Assembly (NCBI GenBank): GCA_020346225.1
Contig: CP070777.1
Coordinates: 2,037,632-2,095,003 of the forward strand
DNA: 57,372 bases
Origin: Candidatus Zixiibacteriota bacterium
GTDB taxonomy: Bacteria; Zixibacteria; MSB-5A5; GN15; FEB-12
Direction of reading: 5' to 3'
Part shown: one piece after another, positions 1-57,372 of the stretch
How positions within the stretch are numbered: the stretch's first letter is position 1
How the letters are laid out: each line of letters starts with the position of its first letter
Made by a program: the position numbers and the translations under genes
The notes under the pieces: model-generated
Database searches by the model: none
The model's input: only the letters and a program-made list of their open reading frames with translations
What the model was told of the DNA's origin: nothing

Positions 1-1056
1 CCGCTTGTAATACACGGCAGACGAATCGAAAGCCTCGTTCCGCTTACCCGTCCAGAGAACTTTCTGCTCTTCGTTCCCGGCATCCTGGTAACTGCGCACC
101 GAGTCCGAGGCGTCGCGGGCCACCTGGCCGAAATACTGCCCGATCGAATTAAGGGCGTTGCGGTTCTGCGGAGCGTACTGCAGAATCTGGCGGTTGACCA
201 ACGCGGCGGAATCGAGAAACCGGCAGTTGTTGTAGCAAGCAGCCAGGTTGTAAAGGGTGATGGTGTCGTCGGGATTCAACTCCGTATACTTCTTGAAGAA
301 GGGGATAGCGTCACAGAACCGGTCAAGCTGAATGTAGTTGTATGCGATCGAGAACAGGACGGTGGAGCTGTCGCTGACCACGCTCAGGCCTTTCTGGAGC
401 CACTCTATCGCTTTCTCGCTCTCGCCGGTCTTCTCGTAGGCGGAGCCGACGCCGACATAGCCGCGGGAATCGGAGGCTTTCAGTAGCACAGCCATACGCA
501 TGAAGGTGACACAGGAATCAGCATTCGCCTGGAGGTCCGACTGGAGCATGGCTTTCATCGACGAATCCGTTTCGCTGGCGAGTTGTCGCTGGATTTCTCC
601 AATCCGATTCAACTGCTCAATTCCCGAGTTATAACTCTCCCGCCAGTGCAGCTCCAAAGTCGAGTCTGAAAGAGCCGTGAACTTATCGCAGTCCTTGCGG
701 TGTTTCTTCTTGATCTCTTTGTTGTTACAGCAAAGATGCAGCGAATCATTGTAAGCCACCAGCCTCTCCACATATTCCAGCTTCTTGTCCGGGTCCGAGG
801 TACGGCTCAGATAGTCGACCATAATCTGGCCCATCAGGTGGAGACCCTCGGCGTGCGGCCCGTAGTTGAGAAAGAGAGAGTCCAGGTACGTAATGGCCGT
901 TTCATACCGCTCAATGTCACCGGAAATGATTTCGATCTTGGCCGAGCTGAGATAGGCTCCAACCGATAGTTTACGGTCTTTCTTGCCCCCGAGTGCGGTC
1001 GCGCTCAGGGCCAGGACAATCATTGCTGCTACCGCCAGTTTCGCTGATATTCTCAA
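1..1056 (-). CDS. TPR-repeat protein, secreted (3' end outside window)
   Basis: The reading frame stays open from a TTG at 1056 to the window edge, 352 codons with no stop, so the C-terminus is missing. The TTG is chosen because a GGAGGA Shine-Dalgarno sequence lies 4 bases upstream and it gives an N-terminal signal peptide (basic start, then an Ala/Val/Leu-rich stretch ending near ALG). The nearby ATG at the ribosome site runs into TGA after two codons. The body is helical, with tetratricopeptide-like repeats, for example around residues 190-290 (motifs GYVGVGSAYEKTG and TITLYNLAACYNN). TPR proteins are scaffolds, here probably periplasmic. It lies 90 bases downstream of the DUF4139 gene on the same strand but appears to have its own promoter. 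Function unknown. Confidence 0.8.
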   Translation of the reverse strand, partial: MRISAKLAVAAMIVLALSATALGGKKDRKLSVGAYLSSAKIEIISGDIERYETAITYLDSLFLNYGPHAEGLHLMGQIMVDYLSRTSDPDKKLEYVERLVAYNDSLHLCCNNKEIKKKHRKDCDKFTALSDSTLELHWRESYNSGIEQLNRIGEIQRQLASETDSSMKAMLQSDLQANADSCVTFMRMAVLLKASDSRGYVGVGSAYEKTGESEKAIEWLQKGLSVVSDSSTVLFSIAYNYIQLDRFCDAIPFFKKYTELNPDDTITLYNLAACYNNCRFLDSAALVNRQILQYAPQNRNALNSIGQYFGQVARDASDSVRSYQDAGNEEQKVLWTGKRNEAFDSSAVYYKR

Positions 1057-1105
1057 ACCATCCTCCAATCTTTCATCCGTATCGGCAGGCCGTTTACAGG
1101 CAGCC

Positions 1106-1134
1106 AATTTATATCACTCAAATAGACTTGTCAA
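1106..1134 (-). promoter_or_regulatory. Putative sigma-70 promoter of the TPR gene
   Basis: On the minus strand, a perfect TTGACA (1134-1129) is followed 17 bases later by TAAATT (1111-1106). An overlapping TATAAA sits at 15-base spacing. Transcription would begin around 1099, leaving a leader of about 40 bases before the TTG start at 1056. Confidence 0.5.
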
Positions 1135-1146
1135 CTTAGATTCCGT

Positions 1147-2496
1147 TTACTGTAGATAGTTGCGCACCGTAAACCTGACCGTCACCGTCTCGTCCGGCTT
1201 TATCGGGACCTTGAAGATGACGGTGGTGGCATCCTTCTTCTCGAACTCCAGATTCGATTGCTGAATATCCCAGAATCCGTAGAGCTTCTTTTCAACCTCC
1301 ACCGTGACCGGATCGTCCTTGCGATTACGAAGCTCGATTTCAATATCCTTGTCTATCACTCTCTGGGACACTTTTCTCTGTTCCATGACTCGCTCTTCGG
1401 CGGCGATATCAAAAGCGTACCCGACCGTAACCTTGACTTCCTCGTTCTTGGGTGTGTGGTCTATATTGTCCTCGCCCAGCAGTATCAGCGAGCCGTCCTC
1501 GTCGGCCTTGAACAATCTCGTCCGACCGGCCGGAAGGGGCAGGCCGAGACCGCTGGCGGCGTCGTTGGTGAACTTGACGGCCACCTCGACCTTGCTGGGA
1601 TTCCGCTCCGGCCTGTAGATGAATACTTTTTCAACGGCGGCCCGGGCCGGCTCGAACAGCGCTATCTGTTTGATTTCCCGGTTGGCCAGCGTGGCTTTGC
1701 GCGGAAGCGTATAAAGATGGTATTCGAAAAAGGCCTTCTCTTCGAAACCGGCATAAAGCTTGTCTTCGGCCAGGGCCATGCCCCGACCGGCCCTTCTGGC
1801 CGCCTCCGGCCGGGCGCGGTGAATATCTCCGGCCACGAGCCGGAGTTTTGCGTCAACATAGGTTTTGCCGGAAGAGTTGTTGATCGACGCCCAGCCGGAC
1901 AGGTCCAGCTTTGTTTCATCCTGGTTCAAAACGCCCACATATTCAGCGGCCCAGTTCATACCGGCGGTCTGGTAGCCGACTCTCCCGTCAAGCCGACCTT
2001 CGTGGTCGGAGTTGTAAACCCAAAACAGGGTAGGCCGGGTAATCAAACCTTCGGGAAGGCTGGGGAAATTGACCTCGGTTATTTGTGACATCTGGATAAT
2101 CTTGATTCGGCCGGAGCTTTCGCGCAGCACAATCGCGCCGCCGGCCTGGGTCAGCAGGGTACCCGAATACAACTGGCCTTCTTTGTCCACCAGTTCGATC
2201 TGCTTGTCTATGTACTTGACATACATCTGATCCGGACTGATCAGATCATAGGCGTAATTCTGCTCAAGGATGGTTACGTTATGGCCCGTTCCCACGAGCT
2301 CGAACCTGACCGAAGCCGGGTCGATCTGGGACGGCACGTCGGCGAACGCCAGACGATTGATGCCGCGGGCAAATTCCAGCGACCGCGTTTCGCTGACCAC
2401 GCCAAGGTTGCTGTTATAAACCGTTACGGCTATGTCACCGGCAGTAAGGGCTGTCGGCAAAAGCACCAGCAAGACAAAGGACAAAAGAACTCTCAT
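1147..2496 (-). CDS. DUF4139 domain-containing protein
   Basis: A 449-residue protein with an N-terminal signal peptide (MRVLLSFVLLVLLPTALTAG), so it is exported. The rest is beta-rich and matches the DUF4139 family by pattern: an N-terminal region on conversion of hydrophobic strands (VYNSNLGVVSETR), the typical WVYNSDHEGRLDGRVGYQT segment near residue 160, and a C-terminal beta-sandwich with repeated VTVRF/VKVTVG strands. Related proteins include the so-called mucoidy inhibitor A group, but no biochemical role is established. It ends 90 bases before the TPR gene start. There is no active-site signature, so a structural or binding role is as likely as an enzymatic one. Confidence 0.8.
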   Translation of the reverse strand: MRVLLSFVLLVLLPTALTAGDIAVTVYNSNLGVVSETRSLEFARGINRLAFADVPSQIDPASVRFELVGTGHNVTILEQNYAYDLISPDQMYVKYIDKQIELVDKEGQLYSGTLLTQAGGAIVLRESSGRIKIIQMSQITEVNFPSLPEGLITRPTLFWVYNSDHEGRLDGRVGYQTAGMNWAAEYVGVLNQDETKLDLSGWASINNSSGKTYVDAKLRLVAGDIHRARPEAARRAGRGMALAEDKLYAGFEEKAFFEYHLYTLPRKATLANREIKQIALFEPARAAVEKVFIYRPERNPSKVEVAVKFTNDAASGLGLPLPAGRTRLFKADEDGSLILLGEDNIDHTPKNEEVKVTVGYAFDIAAEERVMEQRKVSQRVIDKDIEIELRNRKDDPVTVEVEKKLYGFWDIQQSNLEFEKKDATTVIFKVPIKPDETVTVRFTVRNYLQ

Positions 2497-2611
2497 TTGG
2501 CTACCTCATCTCTTATACAGTTTCGTTGCTGCCGCGACCCCGGCAGGCTCTATGGGATGTCTCCATGCATCCTACACCCGGCGCCGGAGAATCTTCCCCG
2601 GGCCAGCTCAT

Positions 2612-3562
2612 TTATGTCGGCCTGAATGACGTAACCGTTTGATATATTTGCTCTTGCACCTCATCGACGGTAGGGTTCAGCGCCCTGGCGGTAAACTCGC
2701 CATTTTCTGGCTCAATCCGGTGGAAAATCTGAGAGTAGAGGCTGTATATAATCTCCAGGCTCAGTTGACAGGCCGGCGCCAGTTCGGGAATAACCGAATC
2801 CAGCGTGTCTCTGGCTTTGCCCCGATAGTAACGCGCCGCGCGGTGGTACTGCCGCATCAGGATTCGCAGTTCAGGCGAGGTACTGGCGGCCTGAGCCTCC
2901 CGGCGAAGACCATCGTGGCTCAGCCGGCTGCGCGTCATGAGGTCATCCGCAAAGTAGTTAAGTCCGGCCTTCTGGTCTTTCTCAAAATCTCTCATTATGT
3001 GAACCAGGTATGAAAAGAGCGCCAGAGGCCGGGCCGCTCTTCGCACATCGAACCGGGGGCCTCGCAGTGACCCGTCCCCGCCATCATTCACCCCGCACAG
3101 GTGCATAAATACTGAGGCGGGAGCGACGGCTGCTCCCTCGGCATACCGGAGAAACGTCATGAACGTGGCGAAGCCGTCATGGTTGAGGTCATATATCATA
3201 GCCCGGGCCAGGCGTTGCCACGGCCACGGAGGGATAAGAAATTTCCTGGCTGTATCAAGGAGTTGTGCTTGAAAGACATCGGACGGCTTTCCTTCAATGA
3301 AACTCTCTACCCAATTCCGAATAGTCTGCGACATCAACTCTCGGTCGCGGTCGCTGATTTTGACCCCCGAGGCTTTTCGCTCGTCGACCAGATCGTCGAT
3401 GACCCGCATTGAGCGGTAGCAGACTTTGAACGCCTCGTAGCGGTCGTTTTCCCAGAATCTGGCGGCAATATCCAATATGGGGTTGGTTAATATCTGCTTG
3501 AAGTCGGGTTTCCGGGCGAAATCAAGATATTTGGAATCGCTGTGTTCCATATGATAGGCCAA
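2612..3562 (-). CDS. Squalene/phytoene synthase family protein
   Basis: A 316-residue trans-isoprenyl diphosphate synthase of the head-to-head type, expected to condense two prenyl diphosphates (farnesyl or geranylgeranyl) to squalene or phytoene-like products. Both Asp-rich metal-binding motifs are visible: DDLVDE at residues 56-61 and DFEKD at 192-196. The AARFWENDRYEAF and CYRSMRVIDD segments also fit the family. Length is slightly above the usual 280-300. The longest frame starts with TTG at 3562; an in-frame ATG at 3550 is equally possible, and neither has a clear ribosome site. It is divergent from a GT4 glycosyltransferase. No hopanoid or carotenoid partners are in the window, so the product cannot be assigned. 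Confidence 0.88.
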   Translation of the reverse strand: MAYHMEHSDSKYLDFARKPDFKQILTNPILDIAARFWENDRYEAFKVCYRSMRVIDDLVDERKASGVKISDRDRELMSQTIRNWVESFIEGKPSDVFQAQLLDTARKFLIPPWPWQRLARAMIYDLNHDGFATFMTFLRYAEGAAVAPASVFMHLCGVNDGGDGSLRGPRFDVRRAARPLALFSYLVHIMRDFEKDQKAGLNYFADDLMTRSRLSHDGLRREAQAASTSPELRILMRQYHRAARYYRGKARDTLDSVIPELAPACQLSLEIIYSLYSQIFHRIEPENGEFTARALNPTVDEVQEQIYQTVTSFRPT

Positions 3563-3567
3563 TATAC

Positions 3568-3597
3568 TTGTCGAGCGCCGACCGGAAAATTTATATT
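3568..3597 (+). promoter_or_regulatory. Possible promoter of the GT4 glycosyltransferase gene
   Basis: TTGTCG at 3568-3573 and TATATT at 3592-3597 are separated by 18 bases in the short divergent region, 36 bases before the ATG at 3634. The -35 box is imperfect, so this is a moderate prediction. Confidence 0.35.
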
Positions 3598-3633
3598 TGT
3601 CGCTGAGCGTATTTTTTTTACTATTAAGCAGTT

Positions 3634-4833
3634 ATGGCTGAACCGATCAAGCTTTTGATGGCCACCCACAATTATCCCCGTTTCGCCGGGGACTTCGCCG
3701 GTGTCTTCGTTTCTCTTTTGGCCAAGCGCCTGAAAGATCATGACATAGAACCGGTCGTTGTAGCGCCCCATGCTCCCGGTCTGGCCGAGTATGAACAAAT
3801 GCATGGTGTAAAGGTCTACCGGTTTCGCTATGCAAAGGACGAAAAGAACGAGAACCTGGCTTATCGCGGTACCATGCACAAACTTGTTCTCGGATCGGCC
3901 ACCGGTGTTTTTCGGTTCAAGACTTTCCTTGACTGCTTCCGCCACGCGGCCGGGCGCGTGATCGAAGATGAGCGTATAAACGTCCTTTCCGGTCACTGGC
4001 TCATACCGTCGGGGATGGTCCTGAAAACCGTTAACCGCAGGCTCCGCCTGCCGGTGCTCATGTATTCCCACGGTACCGACGTTCACCTCACGCGGAAATA
4101 CTTCGGAGTCGGCTACCGCTACCTGGCGGACTTCTGCCTCGGCCTGCGTCATTGGGCCGTTGTCTCCAGCTTCCTTCGCGAGGAGATTGTCTCTTTGGAC
4201 CCGCGGCTGGAGGGAATTGTCGAAGTGCTCCCGGTGCCTCACGACGAACAGGTCTTCTTCAAGGACGACAGCGTGGTGCCCGATCCCGATCTGGTCGTGG
4301 CGGTGACCCGCTTTACCGAGCAGAAGAAGGTCCGCGAGCTTGTCAGGGCGATGGCCCTGCTGGGCGAGAAGAGGCCAAACGCCCGCCTCGAACTGTACGG
4401 CAGCGGACCCATGCAGGCGGAAATCGAACAGCTGATCGCAAAGCTGGGTCTCCGGCAAGCCGTATCGATACACGGCCCGGTCTCGCAGGAGAAACTAAGG
4501 GAGGTCTACAACCGGGCCTCCGTGGTCGTGCTCAATTCGGTGAACGAGGGTTTCGGGCTGGCTCTTTCCGAAGCTATGTTGTGCGGTACGGCCGTGGTGG
4601 GCGCCGACTCCGGCGGTATCACCGACATTATCGAGAACGAAAAGAGGGGACTGCTGGTGGCGCCGAATAACATCGAGCACCTGTCAGAGGCCCTGCTTCG
4701 GCTTCTGACCGACCCCGCGCTGAACGAGCGCCTGGCCCGCGCCGGGCACGCTTTCGCGGCCGAAAACTACGCGTCCCGGAAGCTTGCCGGGCGGTACGCC
4801 GACATTATCAAGAGCGCCGCCCGGCGTCGCTGA
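3634..4833 (+). CDS. Glycosyltransferase family 4 (GT-B fold)
   Basis: A 399-residue cytoplasmic glycosyltransferase that would move sugar from a nucleotide sugar to an acceptor. The N-terminal Rossmann domain begins KLLMATHNYPRFAGD with the glycine-rich acceptor-side loop (FAGDFAGVFV). A GHWLIPSG segment near residue 120 matches GT4 enzymes. The C-terminal donor domain has VAVTRFTEQKK and LYGSGP, and the diagnostic E-x7-E motif in NEGFGLALSEAM near residue 308. The specific acceptor (lipid, capsule or glycan) is not readable. It is the first gene on its strand after the divergent promoter region and is followed 84 bases later by a cytidylate-kinase-like gene. Confidence 0.9.
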   Translation: MAEPIKLLMATHNYPRFAGDFAGVFVSLLAKRLKDHDIEPVVVAPHAPGLAEYEQMHGVKVYRFRYAKDEKNENLAYRGTMHKLVLGSATGVFRFKTFLDCFRHAAGRVIEDERINVLSGHWLIPSGMVLKTVNRRLRLPVLMYSHGTDVHLTRKYFGVGYRYLADFCLGLRHWAVVSSFLREEIVSLDPRLEGIVEVLPVPHDEQVFFKDDSVVPDPDLVVAVTRFTEQKKVRELVRAMALLGEKRPNARLELYGSGPMQAEIEQLIAKLGLRQAVSIHGPVSQEKLREVYNRASVVVLNSVNEGFGLALSEAMLCGTAVVGADSGGITDIIENEKRGLLVAPNNIEHLSEALLRLLTDPALNERLARAGHAFAAENYASRKLAGRYADIIKSAARRR

Positions 4834-4917
4834 AATCCCGGAGCCGTTCAGGCACACGCTTTTTGGGGCTTGTCGAATCAGTCGATCCATGCGTAGTTTA
4901 TGTGGAGAGAGGGCGTT

Positions 4918-5613
4918 ATGAGTTCGATCGACTCGATTATTAATCGTCAACTGCTCAAGTGGGAGTTGCAGCGCCGGCAGGCCGAGGGACAGCCCGCGCC
5001 GCGGCCAAAACCACCCCCGATTGTCACTGTGAGCCGCCAGACGGGAAGTCGCGGCTCCTACTTCGCGGCGCGGCTGGCCGAGGAAATGGGTTACCAGCTT
5101 CTACACCGGGAAATCATCGATACTATTTGTGAAACGACCGGCTATCGCAAGAGGATTGTGGAGTCGATCGACAATCGCTTCCGCGGTGAGCTGGAATTGC
5201 TGGTGGAATCCGTTTTCACCGGCCAGACGATCGACCATACCGATTACTTCAAGCACCTGTGTCAAATGGTTCTATCCATGTCCCAGCTGGGCGGAGTCAT
5301 TTTGATGGGGCGCGGCGGAAATTTCATTCTCGGCGCCAAACGCGGCTTTCATCTCCGCTTTGTGGCCCCCAAAAAGCAACGTATTGGAAACCTCGTTGCT
5401 TATCGAAAAGTGACCGAGGACGAAGCCGCCCGGCTGATCGAAAAGTCGGATTCGTCACGTCGGGAATTTGTCAGGAAGATTTTCGGGGCCGATATCGACG
5501 ACCCGCATCATTACGACCTGGTCATCAATGCCCGGTATCTGGATGTTGAGGAGACGCTGGGGGTGGTCGCGGCAGCCGTCAGGGCCAAGTTCGATAAACT
5601 GACCTATCTTTAG
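4918..5613 (+). CDS. Cytidylate kinase-like family protein
   Basis: A 231-residue P-loop protein of the cytidylate-kinase-like family. The nucleotide-binding loop is VSRQTGSRGSYFA, a degenerate version of the GxxGSGKS loop, in which the usual lysine is absent. Later segments include GGVILMGRGGNFIL and LRFVAPKKQRIGN, typical of these proteins. The ATG at 4918 is preferred over one at 4900 because GGAGAGAGGG sits at the right distance. Family members are widespread but their substrate is unknown, so true CMP kinase activity should not be assumed. Its stop is TAG. It converges on the CoA-binding gene with a five-base gap. Confidence 0.8.
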   Translation: MSSIDSIINRQLLKWELQRRQAEGQPAPRPKPPPIVTVSRQTGSRGSYFAARLAEEMGYQLLHREIIDTICETTGYRKRIVESIDNRFRGELELLVESVFTGQTIDHTDYFKHLCQMVLSMSQLGGVILMGRGGNFILGAKRGFHLRFVAPKKQRIGNLVAYRKVTEDEAARLIEKSDSSRREFVRKIFGADIDDPHHYDLVINARYLDVEETLGVVAAAVRAKFDKLTYL

Positions 5614-5618
5614 TCCCA

Positions 5619-5999
5619 TCAGTACTGCTCGGTTCTCAGCAACACCAGCGTACACGCCTGGACAACTTCCAGGCCGGCCGCTTGCAGGCGACGGGCCAGC
5701 CCGGGGTTCTCGGCGCCGGGATTGAATATCACGCGACGCGGCTTCAATCTGACAATGCGCTCGAATTCCCCGTCCGATATTTTGGAGCTGACATAGACGC
5801 TGACGGTGTCGACGGGTCCGTCGATATCGTCGAGCGACCTGACCGCCTGGATTCCGTCCACCACGTGGCCGGCGGGATGCACCGGGATGGGTTGATAACC
5901 GTGTTCCCTGAGCATGCGGAGCGCCTTGAACGAGTAGCGGTCCTCTTTCGGTGAAGCACCCAGGACCGCCGTCCGGGACGCCGCCGGAGCCTTTGTCAT
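5619..5999 (-). CDS. CoA-binding domain protein
   Basis: A 126-residue single-domain Rossmann protein of the CoA-binding family (YccU-like). Recognisable pieces are TAVLGASPKEDRYSFKALRMLREHGYQPIPVHP at the N-terminal half (the dinucleotide-like loop GASP) and RVIFNPGAENPGLARRLQAAGLEVVQACTLVLL at the end. The ATG at 5999 is chosen over an upstream in-frame ATG at 6044 because GAAGGAGACGTG precedes it. Such proteins bind coenzyme A in vitro; their cellular role is not known. It lies downstream of a terminator that ends the VOC gene. Confidence 0.85.
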   Translation of the reverse strand: MTKAPAASRTAVLGASPKEDRYSFKALRMLREHGYQPIPVHPAGHVVDGIQAVRSLDDIDGPVDTVSVYVSSKISDGEFERIVRLKPRRVIFNPGAENPGLARRLQAAGLEVVQACTLVLLRTEQY

Positions 6000-6093
6000 C
6001 ACGTCTCCTTCTTCGTCTGATACGGTTCTTGCTTTTCTAATCACCGCGTTTGAATCATTGTAATCAACAACAAGAGCCGCCGGGAGTTCATGG

Positions 6094-6121
6094 AAAAAGC
6101 GGTGTCATGGACACCGCTTTT
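6094..6121 (-). terminator. Rho-independent terminator of the VOC gene
   Basis: A 12-bp perfect stem, AAAAGCGGTGTC (6095-6106) pairing with GACACCGCTTTT (6110-6121), with a three-base loop. On the minus strand it ends in five T residues, directly downstream of the VOC gene that stops at 6151. Confidence 0.85.
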
Positions 6122-6150
6122 CAGATTGGCGGGCGTCACCGACCGGGAAG

Positions 6151-6591
6151 CTAACCGGGAATGTTGTTGGGGTCGAAATCGGCGACGTTCTGGGCGAAGG
6201 TCCATTGATAGCCTTCCGGGCACTTCAGGGTGCAGGTGCGGTCGCCCCAGAACTGGTCTTTGGGTTCCGCGATAACTTCGGCGGCCGCCTGACTCGCCTT
6301 CCGGAAGAAATCATCGACGTTGTCAACATAGAGATAGAATGAAACCGGACTGCCCTTCATCGTCTGCGCCGACAAGTGCTGCTGCTGCTGGGATTCTGTC
6401 CCGATCATCAACACGTTGTCGCGGTAGGCCATTTCGGCATGCATGATGCTGCCGTCTTTGTCGGGCATCGTCATCCGCGTCGTGAAACCAAAGGCCTGCT
6501 CGTAGAACTCGAGGCTTCTTCTTACATCGCGCACGATCATGTAAGGATTGAGCCAGGCCATGCCCTCTGATTTGGGAGGTCGTTTGGTCAT
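6151..6591 (-). CDS. VOC (glyoxalase/bleomycin-resistance fold) protein, PhnB-like
   Basis: A 146-residue vicinal-oxygen-chelate protein. The beginning WLNPYMIVRDVRRSLEFYEQAFGF is the classic first beta-alpha-beta unit, followed by the second unit FYLYVDNVDDFFRKASQAAAE and the terminal GDRTCTLKCPEGYQWTFAQ. A good ribosome site (AAAAGGAGGGG) precedes the ATG. The family covers glyoxalases, dioxygenases and antibiotic-binding proteins; this one is closest in pattern to uncharacterised PhnB-like members, so no substrate can be named. The gene stands alone on its strand with its own terminator. Confidence 0.85.
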   Translation of the reverse strand: MTKRPPKSEGMAWLNPYMIVRDVRRSLEFYEQAFGFTTRMTMPDKDGSIMHAEMAYRDNVLMIGTESQQQQHLSAQTMKGSPVSFYLYVDNVDDFFRKASQAAAEVIAEPKDQFWGDRTCTLKCPEGYQWTFAQNVADFDPNNIPG

Positions 6592-6704
6592 AAGCCCCTC
6601 CTTTTCTGATTATGGTTAAAGGGTAAGCTGTTTCCATAATACGCAATTCTAACCGAATTTCGTAACGCTGTCCATCACTTTAGGGACAGGCGCCGCACTT
6701 CTGT

Positions 6705-7454
6705 CTAAACGACGGGAAGAATGTTGCCGGTGTCGAACCTGGCTTTGACCTTGCGCGAGTAAACAGCGTTGGTGTCGGGGTTATCTTCTCTCAGGCTGGC
6801 CAGGAGCCGTTGGCGACTGACCTCCTCTATCTTCATCTTTGCGTATTCCGCTTGCGCCGCAAGCGGCATGACCCGAAAACTGGCCGATATTATCAGCCCC
6901 AGAAGACCCCAGCTTCCCGAGAAGATCCTGACAATGTCGTAACCGGAAACCGACTTGAAGCAAACCGAGCCGGGACGGATTATCTCCCCATCGGGAGTCA
7001 CGATTTCCGCCTGGAGGAAGTACTTCTTGAGCGGGAAATCGTGCTTGTCAAAGATTGAGCTCAGGCCGACCGCGATGGCCCCGCCAACCGAGCCTACGTA
7101 CGGCAGTGACGCGTGCGGCAGCCACAGGTTGTGCTCCTTGAGGTGGTAGTTTATCTCGCGCAGGGGATACCCGCTCCCGGCGGTTACGTAGAAGTCGTCG
7201 GGGACAACCGCGATCAATCGGTTAAGTCGGTCGGTGCGAACCGACACCATGCCGGTAAACGGCTCGCCCTGCGGATCGATGTTGTTGCCGAAGCCGGTAA
7301 TGAACAGCGGCTGCTTCGCGCGATTGGCCAGCTTGAAAAGCTTCGCCGCATCCTCGGCCGACTCCGGATGAAAAGTGGGTACCGCCTTCTGGTAAGTCAG
7401 CCGGTCGTCGGGGAACTCTGACTTGATTATCGTCAAGAACCGGTCTAAGCTCAT
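6705..7454 (-). CDS. Short FAD-binding PCMH-type protein (GlcD/GlcE-like)
   Basis: A 249-residue protein, taking the ATG at 7454 as start. The frame is open further upstream to 7637, but that stretch does not look like protein. The FAD-binding type-4 (PCMH) domain is clear: KAVPTFHPESAEDAAKLFKLANRAKQ, PLFITGFGNN, the flavin-contact strand LIAVVPDDFYVTAGSG, then PYVGSVGGAIAVG and GLLGLIISASFRVMP. GlcE-type glycolate oxidase subunits have about 350 residues and continue into a C-terminal cap; that part is missing here. No GlcD or GlcF partner is adjacent. It could be a minimal flavin-binding subunit or a decayed oxidoreductase. Confidence 0.75.
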   Translation of the reverse strand: MSLDRFLTIIKSEFPDDRLTYQKAVPTFHPESAEDAAKLFKLANRAKQPLFITGFGNNIDPQGEPFTGMVSVRTDRLNRLIAVVPDDFYVTAGSGYPLREINYHLKEHNLWLPHASLPYVGSVGGAIAVGLSSIFDKHDFPLKKYFLQAEIVTPDGEIIRPGSVCFKSVSGYDIVRIFSGSWGLLGLIISASFRVMPLAAQAEYAKMKIEEVSRQRLLASLREDNPDTNAVYSRKVKARFDTGNILPVV

Positions 7455-7629
7455 CTCGGACGAAAGATACCGCAGAACCCGACCCTCTGTCAACCGCGAC
7501 AAGCGCGTTCCTGATGCGGTGCCCCCGGGATGATTACTTTCTATAATCGAGATCGGGTTTTTGCACAAAAGGCGGATGAACGGATCGGGAGAGCGGTTTG
7601 GCCGGCGAATCGATACTTTCAAAATGAGG

Positions 7630-7689
7630 ATACCCAACCAGGCCGATGAAAAAACTCGCCCTCCATAATCGGTCGGCCCGGCTGGGTAT
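7630..7689 (-). repeat. Long inverted repeat, likely an RNA hairpin
   Basis: Arms at 7630-7646 and 7673-7689 pair over 17 positions. The two imperfect positions are G-U pairs only if the minus strand is transcribed, which fits an RNA made leftward between the sigma-54 regulator and the FAD-binding gene. The 26-base loop and absence of a T-run argue against a simple terminator. Confidence 0.6.
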
Positions 7690-7813
7690 GCCTTTCCCCA
7701 CAGTACTCGCCACCGTAAACTGCTTCGACAGACGGTGTAAACAAGCCTCGTGCCGGATGCGCCTTGTATATCGGGATCCTTTGCAACCTACAGTAATATA
7801 ATGGGATACGAAT

Positions 7814-7835
7814 CGTCTCGAGACGCCCCGGGGCG
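7814..7835. repeat. Two adjoining 12-bp perfect palindromes
   Basis: CGTCTCGAGACG (7814-7825) and CGCCCCGGGGCG (7824-7835) share the central CG. Paired palindromes like this can be a protein-binding operator, but no regulator can be named from sequence. Confidence 0.5.
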
Positions 7836-8021
7836 GCGTGAACCAACAGTTGAAGTTATGGTTGCGAGATTTCTTACGACCGATCCTGACGACGCCGTAA
7901 CTCGTTGTTGAACATCGTCTCAACTCGCAGCGGATGCGATATCGATTCGCAAATTCGCAATCAATACCGGAACACTCCAGGTTCGCCAGAGGGGCAAGAT
8001 CAATGTAGTTCAGCCGTCGGG

Positions 8022-10232
8022 CTAACGTCTCGATTGGTATTTCTTCAAACGGTAACGAAAAGTGCTCTCGGGTATGCCCAGTCGGCGGGCGGCGAGACTC
8101 TTGTTCCCGCCCGCTTTGCTTAAGGCATCAAGAAGCCTCTGATGTTCGGCTGACTTGTCCCCGTATGTGCGGGCCAGTTTGATCATGCGACGAAGATCGC
8201 GACTGGAGAGCAGCAAAAGGCGGTCTATCTCCGCTCGAAGCTGCCGGATGTTGCCGGGCCAATCACGACCCGTGAGAATCCTGGAAAACTCCCCGACGTG
8301 TTCGGGATTGCCGTCCTGTTCAGGATGGAAACCGGAAGAGCGGAGGAAAAGCTCCACCAGGGGAAGCATATCTTCCGGCCGCTCGCGCAGCGGCGGCAAG
8401 TGTATCGGGACCTCGTTCAGACGGTGGTACAGGTCGGCCCGGAACTGGCCGGCGGCGATACGCTCATCAATGTTGTGGTTGGTGGCGGCGATCAGCCGGA
8501 AATCTATTGTCCGTTCCTTGTTTTCACCCAGTCGGCGTATTTTTCTGGTTTCTATCACTTCCAGAAGCTTTGCCTGAAACGACCCAGAGGCGTCGGCGAT
8601 TTCGTTGAGATAGAAAGTGCCGCCATCGGCAACTTCGAAAAGCCCGGGCTTATCCGTATCCGCTCCGGTGAAGGCGCCTCGGACGTGACCGAACAGCTCC
8701 GATTCCACCATCGCATCCGGCACGGCGGCGGCATTGATGGAAACCAGTTTGCCCTCTCGGCCGCTGTGGAAGTGAATGTATCGGGCCAGCACGTCCTTAC
8801 CGGTGCCGGTTTCGCCGGTCAACAGGACGGTCATGTCAGCGGGGGCGGCGCGCTCCGCGAGAAAGAGCGCCCGACGCATCTGCGGACTTGCAGCAACCAC
8901 GTTCGGGCTTTCGCTATACCAGGCGTCCCGGGAGGTGCGGGAGTCAGAGGATGCCCTGGCGCGCGCTACTGTATCAGCGGAAAGTTTCTCCAGTTCTTGC
9001 CTGACGCGGCCGATGTACGGTTTGACTTCCTCCGATTCGAAGTAGTCCAGGGCCTGCATGAGCATTCTCGCCTTCTCCTTCTCCGGATACAAATCGGCCA
9101 TCGCTGCTTCATACAACGTGACCGCCAGATCATAGCGGTACTTCATCAGAGCGAACAGGTCAACGGCCTTGTGAAACCAGATTCGTGCGAGGTTGTCATT
9201 GCCGGCGTTATGTTCGACCCGGCCCAGCACACGGTAGCAGGCGCCCAGCTCGGATCGATCGTTCATCTCTGCGGCGCCGCTCAGGGCCAGCCGGGCCTGG
9301 TGCTCGGCATCAGTAAACTTTCCCCGTACACAAAGCACGTCCGCAAGCAGGTTTCTCAGGGAGATTGCCCTGAAGGCCGGCAGATTGTTGCCGGCGTACT
9401 CAAGCCCTTTGCGGAGGGAGCTCTCCGCCGCATCGATCTCTCCGGCCAGGAGGTGTATCCACCCCAGGTGTTGCCAGTAATAGACGACCTGGCGAGGGAA
9501 TTTCTCAACGACAGGCATACTTCGTTGAATTGTTGCCAAGGCCGTGTCGATTTCACCGCGAAGAGCCAGTGGAATTGCGAATAAAACGTAGTGTAGAGCA
9601 ATCGCTTGCTCGGAGAAGGTCCCCATATGAGACTCTATTCGTTTAAAGGTCGCAACCGACTGCTTGAGCCTACCGGTAAGAGTGAACAGTTGGGCCAGGT
9701 TGCCGGAGATTCTAACTGCCCCGTTCTTATCGCCAACACTTTGATACATTTCAATAGCTTTCTCCAGACTATCCTGCGCCGAATCGACGTCGCCCTGCTG
9801 TAATTCGACGTAGGCAAGTCGGTTCAGCACCCTTGCTGCAGCCCACAGATCCTCGCACCGCAGAAAACTGGTGTATGCCTCCAGCAAGATCTCCTGGGCT
9901 TGCCCGAAAGTGCCTTCAAACGAGTACCACAGGCCTTTGGCGTATTTCGCCCGAGCGAGCCTGGCGGTGTCGGGGCTGAACCGGAAAACCTCAATTGCTT
10001 CATCGAGACCATGCACCAGAGAAGGCTCGCCGATAATGATGGCGGCCTCCGAAAGCAGCACACTGCAATAAGCCCGTTCGGTAGCCGAGAGGCCGTCGGT
10101 TGACATGCTCTTCAAAAGAGCCAGGGCGTCGGAGTGCCTCAGTTCCCTGATCAATTTCTCTGCTTTGGTCAGTTCATCCATCGAACGAAGTCCGCTTTTT
10201 GCCGGCTTTGCGGAACTATTGCGAGAGGCCAC
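8022..10232 (-). CDS. Sigma-54-dependent activator with N-terminal TPR sensor region
   Basis: A 736-residue bacterial enhancer-binding protein. Residues about 20-420 are TPR-like helical repeats in place of a receiver domain, so the signal is probably a protein partner or ligand, not phosphorylation. The AAA+ domain follows, with Walker A GETGTGKD (473-480), the sigma-54 contact loop GAFTGA (519-524) and LRERPEDM (615-622). The Walker B segment reads GGTFYLNEI (537-545), with Asn where Asp is usual. A Fis-type helix-turn-helix closes the protein (SLAARRLGIPESTFRYRL). The longest frame starts at a GTG (10232); an ATG at 10181 is a reasonable alternative, and neither has a strong ribosome site. 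I see no -24/-12 promoter nearby, so its targets are unknown. Confidence 0.92.
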   Translation of the reverse strand: MASRNSSAKPAKSGLRSMDELTKAEKLIRELRHSDALALLKSMSTDGLSATERAYCSVLLSEAAIIIGEPSLVHGLDEAIEVFRFSPDTARLARAKYAKGLWYSFEGTFGQAQEILLEAYTSFLRCEDLWAAARVLNRLAYVELQQGDVDSAQDSLEKAIEMYQSVGDKNGAVRISGNLAQLFTLTGRLKQSVATFKRIESHMGTFSEQAIALHYVLFAIPLALRGEIDTALATIQRSMPVVEKFPRQVVYYWQHLGWIHLLAGEIDAAESSLRKGLEYAGNNLPAFRAISLRNLLADVLCVRGKFTDAEHQARLALSGAAEMNDRSELGACYRVLGRVEHNAGNDNLARIWFHKAVDLFALMKYRYDLAVTLYEAAMADLYPEKEKARMLMQALDYFESEEVKPYIGRVRQELEKLSADTVARARASSDSRTSRDAWYSESPNVVAASPQMRRALFLAERAAPADMTVLLTGETGTGKDVLARYIHFHSGREGKLVSINAAAVPDAMVESELFGHVRGAFTGADTDKPGLFEVADGGTFYLNEIADASGSFQAKLLEVIETRKIRRLGENKERTIDFRLIAATNHNIDERIAAGQFRADLYHRLNEVPIHLPPLRERPEDMLPLVELFLRSSGFHPEQDGNPEHVGEFSRILTGRDWPGNIRQLRAEIDRLLLLSSRDLRRMIKLARTYGDKSAEHQRLLDALSKAGGNKSLAARRLGIPESTFRYRLKKYQSRR

Positions 10233-10484
10233 GAGGACAGAAGAGAAGCGGCGGCGCGATATTCTGTCGGTCGAGGCTCTGTATATCGACCCGTTCCCCC
10301 GAGGAGAAAACGCGGCAGCGTGTCACGGCGACACACTTTGGACAAAAGTACCGTCGGGACAGACCAAAGTCAACGGACATTTTCCGGGCGAAGGCCGCGT
10401 CCGGCTCCGCTATTTAATGTTGTCATTATCTGTCGCGGCAGGTAATATTACATGGAGTGCTCATCGTTGTGAGGCAGTTGTCGC

Positions 10485-12488
10485 GTGAAATTCAACCAGA
10501 GCCTTCTACATAGCATACCGTCGCTTTTGACGCTGGGACTTTTCGGCGTGGCCTCTTTTTACCCGGTCACCTCGCTCTTCGGTGTTAGCCATCTCAGTTT
10601 CCTGTCTGACGGGCTGGTCTACCTGTACGTCATTCTGGCCGCGGCTGCAGTATATGCCGCCGCCGGCCCGGTGCCCCGGCGGCCGATGGATAGAGTCGCT
10701 GATGCGCTGGACTCTCTGCTCTGGGGCGGGCGGCGCTGGCCGAAGGCAGTGGTCGCGGTGGTCTTTATGGTCGCGTTCTATGTCTTTCGCTCACAGGTTC
10801 ACCTGCTCGGGGACGGTTATGCGTGGCTCGACATTTTCGGCCAGGGGAGAGGCTATATTCACAAGTGGACCGAGCCCGGCTCGACATATTTGATCAGATG
10901 GCTTCAACAGCTTCTCGGCGGCTATTCCTCCGAAGACGCTCGCATGGCCTTCCAGCTTCTTTCAATCCTGTCCGGAGCGGTTTTCGTTTACAACGCCATC
11001 TCCGTTGTCGGGACGCTGGTCGCCGGCAGCTACACTCGTCTTCTCGGCCTCGTAACTCTGGTTTTTTCCGGCTCGCTGCTGCTGTTTTTCGGGTATGTCG
11101 AGTTCTATCCCGTGACCTGGGCGACCTCGATGTTGTTTCTCAACCTGTCGCTCCGGTTTATCAACGGTGAGACACCCTGGTGGGCCGTTGCGCTTTCATA
11201 CTTGCCGGCGCTGGCCATGCATGTGCAGGTGCTTTGTTTTCTACCGGCCCTGCTGTACCTGTTCGCCGGCAGAATTCCCTCGCCGGTGGCGAAAAAAACC
11301 GCATACGTGCTGCTGGCGACCGCTATTGTCGCCGGTGCGGCGGTGCTGGTCTGGCTGAGCCATAGCCGTATTGACGTCGAGGTGCTGCTGCTGCCGCTTT
11401 TCGAGGGACGGCCTGTGGCGCCAGACTATACCCTTTTCAGCGGTCGACATTTCCTTGACCTGTTCAATCTCGTACTGCTGGTGTTTCCGGGCGGTCTGGT
11501 GCTCCTGGCTCTGTTCATTTCGACGAGAAAGAAAGCTCTCAAAGACGGCATTTCGCTTTATCTGGCTTTTCTCTCGCTGGGTTCGGTGGCCTTTGTGTTC
11601 TTGTTCGGGGCAGCCATCACCATGGGGCGCGATTGGGACATCATGTCCCTCGGTCTTTTGCCCCCATGCCTTCTGATGCTTTACCATATCGGCCGGCGGA
11701 CCGTTCTGCCGGGACCGAGAGTGCTGCTGACATATTCGATCGTGGTGGTCTTCATGACTTGCTCGTTCATTGCCGTTTCCATACAAACAAAACCGGCCGA
11801 GGATAGATACTTCACCCTTCTATCCGACCGCAACCGAAATGCCTGGATGCTCTTCGGGCAGTACTTCCGCCGCAAGGGTGAGCTGACGCGACGCGATGAA
11901 ATCACAAAGCAAGTTCATGAGCGGTTTCCCGATTATATCCTGTTTAAGTCACTTGCAAGTCGTGTGGAGAAGGGGGAGTTTGACGGGGTTTTCAAGGCGG
12001 CCGAGCAGCTGGTACGAAACGATCCCTATGATCCCGACTATCTCCGTTTTCTGGCCGGTCTCTGCGTCCGCTCCGGCCAATCGAGAAGAGCTGAAGAGTT
12101 GTTTCGTGATGCTGTCCTTCTCAAGCCCTACGACCCGGAACTGATGGAAGAGGCCGCCAACCTTCTCATGAAGTTCAACAAGCTCGACGAGGCATCGCGT
12201 CTGCTGGAAAACGCCTCTGCTCTGGCGCCTGAGAACTCTTCCATATCCGAAAGCCTGGGCCTGGTGTACATAAATCAAAACCGGCTGGATGACGCCGCGA
12301 AGGTCGCTGCCGGCATGTTCTCGCTCGATCCCGATTCGCCCGGCGGTCATCTGATCATGATCGTCGTTTCTCTCGGCCGCAGCCGGCCCGGCGACGCCAG
12401 GCATTATTACCTCGAGTATCTTGAGCACGGCAAAGACCGGGCCGGTTACGAGCAGATCAGGAAGACGTATGAGGGCCTGCTGCGGTAA
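10485..12488 (+). CDS. Polytopic membrane protein with C-terminal TPR repeats (GT-C-like)
   Basis: A 667-residue protein. The first two thirds contain about ten or more hydrophobic segments with short loops, including LLGDGYAWLDIF near residue 109 and GYVEFYPVTWATS near 204, a layout seen in polyprenyl-linked sugar transferases of the GT-C class. From about residue 430 the sequence becomes soluble and is built of TPR units (for example PDYLRFLAGLCVRSGQSRRAEELFRDAV and ISESLGLVYINQNRLDDAAKVAAGMF). Start is GTG at 10485 with a GAGG-like site upstream. It is followed by a strong bidirectional terminator shared with groL. A membrane glycosyltransferase or an assembly factor for surface glycans is plausible; catalytic residues cannot be pointed out with confidence. 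Confidence 0.75.
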   Translation: MKFNQSLLHSIPSLLTLGLFGVASFYPVTSLFGVSHLSFLSDGLVYLYVILAAAAVYAAAGPVPRRPMDRVADALDSLLWGGRRWPKAVVAVVFMVAFYVFRSQVHLLGDGYAWLDIFGQGRGYIHKWTEPGSTYLIRWLQQLLGGYSSEDARMAFQLLSILSGAVFVYNAISVVGTLVAGSYTRLLGLVTLVFSGSLLLFFGYVEFYPVTWATSMLFLNLSLRFINGETPWWAVALSYLPALAMHVQVLCFLPALLYLFAGRIPSPVAKKTAYVLLATAIVAGAAVLVWLSHSRIDVEVLLLPLFEGRPVAPDYTLFSGRHFLDLFNLVLLVFPGGLVLLALFISTRKKALKDGISLYLAFLSLGSVAFVFLFGAAITMGRDWDIMSLGLLPPCLLMLYHIGRRTVLPGPRVLLTYSIVVVFMTCSFIAVSIQTKPAEDRYFTLLSDRNRNAWMLFGQYFRRKGELTRRDEITKQVHERFPDYILFKSLASRVEKGEFDGVFKAAEQLVRNDPYDPDYLRFLAGLCVRSGQSRRAEELFRDAVLLKPYDPELMEEAANLLMKFNKLDEASRLLENASALAPENSSISESLGLVYINQNRLDDAAKVAAGMFSLDPDSPGGHLIMIVVSLGRSRPGDARHYYLEYLEHGKDRAGYEQIRKTYEGLLR

Positions 12489-12520
12489 AACCTGTTTTGA
12501 CAAGCTGCGAAAAGCGCACA

Positions 12521-12551
12521 AAAAAGCCCGGCCAGAACAGCCGGGCTTTTT
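12521..12551. terminator. Bidirectional terminator between the TPR membrane gene and groL
   Basis: AAAAAGCCCGGC (12521-12532) pairs with GCCGGGCTTTTT (12540-12551). A- and T-runs on either side let it work for both converging transcripts. Confidence 0.9.
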
Positions 12552-12578
12552 GGTATATGCGCAGGCAGTATATGCGAC

Positions 12579-14219
<1,641 letters not shown>

Positions 14220-14245
14220 CTAATCCTCCAGATTCAGTGAACAGG

Positions 14246-14536
14246 TTAACGATTGATGATAGCGTAGATGTCGGACTCGCGCATGATGAGGTACTCTTCG
14301 CCGTCGATGGATACCTCGGTGCCGGAATACTTACCGTACAGGACGCGGTCCCCTTTCTTGACCTCCAGGTCGATTCGCTTGCCTTCGTCATTGATGCGAC
14401 CCGGGCCGATTTCCACTACCTGGCCCTCCATGGGCTTCTCTTTTGCCGTGTCGGGAATGATAATGCCGCCCTTTTTCATGTCCTGTTCCTCGAAGGGCTT
14501 GACGACAACACGGTCGGCCAATGGTTTTACATTCAT
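14246..14536 (-). CDS. groS: Co-chaperonin GroES
   Basis: A 96-residue heptameric lid of the GroEL chamber. Visible features: [16 protein letters not shown] at the N-terminus, the mobile loop region [25 protein letters not shown], and the C-terminal [26 protein letters not shown]. The start has an AGGAGGAAAG ribosome site. It is the first gene of the groSL operon, 68 bases downstream of a perfect CIRCE operator, so heat induction through HrcA is expected although hrcA itself is not in the window. Confidence 0.99.
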
Positions 14537-14603
14537 CTGCTTTCCTCCTAAGACTGGATTCTTAGACTTAAATGTTTATTTTACTTGTATTTATGGCCCT
14601 TTG

Positions 14604-14630
14604 TTAGCACTCATTATTGACGAGTGCTAA
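14604..14630. promoter_or_regulatory. CIRCE operator (HrcA binding site)
   Basis: TTAGCACTC (14604-14612), nine bases, then GAGTGCTAA (14622-14630): an exact match to the CIRCE consensus. It lies immediately downstream of the -10 box of the groSL promoter, where bound HrcA would block transcription. Confidence 0.98.
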
Positions 14631-14634
14631 CAAA

Positions 14635-14662
14635 CATACAGTTTAAACGCTCCTGCTGTCAA
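14635..14662 (-). promoter_or_regulatory. groSL promoter (sigma-70 type)
   Basis: On the minus strand, a perfect TTGACA (14662-14657) is followed after 16 bases by TGTATG (14640-14635). The weak -10 box directly abuts the CIRCE element. Confidence 0.7.
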
Positions 14663-14780
14663 GAGGTTTCCTCAAAAAATGGGTCTTGAATCTTCTGGAG
14701 AAAGGGGCAGCAACCGCCCGGATTGACCCAAGCCATTGTTAATAAGTGGGTTAGTGGATCGGTCCGGCCGCGAAAAGCAC

Positions 14781-14810
14781 AAAAAAACCGCCCCGCTGGT
14801 CGGGGCGGTT
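14781..14810 (-). terminator. Rho-independent terminator of the lipoprotein subtilase
   Basis: A 10-bp perfect stem, AACCGCCCCG (14786-14795) with CGGGGCGGTT (14801-14810) and a five-base loop. On the minus strand it ends in a run of seven T residues, 23 bases downstream of the subtilase stop. Confidence 0.92.
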
Positions 14811-14832
14811 TCGAAATACAGTTGTATTCGGC

Positions 14833-16023
14833 TCAGTTGTCACCGTTGGTGGTGCCCAGCACGGCGTTTTCGCAGTCAACCAGACCGTAACCCTGCTGGT
14901 AAACGTTCAGGCCGATATCCTCGGCAGTTGCGTGAAGACGGGCACGGACTTGCTCATGGGTCCAGCCCGGGTTGTCCGACCATATCAGGGCGGCGGCACC
15001 AGCTACCATCGGGCCGGCCATGGAGGTACCGGTGAGGGTGCGGTAACGTCCCATCTTGTAGGTCGAGTAGATTCTGACTCCCGGGGCGGTTACCTCGATT
15101 TCCGGTCCGTAGGCGGAATATGTATAGAACGCATCATATTGGTCGATAGCTGAGATGGCCATAACGCAATCGTAGTCGGCCGGCGAGGTTACGGCGCCGC
15201 CGGTGTTGCCCGCCGACGAGATCAGAAGAATACCGATATCGTAGCAGGCCTGCAGGGCCAGTTCTTCTGACGACGACCCCGGTCCGCCAAAGCTCATTGA
15301 CATGACCTGAATATCGTTATTCGGGTCGCCGTCGAAATGCGTCCCGTAACAGAAGTCAATACCCGCGATGATGTCGTCCATGGCCAGGAACTTGCGGGTC
15401 GAGATCTGGACCATCCACATGTTGCATTCGGGGGCGACACCTACGACACCGATGTCATTGTCGTCGGCTGAGACAATCCCGGAGCAGTGTGTGCCGTGGC
15501 CGTTCTTGTCGTCCCAGTTGGTGTAGCTGTTATATACGACCGAATACCCGCCGGCCCAGGTAATATCCGGATGATCCATATCGCCGCCGGTATCCAGCAC
15601 GGCGACATTTACACCGGCGCCCCGGTTGCCGGAGGTGGCATGGACGTATTCGGCATCGATGCGATCCACTCCCCAGTCGAGCGTCTGGGCATGATACTCA
15701 CGCTGGACCGGCTCCTCGACAAAGAGAACATTGGGATTGTTTTTCAGTTGTCCGATAGCCTGTTCCGGAACGCTGGCAAAGACTATGGGAAGGTGCTTGT
15801 ATTCCCGCTTGACAGCCGCGCCGGCCGCGCTCAGGGCGGCATCGGGACGGCTGTTCGAGAAGCCTACAAAAACGTCTTTATTGCCGGTTGGGGTTGCGAT
15901 TTTTTGGGTCAGGACGGTGGGTGAAGTATCGGGCGCTGTCGACCGGTCCTGGGAGCAGCCGCCGGTCATGAGAAGGGCGCCGATCATCAGGATGGTAACG
16001 AAGGTGTACAAATGCTTCTGCAT
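14833..16023 (-). CDS. Subtilisin-like serine protease (S8), lipoprotein
   Basis: A 396-residue secreted protease. The ATG at 16023 is preferred over the longer frame from 16278: GTGGAG precedes it and it starts a lipoprotein signal peptide with cleavage site LLMTGGC. An inhibitor-I9-like propeptide follows (DVFVGFSNSRPDAALSAAG through VLFVEEPVQ). The catalytic triad is intact: Asp in VAVLDTGGD, His in GHGTHCSG, Ser in GTSMAGP, with oxyanion Asn in SSAGNTGG. It has no T9SS sorting domain, unlike the subtilase at 22.1 kb, so it is probably membrane-anchored. A single gene with its own terminator. Confidence 0.93.
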   Translation of the reverse strand: MQKHLYTFVTILMIGALLMTGGCSQDRSTAPDTSPTVLTQKIATPTGNKDVFVGFSNSRPDAALSAAGAAVKREYKHLPIVFASVPEQAIGQLKNNPNVLFVEEPVQREYHAQTLDWGVDRIDAEYVHATSGNRGAGVNVAVLDTGGDMDHPDITWAGGYSVVYNSYTNWDDKNGHGTHCSGIVSADDNDIGVVGVAPECNMWMVQISTRKFLAMDDIIAGIDFCYGTHFDGDPNNDIQVMSMSFGGPGSSSEELALQACYDIGILLISSAGNTGGAVTSPADYDCVMAISAIDQYDAFYTYSAYGPEIEVTAPGVRIYSTYKMGRYRTLTGTSMAGPMVAGAAALIWSDNPGWTHEQVRARLHATAEDIGLNVYQQGYGLVDCENAVLGTTNGDN

Positions 16024-16274
16024 CACATTTACTCCACTACGTTGAAAAGTTAACGGTTTGTTGGATCGGATGCTGCTTGTTGCTTGTATTATCACCTCCT
16101 CCCAGGTGTCATACCATGGCTGGCTTCCCCGTTGCGGGCATGATAGAACGAAAATAGGTACTGTTCTGATTCTCTGACTGCTTGACAGGATGTTACTAAA
16201 CACGAGCGTGAATGTCAATAAGAAAAGGCCCGGTAGTCGCGCGGTTGTTTGCGGCTGAGATAGTAGCGGCAGCG

Positions 16275-16991
16275 TCATTCGAACGAGAAGCTCACATGTA
16301 CGGTGCTGGCTATTTCTTTGTCGATGGAAGTTACATCATTTACGCCGTAATCCGACACTTGCTGTGAGTGAAGCGGACGTATCTGGAATACGCCGATCCG
16401 GGCTGATCTTGGCACTCCCACGTTGCGACCGGTCGATTCGGCCAGCCTTTCGGCTCGAAACCTGGCATTGCTGGTAGCCCTCTCGATCATCTCCAGCTTC
16501 ATGGCATCGAGCTTCGTGAATAGATAGCGCGGGGGGCGGGATTCAAACTCAACCCCCTTTTCGATCAGGCTCGAGGCGTCCTTGGCAAGCCGGGTAATAC
16601 GATCCACATCAGTAGATTCAACCTTGACTTTCTGCTTGAGTGTGTAACCTGTCAGAATCCGCTCGCGGTTGTAACTCCTGGAAAGCTCAACGGTACCCAG
16701 CGTGTACTCGTTTTCCCGGTAGCCCTGCTGCGCGAGGAACTGCGTCACGAAGCCGAGATGCTTCTTGACCGTCGCATAGGCTTGCTCGAGGTCCGCTGAT
16801 GAGGTCGAGATTATACCTTCCCAGACAGCGAAATCGGACTTGATCGGTTGGTATGCCGCTCCCGTGACGGTAATTGTCTGATTATACCCCTTAATCTTGA
16901 GGACGGTCCGGCTGACAATCAAACTGGACACAATCAGCGCGGCGCCCAATATGGACGCTACGGCGATACTGATTTTGTTGGTATTGAGCAT
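16275..16991 (-). CDS. SIMPL-domain (DUF541) protein
   Basis: A 238-residue protein with one N-terminal membrane anchor (ISIAVASILGAALIVSSLIV) followed by a periplasmic SIMPL/DUF541 domain. Typical segments are ITVTGAAYQPIKSDFAVWEGII at the start, the central ILTGYTLKQKVKVES, and the closing VHVSFSFE. Members such as E. coli YggE form ring-shaped assemblies and have been linked to oxidative stress protection, but a molecular mechanism is not settled. The ribosome site is GAGGAAGG. It lies downstream of enolase but with a 170-base gap, so co-transcription is uncertain. Confidence 0.9.
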   Translation of the reverse strand: MLNTNKISIAVASILGAALIVSSLIVSRTVLKIKGYNQTITVTGAAYQPIKSDFAVWEGIISTSSADLEQAYATVKKHLGFVTQFLAQQGYRENEYTLGTVELSRSYNRERILTGYTLKQKVKVESTDVDRITRLAKDASSLIEKGVEFESRPPRYLFTKLDAMKLEMIERATSNARFRAERLAESTGRNVGVPRSARIGVFQIRPLHSQQVSDYGVNDVTSIDKEIASTVHVSFSFE

Positions 16992-17161
16992 ATCGGTGAT
17001 ACCTTCCTCAAAAACACGCGCAGTCGGTTTTCAGTGTTTGCATCTTAGCGGTGCTGCGACCGCATGCAGACTCGCGGACACTGTCTCTGTCTCTTTCTAT
17101 GTTTTTTCAGTTGTGAAGTTCCGGGAACGGCGGTGGAAAGTAGAATGTCGCCTCTTCGGGT

Positions 17162-18502
<1,341 letters not shown>

Positions 18503-18653
18503 TTATACAGCCCGCGGCACGCGAGCAAGATTAAACTTGATGGCTCCTGTCGTGCTCCGCCGATATCCTGTTGGCTGGTGCCATCACTTTGCGTGCTTGA
18601 AATCGTGATGCCTGATGTTTCCCAAGGGGTAATCTCGGGCACGCTATTTGATG

Positions 18654-18737
18654 TATAAGACGGCGGACAGAGGAGAAACAGGGTCAGTGGATTCGAAAAG
18701 AACTGGCTCCGGGACCGGCTTTAGCCGGTCCTTTTTT
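18654..18737 (+). ncRNA. Structured leader or small RNA upstream of the AGCS symporter
   Basis: A TATAAG -10-like box (18654-18659) is followed by two consecutive hairpins. The first pairs GGGTCAGT (18681-18688) with ACTGGCTC (18702-18709). The second is a rho-independent terminator at 18712-18737. CTGGCT (18703-18708) could instead pair with AGCCGG (18723-18728), which would break the terminator. This looks like an attenuator, though no known riboswitch consensus is recognised and the -35 box is poor. It may also be an independent small RNA. Confidence 0.5.
18712..18737 (+). terminator. Rho-independent terminator in the leader of the AGCS gene
   Basis: GGACCGGC (18712-18719) pairs with GCCGGTCC (18724-18731) around a TTTA loop and is followed by six T residues. 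It lies only 41 bases before the symporter ATG on the same strand, and no protein gene lies upstream on this strand for it to end. Confidence 0.88.
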
Positions 18738-18778
18738 ACTTGCTAAAGATATCCGGGTTTGTTATCTACCGGACAATA

Positions 18779-20212
18779 ATGGACCAGATTAACAATATCC
18801 TCTCGGTTATCTCGAACTTCGTTTGGGGCTGGCCCATGGCGCTGATTCTTCTCGGCGCCGGTTTAATCCTTACTCTCCGCACCCTTTTTGTTCAGGTTCG
18901 CGGTTTTGCGCATGGCGTCGGTATCGCCAGCGGCAAGTACGATGATCCCGCCTACCAGGGTCAGTTGACCCACTTCCAGGCCTTATCGGCGGCCCTCTCG
19001 GCCACCATCGGCATCGGCAATATTGCCGGTGTGGCTATCGCCCTGTACTGGGGCGGCCCCGGGGCCATCTTCTGGATGTGGGTTACCGCCGTCTTCGGTA
19101 TGGCTATCAAGTATGCCGAGTGTACCCTGGCCATTCAATTTCGCAAGGTCGAACCCGACGGCAACATTCGCGGCGGTCCTATGTACTACATCGAGATGGG
19201 TATGGGCCGGTTCTTCAAGCCGCTGGCTTTCATGTTCGCTTTTTGTACCGCGGTGGCCGCCTTCGGGGCCGGCAATATGGTTCAATCCAACACCATCGCT
19301 CACTCGCTTCTGGATGCTTTCCATGTCTCCGGTGCCGATGAGGCTACCGTTCGCTGGATCATCGGTATCGGGATCGCGTCTTTCGTGGGACTGGTGATAA
19401 TCGGCGGGATCAGGCGTATCGGTCACGTGGCCTCTTATCTCGTGCCGTTCATGTCCGTTGTCTACGTGACCAGCGCCATGATAATAATCCTGATTAACTA
19501 CGACCAGATCGTTCCCGCTTTCAAGCTGATCTTCTACCACGCTTTCAATCCAACGGCGGTGGTCGGCGGTTCCGCCGGGGGAGCAACCGTGTGGATGACC
19601 TTCACCTGGGGACTTCGTCGCGGCTTGTTCTCCAACGAAGCCGGTCAGGGCTCGGCTGCCATGGCCCACTCTGCCGCCAAAGTCGAGGAACCGGTCCGGG
19701 AAGGCCTGGTCGCCATGCTCGGCCCGTTCATTGACACCCTGGTGATATGCACCATGACCGCTCTCGTTATCATAACGACCAATCAGTGGGCATGCGGCGA
19801 AACCGGCGCCGTTCTGACCATGAAGTCGTTCGATTTCGCCCTGCCGTTCTACGGGACCTGGATGGTGGTCGTGGGTGTCTTGCTGTTTGCTTTTTCGACG
19901 GTTATCGCCTGGTCGTACTACGGCGAGAAGGGCATTGAGTACGTGGCCGGCAAACGGGCCAAACTGCCCTACAAGTGGGTTTATGTGGTCTTCACCCTGC
20001 TCGGTGCCCGCTTCGACCTTCAGGCTGTCTGGGCCTATGCTGACACCGCCAACGGCCTCATGGCCGTCCCCAACCTGATTGCCTTGATTGTCCTGTCCGG
20101 AGCCGTAGTCGCGGTTACCAAGAAATACATGGATGAGAAGGCCCGCGGCCTCCACAAACCGTTCCGCAACCGCATGTCCCCGTTCAGCCGGTTCGACAAG
20201 ATCGGCGAGTAA
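18779..20212 (+). CDS. Alanine/glycine:cation symporter (AGCS family)
   Basis: A 477-residue inner-membrane transporter importing small neutral amino acids with sodium. Family signatures include SAALSATIGIGNIAGVAIALYWGGPGA, the middle GPMYYIEMGMG, and the conserved GLRRGLFSNEAGQGSAAMAHSAA. About eleven hydrophobic helices are visible. The ATG at 18779 is preferred over an in-frame TTG at 18740 because it begins at the conserved N-terminus (MDQINNIL) and the TTG sits right behind a terminator; no clear ribosome site is seen. The upstream hairpins suggest control by transcription attenuation. Substrate (alanine or glycine) cannot be told from sequence. Confidence 0.95.
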   Translation: MDQINNILSVISNFVWGWPMALILLGAGLILTLRTLFVQVRGFAHGVGIASGKYDDPAYQGQLTHFQALSAALSATIGIGNIAGVAIALYWGGPGAIFWMWVTAVFGMAIKYAECTLAIQFRKVEPDGNIRGGPMYYIEMGMGRFFKPLAFMFAFCTAVAAFGAGNMVQSNTIAHSLLDAFHVSGADEATVRWIIGIGIASFVGLVIIGGIRRIGHVASYLVPFMSVVYVTSAMIIILINYDQIVPAFKLIFYHAFNPTAVVGGSAGGATVWMTFTWGLRRGLFSNEAGQGSAAMAHSAAKVEEPVREGLVAMLGPFIDTLVICTMTALVIITTNQWACGETGAVLTMKSFDFALPFYGTWMVVVGVLLFAFSTVIAWSYYGEKGIEYVAGKRAKLPYKWVYVVFTLLGARFDLQAVWAYADTANGLMAVPNLIALIVLSGAVVAVTKKYMDEKARGLHKPFRNRMSPFSRFDKIGE

Positions 20213-20419
20213 TCTTCAGGTTCTTCTTTTGACACGACCGTCCAATCAAACATTGATAAATGGTGGGTGGCTTGTTAGTTTGACGTGATGGCTTGCGCCG
20301 GGTGACGCGAGAAGCAATATTGCCCCAATGGGGAACATCTACCGCCTGATGCTGTTTGATAATGGCAAGTCAGTGCTGTGAGTTAATTGCTGAAGCAGAA
20401 TATTTGAGGATTTCTGATT

Positions 20420-21343
20420 ATGAAATATCTGGTTACAGGCGGAGCAGGATTTATCGGGTCCAACATCGCAAGCACCCTCGTCGAGAAAGGCGAGCAGGTC
20501 CGGATTCTGGATGATTTCTCCACCGGCCGCAGGGAAAATGTCGCGGACCTCGAGGGAAAGGTGGAGATGATAGAGGGCGACATCAGGGACATGGCCGCTG
20601 TCGAGAAAGCCGTCAGCGGCATGGACTACGTGCTGCACCAGGCGGCTCTGCCCTCGGTGCCCCGTTCCGTTAAGGACCCGTTGACGTCCAATGCCGTCAA
20701 CGTTGACGGGACTCTCAACCTTCTGGAGGCCTCGAAAAAGGCCGGGGTGAAGAAGTTCGTGATGGCCTCATCGTCGTCGGTTTACGGCGAGTCCGAGGAA
20801 CTGCCCAAGCACGAACAGATGCCTCCCAGTCCGCTCTCGCCTTACGCCGTGACCAAGTTGACCAACGAGTATTATCTGAAAGTCTATTGGGACTTGTACG
20901 CCTTTCCGACCGTCTCACTGCGCTACTTTAATATTTTCGGTCCGCGCCAGGACCCGCAGAGTCAGTACGCCGCGGTGGTTCCGCGCTTTATAACCGACCT
21001 TCTGGCCGGCCGGCAGCCGACGGTTTTCGGCGACGGTGAACAGTCGCGCGATTTTACCTACATCGACAATTGCGTCCGGGCCAATATCCTGGCGGCCACC
21101 AATGAGTCGCTCGTCGGGGACAACTTCAATGTTGCCTGCGGAGCACAGTTTACGCTCAACCAGATGCTTGATATCCTGCGCGAGATTATCGGCACCGATA
21201 TTCAGGCGAAGTATGACCCGCCCCGGGAAGGGGATATCAAACACTCTTACGCCGCCATCGATAAGCTCGTCAAATTCGGCTACAAGCCCGAGGTGGACTT
21301 CACCGAGGGTCTCAAGAGAACGGTCGCCTTCTTCAGGAAATGA
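20420..21343 (+). CDS. NAD-dependent epimerase/dehydratase (UDP-sugar 4-epimerase-like)
   Basis: A 307-residue extended short-chain dehydrogenase/reductase that would interconvert UDP-sugars. The NAD-binding loop VTGGAGFIGSN lies at the N-terminus. The catalytic Ser-Tyr-Lys set is in ASSSSVYGE and PYAVTK. Substrate-side segments SLRYFNIFGPRQDPQSQYAAVVPRF and FGDGEQSRDFTYIDN resemble UDP-N-acetylglucosamine 4-epimerases of the WbpP type more than GalE, but the specificity is inference. It stands alone and converges on the DUF6125 gene. Its product probably feeds surface polysaccharide synthesis. Confidence 0.9.
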   Translation: MKYLVTGGAGFIGSNIASTLVEKGEQVRILDDFSTGRRENVADLEGKVEMIEGDIRDMAAVEKAVSGMDYVLHQAALPSVPRSVKDPLTSNAVNVDGTLNLLEASKKAGVKKFVMASSSSVYGESEELPKHEQMPPSPLSPYAVTKLTNEYYLKVYWDLYAFPTVSLRYFNIFGPRQDPQSQYAAVVPRFITDLLAGRQPTVFGDGEQSRDFTYIDNCVRANILAATNESLVGDNFNVACGAQFTLNQMLDILREIIGTDIQAKYDPPREGDIKHSYAAIDKLVKFGYKPEVDFTEGLKRTVAFFRK

Positions 21344-21409
21344 GTTTGCCGGCAGGCCGACAGACTGAGTTTTCGAGATCAGCAGGCGGGGTTTGCCGGC
21401 CCTGCCTTT

Positions 21410-21919
21410 CTATATTGAGAATCGCCAGCCGCAGTAATGCTCGTCGCCGGCCCCGGGATCCGGGGGACAGCAAATACATTCCGTCCTGATGGCGGGGTCA
21501 ACGGTTTTGGCGAAGTTGTCATACTCGACGATGCCCACCTGCTTGCACGGAAAAAGGGGCAAATTCTTGCGCTTGCGCGCCTGTTGTACCCGACACTCGA
21601 CCATATAAAACTCGAATGAATTTCCGGTTTCGTTGCGGATTATTTGCCTGTTGAGGTGTGCGTACAGCCGAAAACCGAGGGCTTTCTTCAGCGCCCCGAG
21701 ACCACCTCTTTCGGGTATTCCGTGGCGGGCCATAATTCTCCTGGCCTCGATGACGGTGAACTTCTCCCAGGCTTCCCGGTCAAGTTCGATGGCCGCCTGA
21801 AGACCGTACTTCTTCTCTACCGCCTGAAACCACAGGCCGTCGTGCGCCAGCCAGTTCTTGGCGAAATCCAGAAGCATTCCCTCGAGCGTCTCTCGCTTCA
21901 AATCCCCCGTGTTGACCAT
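21410..21919 (-). CDS. DUF6125-like protein with cysteine-rich C-terminus
   Basis: A 169-residue cytosolic protein. The N-terminal helices contain FAKNWLAHDGLWFQAVEKKYGLQAAIELDREAWEKFTVIEARRI, a pattern I associate with the DUF6125 family and its ATC-hydrolase-like relatives. The C-terminal third carries a set of cysteines (MVECRVQQAR, FPCKQ, ECICCPPDP, HYCGW) that could bind metal. No function is known. The start has an AGAGGAC site. It sits between two converging or diverging genes with no operon partner. Confidence 0.65.
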   Translation of the reverse strand: MVNTGDLKRETLEGMLLDFAKNWLAHDGLWFQAVEKKYGLQAAIELDREAWEKFTVIEARRIMARHGIPERGGLGALKKALGFRLYAHLNRQIIRNETGNSFEFYMVECRVQQARKRKNLPLFPCKQVGIVEYDNFAKTVDPAIRTECICCPPDPGAGDEHYCGWRFSI

Positions 21920-22122
21920 AATGCTTGTCCTCTATACCTGTTGCGGCCTCGGCCGGCACCAACAATTTCTTTACAAAACTTTGGCGCCGGACTATTATTC
22001 TACGTCATTTAAATTGAGCGGTCAATCGCTATCGGAACAAACCGGAATGATATTAAGTCCGTTATACTATAGTGAACCGCACCTTGGTCGAATCTGTTGA
22101 GCCGCCGCTCAGGAAAGCGCTG

Positions 22123-25062
22123 ATGCTGAACAAGCTCAAAGCAAATACCGTCCGGTTCCTCTGTATTTTCTGTGCGCTGCTGGTTGCGGCCGCGCCTCTC
22201 TCGGCCGGGCGGCTGTCGGAAGACCTGGAGCGGGTCGCCTCCCGTCTGAACCCGAACGGCGTGATCCGCGTATGGATCGAACTGCCTCGAGTCGAGGACC
22301 CGGCGCAGCTCAAAGCCGGCACACGACGGCCATTCCGGGCCGAACGTCATTCGCTGGTCATGGGTCGCCTCAAAGACATTCACGCCTCCGCCCAGGAGAA
22401 TCTGCTCGTTCATCTCGATCGTCTGAGAGCCCGCGGCCAGGCCGGTGCGGTCAAACCGCACTGGATTGTCAATGTCGTGGAGGCCGAGATTGTCGTCGGA
22501 CGGCTGGCCGAACTCGCCGCTCGCGACGATATCACTATCGTTTACTCGGTGCCTGAAGTCGTGACCATCAATCCGGATAAACTCGAAAGTTCGCCGTCGG
22601 CGGCTGTCGGCGTTGAAGGCAACCTCACCTACATCAACGCTCCGGCCGCCTGGGCCGTTGGCTACACGGGACAGGGGCGAATCATCTGCACTTTCGATAC
22701 CGGTGTTGACGGCCTTCATCCGGCTCTGTACGACAACTGGAAGGGGCACGACGGTGACTCCGCTGCCGCCTGGTTTGACCCGGTCGATAACCAGTCTTTC
22801 CCGCACACCATTTCCCTGTGCGGGCTTCCCATCTGCCGTCCCGCTCACGGCACGCAGACCACCGGGATAGCGGTTGGACGCGACAACGCCGCCGGCGACA
22901 CCATCGGCGTGGCCCCCGACGCCAAATGGATATCAGCCGCCGTTATCGATGTTGCCGGAGCCTCCATAATCGATGCCTTCGAGTGGGCGGCCGACCCGGA
23001 CGGCGATCCCAACAGTCTCGACGATGTCCCCGATGTGATAAACCACAGCTGGGGTGTTCCCGATATCGGTTGCCAGAACATTTTCTTCGATATGATCGAT
23101 AACATCGAAGCTATGGGCATCGTCAATATCTTCGCCGCCGGAAACGAAGGGCCGGCTTCGTTCACTATTCGCAACCCGGCCGACCGGGCCAACAACTCGC
23201 TGGACTGCTTCGCCGCCGGCGGTATCGACCACAACACGGGCCAGGTCTGGGTTTCATCGTCACGGGGTCCTTCTGAATGCAACGATGGTGCCACGAAACC
23301 GAACGTGGTCGCGCCCGCGGTCGGTATCAGAACGTCGGTGCCGGGCGGATTTTACAGCAGTCCCAGCGGTACTTCTTTCGCGGCGCCGCACGTTTCCGGC
23401 CTGGTCGCCCTGCTGCGACAGAAAAACCCCAACGCCACCGTCGATCAAATCAAAAGCGCGGTTCTGGCAACTACTGATAATCTCGGTCTGAGCCTGCCCG
23501 ACAACGATTACGGCTGGGGCGTGATAGACTGCCTGGCGGCGCTGAACGCGCTGCCGCCGGGGAGCGCTCAACCGAACCTGCGCGTTTATTCTTTCGACCA
23601 TGACGCTATCAGCGCCGGAGATGAAGTCACCGGCACCCTTGTCCTCAAGAATTTGGGAGCTTCCGCCAGCGGCGTTTCGGTCAGCCTTCTGGACAGTAAT
23701 CCGGCGCTGGATGTCCTGGCCGGTTCCGCCTCATTCGGAAATATCGCCCAGGGAGACACCGTCCGAGCCGACACCCCCTTCCGGGTCGCCGTGGCCGACA
23801 CCGTCACCGAGGGCGCCATTCTTTCGCTCGACCTTCGTATCACTGCGGTCGGCTACACCACCGTAGCCAGGCTCTTCTTTGTCATCGAGCCGCGCACCGC
23901 CCGGTCGTTCGTCACCCACAGCGTCGGCAATATCCAGTTCAGCCTGACGAATTACGGCACCTACGGGCTGGGAGACAACTCCTCTTTCCCGGCCGGAGGT
24001 CTCGGCTTTCGATTCCGCAGCGGCGAGAACGACCTCTATGATGGCGGCCTGATGGTAGGCATCGATGGTGGTCACGTCCCCAACGGCGTTATGGTGGCTT
24101 CGGGTGAACCTGACGGCGATTTCGCCGTTCTTCCCGGAGGCAACATCGCCTTCGTGGCGCCGGGGCACGATAGTGTCGGCCAGCAGACCTTGGCACGTTT
24201 CTCGGACAGCAGGGGAGAGGGTTCGATCGGCCTGGAAATTCAGCAAAGCAGCTTTGCTTTCGATATCAGTCCGAACCGCAACTTCATAATCCTGCGCTAT
24301 GTGGTGAAGAACACAGGTACTACGGTTCTGACCGACCTGTACCTGGGCCTGCATCTTGACTGGGACGTCGGCAGTGCCTTCAGCAATGTGGGCGGATATG
24401 AGTCAACGGGTCAGTTTGCCTGGATTGCGCAAAATACCGGCAGCGGGATAACGCAGTATCGGGGTGCCCGCGCCCTGCATGGTCTCTTTGTCACGGCATA
24501 CATCGACTCCGGTCGCGTCATCTATGCTCCGCCGCTGGGGGAGGACGGGTACACCGATGCCGAGAAATTCGCCGCTCTCAGCCGGGGTATTGACGCTCCC
24601 GACGAGTTGCGCCAGGGCTTCCGGGACCTCTTTCAGGTGGTCGCCGTGAAGGCCCATCTCACGCCCGGCGACATCGATACCGTCGCCTTCGCTCTGCTGG
24701 CCGGCCAAACCTTCGCGGAGATAGAAGAGGCCGCCGGGCAATCGCTCGAAGCGTACATAGAGTATGTGAACGATGGGGTCACACCGCCGCCGCCGGTGCC
24801 GGAAATATTCGCGCTCTACCAGAACTATCCGAACCCCTTCAATGAAAGCACCGCTATTCCCTTCTGTCTCGAAAGCACCACGGACTATACCCTGAGTATC
24901 TACAACATCGTTGGCCGAAAGGTGCGCGAGTTTGCCGGGCGCGACGGCCCCGGTCAGGTGACTATCAATTTTGGCGGAGAATCGCTTGCCTCCGGGATTT
25001 ATCTTTACAGGCTAAAGGCAGGGGATTTTACCGAGTCGCGAAAAATGTTGCTTCTGAAGTAA
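22123..25062 (+). CDS. Secreted subtilase (S8) with type IX secretion sorting domain
   Basis: A 979-residue protein starting at ATG 22123 (AGGAAAG upstream, signal peptide ending APLSAG) rather than the longer GTG frame from 22072. Order of parts: signal peptide; a propeptide-like region to about residue 150; the subtilisin domain with Asp in CTFDTGVDG (residue 192), His in PAHGTQTTG (242) and Ser in SGTSFAAPHVSG; a CARDB-like beta domain (VTGTLVLKNLGASASGVSV); a further beta-rich region; then a type A C-terminal sorting domain beginning LYQNYPNPFNEST and ending ASGIYLYRLKAGD. That domain directs proteins through the type IX system to the cell surface in the FCB group. A TATACT box lies at 22063-22068. 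Confidence 0.93.
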   Translation: MLNKLKANTVRFLCIFCALLVAAAPLSAGRLSEDLERVASRLNPNGVIRVWIELPRVEDPAQLKAGTRRPFRAERHSLVMGRLKDIHASAQENLLVHLDRLRARGQAGAVKPHWIVNVVEAEIVVGRLAELAARDDITIVYSVPEVVTINPDKLESSPSAAVGVEGNLTYINAPAAWAVGYTGQGRIICTFDTGVDGLHPALYDNWKGHDGDSAAAWFDPVDNQSFPHTISLCGLPICRPAHGTQTTGIAVGRDNAAGDTIGVAPDAKWISAAVIDVAGASIIDAFEWAADPDGDPNSLDDVPDVINHSWGVPDIGCQNIFFDMIDNIEAMGIVNIFAAGNEGPASFTIRNPADRANNSLDCFAAGGIDHNTGQVWVSSSRGPSECNDGATKPNVVAPAVGIRTSVPGGFYSSPSGTSFAAPHVSGLVALLRQKNPNATVDQIKSAVLATTDNLGLSLPDNDYGWGVIDCLAALNALPPGSAQPNLRVYSFDHDAISAGDEVTGTLVLKNLGASASGVSVSLLDSNPALDVLAGSASFGNIAQGDTVRADTPFRVAVADTVTEGAILSLDLRITAVGYTTVARLFFVIEPRTARSFVTHSVGNIQFSLTNYGTYGLGDNSSFPAGGLGFRFRSGENDLYDGGLMVGIDGGHVPNGVMVASGEPDGDFAVLPGGNIAFVAPGHDSVGQQTLARFSDSRGEGSIGLEIQQSSFAFDISPNRNFIILRYVVKNTGTTVLTDLYLGLHLDWDVGSAFSNVGGYESTGQFAWIAQNTGSGITQYRGARALHGLFVTAYIDSGRVIYAPPLGEDGYTDAEKFAALSRGIDAPDELRQGFRDLFQVVAVKAHLTPGDIDTVAFALLAGQTFAEIEEAAGQSLEAYIEYVNDGVTPPPPVPEIFALYQNYPNPFNESTAIPFCLESTTDYTLSIYNIVGRKVREFAGRDGPGQVTINFGGESLASGIYLYRLKAGDFTESRKMLLLK

Positions 25063-25067
25063 CCCTG

Positions 25068-26180
25068 TCAAGGCGCTTCGAACGACAGCGCCCTGATTCC
25101 CGTCACCCGCTCCAGATGCCTTGCCTCTTCGACTTTGTGGCAAAAGAGCGCGACCTTGTTCACGTCCAGCCGGGACAGGTCCAGGTCACCCTTGAATCGA
25201 TACTCGTCCTCCCGTGTCCAATCAGCCTTCACACCGCCCGACTGGGTGAGCCACGCGGGGCTCGGCTGACCCTTTTCTGACGGTGCCTTCGACCGGTTTT
25301 GCCGGTAATTTACCGGCCTTACTCCGAGGGCCAGAGCCGACCGCTTCTCGATGCCGATACCGTACGGTTCGAAGGACATTTCCCGGTACCTCGCCCGCCA
25401 CTTCATCAGTGCCGCCATTTCGCATGGCTTGCGGCCCGAGAAGGAAACGGTGGGCGTGCCCGAGGGCATGTGTCTCGATGAGGCTCGAATCGTTTTCTCC
25501 GTGGCGATATTCAGCAGGCTGTCAAAGGCCGTTCTGGGATACCTGTCCGAGGACACTACGGCCCGATAGTATTCGATGAGTCTTTCGCCGGGCCAGGCCG
25601 AATTGAATGTTCGGGTCCAGTGAATTAAAAAACCGGCACCGACTTCGTCCAGACAGGGATTGAGCCGGCCCGGCTTAATGTGATAGGCCAGTGGTGCGCT
25701 CCGACCGCGATACGCGATCCTGAAATCGTCGATCAGCTGCTTGCCCTGCAATCGTTCCTGTTCGATCAGTGTCTCCATACTCCCGCCGCCGCGGATCGAA
25801 ACGGGAACCAGAAGGTCGGCCTCACCCACCACCACTCTGTCCCGAAACGGCCATATTCTGCGATCCTTGGCCATTTCCGTCGTAAGCTGCAGATCGAGGA
25901 ATTCGGTCCGCTCCCATGCCAGCTCAAACTGCTCGAGCGCTCCCTTGATGCGCTGCTGGAAGTCTTTGTTGCCGGCCGCCGGAACGACTATCAACTGCCG
26001 AACCTTGCCGATGGAGCCCAGGCTCGTTAGAAGATCCCATGTTTGCATCCCGCACGAGGAACATAATCTCAGACCGCGATCCTTTACCCAGTTGATTGCT
26101 TCTGCGGATTTCCTGACCCATTCATCACGGCCGCAGGGCCGCAGGGCCTGGCGGGAAAGCAGCACCGCTGCCGTCCGCAT
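25068..26180 (-). CDS. Unrecognised two-domain protein (Rossmann-like N-terminus)
   Basis: A 370-residue soluble protein that I cannot place in a family. Residues 1-150 alternate strands and helices: AAVLLSRQALRPCG, GLRLCSSCGMQTWDLLTSLG and VVVGEADLLVPVSIRGGGSM recall nucleotide-binding Rossmann proteins of the SLOG/DprA type. Residues about 170-320 form a second domain with Arg/His/Tyr-rich conserved-looking stretches (YHIKPGRLNPCLDEVG, EKTIRASSRHMPSG, VSFSGRKPCEMAALMKWRARY). The C-terminus has a basic-acidic strand pattern (EDEYRFKGDLDLSRLD). It has no signal peptide or membrane segment. It converges on the T9SS subtilase with a five-base gap and is followed upstream by a ZIP transporter gene on the same strand, 21 bases away, so the two may be co-transcribed. 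Confidence 0.7.
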   Translation of the reverse strand: MRTAAVLLSRQALRPCGRDEWVRKSAEAINWVKDRGLRLCSSCGMQTWDLLTSLGSIGKVRQLIVVPAAGNKDFQQRIKGALEQFELAWERTEFLDLQLTTEMAKDRRIWPFRDRVVVGEADLLVPVSIRGGGSMETLIEQERLQGKQLIDDFRIAYRGRSAPLAYHIKPGRLNPCLDEVGAGFLIHWTRTFNSAWPGERLIEYYRAVVSSDRYPRTAFDSLLNIATEKTIRASSRHMPSGTPTVSFSGRKPCEMAALMKWRARYREMSFEPYGIGIEKRSALALGVRPVNYRQNRSKAPSEKGQPSPAWLTQSGGVKADWTREDEYRFKGDLDLSRLDVNKVALFCHKVEEARHLERVTGIRALSFEAP

Positions 26181-26201
26181 GTGAACCCTCCCCGGGGCTA
26201 T

Positions 26202-26966
26202 TTATCCTAACACGTTATCCATAGCCATCATGATCACGAATCCTATCATCACCCCGAAGGTGGCGTGACGGGCTTTGCCCTTGGAATGTGTTTCGGGTAT
26301 GATCTCGTCGCTTATCACGAACAGCATGGCGCCGGCGGCAAAAGCCAGTCCCACCGGCAAAACGGGCTCAAAGACTGTCACCGCACCCACTCCGAGCAGG
26401 CCGCCCACCGGCTCCACCAGACCCGTGACAGCCGCCACCCCGATGGCCGCCCAGCGGTTGTAGCCGAGCGTGATAAGGGGCAGGGCCACCGCCAACCCCT
26501 CAGGCAGGTTCTGAAGACCGATGCCGATAGCCAGGCTGGTGCCCGCACCGATGTCACCGCCCCCGAAACCGACCCCCACGGCCAGGCCCTCGGGAAAATT
26601 ATGAATGGTGATGGCAATAACGAACAACCATATCTTCTTTAGCTTGCTGTCCGGGCCTTCCCGGCCGATAAAGAAGTGCTCGTGAGGTAACCATTTATCC
26701 ACGCGGTCCAGCACCAGGGCTCCCAGGAGCATCCCGGCGACGACGATATACGCCCCGCTCCCCGGCCACAATCTGTTGCCGTGCTCTATTCCCGGCACGA
26801 TCAGCGAGAACGATGTTGCCGCGAGCATGACTCCGGCCGCGCCACCCAGCATGGTGTTGAGTATCTTGTCCGGTACGTTCTTGAAAAACAGTGACGGAAG
26901 CGCTCCCAGGCCGGTCCCCAGGCCGGCCAGCGCGCTCGCCAGAAGCCCCATCGCGAATATCGACAT
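26202..26966 (-). CDS. ZIP family metal transporter
   Basis: A 254-residue inner-membrane importer of zinc or related divalent metals. Eight hydrophobic helices are visible. The two metal-path helices carry the family motifs: HNFPEGLAVGVGF in helix 4 and QNLPEGLAVALPL in helix 5, although the second has Gln where His is common. A short charged loop with HEHF precedes helix 4. The ATG at 26966 is preceded by AAGGGGCGG. It resembles the GufA/ZupT branch. The gene for the unrecognised two-domain protein follows it on the same strand after 21 bases. Confidence 0.92.
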   Translation of the reverse strand: MSIFAMGLLASALAGLGTGLGALPSLFFKNVPDKILNTMLGGAAGVMLAATSFSLIVPGIEHGNRLWPGSGAYIVVAGMLLGALVLDRVDKWLPHEHFFIGREGPDSKLKKIWLFVIAITIHNFPEGLAVGVGFGGGDIGAGTSLAIGIGLQNLPEGLAVALPLITLGYNRWAAIGVAAVTGLVEPVGGLLGVGAVTVFEPVLPVGLAFAAGAMLFVISDEIIPETHSKGKARHATFGVMIGFVIMMAMDNVLG

Positions 26967-27084
26967 CAATCCGCCCCTTAATGCGTTTAACGTACGTCGA
27001 TGAAGATAAGAAGGTGGTTTTTGCCGGGGCGAGTCAATAAAAAAGACTATTGCGCACTTGGTTTGAAAACGGTTTCATTTGCAC

Positions 27085-28293
27085 ATGCCGTTGCGTCTGT
27101 GTCTTATCATCGCCTGTTCCCTGCTTCCGTCGGCTCTGGGTGTTCATGCCGCCACCCTGACGGTGGAGAGGGGTTCGGACCTGCAGTCGGTGATCGATTT
27201 CGCTGCTGACGGCGATACCATTCTGCTCGGGGCCAAGGTATTTGAGGCCGCGCCGGCTCCGTTCGTCGAACCCCTCTGCGGTAACTGCCAGACCCATCGG
27301 ACCGAAGTCAACGCCACACGCGGTTTTGTAATAGAAGATAAGGCGCTGGTCATCGCAGGCAAAGACCGCAGGCAAAGCAGGCTGGTGACCAACGCCGGGT
27401 ACGGTGTCTACTTCGAGAATTCCTACGGTTCCCAGCTCAGGAACCTGACCATCACCGGCGGCAAGAGGGATGCCGACGGCAACGCCACCGACGCTGCTGT
27501 CGTCGTAAGGAACTCCCGCGTTACCGTCGCTGAGGTCGATATAATCAACAACAATCACCTGCTCGATACCGTGGTGGTCGGCATCGGCGGCGTGTTCGGC
27601 CGGGAAGGAGCCGAAATCACGGTGCGCCAGTGCCGCATCGAGAATAACGGCTGGGACGGTGTCGCTCTCTACCGCGGCGCACATGCCAGCGTCACCGACT
27701 GCCTGATAAAGAACGGGCGCGGTGCCGGCATCGGTGTCACCTGGGATGCCTCGTGCGTGGCCTACCGCAATGAGATTACCGGTTACTGGAAAGGCCTCGG
27801 CGGCTTCGGCAGCGCCTGGGTCATAGCCCGCAACAATCTGATTCACGAAAATCTCGGCTGGGGTGTTATCGCCTACGGAGACGCCTACATGGATATCACC
27901 AACAACGTAGTTCACCACAACGGCAATTGCGGAATCGCTCCCTGGTCCACCGAGAGTCGGGGGAGGATCGTGAACAATATTGTGACGGAAAACGGCTGGC
28001 GTGAGGAATGGGTCTGCCCCTGCGTCGGTGTCGTCAACTACGGCGATTGGGCCAAGTGGGACTTCGGCCACAATATTGTCTGGGGTAACCAGGAAGGCGA
28101 CTACCTTGACATTTTCGACCAGACCGGAATGAAGGGCAACCTGAGCGAGGACCCCCTGTTTGCGGGCGACGGCGATTTTCATGTGCTCGATAATTCCCCG
28201 GCTCTCAACGCCGGTGACACTGCCATTTTCAATCGCGACGGAACCGTGTCGCACATCGGCCTTTACGGCGGACCGCAGGCTCCTCGCCGGTAA
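27085..28293 (+). CDS. Secreted right-handed beta-helix repeat protein
   Basis: A 402-residue exported protein. It starts with a signal peptide (LRLCLIIACSLLPSALGVHA). It then contains a DUF1565-like opening (LQSVIDFAADGDTILLGAKVF) and a run of parallel beta-helix turns, each with short strands and Asn ladders: GSQLRNLTITGG, ITVRQCRIENNGWDGVALY, ASVTDCLIKNGRGAGIGVT, WVIARNNLIHENLGWGVIAY, MDITNNVVHHNGNCGI, RIVNNIVTENG. The end SPALNAGD is common in these proteins. Such folds occur in polysaccharide lyases and surface adhesins; no catalytic residues are obvious. The ATG at 27085 or a TTG at 27079 could be the start; neither has a ribosome site. Confidence 0.82.
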   Translation: MPLRLCLIIACSLLPSALGVHAATLTVERGSDLQSVIDFAADGDTILLGAKVFEAAPAPFVEPLCGNCQTHRTEVNATRGFVIEDKALVIAGKDRRQSRLVTNAGYGVYFENSYGSQLRNLTITGGKRDADGNATDAAVVVRNSRVTVAEVDIINNNHLLDTVVVGIGGVFGREGAEITVRQCRIENNGWDGVALYRGAHASVTDCLIKNGRGAGIGVTWDASCVAYRNEITGYWKGLGGFGSAWVIARNNLIHENLGWGVIAYGDAYMDITNNVVHHNGNCGIAPWSTESRGRIVNNIVTENGWREEWVCPCVGVVNYGDWAKWDFGHNIVWGNQEGDYLDIFDQTGMKGNLSEDPLFAGDGDFHVLDNSPALNAGDTAIFNRDGTVSHIGLYGGPQAPRR

Positions 28294-28410
28294 GCTGACC
28301 CTCAGCCGGCGCCGCGCCAACCGCATTTTCAGAAAAAGTTAAATGTTGCTTCACTCTCGTCCGAATGAATATCCTGAGTAGGCTCTGCAAATCTCCAAGG
28401 AGGGTTTCTG

Positions 28411-29349
28411 ATGAGACGCGTGATTCTAATCGGCCTCGCGCTGGGGCTGATGGCAGCTTTCGTGGTCGGGTGCGGCGATGATGACGAAACCCCGACTACT
28501 TCCACCAAAGACACGGGTGACCTGAGCGACCCCACTTACGTGGTGGTCGAGGGAGCCTTTACCGAATCCGAGGCCGTGGCTGACGAACTCTGGGCCTGGC
28601 TGGAAGGCCTCATGGATACCGTATTCACCGATTCGGCCAACCTGGCCTCCGGCAAATACCCGCCGGCCGTGGCCGCCGCCGATTCCGTTAGCCTGGCTTA
28701 CCACGCCAACACCCAGTACTGGTATCTCTACATCAGGCACATCGACACCACCTTCGGTCAGCAGCAGGCGGTCCAGGAAATCGTCACCTTTGTGCTTCAT
28801 GATTCCGTCCAGTTTGTCCACGGCACCGCCGCCGTGCAGTGGCCCGACTCCAGCCTCTTGACCCGCATCAACAACGGCGTTTTGCTGACCGTGAATACCA
28901 TGACCGGCGTCGGCAGCATGACGGCGGCCCAGAATGTCAATGTCGTCGGTGCCCCGGGCGAAATAGTCGACCGTGGCGATGTGGTCCTTAACGGCACGCG
29001 AAGTTATGACTTCAACGTCACCGACCAGGCCAACAATTGCTCCATAGACATCGACATCACCGGCACCGCCAATGACGTCGGCATGAACCTGACGGTGATC
29101 GACGCCGGCGGCTGTCCGAACTCCGGAGTGCTCACCCACAACGGCACCATCGCCATCGAATGCACCGGTGATAACACTGTCAGCTTCAGCGATACCTGGG
29201 TCATCACCCAGACTTTCCATGCTGACTCCTATGACATAGTTGTCGAGAACAGCACGACCCGCTGGGCAACCACCGAGACCTGTCCGACGACGGGTGGTGT
29301 CACCTCATCGATAGCCAAACTGCTGGCCGATTTCAGGCGCAACCGTTGA
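28411..29349 (+). CDS. Hypothetical lipoprotein
   Basis: A 312-residue protein with a clear lipoprotein signal (FVVGCGDDDE; cysteine near residue 21) and a strong AAGGAGGG ribosome site. After an acidic, Thr-rich linker it becomes a beta-rich domain with repeated short strands (VTFVLHDSVQFVHG, NNCSIDIDITGTA, MNLTVIDAGG). Two Cys-containing turns (NNCSIDI, GGCPNSG) may form a disulfide. I recognise no family. It has its own terminator just downstream. Confidence 0.75.
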   Translation: MRRVILIGLALGLMAAFVVGCGDDDETPTTSTKDTGDLSDPTYVVVEGAFTESEAVADELWAWLEGLMDTVFTDSANLASGKYPPAVAAADSVSLAYHANTQYWYLYIRHIDTTFGQQQAVQEIVTFVLHDSVQFVHGTAAVQWPDSSLLTRINNGVLLTVNTMTGVGSMTAAQNVNVVGAPGEIVDRGDVVLNGTRSYDFNVTDQANNCSIDIDITGTANDVGMNLTVIDAGGCPNSGVLTHNGTIAIECTGDNTVSFSDTWVITQTFHADSYDIVVENSTTRWATTETCPTTGGVTSSIAKLLADFRRNR

Positions 29350-29379
29350 GGCGTGAGCCGCTGTATCAGGCGTGAATTC

Positions 29380-29410
29380 AGGAGGAAGGCCCGGCGGTCT
29401 TCCTCCTTTT
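29380..29410 (+). terminator. Rho-independent terminator after the lipoprotein gene
   Basis: AGGAGGAAG (29380-29388) pairs with CTTCCTCCT (29399-29407), a 9-bp perfect stem, followed by TTT. Confidence 0.8.
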
Positions 29411-29501
29411 GCTGCCGTCTGTCTGATGGTACGATTGTCGACGGCATTATTGTCTTGACACGGTTTGGCGGTCGGTCCAAATTGTAGCTGACGACATGAT
29501 C

Positions 29502-29586
29502 GGAGGAGTGGCTGAGTGGTCGAAAGCGGCGGTCTTGAAAACCGTTGTACCGAATGGTACCGTGGGTTCGAATCCTACCTCCTCCG
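29502..29586 (+). tRNA. tRNA-Ser (anticodon TGA)
   Basis: Acceptor arms GGAGGAG and CTCCTCC pair fully. The anticodon loop CTTGAAA carries TGA at 29536-29538, reading UCA codons. A long variable arm (about TGTACCGAATGGTACCG) is typical of serine tRNAs, and the T-arm reads GTGGG-TTCGAAT-CCTAC. No CCA is encoded. A TTGACA box at 29455-29460 probably belongs to its promoter. Confidence 0.97.
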
Positions 29587-29681
29587 CTTAATTACGACGA
29601 CTTGTCGCCGCGTGTGACATCGTGCTATCTTATCCGATGCGTGGTATTCCGATCACTAACAGGGAAGGGAGACATGTTCAT

Positions 29682-30572
29682 ATGAAAAAGGTTCTGACGG
29701 TGTTTGTGACAGCGGCGATATTCGCCGCTTTAACCGGCTGCGGCCAAGACAAGGTCGCCCAGGGGCCGTTCGTCGGTGTGGACTCGGTGGCAGCCACGGA
29801 TGGCGTCATGATTCAGTACGAGGTTCAGGGTGCGGGCGAGAAAGCTCTCGTGCTCGTACACTGCTGGAGTTGTGACCGCTCCTACTGGAGCACCCAGGTC
29901 GAGGCGTTAAAGGAAGATTATCGCGTGGTTACCCTTGATCTGCCGGGGCACGGGGAGTCGGGAGCAAATCGCCAGCAGTGGACTCTGCAGCAGTACGGTG
30001 AGGACGTGGCCACGGTAGTGAACAAGCTGCGGCTGGAGGAAGTCATCCTCGTCGGGCATTCCATGGGCGGCACGGTGATCATCGAAGCGGCCCGCGTTTT
30101 AGGTGACAGGGTGGTGGCGCTGGTCGGCGTCGACACTTATCAGCGTTTCGACAGCGGCAGCACGCCCGAGGAAATCGAGGCGTTCGTGGCGCCCTTCAGG
30201 GAAGATTTCCCCGAACGCACCGCGGAAATGGTTCGCAACATCTTCGGAGTCGGTGCCGACTCGGCGCTCGTCGAATGGGTGGTGGTCGATATGAGCGACA
30301 CCGATCCCGAGGTCGCCGTCGCCCTCTTCGAAGAACTGTTCGGCTATGACGCTGTTGCGGCCCTGGCGGAGATGCGCAAACCGGTCTGGGCCATCAACGG
30401 CGATAAGTGGCCAGTCGATGTTGAGAATAACCGGAAGGTAGCCGAGACCTTCGAAGTGATCATCATCCCGAGTACCGGTCATTTCCCCCACATGGAAGAG
30501 CCGGAGGCGTTCAATGCCGAGCTTGTCAAAGTCCTCGGGCAGATCTGGCCCGTCGGCACTCCCGAGGGGTAA
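29682..30572 (+). CDS. Alpha/beta hydrolase, lipoprotein
   Basis: A 296-residue hydrolase starting at the ATG at 29682, which begins a lipoprotein signal (AIFAALTGCGQ); a longer frame from 29622 is unlikely. The alpha/beta-hydrolase fold is clear: LVLVHCWSCDRSYW provides the oxyanion segment, DLPGHGESG follows, the nucleophile Ser is in GHSMGG, and the late His in STGHFPHMEEPE completes the triad. It would act in the periplasm on an ester or similar small substrate. It follows tRNA-Ser by 95 bases. Substrate unknown. Confidence 0.88.
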   Translation: MKKVLTVFVTAAIFAALTGCGQDKVAQGPFVGVDSVAATDGVMIQYEVQGAGEKALVLVHCWSCDRSYWSTQVEALKEDYRVVTLDLPGHGESGANRQQWTLQQYGEDVATVVNKLRLEEVILVGHSMGGTVIIEAARVLGDRVVALVGVDTYQRFDSGSTPEEIEAFVAPFREDFPERTAEMVRNIFGVGADSALVEWVVVDMSDTDPEVAVALFEELFGYDAVAALAEMRKPVWAINGDKWPVDVENNRKVAETFEVIIIPSTGHFPHMEEPEAFNAELVKVLGQIWPVGTPEG

Positions 30573-30643
30573 GCCGCCCCGGACACGTGAAAACTCGAAT
30601 TTTTCGCCCGGGTGTGAGTATTTATTTATGAAGGATGGACCTG

Positions 30644-31039
30644 ATGTTTTGCCCCAAATGCCGCTATGAGTACCGGCCGGAAGTCACCACCTGTCCGGAT
30701 TGTGATGAGCCGCTGGTGTCGAGAATTCCCGAACCGAGTGAGGATCCGACTGCCGAGGACGATATTGGTGACTGGATCCCGCTGGCCCGGATGGCATCGC
30801 GCGAATACGCCGAGATGATAATCGGGGCCCTCAACGAAAGAGATATTCCGGCGGTCATACATTCCGGCACGGGACATTTCGGTCAGACCGGCCAGATGGG
30901 TGTCTCTTCCCATAACCCCATCGGGGGCCGCTATTTGCTGCTCGTACCCGATGAATACTCCGCTGAGGCCGATACTGTGGGAATGATGATTCTCGGCGAA
31001 GAGTGGGTCAAGGCCAGGCTTGCCGATTCCGACCGCTAA
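30644..31039 (+). CDS. Zinc-ribbon plus DUF2007-like protein
   Basis: A 131-residue protein from the ATG at 30644, which has AAGGA at the right distance (an in-frame ATG at 30635 overlaps that site). The N-terminus is a zinc ribbon (CPKC at residues 3-6, CPDC at about 17-20). A linker leads to a DUF2007-type fold, in which WIPLARMASREYAEMIIGALNERDIPAVI and YLLLVPDEYSAEA are typical. DUF2007 proteins are thought to be signal-transducing because of their ferredoxin-like shape, but this is not proven. Confidence 0.8.
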   Translation: MFCPKCRYEYRPEVTTCPDCDEPLVSRIPEPSEDPTAEDDIGDWIPLARMASREYAEMIIGALNERDIPAVIHSGTGHFGQTGQMGVSSHNPIGGRYLLLVPDEYSAEADTVGMMILGEEWVKARLADSDR

Positions 31040-31228
31040 TGACTTAGGGTTTCCCCTGTAAGAGACCGGCGATTACCGAACGCGCCCTTCTATCACCATA
31101 TTTACCCGTCCGCTGCGTATATATGTCACATCAATCGAGCGTTCGCGCCGGGGGCCGGGACGCTGCGGTGGACTCTGCTGCCGGCGAGCGCCGTCACTCA
31201 ACCTTGTAGTGTCAAAAGGAGGCAGACC

Positions 31229-31633
31229 ATGGCTAAGCTAATGAGAATCGAGGGCATCGGAAGCACTCAAATCAAAAAACTGAAAACGGTGGGGATCACC
31301 ACCACCGAAGCGCTTCTGGAGAAAGGGGCAACGCCGCAAGGCCGTCAGGAACTCTGCCAGACCACCGGGATCGGCGAGAAGCAGATTCTCCGGTGGGTCA
31401 ACCTGTCCGACCTGTTTCGAATTAAGGGGGTGGGAGAAGAATACTCCGATCTTCTCGAGGCGGCCGGGATCGACAGCGTTCCGGAAATGGCCAATCGCAA
31501 CCCTCAAAACCTCCACGAAACCCTGGTGACCATCAACCAGAATAAGAAGCTTGTACGCCAGGTACCTTCCCAGACGACTATCGCCAACTGGGTGGAGCAC
31601 GCGCGCAATCTGCCGCGAATCATCAATTACTGA
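31229..31633 (+). CDS. DUF4332 (helix-hairpin-helix-like) protein
   Basis: A 134-residue protein with two pairs of helix-hairpin-helix motifs: MRIEGIGSTQIKKLKTVGITT, TTGIGEKQILRWVNL, and IKGVGEEYSDLLEAAGIDSV. This is the DUF4332 pattern. HhH motifs bind DNA backbones in many proteins, so DNA binding is possible but not shown. The start has AAAGGAGG, and a terminator lies 36 bases after the stop. Confidence 0.85.
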   Translation: MAKLMRIEGIGSTQIKKLKTVGITTTEALLEKGATPQGRQELCQTTGIGEKQILRWVNLSDLFRIKGVGEEYSDLLEAAGIDSVPEMANRNPQNLHETLVTINQNKKLVRQVPSQTTIANWVEHARNLPRIINY

Positions 31634-31668
31634 GCCATAGTCCACAGATTGAACTGAGGCAGTAGCCG

Positions 31669-31699
31669 GGGGCAGGCGATCTCGCCTCGCCCCTGTTTT
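31669..31699 (+). terminator. Rho-independent terminator after the DUF4332 gene
   Basis: GGGGC-AGGCGA (31669-31679) pairs with TCGCCT-GCCCC (31682-31693, one bulged C), followed by TTTT at 31696-31699. Stable but with a very short loop and T-run. Confidence 0.65.
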
Positions 31700-31753
31700 C
31701 ATTCGCTCGACTCAGACATACGCCGTTGCTTCTGGAGGTTTCCAAAAGCGGTT

Positions 31754-32986
31754 GTGCGGCGGAATCGGCATGCTTACTTTCATACCATGTGCCGCTTCTG
31801 TCTCAACCCGCATGTGACTGACACCCCGTCATGGACCCGTCCCGAATACGCTGCTTTCGAAAGCAGTGACATTCTCCGGTTCCACCGTTCAATCCCCGGA
31901 TACTCTGCGACACCGCTGTTGTCGCTGCCCGTTCTGGCGGAAAAAACGGGTGTCAGTTCGATTTTCGTTAAGGATGAGTCCCGCCGCTTCGACCTCAAGG
32001 CGTTCAAGGTGATGGGGGCTTCCTATGCCATCTATCGCTTTATCAAAAGCGGTTGGGAGAGGAAATTCGGGGTCGAGTTCGAAATCGATAACCTGTATCA
32101 ACCCGAGCTATTGGGCCAGATGGATCGGCCCACTTTCTGCGCCGCCACCGACGGCAATCACGGACGGGCCGTGGCCTGGTTCTCCCGGCTTCTGGGCTGT
32201 AAGGCCGTTGTATATATGCCGGCCGGCTCGGCCCGGGCGAGAGTGGGAAACATCAGGTCCGAAGGCGCTGTTGTGGAGGTCATCGATGGCGAGTACGATG
32301 AGGCCGTCGGCACCATGGCGGCCGACGCCGAGCGAAACGGCTGGCACATAATCTCGGATATGTCATGGCCCGGGCATACCGAGACCACCGGATATGTCAT
32401 GGCCGGTTACACTACTATGTTTAGAGAGATAGATGATGTCTTGCGGTCCTCGAAGCTGCCTTATCCGACCCATATCATCTTCCAGTCCGGGGTCGGCAGT
32501 TTCGCCGCGGCCGGAGCCTGGTACTACTACCGTCACCGGGATGCTTCGGGAGCAAAGCTGATTTCAGTCGAGCCCACCCGGGCCGATTGCCTGTTGGAAT
32601 CCGCTCTGGAAGGCGGGGGAGATCTCCGTCCCAGCCGCGGGGACCTGGGTTCGATCATGGCCGGACTCAATTGCCGCACCCCGTCGCTTATCGGTTGGCC
32701 GCTCATTCGCGACCGCTTTGCGATGTTTCTTTCCATGCCGGATGACTACAGCAAAGCCGCCATGAGGCAATACTACTACCCGCACGGTGAGGACCCCCGA
32801 ATCATCTCCGGTGAGTCTGGTGCGGCCGGCCTCGGGGCCCTTCTCGCCCTGTCGTCCGAAGACTCCCTGGCTGAGGCGCGGCGCCGGCTCAGTATCGATG
32901 ACAGGTCGGTCATTCTCCTTTTCAATACCGAGGGCGACACCGACCCCGAGAATTTCATCGCCGTTACCGGTTCTCCCGGTCGGTGA
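31754..32986 (+). CDS. Diaminopropionate ammonia-lyase-like PLP enzyme
   Basis: A 410-residue fold-type II PLP enzyme resembling E. coli YgeX/DpaL, which breaks 2,3-diaminopropionate into pyruvate and ammonia. The PLP lysine is K82 in FDLKAFKVMG. The phosphate loop is ATDGNHGRAVAW, and EPTRADCLLESAL and NCRTPSLIGWPLI fit the family. Start is a GTG at 31754 with GGAGG rather far upstream (15 bases); ATG 31787 is an alternative. No partner genes for amino acid catabolism are adjacent. Confidence 0.85.
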   Translation: MRRNRHAYFHTMCRFCLNPHVTDTPSWTRPEYAAFESSDILRFHRSIPGYSATPLLSLPVLAEKTGVSSIFVKDESRRFDLKAFKVMGASYAIYRFIKSGWERKFGVEFEIDNLYQPELLGQMDRPTFCAATDGNHGRAVAWFSRLLGCKAVVYMPAGSARARVGNIRSEGAVVEVIDGEYDEAVGTMAADAERNGWHIISDMSWPGHTETTGYVMAGYTTMFREIDDVLRSSKLPYPTHIIFQSGVGSFAAAGAWYYYRHRDASGAKLISVEPTRADCLLESALEGGGDLRPSRGDLGSIMAGLNCRTPSLIGWPLIRDRFAMFLSMPDDYSKAAMRQYYYPHGEDPRIISGESGAAGLGALLALSSEDSLAEARRRLSIDDRSVILLFNTEGDTDPENFIAVTGSPGR

Positions 32987-33110
32987 ATCCTCCTCGCTGG
33001 CCCCACGTCCCCTGAAAAGATGCTTGCGCATAAAGGCCAATCCATTATTTTGCCGGCATCTGAATCCATGTCGTTCCCCGGAGAAATTTTCGAACACTGT
33101 AGGAGGTCAC

Positions 33111-33683
33111 ATGCCATTCAAGCGTACCCTGATTGCCGTGTCGGCGCTGATGCTTGTCGCCGGTGTTTGCCTTGCCGGTGATACCACCCGGCCGGCCGGC
33201 GATATGGAAATGCCCCCCATGGGCCCCCCGGACGAAATGGTGAATCTCAGATGGCTTGAGGGCACCTGGGATGTCGCCATGAAATCGCGGATGAGCGACA
33301 CCATTGATATCTGGACCGACGCGGTCGGCACCGCCGTTTATGAATTCATACTCGACGGAGCGGTGCTGAAGGTAACCTACCAGAGCGAAATGATGGGCAT
33401 GCCCTTCAAGGGAATGATGCTTCAGGCCTTCGACCGCGAACTGCAGCAGTGGCAGGCGACCTGGGTCGATAACATGTCATCCCGGTTGAGCATCTACACC
33501 GGCCACGATGACGGCCAGCGGCTGGTCCTGACCGGAGAAGACATCTATATGGGTGAAAAATTGACAACGCGGATAACCAGTATAAAGACGTCTGAGATCG
33601 GTTTTGACTGGACGATGGAACATTCCGCCGACGGCGGCCAGACGTTCTGGACTTCGGCCACCGCCACCTATGTGAAGCGCTGA
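33111..33683 (+). CDS. DUF1579 family exported protein
   Basis: A 190-residue protein beginning at ATG 33111 with an ideal AGGAGG site; the frame extends upstream to 32787 only as a shadow inside the previous gene. A signal peptide ends near VCLAGD. The mature part is a lipocalin-like beta-barrel of the DUF1579 type: LRWLEGTWDVAMKSR at the start, then alternating strands through FKGMMLQAFDRELQQWQATWVDN and SIYTGHDDGQRLVLTGE, and a closing TSATATYVKR. No ligand or reaction is known. Confidence 0.85.
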   Translation: MPFKRTLIAVSALMLVAGVCLAGDTTRPAGDMEMPPMGPPDEMVNLRWLEGTWDVAMKSRMSDTIDIWTDAVGTAVYEFILDGAVLKVTYQSEMMGMPFKGMMLQAFDRELQQWQATWVDNMSSRLSIYTGHDDGQRLVLTGEDIYMGEKLTTRITSIKTSEIGFDWTMEHSADGGQTFWTSATATYVKR

Positions 33684-33738
33684 AAGGGGATAATTGCCGG
33701 CCCCTCCGGGGGCTGGGCATTTGAAGGCCAGTTTTAGC

Positions 33739-33767
33739 TTGTACACCGCCCCGTCGTTTCTTATTAT
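33739..33767 (+). promoter_or_regulatory. Promoter of the ECF sigma factor operon
   Basis: TTGTAC (33739-33744) and TATTAT (33762-33767) are 17 bases apart. Transcription would start near 33774, downstream of the in-frame ATG at 33768, which supports a start at the TTG at 33825. Confidence 0.6.
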
Positions 33768-33824
33768 ATGGCGGCTAACCGACAAGGGTTTAATGAATTA
33801 ACACAGGCTGGCAGAAGGATTTCC

Positions 33825-34391
33825 TTGCACGACAACGAAGCGAAAGTTATCTCCGAGGCTTTAAAGGGCAGTCAGAAGGCTTATGAGAGTCTGACCGAAA
33901 GACACCGACAGGCCATCTACCATATTATTTATAAGATCGTTCGCGATGCCGAGATGGCCCACGACCTGGTCCAGGAAACGTTCATGAAAGCCTTTGCCTC
34001 TCTCAGCAGCTACCGCTCGGAATACCGATTTTCAACCTGGCTTTACAAGATTGCGGCGAACTGCTCGATTGACTACTTGAGAAAGAAGAGAATCAACGCG
34101 CTGTCGCTGGATCAGGAGATTCCCACGCGGGACGGCTCGGTCGGTATTGAGGTGGCCGACTATTCTTTCAGCCCCGACCGGGAACTGGAGCGCAAAGAAC
34201 AGCGCTTCAGCATCGAGGAAGCCATTGAATCACTGCCGGATAAGTACCGGGAGGTAATAATATACCGGCACAAAGACGATAAATCGTATGAAGAAATAGC
34301 CGATTTATTGGATATACCGGTGGGTACCGTGAAAGCGCGTATTTTCCGGGCCAGGGAGCTTCTCAAGAAGCGCCTGAAATCGGTCATTTAA
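33825..34391 (+). CDS. ECF-type RNA polymerase sigma factor
   Basis: A 188-residue sigma-70 family factor of the extracytoplasmic-function group. The TTG at 33825 is preferred (AGAAGGA five bases upstream); an ATG at 33768 would add 19 residues but lies ahead of the predicted transcription start. Region 2 reads DAEMAHDLVQETFMKAFASLSSYRSEYRFSTWLYKIAANCSIDYLRKKR. Region 4 reads EEAIESLPDKYREVIIYRHKDDKSYEEIADLLDIPVGTVKARIFRARELLKKRL. No anti-sigma factor gene with a zinc-finger domain follows. Instead it leads an operon with DUF4097, bactofilin-like and toast-rack genes, suggesting envelope stress control. Confidence 0.93.
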   Translation: MHDNEAKVISEALKGSQKAYESLTERHRQAIYHIIYKIVRDAEMAHDLVQETFMKAFASLSSYRSEYRFSTWLYKIAANCSIDYLRKKRINALSLDQEIPTRDGSVGIEVADYSFSPDRELERKEQRFSIEEAIESLPDKYREVIIYRHKDDKSYEEIADLLDIPVGTVKARIFRARELLKKRLKSVI

Positions 34392-34415
34392 CAGGTGACG
34401 GTGAGATCGGTGATT

Positions 34416-35330
34416 ATGAAACGGTTACTTTTCGGCCTGCTTTTGACTTTGGGGCTTGCTGTATTTTCGGCGCCGCCCGCCGCCGGCACCGAGTATACGT
34501 TCGACTTCCAGAGAACAATCGACGTTTCCGAGCCGGTCGTTTTGAAGCTCACGGCCGCCAAGGGCAATATCACTGTTACGGGGGGCGACGATGACCGCGT
34601 CGTCATCGAGGCTGTGAAGACGGTCAGGGCCTCTAATCATGACGAGGCGCAGGAGGTCGCCGACCACATTGAAATCAAGGTGCGGCATTCCGACCACGAA
34701 GTTGTCGTCGAAACCAATTACCTGCGTATGGTAAATCGCAGCCGGTCCTTCTGGAGCAAGCTGCTTGGTACCGGCGGATCGAATTCCTTCGGCTCGGTGC
34801 ATTACCGCATTACCGTGCCGACCCGGACTTCGGTTTCTATTCTCAGCACGGAAGCTGAGGTCACGGTTTCTTCTATTGAAGGAGAGACGCTGATCGAAAA
34901 CACGACCGGCTCTATCCGGGGAGAATACCTCTTCGGCCCTGTTACCGTTATCCAGTCGACCGGCGATATCGACCTGCAGTGGATTGAAGGCGACATCAGG
35001 CTCAAGTCAACCTCCAGCGAGATTTCCATAATCCAGGTCAAGGGTGCCATTGACCTGTCCACCTCGGCCGGTACCGTCTTCGTGCGGACCGAGCTGGACA
35101 GCCCCAAAGATTATTTTGTCCAGACGACCTCCGGCTCGATTACTTTCTCCGTGCCCGGTCGCTCGTCCGGTGTTCTTGACATTGAAACCGATTCGGGAGA
35201 GATAAGAACACAACTGCCCGTAACTATCCGCTCCGTTTCCCGTAAACGTCTTGTTGGGGAGTTCGGTAACGGCGGACCGGTTGTCTCACTGTCGTCGGTA
35301 ACAGGAGATGTTGATGTAAACCTGTATTGA
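34416..35330 (+). CDS. DUF4097 beta-strand repeat protein, exported
   Basis: A 304-residue protein from ATG 34416, whose N-terminus is a signal peptide (LFGLLLTLGLAVFSAPPAAG); a GTG at 34395 is possible. The mature part is a ladder of short beta strands of the DUF4097 type, each with a Ser/Thr-Gly turn: LTAAKGNITVTGGDDD, LSTEAEVTVSSIEGE, IQSTGDIDLQWIEGDIRLKS, LSTSAGTVFVRTE, TDSGEIRTQL and SVTGDVDVNLY. Such domains form a beta-helix-like stack, usually outside the membrane or next to LiaF-like stress proteins. It overlaps nothing and lies 24 bases after the sigma factor. Confidence 0.85.
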   Translation: MKRLLFGLLLTLGLAVFSAPPAAGTEYTFDFQRTIDVSEPVVLKLTAAKGNITVTGGDDDRVVIEAVKTVRASNHDEAQEVADHIEIKVRHSDHEVVVETNYLRMVNRSRSFWSKLLGTGGSNSFGSVHYRITVPTRTSVSILSTEAEVTVSSIEGETLIENTTGSIRGEYLFGPVTVIQSTGDIDLQWIEGDIRLKSTSSEISIIQVKGAIDLSTSAGTVFVRTELDSPKDYFVQTTSGSITFSVPGRSSGVLDIETDSGEIRTQLPVTIRSVSRKRLVGEFGNGGPVVSLSSVTGDVDVNLY

Positions 35331-35356
35331 GACCGCTGTTTACATAGGATGTAAAC

Positions 35357-36595
35357 ATGAGAAAGCGCCCATATTCAGTTGCCACGTACCTGACATTCTT
35401 CTCAGCACTTCTTCTCTCGACTGTCACCACTGATATATTCGCTCAGTCTGAAGCCGACCAGGATTATCGGCCTGCTGACACCGTCTTCGTGGAGATCTGG
35501 CTCGGCCCGGATGGGATCCGGGCTCTCGATTCCGCCGGTTACGACTGGTACTTCGATTTCCAGCAGAACATATTCGTGGTGGGAATTCCGCCTGAGGTAC
35601 CGCCGGATGACGGCCGCGAGGGAGTTGCCCGTGTTTCCGATTACCAGCCGGTGGAAGAGCGATGCACCGTTGAAAAGAAGGTCCCGTCAACCGTTCACTC
35701 CCTCCTGGTCGGCCCTGATGAATATGTCGAAGGCAGTATTGTCGCCCTCGGCCGTGTCACTGTGAAGGGTTGGGTGAAGGGCGACGTGACCTCCTTCGGG
35801 AAGCGCGTGCTGGTTACTTCTACCGGACGGGTTGACGGCGATGTTATTGCGCCGGAAATTATCGTGAAAGAAGGCGGCATGGTCATGGGCGAGCAGATTG
35901 TCACCTACATTCCCGATATTACCGAAACCTTTTCGGCCGTCGGTATGGTCGTGGTGGTGGTCTTCGCCGCCATCTTCGTCTTCTTCGGATTTCTGGTGGT
36001 CGCCTTGATGCCTAACCAGATGAAGATTATCAATCGCTGCATAAGCGAGAATCAGGCCAAGACCTACGCCGTGGGCTTCTTCTTTATTCTGCTTACCCCG
36101 GTAATCGTTCTGCTTCTGGTGGTGACTATTATCGGCAGTGTCCTGACCATATTCGTTCCGCTCGTTTATCTCTTTGGGGCCGTCCTGGGCATGGTCGCTT
36201 TTGGCGATAGAATCGGCAGCTTCATTACCGCCCGCCTTGCCGGCGGGTCGCGAAGCGCCATCTTTCAATCGCTGATCGGAATCCTTACGCTGATGGTGTT
36301 GTGGTTCGCCGCCGCCTTTCTGCTCGGTATGGGCGGCACCGTCTCCAGCGGCTTTGGCACCTTCCTGCTTGTGGTGGCGATCGTGATCAGCACCTATCCG
36401 GTCTTCACCGGCGTCGGCGCCGCCGTCCTTACCAGGTTTGGCTTTAAGCCCTATGTCAGCTGGCGGGACCGTCAGCGCGGCGATGGTCGCCCGCCCGCCC
36501 CCACTCCGGCGCCTCCCCCCATACCCAGCGCCCCGCCTGAGCCGGGCCCGAAACCCTACCCTTCCGACTCCGACGAAACTTCGCCTCCCAGATAA
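35357..36595 (+). CDS. Bactofilin-like (polymer-forming) membrane protein
   Basis: A 412-residue protein. After a signal peptide (ending near IFAQSE) comes an extracytoplasmic region that includes a short bactofilin-like beta-helix: EGSIVALGRVTVKGWVKGDVTSFGKRVLVTSTGRVDGDVIAPEIIVKEGG. Then come four to six transmembrane segments (VGMVVVVVFAAIFVFFGF, TYAVGFFFILLTPVIVLLLVV, and others), and a Pro-rich tail (PPAPTPAPPPIPSAPPEP). The combination is known as a polymer-forming cytoskeletal domain on a membrane protein, but here the bactofilin part appears to be outside the membrane. It has an AGGA ribosome site. Confidence 0.75.
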   Translation: MRKRPYSVATYLTFFSALLLSTVTTDIFAQSEADQDYRPADTVFVEIWLGPDGIRALDSAGYDWYFDFQQNIFVVGIPPEVPPDDGREGVARVSDYQPVEERCTVEKKVPSTVHSLLVGPDEYVEGSIVALGRVTVKGWVKGDVTSFGKRVLVTSTGRVDGDVIAPEIIVKEGGMVMGEQIVTYIPDITETFSAVGMVVVVVFAAIFVFFGFLVVALMPNQMKIINRCISENQAKTYAVGFFFILLTPVIVLLLVVTIIGSVLTIFVPLVYLFGAVLGMVAFGDRIGSFITARLAGGSRSAIFQSLIGILTLMVLWFAAAFLLGMGGTVSSGFGTFLLVVAIVISTYPVFTGVGAAVLTRFGFKPYVSWRDRQRGDGRPPAPTPAPPPIPSAPPEPGPKPYPSDSDETSPPR

Positions 36596-36647
36596 CGTAA
36601 TTTCCTAATAAGAGAGAAGAAATCTCGATATTGCCAGGAGACATAGT

Positions 36648-37499
36648 ATGAAGAAGCTGATTGTTCCGGGTGCGCTGCTGGTGCTGCTGATAAGCGGCGC
36701 GGCATTGGCCCGGGGGATGGAGGATGTTAAGGAAACGGTGGACATTCAGGGAGCCAGCGAAGTAGTTGTCCGTTGCGATCTGGGGGCCGGCGAGTTCTCG
36801 ATTGTGCCGCGCGATATGGCCGAAGCGGCCGTCATAGATATCTCCTATGATCCTGATCGCATCGAATACCATGTCAATTCCGAAGTGCGCCGGGATCGCT
36901 GCTACGTAGAGCTCGAAAGCGAACATCGCCGTTCCCACGATATTGACACCGAGGACAACGTCTGGGACGTTGCCCTGTCCACCAGGTATCCCGTTTCGCT
37001 CGAAATGGATATGGGTGCCTGTGACGCCGAGTTTGAACTGGGCGGTCTGCGTCTTAAGGAGCTGGCGCTGGATATCGGGGCGGCTTCGGGAAAACTGACG
37101 TTCTCCAAACCCAATCCGATCAGGGCGAGTGAAATCGATATCGATGCCGGGGCCTCCTCACTCGAGACGGAACTGTTGGGCAACGCTAATTTTGACTACT
37201 TCAATTTTGACGGCGGGGTGGGTTCCTTCGACCTCGATTTTCGCGGCGAGTACGATGGCGAATCGGAAGTGTCCATCGACATCGGGCTCGGGTCGGTCGA
37301 TATTATTCTCCCGAGCGATCTACCTGTTAGAATCGAGACCGACGGCACCAACTGGCTGTCATCGGTCGATCTTCATAACGACGATCTCGACCGCGTGGAT
37401 GACGACGTTTACGAGTCGGAAGATTTCGAGCGGGCTACTACGCGTATGACCATTAAACTGTCGGTCGGTCTTGGATCGGTCGATATTTATTGTAAGTGA
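36648..37499 (+). CDS. Toast-rack-family exported protein
   Basis: A 283-residue protein with signal peptide (LLVLLISGAALARG) and AGGAGA ribosome site. The mature part matches the toast-rack N-terminal domain and LiaF-like C-terminal pattern. Strands alternate, with Gly-Ala-Gly turns: VVRCDLGAGEFSIVPRD, EMDMGACDAEFELGGLRLKELALDIGAASGKLTFSKPN, DIDAGASSLETELLG and SIDIGLGSVDIILPSD. The last segment repeats at the C-terminus (SVGLGSVDIYCK). These proteins accompany envelope-stress systems, which fits its place at the end of the ECF operon. A strong terminator follows. Confidence 0.82.
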   Translation: MKKLIVPGALLVLLISGAALARGMEDVKETVDIQGASEVVVRCDLGAGEFSIVPRDMAEAAVIDISYDPDRIEYHVNSEVRRDRCYVELESEHRRSHDIDTEDNVWDVALSTRYPVSLEMDMGACDAEFELGGLRLKELALDIGAASGKLTFSKPNPIRASEIDIDAGASSLETELLGNANFDYFNFDGGVGSFDLDFRGEYDGESEVSIDIGLGSVDIILPSDLPVRIETDGTNWLSSVDLHNDDLDRVDDDVYESEDFERATTRMTIKLSVGLGSVDIYCK

Positions 37500-37575
37500 A
37501 AATGACATCGCGGCGGGTCGGCCGCGCCCTGTCCGGCTGATGCGCCCGTCCACGTTGTGACTACGTGGCAAGGCT

Positions 37576-37628
37576 GCCTTTCGCCGGCCGTACTCCCCCG
37601 GGGAGCGCCGGCGCAGGGCGGTTTTTTT
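37576..37628 (+). terminator. Rho-independent terminator of the ECF/envelope operon
   Basis: GCCTT-CGCCGGC (37576-37588) pairs with GCCGGCG-AGGGC (37607-37619) with one mismatch, followed by seven T residues at 37622-37628. Confidence 0.8.
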
Positions 37629-37696
37629 GTTTACTTTTGAACAATTAAACGGTAATAGTGTTTAAGAACAGCGGCGTTCCCCAAACCGGAGTTTGT

Positions 37697-39070
37697 ATGC
37701 TCAGATATGTCACGATTGCGCTTATCCTTATGACTGGTGCATCCACCGCTGCCCCGGATGTGACCGTTCAACAGGATATCTTTCATGCCCGCGACAAAGT
37801 CATGCCCGCCCTGGTCCACATTCAACCGGTCATCAAGAATTACAACACCGGTGAGCTGGAAAAACAGGCCGTGATCGGGTCCGGCATTGTCTTCCACCAT
37901 GACGGCTATGTCGTCACCAACTATCACGTGGCCGGCAAGGCGGAGAGGATTCTCTGCACTTTGGCCGATAAAGAAATCGTGCCCGCCACCTTCGTCGGCG
38001 GAGATCCCCTCACCGATATTGCCGTCATTAAACTGGATCTTGAAAAGTACCACGGTGACATTCGTGTCGCCGAGTTCGGCGATTCCGATTCCGTGCAGGC
38101 CGGTCAGTACGTAATGGCCATGGGGTCGCCGCTGGCACTGTCGCGGTCGGTTTCGGTGGGTGTCATTTCCACCAAGGACAGGTACTTCAGCGCCGATGTC
38201 AGGTTGCCCAGCGGTGAGCGCACCGGCCGGTACAACCTCTGGATTCAAACCGACGCCGCCATCAACCCGGGCAACTCCGGCGGCCCCCTGGTCGACCTGG
38301 AAGGTCGCGTGATCGGCATCAATTCCCGGGCTACCTGGTTTGCCAACAACATCGGTTTTGCCATTCCCATAAATGTGGTCAAGCGGGTCACCGACGCCAT
38401 TCTTACCGAGGGCCGGGTCACCCGCAGCTGGATCGGCCTTCACTGTCAGGCCCTGCAGGAGCTGGAAGATTATTTTGGCACCAGCCGCAACGTCGGCGTC
38501 CTCATTTCGTCAATCGACCCCGGGTCGCCGGCGGAGAAAGCCTTCCTCCGGGCGGGCGACATTATCCTGGAGGTAAACGGTCAGCCGGTGTCGGCGCGTT
38601 TTGTCGAGGAACTACCGGCCTTTTACCGGCTTATCGCCGAGCAGCCGCCCGGTTCCGAGATCACCCTCAAGCTGCTGCGGGGAGACCAACAGTACAATTT
38701 CAAGCTCGCCACCAAGCTCCTGGGCGACCTGTTGGGCGAGGATTTCGAGGTCAAGGGCTGGGGATTCACTGTCAAGGCCATTACGAAACAAATGCAAATC
38801 GAAAATCAGTTGGACGATACGCTGGGCGTCATGGTTAGCGGGGTCAAGCCCGTCGGTGCCGCCGACCAGGGCGGCCTGCGTCGCGGTGATGTTATCCAGA
38901 CGGTTGACAGGGAACCGGTGGCCGGCCTGGCCGACTTCGTTGCGATTTACAACGATTTGACCAACCGGACCTCCAGCAAGATTCTGCTGACGGTCAAACG
39001 CGGGGGCACCACCCGTTTCGTGCTCCTGAAGGTCGACGGAATAGAAAGGGAGTCAGTCGATGAGCAATAG
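37697..39070 (+). CDS. HtrA/Deg-family serine protease with two PDZ domains
   Basis: A 457-residue periplasmic protease from ATG 37697 (CGGAG upstream; signal peptide ending near GASTAAPD). The trypsin-like domain has an intact triad: His77 in VTNYHVAG, Asp107 in DPLTDIAVI and Ser194 in NPGNSGGPL. Two PDZ domains follow (GVLISSIDPGSPAEKAFLRAGDII and GVMVSGVKPVGAADQGGLRRGDVI), which usually bind protein C-termini. It overlaps the next gene by 11 bases, so the downstream, catalytically dead paralogue is probably made by translational coupling. Confidence 0.92.
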   Translation: MLRYVTIALILMTGASTAAPDVTVQQDIFHARDKVMPALVHIQPVIKNYNTGELEKQAVIGSGIVFHHDGYVVTNYHVAGKAERILCTLADKEIVPATFVGGDPLTDIAVIKLDLEKYHGDIRVAEFGDSDSVQAGQYVMAMGSPLALSRSVSVGVISTKDRYFSADVRLPSGERTGRYNLWIQTDAAINPGNSGGPLVDLEGRVIGINSRATWFANNIGFAIPINVVKRVTDAILTEGRVTRSWIGLHCQALQELEDYFGTSRNVGVLISSIDPGSPAEKAFLRAGDIILEVNGQPVSARFVEELPAFYRLIAEQPPGSEITLKLLRGDQQYNFKLATKLLGDLLGEDFEVKGWGFTVKAITKQMQIENQLDDTLGVMVSGVKPVGAADQGGLRRGDVIQTVDREPVAGLADFVAIYNDLTNRTSSKILLTVKRGGTTRFVLLKVDGIERESVDEQ

Positions 39071-40511
39071 GCGTGTGGACCGGGTCTATCACCTGGGGGT
39101 AATCGTCGTCGCGGCCGCGGCCCTGCTGGGTTTCAGCGGTCGGACGCAAGCGCAGAATTTTGACTTTGACCGACTGCAGAGGACCATACAAGAATACAGT
39201 GTCATAATCGATATGAAGCTGCAGGTTTCCTACGGCATCCAGGTCAACGACCATGAGGAGCGCTATGTCGGCACTGTTGTTACCGAGGACGGACTGGTCA
39301 TGTTCAACGGCGCCGCCCTGGCCAGCGATAACCTTATGTCTTCGTACACCGGCTTTGCTATCAAAACGACACCGGTGGATATCCAGGTGACTACCCTCGA
39401 CGGAAGAAAATACCGGGGCGAATACATCGGCGTCGACCGGTTTACACGTATCGCCTTTTTGAGAATAATACTCGAGCGACCCGAGAAGCTGGTGCCGATT
39501 ACTTTCTCGCAAGCCCGCAGCTATAAGGTCGGCAGCTGGGTCGCTCTCTATATGCTCTTGCCGGAATTCATAAGCCCCCCGCTGGCGGCCGATGTGGGCA
39601 TGATATCCTCGATAATCGAGTCGCCGGAATACTTTCCCCTGACCGTCGGCTTCAATGGACTGCAGATAACCTCGGTTTTGTTTACCGAAGCTCTCGAACC
39701 GGTGGGCGTTCTGGGCATGATGAGTGACCCCACGATGTCCCCCGCCGACGCCGGCGGTATGATGGATTCATATGGCCAGTACGCACCGCTTCTGGGTATC
39801 ATCACGGCCGATCGACTGGCCAGACTGATCGCCGACCCCCCGCAGAAGGGAAGTGTCGATCGTGGTTGGCTGGGGATAAACCTGCAGGCTCTCACCACGG
39901 ATATGGCTGAGTTCTGGCAGCTCGGCATACCGGGTGGCATCATCGTAAACGATGTTATCCGAAATTCTCCGGCCGACCGGTCCGGCCTTGCCATCGGCGA
40001 CATCATTTACGAGGTCAACGGTCAGCAGGTCGATGTCGACAAGGACGAGAAAACGCCGGTTTTCAGGCGTCTTATTGCCGAGATGGGTCCCGACGTCCCG
40101 GTCGAGTTTTCCGTTATCAGGCTCACGGAATCGGGTGTGGATACCCTGACGCTGCTGGCCACGCTGCAAACAGCCCCCTTGGCCGCGACCGATGCTCCGG
40201 AGTATGAAAACAGGGCTCTTGAGTTTAAGGTCCGCGACCTCGTTTTCGGCGATTTTGTGTTTTACAACCTCGATTCCGAGACCTTTCACGGCGTGGTCGT
40301 CTCCGAGCTCAAGCAGGGCGGTCTGGCTGACCTGGAGGGGCTGGAAATCGGCGATATAATCCAGCGAATTGACGACGAGCCGGTCTATTCGATCGAAGAC
40401 GTGCGCCCCATCATGGATGAGTTCGAGCAGCAGCAACCGCCGGAGGTAATCTTCTTTGTCTGGCGCGACAAAAAGACCCTCTTTGTAAACGTAAAAACCG
40501 ACTGGAGATAG
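39060..40511 (+). CDS. Catalytically dead HtrA-fold protein with two PDZ domains
   Basis: A 483-residue exported protein with the same layout as the protease before it: signal peptide, S1C-type beta-barrel region, then two PDZ domains (GIIVNDVIRNSPADRSGLAIGDII and GVVVSELKQGGLADLEGLEIGDII). At each catalytic position the residue is gone: VMFNGAALASDN replaces the TNHV His region, DRFTRIAFL replaces DPLTDIAV, and there is no GNSGG loop (VGFNGLQITSVLF occupies it). Shared segments such as PVFRRLIAE versus PAFYRLIAE show common descent. It is therefore a pseudoprotease, likely a partner or substrate adaptor. Confidence 0.85.
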   Translation: MSNRRVDRVYHLGVIVVAAAALLGFSGRTQAQNFDFDRLQRTIQEYSVIIDMKLQVSYGIQVNDHEERYVGTVVTEDGLVMFNGAALASDNLMSSYTGFAIKTTPVDIQVTTLDGRKYRGEYIGVDRFTRIAFLRIILERPEKLVPITFSQARSYKVGSWVALYMLLPEFISPPLAADVGMISSIIESPEYFPLTVGFNGLQITSVLFTEALEPVGVLGMMSDPTMSPADAGGMMDSYGQYAPLLGIITADRLARLIADPPQKGSVDRGWLGINLQALTTDMAEFWQLGIPGGIIVNDVIRNSPADRSGLAIGDIIYEVNGQQVDVDKDEKTPVFRRLIAEMGPDVPVEFSVIRLTESGVDTLTLLATLQTAPLAATDAPEYENRALEFKVRDLVFGDFVFYNLDSETFHGVVVSELKQGGLADLEGLEIGDIIQRIDDEPVYSIEDVRPIMDEFEQQQPPEVIFFVWRDKKTLFVNVKTDWR

Positions 40512-40738
40512 CCCGGTCGACCGTTCGCCGCCCGCCGCCCCGACCGGTTTTCGGCGCGACCCGGCCATTTTGAGCCGGTTACGGCATCCGACCGGCCCGG
40601 TCTCGACAGCGCCGCCCCGTTCGTGCCATACGGCGCTCCCCAAAAAGCGGCACCTCCCAAATAAAACATTTCTCAGTTTTTGCCGATGATATTACAGATA
40701 GCCGGATTTCGTGCTATCTCCAAGCTTAGTGCGGACAT

Positions 40739-41071
40739 ATGACTCAAACGGTGCAGACAGCTCAGGCGTCACGTCAGGTCAAAATCGGTGATTATCTGAT
40801 CACCGGTAAGATTGGCCAGGGCGGTGTGGCCGAAATATATCGGGCCCGTCAGGAATCGCTTGACCGGGACGTCGCCATTAAGATTCTGTCGGCGCAGATG
40901 ATGCGCGACCCCGACATGGTCCGGCGCTTCGAGAGAGAGTCTCTCGTTATTGCCCGCCTCAATCATCCCAACATCGTCCATGTCATCGACAAGGGCAAGG
41001 CCGGCGGCCGGTACTACTTCGTCATGGAGTACATTGACGGTACCTCGCTGCGGGCCGTTATCGACAGCTAG
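40739..41071 (+). CDS. Serine/threonine kinase, N-terminal part (ends at in-frame TAG)
   Basis: The first 110 codons of a Hanks-type kinase. They contain the nucleotide loop (GKIGQGGVAEIY), the VAIK lysine, the helix C Glu (RRFERES) and the hinge (VMEYIDGTSLR). The frame stops at TAG (41069-41071) in the middle of the first lobe-to-lobe linker, and the same frame resumes at once with the rest of the kinase (KIPLKTKLEM). On its own this piece would lack the catalytic loop. A nonsense mutation, sequencing error or readthrough could explain it. No ribosome site is seen before the ATG. Confidence 0.75.
   Translation: MTQTVQTAQASRQVKIGDYLITGKIGQGGVAEIYRARQESLDRDVAIKILSAQMMRDPDMVRRFERESLVIARLNHPNIVHVIDKGKAGGRYYFVMEYIDGTSLRAVIDS
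41069..41071 (+). other. In-frame TAG interrupting the kinase gene
   Basis: TAG is codon 111 of the 570-codon frame that otherwise runs from 40739 to 42448. TAG ends at least five other genes here (5613, 39070, 46005, 51211, 57187), so the code is not recoded. Confidence 0.85.
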
Positions 41072-41098
41072 AAGATACCCCTGAAGACCAAACTTGAG

Positions 41099-42448
41099 AT
41101 GCTCGTTCAGGTCTGCAAAGCTCTCGACTACGCCCATAAGAACGGAGTTATCCATCGGGACATCAAACCCACCAACGTTCTCATTGACCGTCAGGGCAAC
41201 GCGCTGGTCAGTGATTTCGGCATCGCCCAGATGATGAGCGCGACCGATGCCGATGTCACCGCCTCCGACGTCGTTATGGGGACGCTTTCCTACATGTCAC
41301 CGGAGCAGCGCATAAGCTCGACCAAAGTTGATCAGACCACCGACATGTACGCCGTGGGGATCATGCTCTACGAGATACTGGCCGGCAGAAAGCCGATGGG
41401 AAGGTTCAAACTGCCTTCGGAACTCAACCGCATCGTGAGCAAGGAGTTCGACCGGATCGTCCTCAAGTGCCTGGCCCAGGAGGCCAAGGACCGCTACCAG
41501 CGGGCCGTCGAGCTCAAGGATGACATCCTCAACGCCATGAACCATGACGACGCCGACTCCCGGACCGACGTCTTCTCACTGCGGGGAGCCGATTCCTTCC
41601 TGGGCAAATGCCGCTATCTCGATACCATCAAGGAAACCCGCTATGGTTCGACCATACTGGTCGAGAACCGCGTCAACAAGAATCTGTACGTCATCAAAAA
41701 GCACAACAAGGGCGATGTCGGCCGCAAGGAAGCCAAGATTCTCGCCACGCTCAAGCACAAGAACATCATTAACATATATGGCTCGGGCGGCGATAATCGT
41801 TCGACCGTTATTATCACCGAGTACGCCCAGGGCGGGTCGCTGGCCGACCGCATGGTTCGGCGCTACGACTGGGAGAAGGCTCTCGATATCATTCTCGCTG
41901 TTGCTTCCGGTCTCGACCACGCCCACAAGAACAACATCATCCACGGCAACCTTCGGCCATCCAATATCCTGTTCGATGCTGACGAAGTGGTCAGGATCAC
42001 CGATTTCGGCCTGCCCGCTCATTACGATAATCCGAGAAAAAGAAACTGGTACAGTCCGCCGGAGTTGAAAAAGACCAGGCAGGGCGATATCTACAGCCTG
42101 GGCGTTATCGCCCACCAGATGATTGCCGGGCGCAACCCCAGCTACGATTCGGGCGGCAATCTTTTGCTGGATGACGTCAAGCTGCACCTTCCCGAAGATG
42201 TTCAGACGATGTTGTCTCGCCTGCTGGCTATCAGGGTCACCCGCAGGTACAAAACCTGCGAGGAGTTCCTGGCCGAGCATGACGAGTTCGCCCAGCGTCG
42301 CAAGGAGAGAATGTCACAACCGCGCTTCGAGGAAAAGCCGGTGGCGGCGCCGCCGAAAGGGTTCCCTCTGTGGGCTTATCTGGCGGTCGGTGCCGGTATC
42401 GTCGTGGGCACTCTGGCGGCGCTTTACTTTTCGGGGCTTTTAAACTGA
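41099..42448 (+). CDS. Serine/threonine kinase catalytic half plus pseudokinase domain
   Basis: Same frame as the N-terminal part; 449 residues if begun at ATG 41099. It starts with the kinase catalytic lobe: HRDIKPTN with the catalytic Asp, DFGIAQ, and the SYMSPEQ activation segment. A second kinase-like domain follows from about residue 155. It has the VIKK lysine and DFGL motif, but HGNLRPSN replaces HRD and there is no glycine loop, so it is a pseudokinase. A Pro-rich linker leads to one C-terminal membrane helix (YLAVGAGIVVGTLAALYF). Joined with the upstream part, this is a membrane-anchored kinase-pseudokinase tandem. Confidence 0.8.
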   Translation: MLVQVCKALDYAHKNGVIHRDIKPTNVLIDRQGNALVSDFGIAQMMSATDADVTASDVVMGTLSYMSPEQRISSTKVDQTTDMYAVGIMLYEILAGRKPMGRFKLPSELNRIVSKEFDRIVLKCLAQEAKDRYQRAVELKDDILNAMNHDDADSRTDVFSLRGADSFLGKCRYLDTIKETRYGSTILVENRVNKNLYVIKKHNKGDVGRKEAKILATLKHKNIINIYGSGGDNRSTVIITEYAQGGSLADRMVRRYDWEKALDIILAVASGLDHAHKNNIIHGNLRPSNILFDADEVVRITDFGLPAHYDNPRKRNWYSPPELKKTRQGDIYSLGVIAHQMIAGRNPSYDSGGNLLLDDVKLHLPEDVQTMLSRLLAIRVTRRYKTCEEFLAEHDEFAQRRKERMSQPRFEEKPVAAPPKGFPLWAYLAVGAGIVVGTLAALYFSGLLN

Positions 42449-42555
42449 CCGCGTCGTTGCCCGTATTCGAATAAATTCCTTCACCAGACCTCTGCCGAAT
42501 GCTATCATGTGGACGGGGCGGGGCAGGCAACGGCAGCTGAGAAAGGAGGGAGCCG

Positions 42556-43431
42556 TTGAGAGCATCGTTATTGTGCATCGGTATTCTGGCCGTGCTTCTG
42601 ATGTCCTGCGAGAACAAGGATTACACCTCCGACTCCGGTGACGACCTTCCCACCGTCGTCTACTCCATCGAAGATGAACCTTCGCTATCGGATGACCGTG
42701 AGTACGCTTACTTCGTCGCCCTTGATACGCTCTTTCCCGGCAATACCGGCCTCTACCGCGCTCGCGTAACCGACCCCGTGCGGGAAGGGCTCCTCGGCGG
42801 AAGCGGCCTGCATTCTCCGGTGCCGTCTTTTGACGGTACCCGGGTGGCCTTTCTCAGCGGAAGCTCCATCAACTATCTCAACCTCGCCGACGGCAGCGTC
42901 GTCTCCTCGGGCGTTTCGGGGAACTATACTTCGATCATCTTCGTCGATGACAGCACCCTGATTGGTTGTGTCGGGCAGTTACTGTACGAGATCAACGTGG
43001 ACGACTCCAGCGTGGCTTTTATTGGCAACGGTTACGATCCGACCTTCTACCAGCCCGATGTCTTCATCTATCTCACCGAGTTATCCACTGATACTTTCGG
43101 CATAATGAGGTATGCGCCCGGTTCGGACATCCCTCAGGCTGCGCAGGCCGACATCGACACTCTCGATACGATCATTTCCGGTGACAGGGTGCGTTGGGTC
43201 AGTGTTGACCCGTCCTCACAGCACTATGTCTACCTAATCGAAGGTGCCGATTCCAACTACGTTTATACATCCACGATCGGCTCCGAGGACAGCAGCCTGG
43301 TCGCCCGCACGCGCGGCTCAAAAGTCATTCTGGTCAATCATGACATGGTCCTGTACCGGGGAGGCGACGGCCGGCTGTACCAGTCGGATTTTCGCGGAAA
43401 CCAGAAATTACCGTTCTGGTCGATGCAGTAA
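42556..43431 (+). CDS. Hypothetical lipoprotein, beta-propeller-like
   Basis: A 291-residue lipoprotein starting at TTG 42556 with an excellent AAAGGAGGG site; the lipobox is LLMSC. Repeated short strands with SDDREYAYFVA, SFDGTRVAFLSG, VSGNYTSIIF and DSNYVYTSTI resemble the TolB/WD40-like beta-propellers that read periplasmic values, but no family is certain. It lies 107 bases after the kinase gene and converges with the DUF3078 gene. Confidence 0.75.
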   Translation: MRASLLCIGILAVLLMSCENKDYTSDSGDDLPTVVYSIEDEPSLSDDREYAYFVALDTLFPGNTGLYRARVTDPVREGLLGGSGLHSPVPSFDGTRVAFLSGSSINYLNLADGSVVSSGVSGNYTSIIFVDDSTLIGCVGQLLYEINVDDSSVAFIGNGYDPTFYQPDVFIYLTELSTDTFGIMRYAPGSDIPQAAQADIDTLDTIISGDRVRWVSVDPSSQHYVYLIEGADSNYVYTSTIGSEDSSLVARTRGSKVILVNHDMVLYRGGDGRLYQSDFRGNQKLPFWSMQ

Positions 43432-43469
43432 CGTTCTGCCGGAAGAAACGGGGCCCGGAATCGTATACA

Positions 43470-43500
43470 AACGGGTCAGGCTGCGGCGGCCCGACCCGTT
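43470..43500. terminator. Inverted repeat between converging genes (possible bidirectional terminator)
   Basis: AACGGGTC (43470-43477) pairs perfectly with GACCCGTT (43493-43500), and an inner GGC/GCC extends it. It sits between the lipoprotein and DUF3078 genes, but has no T-run. Confidence 0.4.
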
Positions 43501-43535
43501 CAAAGAGTCAGTCGGAAACTGAACCAGAATGGCGA

Positions 43536-44438
43536 TCAGATCAGCTTGAAGGTTACACCGATAGCCACTGTCTCCTTGACCCGTCCCCTCTTTGACAGCT
43601 CTTTATCGTACAGAAGCTGGGTGTAAAGGCTGACTGTCAGTATCTTGGTGACCGAGACATTGACAATATTTTCCCAGTTTACATCGATTGCCTTCCAGTA
43701 ATCTTCGAACTCGGTACCCTCGACCTTATCGCTTTCCGAGAAGAAGAAGGCCTTGTACAGCGAGAGCTTGCTGGTGAGCTTCACGTCCTCGTGCAGGGTA
43801 AGCGAAGCATCGGTAACGGATTCCAGGCCGCCGTCCGTCTCGGTGGACCGGGTCGTGGCCAGACTGATGGTATCGGTGATGGCCGTCCTCATTATCTGGC
43901 GAAGGGCCAGGCCCAGGCGGCTGATAACCAGGTCGTCATCCTTTGCATAGAGCTTTCGGGCGACACCAGCCGACTCCGTCAGCTTCATCGGCGACAGGTA
44001 CAACTTCTTCCTCGGATTTCTGCCATCGTACACCTGGCTCTCCAGCCGGAAGGCCGCGTAAGGGTCAACGTACGCGTGCATGTCGAACAGACCGACATTT
44101 TCGAAATCGATTAGATCGGTTGACTTTTTCCAGTCGCTCCATTCCCTGGTTTCCTCATCCTGGGTCTTGGTCTGGCCGAAGGACAGGCGCAGGCTGCTGC
44201 GAAGCTCAAGCCACTCTTTAAGGTATTTGCTGGCCGATCCGTTCAGGTTGCTTACCCAGTTCACGGAGCCGACTTCGCCGCCCACCCACGAATCCGAATA
44301 GGCCGTCTGGGTAGTGGTAAAATCGAATATGAGGGATTTCTTCCAGCCGACATACAGGCTGTCGTCTTCGGCCAGAACGCTCGATGCCGGAAGGATAAGC
44401 AGCGCCAGGCAGAAAGCGGCTACGATGTGCTTTAGCAT
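43536..44438 (-). CDS. DUF3078-like outer-membrane protein
   Basis: A 300-residue protein with signal peptide (ALLILPASSVLAED) and GAGGAGGT ribosome site. The mature part is a series of alternating strands consistent with an outer-membrane beta-barrel: SWVGGEVGSVNWVSNLNGSASKYL near the N-terminus is typical of DUF3078, and the last strand is VAIGVTFKLI. Function is unknown. It is followed on the opposite strand by the lipoprotein gene, and the mscL gene lies 24 bases upstream on the same strand, suggesting an mscL-DUF3078 pair. Confidence 0.72.
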   Translation of the reverse strand: MLKHIVAAFCLALLILPASSVLAEDDSLYVGWKKSLIFDFTTTQTAYSDSWVGGEVGSVNWVSNLNGSASKYLKEWLELRSSLRLSFGQTKTQDEETREWSDWKKSTDLIDFENVGLFDMHAYVDPYAAFRLESQVYDGRNPRKKLYLSPMKLTESAGVARKLYAKDDDLVISRLGLALRQIMRTAITDTISLATTRSTETDGGLESVTDASLTLHEDVKLTSKLSLYKAFFFSESDKVEGTEFEDYWKAIDVNWENIVNVSVTKILTVSLYTQLLYDKELSKRGRVKETVAIGVTFKLI

Positions 44439-44462
44439 CTCGACCTCCTCTAACTTATAACA

Positions 44463-44927
44463 TCAACCCGCCTGCAGCTCGGTAGTGCAGTTGGGGCATC
44501 TGGTTGCCTTGATCGAAATGGCGGTGAAGCAACGCGGGCAATCTCTGGTGGTCGGCTCTGCCGGCGGTGCTTCCTGTTGGCGTTTGAAACGGTTCATGTT
44601 CTTGACGAGCATGAAAACCGCAAAGGCCACTATCAAGAAGCTGATTATGGTATTGATGAATGTACCGTAATTGAGCGTTACCGCCCCGGCCGCCTGGGCG
44701 TCGGCCAGCGAAGCATAGGGACCGGCCGCCTCGGCACCGGCCTTGAGGACTATGAAAAGGTTGGCGAAATCGACATCTCCCAGAAGCAGCCCGATCGGCG
44801 GCATTATAACATCGGCCACCAGCGACTTGACGATGGTGCCGAAGGCGGCGCCGATGATGATACCCACAGCCATGTCAAAGGCATTGCCCTTGACGGCGAA
44901 CTCCTTGAATTCTTTGATCACACCCAT
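44463..44927 (-). CDS. mscL: Large-conductance mechanosensitive channel MscL with zinc-ribbon tail
   Basis: A 154-residue inner-membrane channel that opens under strong membrane tension and lets osmolytes escape. The first helix ([31 protein letters not shown]), periplasmic loop and second helix ([25 protein letters not shown]) match MscL. The C-terminus, which is a short helical bundle in E. coli, is a zinc ribbon here (CPRC and CPNC). AAGGGG precedes the ATG. It lies immediately upstream of the DUF3078 gene on the same strand. Confidence 0.95.
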
Positions 44928-45177
44928 CTTTTGAACCCCTTATTAAGCGCGTTTGGTGCCGGTTTACACCTGAGTCTATTTGCGTACAACCCTGCGATCT
45001 ACTCATTGATTACATAATAGCTGGCTTACTGACCTGCTGCCCGGACAAAGCGAATATCTCCCGGCGACGATGGTTTTGATGTCCTCCCGGTGATTACCGG
45101 ATTGTGCTAAGAACGCTCCGCCCGGTGCGATGGTTCCGCCGTTGCCTCGGCCGTATCACAATTGCGGGGCCGCGCAA

Positions 45178-45999
45178 TCAGTACGACTCGTCCGATGACG
45201 GAAACTTCTTATCTCTGACGTCCTTGATATAGTTCCTGACGGCGTCCAGGATGACAGGGGAGAGGTTGGCGTATTCACGCAGGAACTTGGGCTTGAAGCC
45301 CTCCTCTCGCAGACCCAGCATGTCGTTGATGACCAGCACTTGACCGTCGCACTCGACCCCCGCCCCGATTCCGATGGTGGCTGCGGTACCCAGGGCCCCG
45401 GTAATCTCGGCCGCAATGCCGGCTTCGACCAGCTCCAGAACCATCGAAAAACAGCCCGCCTCTTCAAGGGCCAGGGCCGATTCCATCAGGTAATCACGGG
45501 ATTTCTTACGTCGCCCCTGAACCTTGGGCCCGCCGAAGCGGTGGATCGACTGTGGTGTCAGGCCGATGTGACCCATGACCGGAATGCCGCACTCAATCAC
45601 GCGCTTGACGGTCGGTGCCATTTCCATCCCTCCCTCTATCTTTACCGCCGTCGCCCCTCCCTCCTTGAGGAACCGGCCGGCGTTGAGAATGGCCGTTTCT
45701 GCCGATGGCTGGAAAGAAAGAAAGGGCATGTCGGCCACCACCAGTGCCCTGTGGGTACCTCTGGCCACCGCCGCCGTGTGGGCGACCATGGTGTCCATTG
45801 TGATCGGCAGAGTGGAACCGTGGCCGTGAATCACGTTGCTGGCCGAATCACCGACCAGAATGCAATCGATACCGGCCTGATCCAGAAGCCTGGCGGTGAA
45901 ATAGTCATAGGCGGTCAGAACCGTTATCTTCTCCCCCTTGGCCTTTTGTTTGATAATCGTTTGTACGGTGACCTTCTTTTTCTCTCGTGGCGAATACAT
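45178..45999 (-). CDS. panB: 3-methyl-2-oxobutanoate hydroxymethyltransferase
   Basis: A 273-residue enzyme that makes ketopantoate from alpha-ketoisovalerate and methylenetetrahydrofolate, the first committed step of pantothenate synthesis. Signatures: ITVLTAYDYFTARLLDQAGIDCILVGDSASNVIHG, MPFLSFQ, VKIEGG, and HIGLTPQSIHRFGG. The ATG has GAGGGA nearby and lies five bases after the deoxynucleoside kinase stop. It is the last gene of the folate-pantothenate operon, consistent with its use of a folate cofactor. panC and panD are not in the window. Confidence 0.97.
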   Translation of the reverse strand: MYSPREKKKVTVQTIIKQKAKGEKITVLTAYDYFTARLLDQAGIDCILVGDSASNVIHGHGSTLPITMDTMVAHTAAVARGTHRALVVADMPFLSFQPSAETAILNAGRFLKEGGATAVKIEGGMEMAPTVKRVIECGIPVMGHIGLTPQSIHRFGGPKVQGRRKKSRDYLMESALALEEAGCFSMVLELVEAGIAAEITGALGTAATIGIGAGVECDGQVLVINDMLGLREEGFKPKFLREYANLSPVILDAVRNYIKDVRDKKFPSSDESY

Positions 46000-46004
46000 G
46001 ACGG

Positions 46005-46667
46005 CTATTCCCTCGCCAGATTGCCGGCCGGAGCATAATACTTCTTGCCGGAAACGGGTTTGCCGAGCTGCTCGATCAGGTCGTCGAAATGCTCGGGGTT
46101 ATGCACGAAATCGATCTCGTCGGTCTTGACCACCAAAAGCGGCGTTTCGTTATAATTGAAAAAGTAATAGTCATAAGCTTTGTTCAGCACCTCGATGTAA
46201 TCGTAGTCGATTGATTTCTCGAACGAAAAATCGCGATGACGGATCCGCTGCAGCAGAACCGGTGTCGACGCCTGAAGGTATATTGTCAGGTCCGGTTTGG
46301 GAACGTCGAGCGAAAGCGCCGGCGCAATCTTGTTGTACAGGGTAAGCTCCCGGTCGGTGAGGGTGACCGACGCGAAAATGGAATCCTTGGCGAAAAGGTA
46401 GTCGGACACTATTCTCTGGGCAAACAGGTCCCTGACCATGAGTTGCTGTTGCTGCTGGAACCTGGAAATGAGAAAATACAACTGGCACGAAAACGCATAC
46501 CGCTTGCGGTTCTTGTAGAAATCCACAAGGAAAGGATTCTCCAGAACTTCTTCGGCGATCAGCTCGGAGTCGAGGCGCTCGGCCAGCATGCGGGCAAAGG
46601 TGGTTTTGCCGACGCCGATGACCCCCTCAACGGCTATGTATTTGGGTTCAGATATTTCGGGCGACAT
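46005..46667 (-). CDS. Deoxynucleoside kinase family protein
   Basis: A 220-residue cytoplasmic kinase that phosphorylates deoxynucleosides using ATP. The P-loop is GVIGVGKTTFAR. The lid arginines are in RIRHRDFSFE, and EEVLENPFLVDFYKNRKRYAFSCQLYFL matches the deoxyguanosine/deoxycytidine kinase group. Start is the ATG at 46667 (AAGGACC upstream), which overlaps folK by 20 bases; the longer frame from 46712 is unlikely. Its stop is TAG. It is located between folK and panB in the operon. Confidence 0.92.
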   Translation of the reverse strand: MSPEISEPKYIAVEGVIGVGKTTFARMLAERLDSELIAEEVLENPFLVDFYKNRKRYAFSCQLYFLISRFQQQQQLMVRDLFAQRIVSDYLFAKDSIFASVTLTDRELTLYNKIAPALSLDVPKPDLTIYLQASTPVLLQRIRHRDFSFEKSIDYDYIEVLNKAYDYYFFNYNETPLLVVKTDEIDFVHNPEHFDDLIEQLGKPVSGKKYYAPAGNLARE

Positions 46668-47157
46668 GGTCCTTGTACAGAAGTACCTCTCGTTTGTGAC
46701 TTTCCTTGACATAGCTGGCGATCGGTTTGCCGCTGACCGGGTGGGTCAGGTCCGGTGTGATCTGAATCAGCGGCAGCATGGCAAAGGCCCGCTTCAGCAA
46801 CTGCGGGTGAGGAATCTCGAGATTCTCGGTTTTCACCACGCGGTCGCCGAAAAGCAGGATATCCAGATCGATTACTCTCGGTTTTTTACGTCCCTTGTCG
46901 GTCCGACCCATGTCCTTCTCTAACCGCTCCAGGGCCGCCAGAAGTTCGTGCGGGGAATATCCGTAATCTGTCATCACCGCCTGGTTCATGAAAGACGGGT
47001 TTTCTCCTTCCATCTCCTGCGCCGCCGATACGTAGATGCCGGAGGTCGCCACGATCTCCAGGCCGGGCAACGCGGCCAACCCGTCTATGGCCGTCAAAAG
47101 ATTTTTCTCCCGGTCGCCCACGTTGGAGCCGAGCAGAATGTATGCGGTTTCAGGCAC
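46648..47157 (-). CDS. folK: 2-amino-4-hydroxy-6-hydroxymethyldihydropteridine diphosphokinase
   Basis: A 169-residue folate pathway enzyme that transfers pyrophosphate from ATP to hydroxymethyl-dihydropterin. Family signatures are plain: ILLGSNVGDREKNL at the N-terminus, SGIYVSAAQEME, and the ATP-site segment KGRKKPRVIDLDILLFGD with IPHPQLLKRAF. The GTG start is supported by AAAGGGG and by an 8-base overlap with the end of folB. Second folate gene in the operon. Confidence 0.97.
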   Translation of the reverse strand: MPETAYILLGSNVGDREKNLLTAIDGLAALPGLEIVATSGIYVSAAQEMEGENPSFMNQAVMTDYGYSPHELLAALERLEKDMGRTDKGRKKPRVIDLDILLFGDRVVKTENLEIPHPQLLKRAFAMLPLIQITPDLTHPVSGKPIASYVKESHKREVLLYKDHVARNI

Positions 47158-47563
47158 GGTCGTCCCCTTTCTGCCGTTGGCGGCCTATGAGTTTTGAGGT
47201 GTCGCTCTGATACCGGGTCAGCTCCACCTCGATCGATTCTATCTGTCCCGGAATCGGCGGGTTCATTTTCCTGACCCGCAGCGTTACCCGGTACACGGGA
47301 AACCGCTCGAGTATTCTTGTCGCCAGGTGACCGGCCAGCCCCTCCAGCAGGGAAAATGCCCGACCCTCTACGGTTTCCCTAATAACGTCATACGCCTGCC
47401 GATAGTCAACGGTGTCGGCCAACTGGTCGCTTTGACCGGCCTCGGCCAGGTCAACCTCCAGTTCGCAGTCGACCTCAAAAACGCGCCCGGTTTCTTTCTC
47501 GGCAGCCGTCGCCCCATGATAGCCGTAAAACGATAAGCCGCTCAGGCGAATTACGTCTTTCAT
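47150..47563 (-). CDS. folB: Dihydroneopterin aldolase
   Basis: A 137-residue enzyme that cleaves dihydroneopterin to hydroxymethyl-dihydropterin and glycolaldehyde. Matches: IRLSGLSFYGYHGATAAEKETGRVFEVDCEL at the N-terminus, TVDYRQAYDVIRE, and SLLEGLAGHLATRILE. The catalytic Lys and Glu of the family fit the PIPGQIESIEVEL ending region. It starts in a 4-base ATGA overlap with the stop of the preceding aminotransferase gene, and is itself overlapped by folK, showing coupled translation. Confidence 0.96.
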   Translation of the reverse strand: MKDVIRLSGLSFYGYHGATAAEKETGRVFEVDCELEVDLAEAGQSDQLADTVDYRQAYDVIRETVEGRAFSLLEGLAGHLATRILERFPVYRVTLRVRKMNPPIPGQIESIEVELTRYQSDTSKLIGRQRQKGDDRA

Positions 47564-48741
47564 GACTCGTCGCCCACCTTAAGAATTCTTCCTCGCTGCC
47601 GTATTCTCTCGCAGGCCGCCCGGTAGTCCTCGGGTTCGGCCGTCAGCGAAAGTCTTAAAAATCCCTCGCCGCTGTCACCGAAGCTGGTCCCCGGTGCCAC
47701 CAGGACACGCATGCGCCGGTAGAGGATACCGGCCTGGGTTCGGGCGCTCCGGCGACCGGCTATCTGCGCCCAGACAAAAGGCACCGTGTCGTATCCCGAT
47801 TTTTCCAGCGCGAGAAGATTCAGCAGCCCGGCCACTTCCGCTTCGCACCGGTGCATTCTGTCGCGGGCCAGCTTCAATCCGTCGCCGGGATACATGCGTA
47901 GCGCCCGAAGAGCTAAATCGACATAGTATTCGGGAATGAAGGCGGGCATGAGACCGGACACCGCTTCCAGCCCGCTGATGACATCCCGGTTCCCGGCTAC
48001 GAAGCCAAACGGCAACGGTGGCAACCCCAGCAAATAGGAGAAAGAGTATACTTCCGCCCCGACTTTTTTCCCGCCGTCCACGGCCAGAAGCGAGGTGGGC
48101 GTTCGCGCATCGACAGACTGGTAGGCGGCATCGTTTATGATGACGGTATTCTCGCGGGCCGCCATCCATACCAGGTCTCCCGTCTCCTTCTCGTTCAAGG
48201 CGGCTCCGGTGGGGTTGTGGGGGCTGTTGAGAAACAGCAATCGTGCCACCCGGCCCAGGCGGGTATTGATGCGCTCGAAATCCGGACGCCAACCGGTTTT
48301 GGGCGTTACCGAATAATGAACCGGCTCGCCGCCGCAGGCCGCTGTCACCTTCTTGTAAAGCGGCACCCCCAGTTCCGGCACAAAAACGATATCTCCGTTA
48401 TCGATAAAGGCCAGCCCGATGTTCAGTATCAGAGAGGAAATCCCCGCCCCTATGAATATCTCGCGGTCGCCCGAAATCTTGACCTGGCGGTGGTCGGAAA
48501 ACCACTGGCTCAGCGCCTCCTTCAGTTCATCCAGCTTGGCACGGTCGGCCGGGGCGAATTGTTTTTCGCCGGGAACACTGCCGCTATCCATCGATACCGG
48601 CCACCTGAAACGGGCCAGATCGAGCAGCCTGGTCTTCTTGAGGGGGGAAGGGCGCGGTTTCTCCCGTGTAAACGAGAAGATATCCGGGGCCATTTTGTAC
48701 AGACGGTTGGCTTTATCGATAACGGCTTTCTTTATAACCAT
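47560..48741 (-). CDS. Aminotransferase class I/II-like protein lacking the PLP lysine
   Basis: A 393-residue fold-type I protein. Most family landmarks survive: FIGAGISSLILNIGLAF, NSPHNPTGAALNEKE and IINDAAYQSV, and the substrate-carboxylate Arg in FLRLSLT. The lysine motif, however, reads SFSYLLGLPPLPFG: the Schiff-base Lys is Tyr236 (TAT, 48036-48034) and the following Arg is Pro. The reading frame is intact and the rest is conserved, so this is a real, altered protein rather than a decayed one. Its role is unknown, perhaps non-enzymatic or regulatory. It is the second gene of the operon, between a class II aldolase and folB. Confidence 0.85.
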   Translation of the reverse strand: MVIKKAVIDKANRLYKMAPDIFSFTREKPRPSPLKKTRLLDLARFRWPVSMDSGSVPGEKQFAPADRAKLDELKEALSQWFSDHRQVKISGDREIFIGAGISSLILNIGLAFIDNGDIVFVPELGVPLYKKVTAACGGEPVHYSVTPKTGWRPDFERINTRLGRVARLLFLNSPHNPTGAALNEKETGDLVWMAARENTVIINDAAYQSVDARTPTSLLAVDGGKKVGAEVYSFSYLLGLPPLPFGFVAGNRDVISGLEAVSGLMPAFIPEYYVDLALRALRMYPGDGLKLARDRMHRCEAEVAGLLNLLALEKSGYDTVPFVWAQIAGRRSARTQAGILYRRMRVLVAPGTSFGDSGEGFLRLSLTAEPEDYRAACERIRQRGRILKVGDES

Positions 48742-48747
48742 AATCCA

Positions 48748-49407
48748 TCAGCCTTTGCTGAAACGGTCCGTCGCCATGTCTCGCCTTATTCGCCGCAGCC
48801 GCTCGCAATCCTCTTTGGGAATGCGGTTGACGTTGCCCAGTTGCCGGGCCAGGTGGACTATTCGGGCACAGTGCTCAACCGTTTCGTGCAAAAGGAGCGC
48901 CTGACGCAGGCTGCCGCCGATCGTCAGAAGACCGTGATTGCTCAGAAGGAACGCCTCGTGTAAATCTATAAACGGCTCCAGCGACCTTGGCACCGACGTG
49001 GTGCCCGGCGGAGCGTACTCCGCCAACGGTACCGGCCCCACGGCCATCGCCCCTTCCGGGAGGATGTCGTCCGCCAGGCCCATACCGGCCACCGCGAATG
49101 ACGTGCTGTAGGGGGCGTGCGAGTGAATACAGGCTTTCACGTCCGGTCGCCGCCGGTAAACCAGAAGGTGCATGGGCAACTCAGACGATGCTGCGTGCTG
49201 CCCTTCAAGGTGCTTGCCCCTCGCGTCAACGACGACCATATCGTCATCCCTGAGGTCCCCCTTGGGCAACCCCGAAGGCGTGACCATGATCGTCCCGTCA
49301 TCGAGTCGAGCCGATATGTTCCCTTCCAGGCCGGCCATAAAGCCGCGGATGTACAGTCGCCTTCCGGCGCCTGCAATAGCCTTTGCCATCGCAGCGTCAA
49401 TTGACAT
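48748..49407 (-). CDS. Class II aldolase/adducin family protein
   Basis: A 219-residue cytoplasmic enzyme of the L-fuculose/L-ribulose-phosphate type. It would carry out a zinc-dependent aldol cleavage or epimerisation of a phosphorylated sugar. Visible zinc ligands are in ACIHSHAPYS and LLSNHGLLTIG, and the catalytic-type acid region is SSELPMHLLVY. The N-terminal GRRLYIRGFMAGLEGNISARL and TPSGLPKGDL are typical. It is the first gene of the minus-strand folate/pantothenate operon and ends six bases before the aminotransferase start. The substrate cannot be named. Confidence 0.9.
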   Translation of the reverse strand: MSIDAAMAKAIAGAGRRLYIRGFMAGLEGNISARLDDGTIMVTPSGLPKGDLRDDDMVVVDARGKHLEGQHAASSELPMHLLVYRRRPDVKACIHSHAPYSTSFAVAGMGLADDILPEGAMAVGPVPLAEYAPPGTTSVPRSLEPFIDLHEAFLLSNHGLLTIGGSLRQALLLHETVEHCARIVHLARQLGNVNRIPKEDCERLRRIRRDMATDRFSKG

Positions 49408-49510
49408 AACTACCGAAGGTATACGGTATTAACGGGAAAGTCAACAACCGACCCCTCGTGCCGATACCCTCTCCGCCTGTTACTCCGCCGTTCGCCAAAA
49501 CGCAAGATTT

Positions 49511-49597
49511 TATATTACAAGCAGTTAGGGCAGGGATTGCATTCGGGGGTCACCAGGGCGAGGGTGGCCGGAAAGGCTGCCCTGTCGTCTTTTTTTT
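49511..49597 (+). ncRNA. Candidate structured small RNA or leader upstream of htrA
   Basis: Following a TATATT -10 box (49511-49516), the sequence folds as an outer stem AGGGCAG (49527-49533) with CTGCCCT (49577-49583), enclosing a 7-bp hairpin GGTCACC/GGTGGCC (49548-49554 with 49563-49569). An eight-T run (49590-49597) follows. This is a complete promoter-structure-terminator unit of about 76 nt. No protein start lies near it, and no known RNA family consensus is recognised. The -35 box is unclear. Confidence 0.5.
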
Positions 49598-49654
49598 GAA
49601 TCCGGGAATCGTTTGATGCGTTAAACTAATAGGTTAACTGCCCTCAGATTTCTC

Positions 49655-49682
49655 TTGACGGCAGTGAAGGAAAGAATTAACT
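49655..49682 (+). promoter_or_regulatory. Possible promoter of the third HtrA gene
   Basis: TTGACG at 49655-49660 and TTAACT at 49677-49682 are 16 bases apart, 32 bases before the TTG start at 49715. The -10 box is weak. Confidence 0.4.
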
Positions 49683-49714
49683 TACAAGGCTAAGTGTCTG
49701 GAGGAATAAGTTAG

Positions 49715-51211
49715 TTGAACCGACGCTTTTTCTCCCCTGAAAATAGACCAACCTCGACGCGGCAGCTCCTGCTGGTTGTTTCGACTGCGGTCATCTTTGT
49801 TGTCGTGGGCCTGCTGATCGCTTCCAATCTTGATCTGTCCGCCCCGACGGTCGCCTCGGACGCCGCCAAACAGGTGATTCCCGGGTCCTTGCCGCTGGTC
49901 GAGGTCGACGGCGAGTACCAGTCACCTTTTGTCGCGGTCGTTGAGACAGCCCAGGCGGCGGTCGTACACGTCTCGGCACAGTCCCGGATGGATTATACTC
50001 CCTGGTGGTACCATGGCTCCGGTTACTCTACCTCGGCCGGGTCCGGTTTCTTCTTCAGGGAGGATGGTTACCTCCTGACGAACAACCATGTTGTCGAGGA
50101 TGCCGAGAATCTCCGCGTCACCACCGCTTCCGGTTACAATTACGAGGCGACGCTGGTCGGCACCGATCCCCTGACCGACCTGGCCGTGCTGAAAATCGAG
50201 CCCGAAGAAGAAGTGGCCGTTATTCCCTTCGGGGACTCCGACGCCATCAAGGTCGGCGACTGGGCCATAGCCATTGGCAATCCTTTTCCGCAGCAGGGCC
50301 TCGATAGAACCGTAACGGTCGGTGTCATTTCCGCCAAGGGCCGGAGCAACCTGAATTTCGGCCGTGAAACGCCCGCATATCAGAACTATATACAGACGGA
50401 TGCGTCCATCAACGTCGGCAACTCCGGCGGCCCGCTGCTCAACATAAAGGGTGAGTGCATCGGCGTCAACGCAGCCATTTCCAGCCCGACCGGCGGCTCG
50501 GTCGGGATCGGTTTTGCCATACCCATAAACCTGGCCCGCGCCGTAGTGCCCGACCTGATTGCGACCGGAACCGTGAGCCGGGGCTGGCTGGGCGTCTGGC
50601 TGGGCACGTTGACCGAGCAGGAAGCCCGGCGGCAGGGACTCGACGCTGTCCGCGGCGTCAAGATTGACTCCGTCATCTCCGGCTCGCCGGCGGCCCGAGC
50701 GGGGATAAGAAACGGCGATATCATTTTGTCGATAAATGATCAGCCGGTCGAAAACGGCAGCCAGCTCTCGGTGCTTGTGTCTCAGTCCAGGCGCGGCCAG
50801 CCGATACCGGTTGAGATCGTCCGTGATGGTGAGCGGATGACGGTGACCCCGGTGATGGGCGACCGCGATGCTTTCCTGACCGCTTTGGACGGCGGCAGGA
50901 ACTCTCAGGACGATTTCGAGGTTAGAAACTGGTTGGGGATGGAACTGATGGATTTTTCCGCCGAGGTTGCCCTGGCTCTCGGAATGGAGTCGGAAAAGGG
51001 CGTTTATGTCCGTCGCATCGAGCCGGGCAGCCCCGCCGACCGGGCCTCCATCAGTCGGGGTACGATCATCCTGCAGGTAGACAAGGATATTGTCGCCTCT
51101 ATCGATGATATAGAAAGAATTGGCCGCGAATTATCCGGTTCGTCGCGCCGCATACCTTTGATCGTTGTTGAGCCGGACGGCACTGTTGCCAGAAAAGTCA
51201 TTAGGCCGTAG
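49715..51211 (+). CDS. DegP/DegQ-type HtrA serine protease with two PDZ domains
   Basis: A 498-residue envelope protease. A membrane anchor near the N-terminus (LLLVVSTAVIFVVVGLLIAS) is followed by the trypsin-like domain with His125 (TNNHVVED), Asp155 (DPLTDLAVL) and Ser237 (NVGNSGGPL), all intact. Two PDZ domains close the protein (GVKIDSVISGSPAARAGIRNGDII and GVYVRRIEPGSPADRASISRGTII). TTG 49715 is supported by GGAGG ten bases upstream. It is the third HtrA-fold protein in the window and the only one with a membrane anchor in place of a cleavable signal. It precedes the primary sigma factor gene. Confidence 0.95.
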   Translation: MNRRFFSPENRPTSTRQLLLVVSTAVIFVVVGLLIASNLDLSAPTVASDAAKQVIPGSLPLVEVDGEYQSPFVAVVETAQAAVVHVSAQSRMDYTPWWYHGSGYSTSAGSGFFFREDGYLLTNNHVVEDAENLRVTTASGYNYEATLVGTDPLTDLAVLKIEPEEEVAVIPFGDSDAIKVGDWAIAIGNPFPQQGLDRTVTVGVISAKGRSNLNFGRETPAYQNYIQTDASINVGNSGGPLLNIKGECIGVNAAISSPTGGSVGIGFAIPINLARAVVPDLIATGTVSRGWLGVWLGTLTEQEARRQGLDAVRGVKIDSVISGSPAARAGIRNGDIILSINDQPVENGSQLSVLVSQSRRGQPIPVEIVRDGERMTVTPVMGDRDAFLTALDGGRNSQDDFEVRNWLGMELMDFSAEVALALGMESEKGVYVRRIEPGSPADRASISRGTIILQVDKDIVASIDDIERIGRELSGSSRRIPLIVVEPDGTVARKVIRP

Positions 51212-51239
51212 TGCTGTTTCTTTCGTAATACTATTGGCG

Positions 51240-51271
51240 TGCCGCCCCTGGCGGCAATAACCCTTTTTGAC
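51240..51271 (+). terminator. Weak terminator-like hairpin between htrA and the sigma factor
   Basis: TGCCGCC (51240-51246) pairs with GGCGGCA (51250-51256); five T residues follow, but only after a 6-base gap. Likely partial termination at best. Confidence 0.3.
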
Positions 51272-51295
51272 GTAAAAAGGAGTAAGTCGTAGACA

Positions 51296-52150
51296 GTGGC
51301 TAAACAGTCCCTGAAATATCGTGACGAGGACAGGTCTCTCGACCTGTATCTGCGCGAGATAGGGGAAACACCTTTAATCAGCGCCGACGAAGAAGTGCGC
51401 CTGGCCAGGCGAATCAAGCAGGGCGATAGCAAGGCCCTGGAGAAACTAACGAAAGCCAACCTGCGCTTCGTGGTGTCGGTCGCCAAACAGTATCAAAATC
51501 AGGGCCTCTCGCTGGCCGACCTGATCAATGAAGGTAACATTGGTCTCATCAAGGCGGCCAAGAGATTCGACGAGACCCGAGGTTTTAAGTTTATCAGCTA
51601 TGCCGTGTGGTGGATACGGCAGGCCATCCTGCAAGCTTTGGCCGAACAGAGCCGAATCGTGCGCCTGCCGCTCAACCGCGTCGGCACCCTCCACAAGATC
51701 GGCAAAGTGTCCAGTCAGCTCGAACAGGGGTTGGGACGGATTCCGTCGCCCAAAGAAATAGCCAACGAGCTGGAGCTGTCGGAAGGCGAGGTCTCGGACA
51801 CGCTCAAGATCTCCAATTCCCATCTCTCTCTGGACGCACCCTTCTCGTCTTCGGAAGACAACTCGCTGATCGACGTTCTCGAAGACGAGTACCAGCCCTC
51901 TCCGGATGAGGCTTTGCTGAGCGGCTCTCTCAAGCTGGAAATCGAGAAAGCCCTCGACTCGCTGACACCCCGGGAGGCGGAGGTGATAAATCTCTATTTC
52001 GGCCTGAACCACGAAAAGCCGCTCACCCTCGAAGAAATCGGGGCGCGTTTCTCGCTTACCCGCGAGCGGGTCAGGCAAATCAAAGAGAAAGCCATCCGCC
52101 GCCTCCGTCATGCTTCGCGAAGTCGCTCCCTGAGAGCCTATCTCAATTGA
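51296..52150 (+). CDS. rpoD: Primary RNA polymerase sigma factor (RpoD/SigA-like, short form)
   Basis: A 284-residue sigma-70 factor: region 1.2 ([29 protein letters not shown]), region 2 ([56 protein letters not shown]), region 3 ([18 protein letters not shown]) and region 4 ([49 protein letters not shown]). It lacks region 1.1, as in Bacteroidetes and other FCB primary factors of about 285 residues. Start is GTG at 51296. It should read the TTGACA/TATAAT promoters seen across the window. It is followed by a strong terminator. Confidence 0.93.
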
Positions 52151-52171
52151 CGGTAGTTTCGAAGAGTGTTG

Positions 52172-52201
52172 ACCGCCCGGCTTTTGTCGGGCGGTTTTTT
52201 T
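52172..52201 (+). terminator. Rho-independent terminator of the primary sigma factor gene
   Basis: ACCGCCCG (52172-52179) pairs with CGGGCGGT (52188-52195), followed by a run of T residues to 52201. Confidence 0.93.
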
Positions 52202-52224
52202 GTGCGCCCCCGGCGTAAATCCGG

Positions 52225-52253
52225 TTGATTGCGCCTGCTGTTTGGATTATGAT
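52225..52253 (+). promoter_or_regulatory. Promoter next to the start of the 380-residue membrane protein gene
   Basis: TTGATT (52225-52230) and TATGAT (52248-52253) are 17 bases apart. The expected transcription start is at or within one base of the ATG at 52261, so the mRNA may be leaderless. Confidence 0.6.
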
Positions 52254-52260
52254 GTTTTAA

Positions 52261-53403
52261 ATGTCAGCCGCGCCCGACAAGCACAGAAGCGTCTACCACC
52301 GTTTCGATTCGTTGGTCCTGAGAGGTGAGGGCCGAACGGGGCGGGCCTTGTTCTCTGTTCTGGTGGCGTTTGTCTTGATGATCGCCGGCGCCGTTTACGT
52401 CCGGCCGGCCGTTGAACCGGTGGTGCATGGCATCAACTATGCTCTTTTGTCGAGGAACCCCTTCGACTTTGCCCAAGGCAACCAGATGGGTTTCCGCCTC
52501 CTAACTCCGGTTATCAGCTATCTGATCGGCCTGCGAGGTGATCTCATAATTGTCACCAATCTGCTGATGGCAACCGCGTTTTTGGCCATGGCATTGGCTT
52601 ACTTTCGCAGAAATGCCCCGCGGCCTGCCGATGCTCTCCTGGCCGCCACGACTTTTGCGTTCTCGCTGGTCACTCTTACCACGATCTATTACGGCGGCTA
52701 TTGCGATTCCCTTACATACCTGCTGATTTTTCTGGCGTGGTGGTTTCGGGCCAATCGCCCCGTGTTCTATCTGCTGATTCTGCTCGGGATGACGAACCAC
52801 GAGTCCGTCGCCTTCTTGATCCCCTGGTTCATTTTCATCAGTTACCAGGTTTACCCTCGCAAGTTGTATTGGCTGCTGGATACCGTGATCGGATTCACGG
52901 TTACTCTGGGTTTGTACTTTCTGTACCGCGAATTGATTACCCGGGAACAGCAAATCCGGTTCAGTATCACCTACTATTTCCGGCCGATGGCTCAAAACCC
53001 GTGGTATTGGTTCTATAGATCTTCCGGCTACAAGCTGCTCGGATTCTTCACCGTGTTCAAACTGTACTGGTTGTTCGTCATTGTCGCCGTGACATCGATG
53101 TGCAAGTGCCGCCAGTGGCGGCAATTGGTCTCGATTGCCCTCATCTTGGCGTGCGCCTGGGCGCAGATGTTTTTCGCTTTCGATTCCTCCCGCATGCTGA
53201 CCCTCAGCTTCCCTGTCATGGTGATCTCACTGTTGCACCTGTTACGACACAATCCCTACCGTTTCCGGTCATGGGCCGGCGTAGTCGTGATAGCGAATTT
53301 CTTCGTACCGCAGCTCTACGTCGGCGGCAAGATAGTCGACAAGATGCACTCTCTCATCGGCTCTATTCTGGCCATGCAACTATCCGGCCGGATCGGCTGG
53401 TGA
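52261..53403 (+). CDS. Polytopic membrane protein, GT-C-like
   Basis: A 380-residue protein with about nine membrane helices and no signal peptide. A hallmark pattern is the loop motif GYCD at residues 146-149 followed by NHES at 179-182, between helices. The same order (GYFD, then THES) occurs in the N-terminal part of the next, 1177-residue protein, so the two are related. This helix-rich design with acidic or His-containing loops suits a polyprenyl-phosphate-using sugar transferase, but no catalytic residue can be proved. The ATG at 52261 has no ribosome site and may start a leaderless message. Confidence 0.75.
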   Translation: MSAAPDKHRSVYHRFDSLVLRGEGRTGRALFSVLVAFVLMIAGAVYVRPAVEPVVHGINYALLSRNPFDFAQGNQMGFRLLTPVISYLIGLRGDLIIVTNLLMATAFLAMALAYFRRNAPRPADALLAATTFAFSLVTLTTIYYGGYCDSLTYLLIFLAWWFRANRPVFYLLILLGMTNHESVAFLIPWFIFISYQVYPRKLYWLLDTVIGFTVTLGLYFLYRELITREQQIRFSITYYFRPMAQNPWYWFYRSSGYKLLGFFTVFKLYWLFVIVAVTSMCKCRQWRQLVSIALILACAWAQMFFAFDSSRMLTLSFPVMVISLLHLLRHNPYRFRSWAGVVVIANFFVPQLYVGGKIVDKMHSLIGSILAMQLSGRIGW

Positions 53404-53500
53404 AAGAGGCCCGGCGGTTCCATGTTAAGCGCCGGCGGCCGGCAGACCGGCAAATCACCGTGTCAGAAATGGAGTTGATTCGCAAAAAGCTAATTACTGT

Positions 53501-53528
53501 TTGACATTCGGTGCGAAGACTGTATAAT
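53501..53528 (+). promoter_or_regulatory. Strong sigma-70 promoter of the giant GT-C gene
   Basis: Perfect TTGACA (53501-53506) and perfect TATAAT (53523-53528) are separated by 16 bases. The leader before the ATG at 53654 would be about 119 bases. Confidence 0.88.
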
Positions 53529-53653
53529 CATTGGCTATGAATCGTTCGACCGAGGTACGGTGCGGGGATTTCCGGTGGATATCGCTTTGCGGCCATCTAC
53601 CGGTAAGTTTGACTTCGTCAGACTGGCTTGAGCAGTAACCAGAGACTGTAGAC

Positions 53654-56600
53654 ATGAATGTAAAAAGTTATAGTTCCAGGCGACTCCCGGTTTTTCTCTG
53701 CCTCTGTTGGACCTACGCGGTGACCCTCATGCGGGCGATCCGCACGCCCAACGACTTCGCCGAAGCTCACTGGCTTCTGGACTATCGCTTCGGTTTTATG
53801 AAGCGCGGCTTTCTGGGCTCGGTCTGTAAGGTAATCAGCAAGATCCTCGGCATCTCTCTCTCGCCGGACCTCATCGCCCTCTTGTCCGGTCTGGCCCTGG
53901 CCGCCTTTTCTGTGGCCCTCCTGTGGGTCATCTGGCGCTTCCTCGAAAAGTTCTCCTGGTCGGGCGGAGCCGTTGTTGTCAGTCTCCTGTTTGTATCTTC
54001 TCCTTTTGTCGTCATGAGCGCTCATCTGATCGGTTATTTCGACAATATCCTTTACCTGATGGCAATCGCCGCGATCCTGCTGGTCCTCTCGGGAAGACAC
54101 TACCTGGCGGCCCTGGTTCAAATAGTGGCTATCCTCACGCACGAGAGCTACCTGCTGACGGGCTACCCTCTGGTCCTCTTTACCTCATACCTGATTGTGA
54201 GTGAAGGAGCACGCGGCGGCGGTTTCCGTCGGGCTATGTTGCCTCAGATATTACCCGTGGTTGTTTTTGCAGGCATGGCCGGTTACCAGTCGCTGTTTCT
54301 GGATGCCGACTTGCTGCGATCGCAATTGTCCGAATACCTCGGCCGTTTCGACTTTGTCAGCACGCGCAGTGACGGCATGGCTCGGTGGCAAACGACCGGT
54401 TTTATTGACTGGCTTGAGTATCAATCGGGTGCCACCCTTTACAATTTACTCAAGCCCGAAATTGTGATTTCAGTCGGACCTTCGCTGTTGGCCCTTCTGT
54501 ATTTCACCCACACCGGCTTCAGCATACGCCCCTTCTCCAGACTCTCAATGGCCGTTCTGGGTGCCTGCCTGGTCCCGCTGGCCATGCATCTGGTTGCCTG
54601 GGACAACTCTCGTATATCGTCTTACACCCTCTGCGGCGCGATAATCACTCTCTGGGTTCTGTCGCGAGTCAGGAAGACGGATGGAGACCTCAGTCTCTTT
54701 GCCCTGATTGCCCTTCCGGCCTTTTTCGTTAATGTCTTTACCCATATTCCCCTCATGGACGGTTGTGTTGAGAGTTTCTCGGAATTCGCGCGGCTGCTCC
54801 TCTATGCTCCGGCTCTGATTCTCGTTCTGGGCAGCCTTCTCCCCGAATCGGCCTTTGCGCCGACCGAGCAAGCTGGGCGCAAGTATGACAAATACGTCAT
54901 CGCTCTTCCCGCGGTGCTGTTGCTCATAGTGCTAATCAGGAATGCCTGGATATGCGACGACGCTTATATCACGCTTCGCACCGTCGACAACTTTATCGGC
55001 GGTTACGGACTGACCTGGAACATCGCTGAACGCGTCCAATCGTTTACTCATCCCTTGTGGATGCTGCTTCTGTCCGTCGTATACGTGGTGACACGTGAAG
55101 CTTACTTGACCACCATCATACTGTCGATAGGGCTGTCCCTGATAGCGACTCTTCTGCTTGCCTATCGGCTGGCGGTGTCCGCCTGGTCAGCCGTCCTGGC
55201 CGTGATGGTGCTCATCGTTTCCAAGGCGTTCATCGATTTCTCCACTTCTGGCCTCGAAAACCCCATGACCAACTTGGTCCTGGTGCTGTTTTTCATAGTG
55301 TTCCTCAAATCCGCCCTCACCGCGAGGAGCGTTTTCTGGATGTCGCTCCTGACCTCACTCGGTGCTCTCTCGCGGCTCGACTCACTTTTGCTCTTCCTGC
55401 CAATTTTGATATACGCCTGCTGGAAATTGCGAAGCCGCAAGACTCTTTACGCACTGTTGCTCGGGCTGATTCCGCTCGCCCTGTGGGAGATGTTTTCCCT
55501 TATTTATTACGGTTTTCCTTTCCCCAATACGGCCTATGCCAAGCTGAACACTTCGATAGCCGCCTGGGACCTGATCCGGCAGGGCGTTCTCTATATTGCC
55601 TCGTCTTTTGAGAAGAGCCCGGTGGTTCCCCTTACCATGATCCTGGCTCTCCTGGCAGGCTTCGCTTCGCGCTCTCCGCGGTTAATCGCCGCGGGTATCG
55701 GGATACTTCTTTATGCCGCCTACGTGGTTAAAGTGGGCGGTGATTTCATGACCGGTCGGTTCCTCGTCGCCCCGTTCTTCGTATCCGTAATCATTCTTTC
55801 TCAAGTCAGAACGGCGGGCCTGCACAAAGTCGTGGCCGGTTTCCTGCTGGTCCTGGGAGCGGCCTGGCCGTTCAGCCCGCTCTTCTCGGGCTCCGATATC
55901 GGCACCGGCGAGGCGGCGAAATACTGGAACCGCGGCATCGGCGACGAACGTGCCGCCGCTTTTCGGCATACGGGACTTCTGAACGGCCCCGATGGCACCC
56001 CCATCTCCGAACACCCCTGGGCTATCGAGGGGAGCATGGCCCGCCTGGCCGAGGATACCGTGGTAGTCCGCGCCGGCATCGGAATCTACGGCTATTACGC
56101 CGGCCCGCACGTCTTCATCCTCGACAAACATGCGCTCAGCGACCCTCTCCTGGCCCGGCTGCCGGTACTGACACCCAAGCGATGGCGCCCCGGGCATTTC
56201 ACACGTTTGATCCCCGAAGGGTACCTCGAGACTCTTGAAGGAGGGGAGAACCTCATTGCCGACCGCGATCTGGCCGTTTTCTATGAGCGTCTGGCGCTGA
56301 TTACCCGGGGCGACCTGTTCAGCGTCCGGCGCTTCAAAGATATCGTCAAGATGAACCTCGGTTTCTACGACGATCTGGTCGATGCCTATACGTCTCGACC
56401 TATGATTACGGTCGACTATGCTCAGATAAACGACCCGGTTCCCGAGAATACTCCCGCTCTGCATAACTCGTGTACTGTCCTGCCGGCTTCCGGCATACAG
56501 ATAGAGTTCGACTCCGCTCAGTCCGAATCCTACTTCGAGATCGGTCTCGACAATAATGACGACTACTTGCTTGAGTATTACCGAAGCGGTGTTCTTGTGG

Positions 56601-57187
56601 CCAACCAGATTGTCGCGTCGCGCTGGGTGACCGGCGGTGGCGTGCGGGTCGACGTGCTGCCGGTGCCGGATAAAGTCGTTCGCGACGGTTTTGACCGCCT
56701 GGTAATAACCGGCCGCGGGGGAGACGGTACTTACTCCTTAAGTCACTTTCGTCTGATTGACCGGCGAGCTGCTGAGATGGCCCGTGAATTACTGCAGGAG
56801 GCCGCCCCGGCCGACGTCGTGCTGCAGCCGGAGATGAATCTGGCGCCTACCGGCTGGTCATATGACGACGCCGTCACCATGCTGGCCGTCTACGCCGTGC
56901 CCGATGCCGATTCCCTCCGGTTCCTTTTTGCCTACCGTGCCGAGCGTGATATAACCGAGGATTACCGTGTGTTTTTCCACGTGATTACCGAAATCGACGG
57001 CACCTTCCATAATTATGATTTCGTCCCCGCGACGCGTACCCATACATGGCGACGGGGAGCGATCGAAATCTGTGTCAGAACCATTCCCGATCCGAATCAG
57101 GCGTTCCGGGTGACCACCGGACTCTTCTCCGGCGAGGCCAGACTGGGTAAGCCCTTCAAACTTCTTTACGAGCCGGCCGACCGGTAG
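53654..57187 (+). CDS. Tandem GT-C-like membrane glycosyltransferase fusion
   Basis: A 1177-residue protein of three parts. Residues 1 to about 400 form a polytopic domain with GYFD at 127-130 and THES at 162-165, as in the neighbouring 380-residue protein. From about residue 410 a second polytopic domain begins with the first extracytoplasmic loop CDDAYITLRTVDNFIGGYGLTWNIAERVQSFTHPLW (DDAYIT 435-440), a pattern known from arabinofuranosyl- and mannosyl-transferases that use polyprenyl-phosphate sugars (AftB-like). After about residue 740 the helices end, and the last 400 residues are a soluble, mostly beta region on the outer side. The start ATG has a weak ribosome site. Its stop is TAG. Acceptor unknown. 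Confidence 0.82.
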   Translation: MNVKSYSSRRLPVFLCLCWTYAVTLMRAIRTPNDFAEAHWLLDYRFGFMKRGFLGSVCKVISKILGISLSPDLIALLSGLALAAFSVALLWVIWRFLEKFSWSGGAVVVSLLFVSSPFVVMSAHLIGYFDNILYLMAIAAILLVLSGRHYLAALVQIVAILTHESYLLTGYPLVLFTSYLIVSEGARGGGFRRAMLPQILPVVVFAGMAGYQSLFLDADLLRSQLSEYLGRFDFVSTRSDGMARWQTTGFIDWLEYQSGATLYNLLKPEIVISVGPSLLALLYFTHTGFSIRPFSRLSMAVLGACLVPLAMHLVAWDNSRISSYTLCGAIITLWVLSRVRKTDGDLSLFALIALPAFFVNVFTHIPLMDGCVESFSEFARLLLYAPALILVLGSLLPESAFAPTEQAGRKYDKYVIALPAVLLLIVLIRNAWICDDAYITLRTVDNFIGGYGLTWNIAERVQSFTHPLWMLLLSVVYVVTREAYLTTIILSIGLSLIATLLLAYRLAVSAWSAVLAVMVLIVSKAFIDFSTSGLENPMTNLVLVLFFIVFLKSALTARSVFWMSLLTSLGALSRLDSLLLFLPILIYACWKLRSRKTLYALLLGLIPLALWEMFSLIYYGFPFPNTAYAKLNTSIAAWDLIRQGVLYIASSFEKSPVVPLTMILALLAGFASRSPRLIAAGIGILLYAAYVVKVGGDFMTGRFLVAPFFVSVIILSQVRTAGLHKVVAGFLLVLGAAWPFSPLFSGSDIGTGEAAKYWNRGIGDERAAAFRHTGLLNGPDGTPISEHPWAIEGSMARLAEDTVVVRAGIGIYGYYAGPHVFILDKHALSDPLLARLPVLTPKRWRPGHFTRLIPEGYLETLEGGENLIADRDLAVFYERLALITRGDLFSVRRFKDIVKMNLGFYDDLVDAYTSRPMITVDYAQINDPVPENTPALHNSCTVLPASGIQIEFDSAQSESYFEIGLDNNDDYLLEYYRSGVLVANQIVASRWVTGGGVRVDVLPVPDKVVRDGFDRLVITGRGGDGTYSLSHFRLIDRRAAEMARELLQEAAPADVVLQPEMNLAPTGWSYDDAVTMLAVYAVPDADSLRFLFAYRAERDITEDYRVFFHVITEIDGTFHNYDFVPATRTHTWRRGAIEICVRTIPDPNQAFRVTTGLFSGEARLGKPFKLLYEPADR

Positions 57188-57286
57188 CCAGAGTCCCGAT
57201 TGTGGTCTGCAGGCCGCGCTCAGATTTAAATTGATTTTTTTCGGAGGCGGGCCTATCTTTGCCGATGGGCGTATGCCCTCCAGAGT

Positions 57287-57372
57287 GCCGAAGTGGTGAA
57301 ACTGGTAGACGCGCTGCGTTCAGGGCGCAGTGAGGGCAACCTCGTGGGGGTTCGAGTCCCCCCTTCGGCACC
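57287..57372 (+). tRNA. tRNA-Leu (anticodon CAG), CCA cut at window end
   Basis: Acceptor arms GCCGAAG and CTTCGGC pair fully. The anticodon stem-loop CTGCG-TTCAGGG-CGCAG carries CAG at 57321-57323, reading CUG codons. A long variable arm (GTGAGGGCAACCTC) is typical of leucine tRNAs. The discriminator A is followed by CC, so an encoded CCA probably continues past the window. The gene body ends at 57370. Confidence 0.97.

Follow-up and report, generated by a model that had tools for sequence, protein, structure and literature searches.

The locus and its altered cofactor site

The window is a 57,372-nucleotide stretch of DNA from a Candidatus Zixiibacteriota genome (one contig, 95.6% complete), and it carries a folate operon in which the gene of an aminotransferase-like protein is embedded. 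The features of the locus are as follows:

45178..45999, minus strand: panB, ketopantoate hydroxymethyltransferase
46005..46712, minus strand: deoxynucleoside kinase (dNK)
46648..47157, minus strand: folK, HPPK
47150..47563, minus strand: folB, dihydroneopterin aldolase, directly downstream in 70/73 loci
47560..47563, minus strand: ATGA overlap of the aminotransferase-like stop and the folB start
47560..48741, minus strand: protein of the aminotransferase fold, probably DapL-derived and lacking the PLP lysine, 393 aa, ATG start
47653..47655, minus strand: Arg363, present in all complete copies
48004..48045, minus strand: degenerate PLP motif SFSYLLGLPPLPFG, residues 233-246 (canonical SLSKTYNMTGWRIG)
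48034..48036, minus strand: Tyr236 codon, TAT
48130..48132, minus strand: Asp204, retained (94% of the clade)
48205..48216, minus strand: NPTG, residues 176-179, retained
48430..48444, minus strand: residues 100-104, GISSL, in place of the GSKEG phosphate-binding loop of DapL, which is lost
48748..49407, minus strand: class II aldolase (ald2), upstream neighbour in 58/70 loci

The fold-type I motif of the 393-aa protein was found to be VYSFSYLLGLPPLPFGFVAGN, in which Tyr236 aligns to the Schiff-base lysine of BacF (6l1l) and of 2o1b, and Pro244 occupies the position of the phosphate-binding arginine of GxR. A preliminary description had read the lysine as Tyr236 and the adjacent arginine as proline, and both substitutions are borne out by the codon and the alignments; likewise, the NPTG motif, the Asp/Tyr pair and the carboxylate arginine that it listed as retained are all in place (residues 176-179, Asp204 with Tyr207, and Arg363), and the gene is intact and overlaps folB by 4 bases, as was stated. 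It overlooked that the PLP phosphate site is mostly lost, and the ring-stacking residue with it. Residue roles are presumed here from aspartate aminotransferase and DapL: Asp204 is taken to be the contact of the pyridine nitrogen, Arg363 the arginine for the substrate carboxylate, Tyr126 the ring-stacking residue, Tyr64 a phosphate contact from the partner subunit, and the Arg244 position that of the PLP phosphate-binding arginine.

The protein scores 119.4 bits on the PF00155 profile of fold-type I aminotransferases (curated cut-off, 19.7), and it lacks the Schiff-base lysine of such enzymes, which is present in 1 of 88 clade relatives. The earlier argument that no internal aldimine can form without this lysine is supported, and, judged from the residues, catalysis through a PLP aldimine is very unlikely. 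AF2 predicted a confident aminotransferase fold (pLDDT 91.5, pTM 0.90), and the best PDB matches to the model were BacF (TM about 0.84) and several DapL entries. BacF, the bacilysin aminotransferase (6l1l/6l1n/6l1o), is the closest solved structure in both sequence and fold; however, identity is 24%, and BacF possesses the lysine and a cofactor site. The DapL matches include the Arabidopsis K270N and K270Q variants in complex with amino acids, which indicate that loss of the lysine alone need not empty the site; unlike these variants, the window protein has also lost the phosphate contacts.

Lysine loss across Zixibacteria and probable descent from DapL

The phylum is represented in the genome collection by one class of 132 genomes, and orthologues with E < 1e-50 were found in 57 of the 60 relatives searched. 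None of the family- or order-level homologues read has a lysine at site 236. Within the family the residue is Tyr, and the order's other families have Phe, Leu or Tyr; elsewhere in the class Thr, Phe, His, Leu, Asp and further residues occur, with Lys once; over 88 class sequences the counts are Y40, F19, T10, L6 and H4, followed by others. Thus, of the Tyr/Pro pair first described, the loss of lysine and arginine proved to be general, whereas Tyr is typical only of the nearest families.

Residue frequencies in the 88 class sequences were set against 26 DapL and DapL-like proteins. Most residues of the PLP site are gone (Lys236 1%, Arg244 2%, Ser101 1%, Lys102 8%, Tyr126 16%, Ser235 39%, Gln274 0%, and Tyr64 nearly absent), and others are retained (Asn176 93%, Pro177 100%, Asp204 94%, Glu230 99%, Trp324 94%, and Arg363 in about 100%, that is, every complete copy); residue 207 is Tyr in 69% and Phe in 25%. 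From the alignment, the phosphate cup appears mostly lost, with the Asn/Asp/Arg group remaining. A replacement lysine was sought and no column reached 85% Lys over the clade, the best being K5, K4 and K10, all of them N-terminal. The columns conserved in the clade are nearly all common to DapL, and the exceptions, such as Pro321 and His175, look structural.

Asp204 is replaced by Arg or Asn in five clade members. Four copies of one family (L211, L218, L220 and L223) have Arg in place of this pyridine-binding Asp (CHR motif) and retain Arg363, and, by sequence, they would be the copies in which the cofactor site has decayed furthest. At the old catalytic site, one copy has Lys (AAA; L195:4992-6206) and a second copy from the same genus has Thr (ACA; L188:5001-6194). 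Since L195, the sole copy with lysine, also lacks the arginine and is nested beside L188, its lysine may possibly be a one-base reversion as readily as a retention or the mark of a late loss.

The best profile matches of the window protein are the LL-DAP aminotransferase models TIGR03540 and NF006756 (160-167 bits against cut-offs of 593 and 507; 159.9 bits against the NCBIfam equivalog cut-off of 593.25). DapL, the LL-diaminopimelate aminotransferase of lysine biosynthesis, is therefore its best-scoring named family, and the two have the same fold and an N-terminal KADRLxxxPP motif; however, the window protein falls far below the cut-offs and has lost the lysine, the arginine, the phosphate loop, the stacking Tyr and GxGxPD, so that the phosphate and ring contacts of DapL (Ser101, Lys102, Tyr126, Arg244) are missing. 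The 88 Zixibacteria homologues and one further Zixiibacteriota record, L092, form one clade (FastTree support 1.0; IQ-TREE aLRT 100, from a fast search with 73 sequences), which is nested among DapL-like proteins with its exact sister group among them not resolved by the trees. The lysine-less state is widespread and old, and within the DapL group it probably marks a new branch of pseudoenzymes. L092 branches first within the clade in both FastTree and IQ-TREE; its protein has Met for Lys, keeps GWRIG and scores 430 bits on the DapL profile, its gene precedes folB-folK-dNK-panB, and the Met step it represents comes from a single record, one MAG contig.

The gene order has a counterpart outside the phylum: in 14 loci of Nitrospirae, Deltaproteobacteria, Omnitrophota, Binatia and others, a lysine-containing DapL-like gene immediately precedes folK, on the same strand (L081, L082, L083, L085, L087, L090, L096, L097, L098, L105, L107, L108, L111 and L125), and the two of these proteins that were scored (655 and 613 bits) exceed the DapL equivalog cut-off. 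Because canonical DapL directly precedes folK in several other phyla, much as the window gene precedes folB and folK, the place of the lysine-less gene in the folate operon was probably inherited from a dapL-folK order. No explanation for this recurrent lysine/folate pairing, and no description of a dapL-folK operon, was found in the open-access literature. A plausible course is that a DapL in a dapL-folB-folK neighbourhood lost its lysine first and its arginine later; the Schiff-base lysine would have gone early in Zixibacteria evolution, an event that would fit the loss of dapA and dapB, and the stacking residue and the site for the PLP phosphate would have followed.

Gene order, the DAP pathway and selection

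The preliminary description had proposed a fixed place beside folB, and this holds among homologues: folB is next in 70 of 73 loci, folK and dNK are downstream in 64 of 66, and panB in 63. Three genomes (G060, and the single-contig G114 and G115) lack the gene and possess ald2, folB, folK, dNK and panB; the gene is valuable yet replaceable. An obligate subunit of FolB or FolK is ruled out as a general rule by these natural deletions, since the operon is kept without the gene. In families f15 and f16 (L208, L210, L213, L214, L243 and L244) dNK is relocated to before folB, and in L243 and L244 the aminotransferase-like gene is gone from its usual place. That folK clusters with folB and with panB is established, and PanB side chemistry has been offered as the reason, in an account that mentions no aminotransferase (PMC4814558). 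The link to pterin or one-carbon metabolism suggested earlier is possible; however, because the place was probably inherited, linkage to folB is weak evidence of such a role, and the inherited order weakens a folate link of the protein in general.

DapA and DapB lead to tetrahydrodipicolinate, the substrate of DapL (PMC3102117). Neither dapA nor dapB was detected in the source genome by HMM, a method that may miss very divergent enzymes, and no protein of that genome reaches the DapL cut-off; among 45 near-complete relatives, DapB is above cut-off in one. With dapA and dapB undetected, DapL chemistry would be left without a substrate. The same genome, which has no detectable dapA or dapB, encodes a DapF at equivalog level (G000:C1:1665834-1666679, L238:7834-8679; 225.6 bits against 114.65), and the gene adjoins that of a MocR/PdxR-type aminotransferase-like protein. 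This DapF may be an amino-acid racemase, since in Fusobacterium, which has no DAP route, a protein annotated as DapF is a racemase of histidine (PMC11602996).

In close pairs with unsaturated dS, the dN/dS of the lysine-less gene was 0.05-0.10, a range like that of folB, folK, panB and the aldolase (dNK was left out in two pairs, where values were >1 or undefined owing to frame slips at gaps), and open frames are present in dozens of genera. The lysine-less gene is under strong purifying selection, and the family thus combines loss of the catalytic residue with purifying selection, as expected of a pseudoenzyme.

Possible roles of the lysine-less protein

The missing residue, taken alone, could reflect an artefact of sequencing or assembly, or a mutation confined to this copy of an otherwise active enzyme; however, this reading is refuted by the same state in every family- and order-level homologue read and by a single lysine among the 88 sequences of the class, and its probability is practically nil. 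A functionless relic awaiting deletion would fit the missing DAP route and the lineages that have deleted the gene, but it is largely refuted by the low dN/dS and the many open frames and is very improbable. The pseudogene reading is ruled out by the state of the homologues together with dN/dS.

Two readings would retain catalysis. In the NDP-sugar 3-dehydratases E1, ColD and SpnQ, which have the aminotransferase fold, a His replaces the PLP lysine (PMC8987622), and by this same-fold precedent the window protein might be a lysine-independent PLP or PMP enzyme with a non-covalent cofactor and another residue as acid/base. The retained Asp204, Asn176 and Arg363 are consistent with this, as are the Arabidopsis DapL Lys270 mutants solved with amino acids. 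However, the dehydratases have a fixed catalytic His with PMP and belong to another subfamily, whereas here the replacement varies (Tyr, often Phe, Leu or Thr, and others, with His in 4 of 88), Arg244, Ser101, Lys102 and the stacking Tyr126 are mostly gone, and five members have lost Asp204; because residue 236 is not fixed, a ColD-like substitute catalyst is disfavoured, and the reading as a whole is quite improbable. An enzyme free of cofactor, with a new activity in a reshaped pocket and possibly acting on a pterin or on glycolaldehyde released by FolB, would agree with the strong purifying selection, the conserved polar residues and the fixed place between aldolase and FolB; it is nevertheless unlikely, as there is no newly conserved set of catalytic-type residues, the conserved columns being nearly all shared with DapL, and three lineages manage without the gene.

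The explanation that we somewhat favour is that a DapL-derived pseudoenzyme has been kept as a non-catalytic partner or a ligand sensor. Its status as a pseudoenzyme is well supported, and the residues lost suggest that it probably does not bind PLP stably; a partner, a ligand and a role are put forward conditionally, with a non-catalytic regulator or partner being the somewhat likelier outcome. Such a protein would be co-produced with FolB by translational coupling in the source genome and would keep its fold and an Asn-Asp-Arg pocket, in which Arg363 and Asn176 would hold a carboxylate ligand, although conservation of Arg363, Asp204 and Asn176 could be structural. Through the ligand pocket, or simply through its surface, it would modulate one of the enzymes encoded in the folate operon, with FolB as the first candidate. 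That its target is specifically a folate-operon enzyme is a tentative proposal, and that the phylum-wide cofactor-free family senses a ligand and acts allosterically, as a partner, on bacterial folate synthesis is rather doubtful. A precedent of working, though not of fold, is the TSB-like protein of eudicots, in which a dead paralogue of a PLP enzyme has been retained and activates TSA allosterically (PMC12727527); it has a different PLP fold and an identified partner, TSA, whereas the partner of the window protein is putative.

A search of the open-access literature, with subscription papers outside its scope, returned no description of a lysine-less family of aminotransferases, and PADLOC and E. 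coli searches gave no match, which is uninformative. To our knowledge, documented cases of bacterial PLP enzymes that have become pseudoenzymes are rare. An operon-fixed pseudoenzyme with a likely parent in DapL, a Met intermediate and natural losses makes the fate of a dead transaminase testable; if the proposed role is true, a pseudo-transaminase would control a vitamin pathway, possibly giving folate synthesis a new point of control.

The neighbouring ald2 (48748-49407) retains the HSH and NHG motifs expected in an active zinc aldolase. FolB releases glycolaldehyde, and aldolases of the ald2 type can condense glycolaldehyde with DHAP; ald2 is conceivable as a scavenger of glycolaldehyde.
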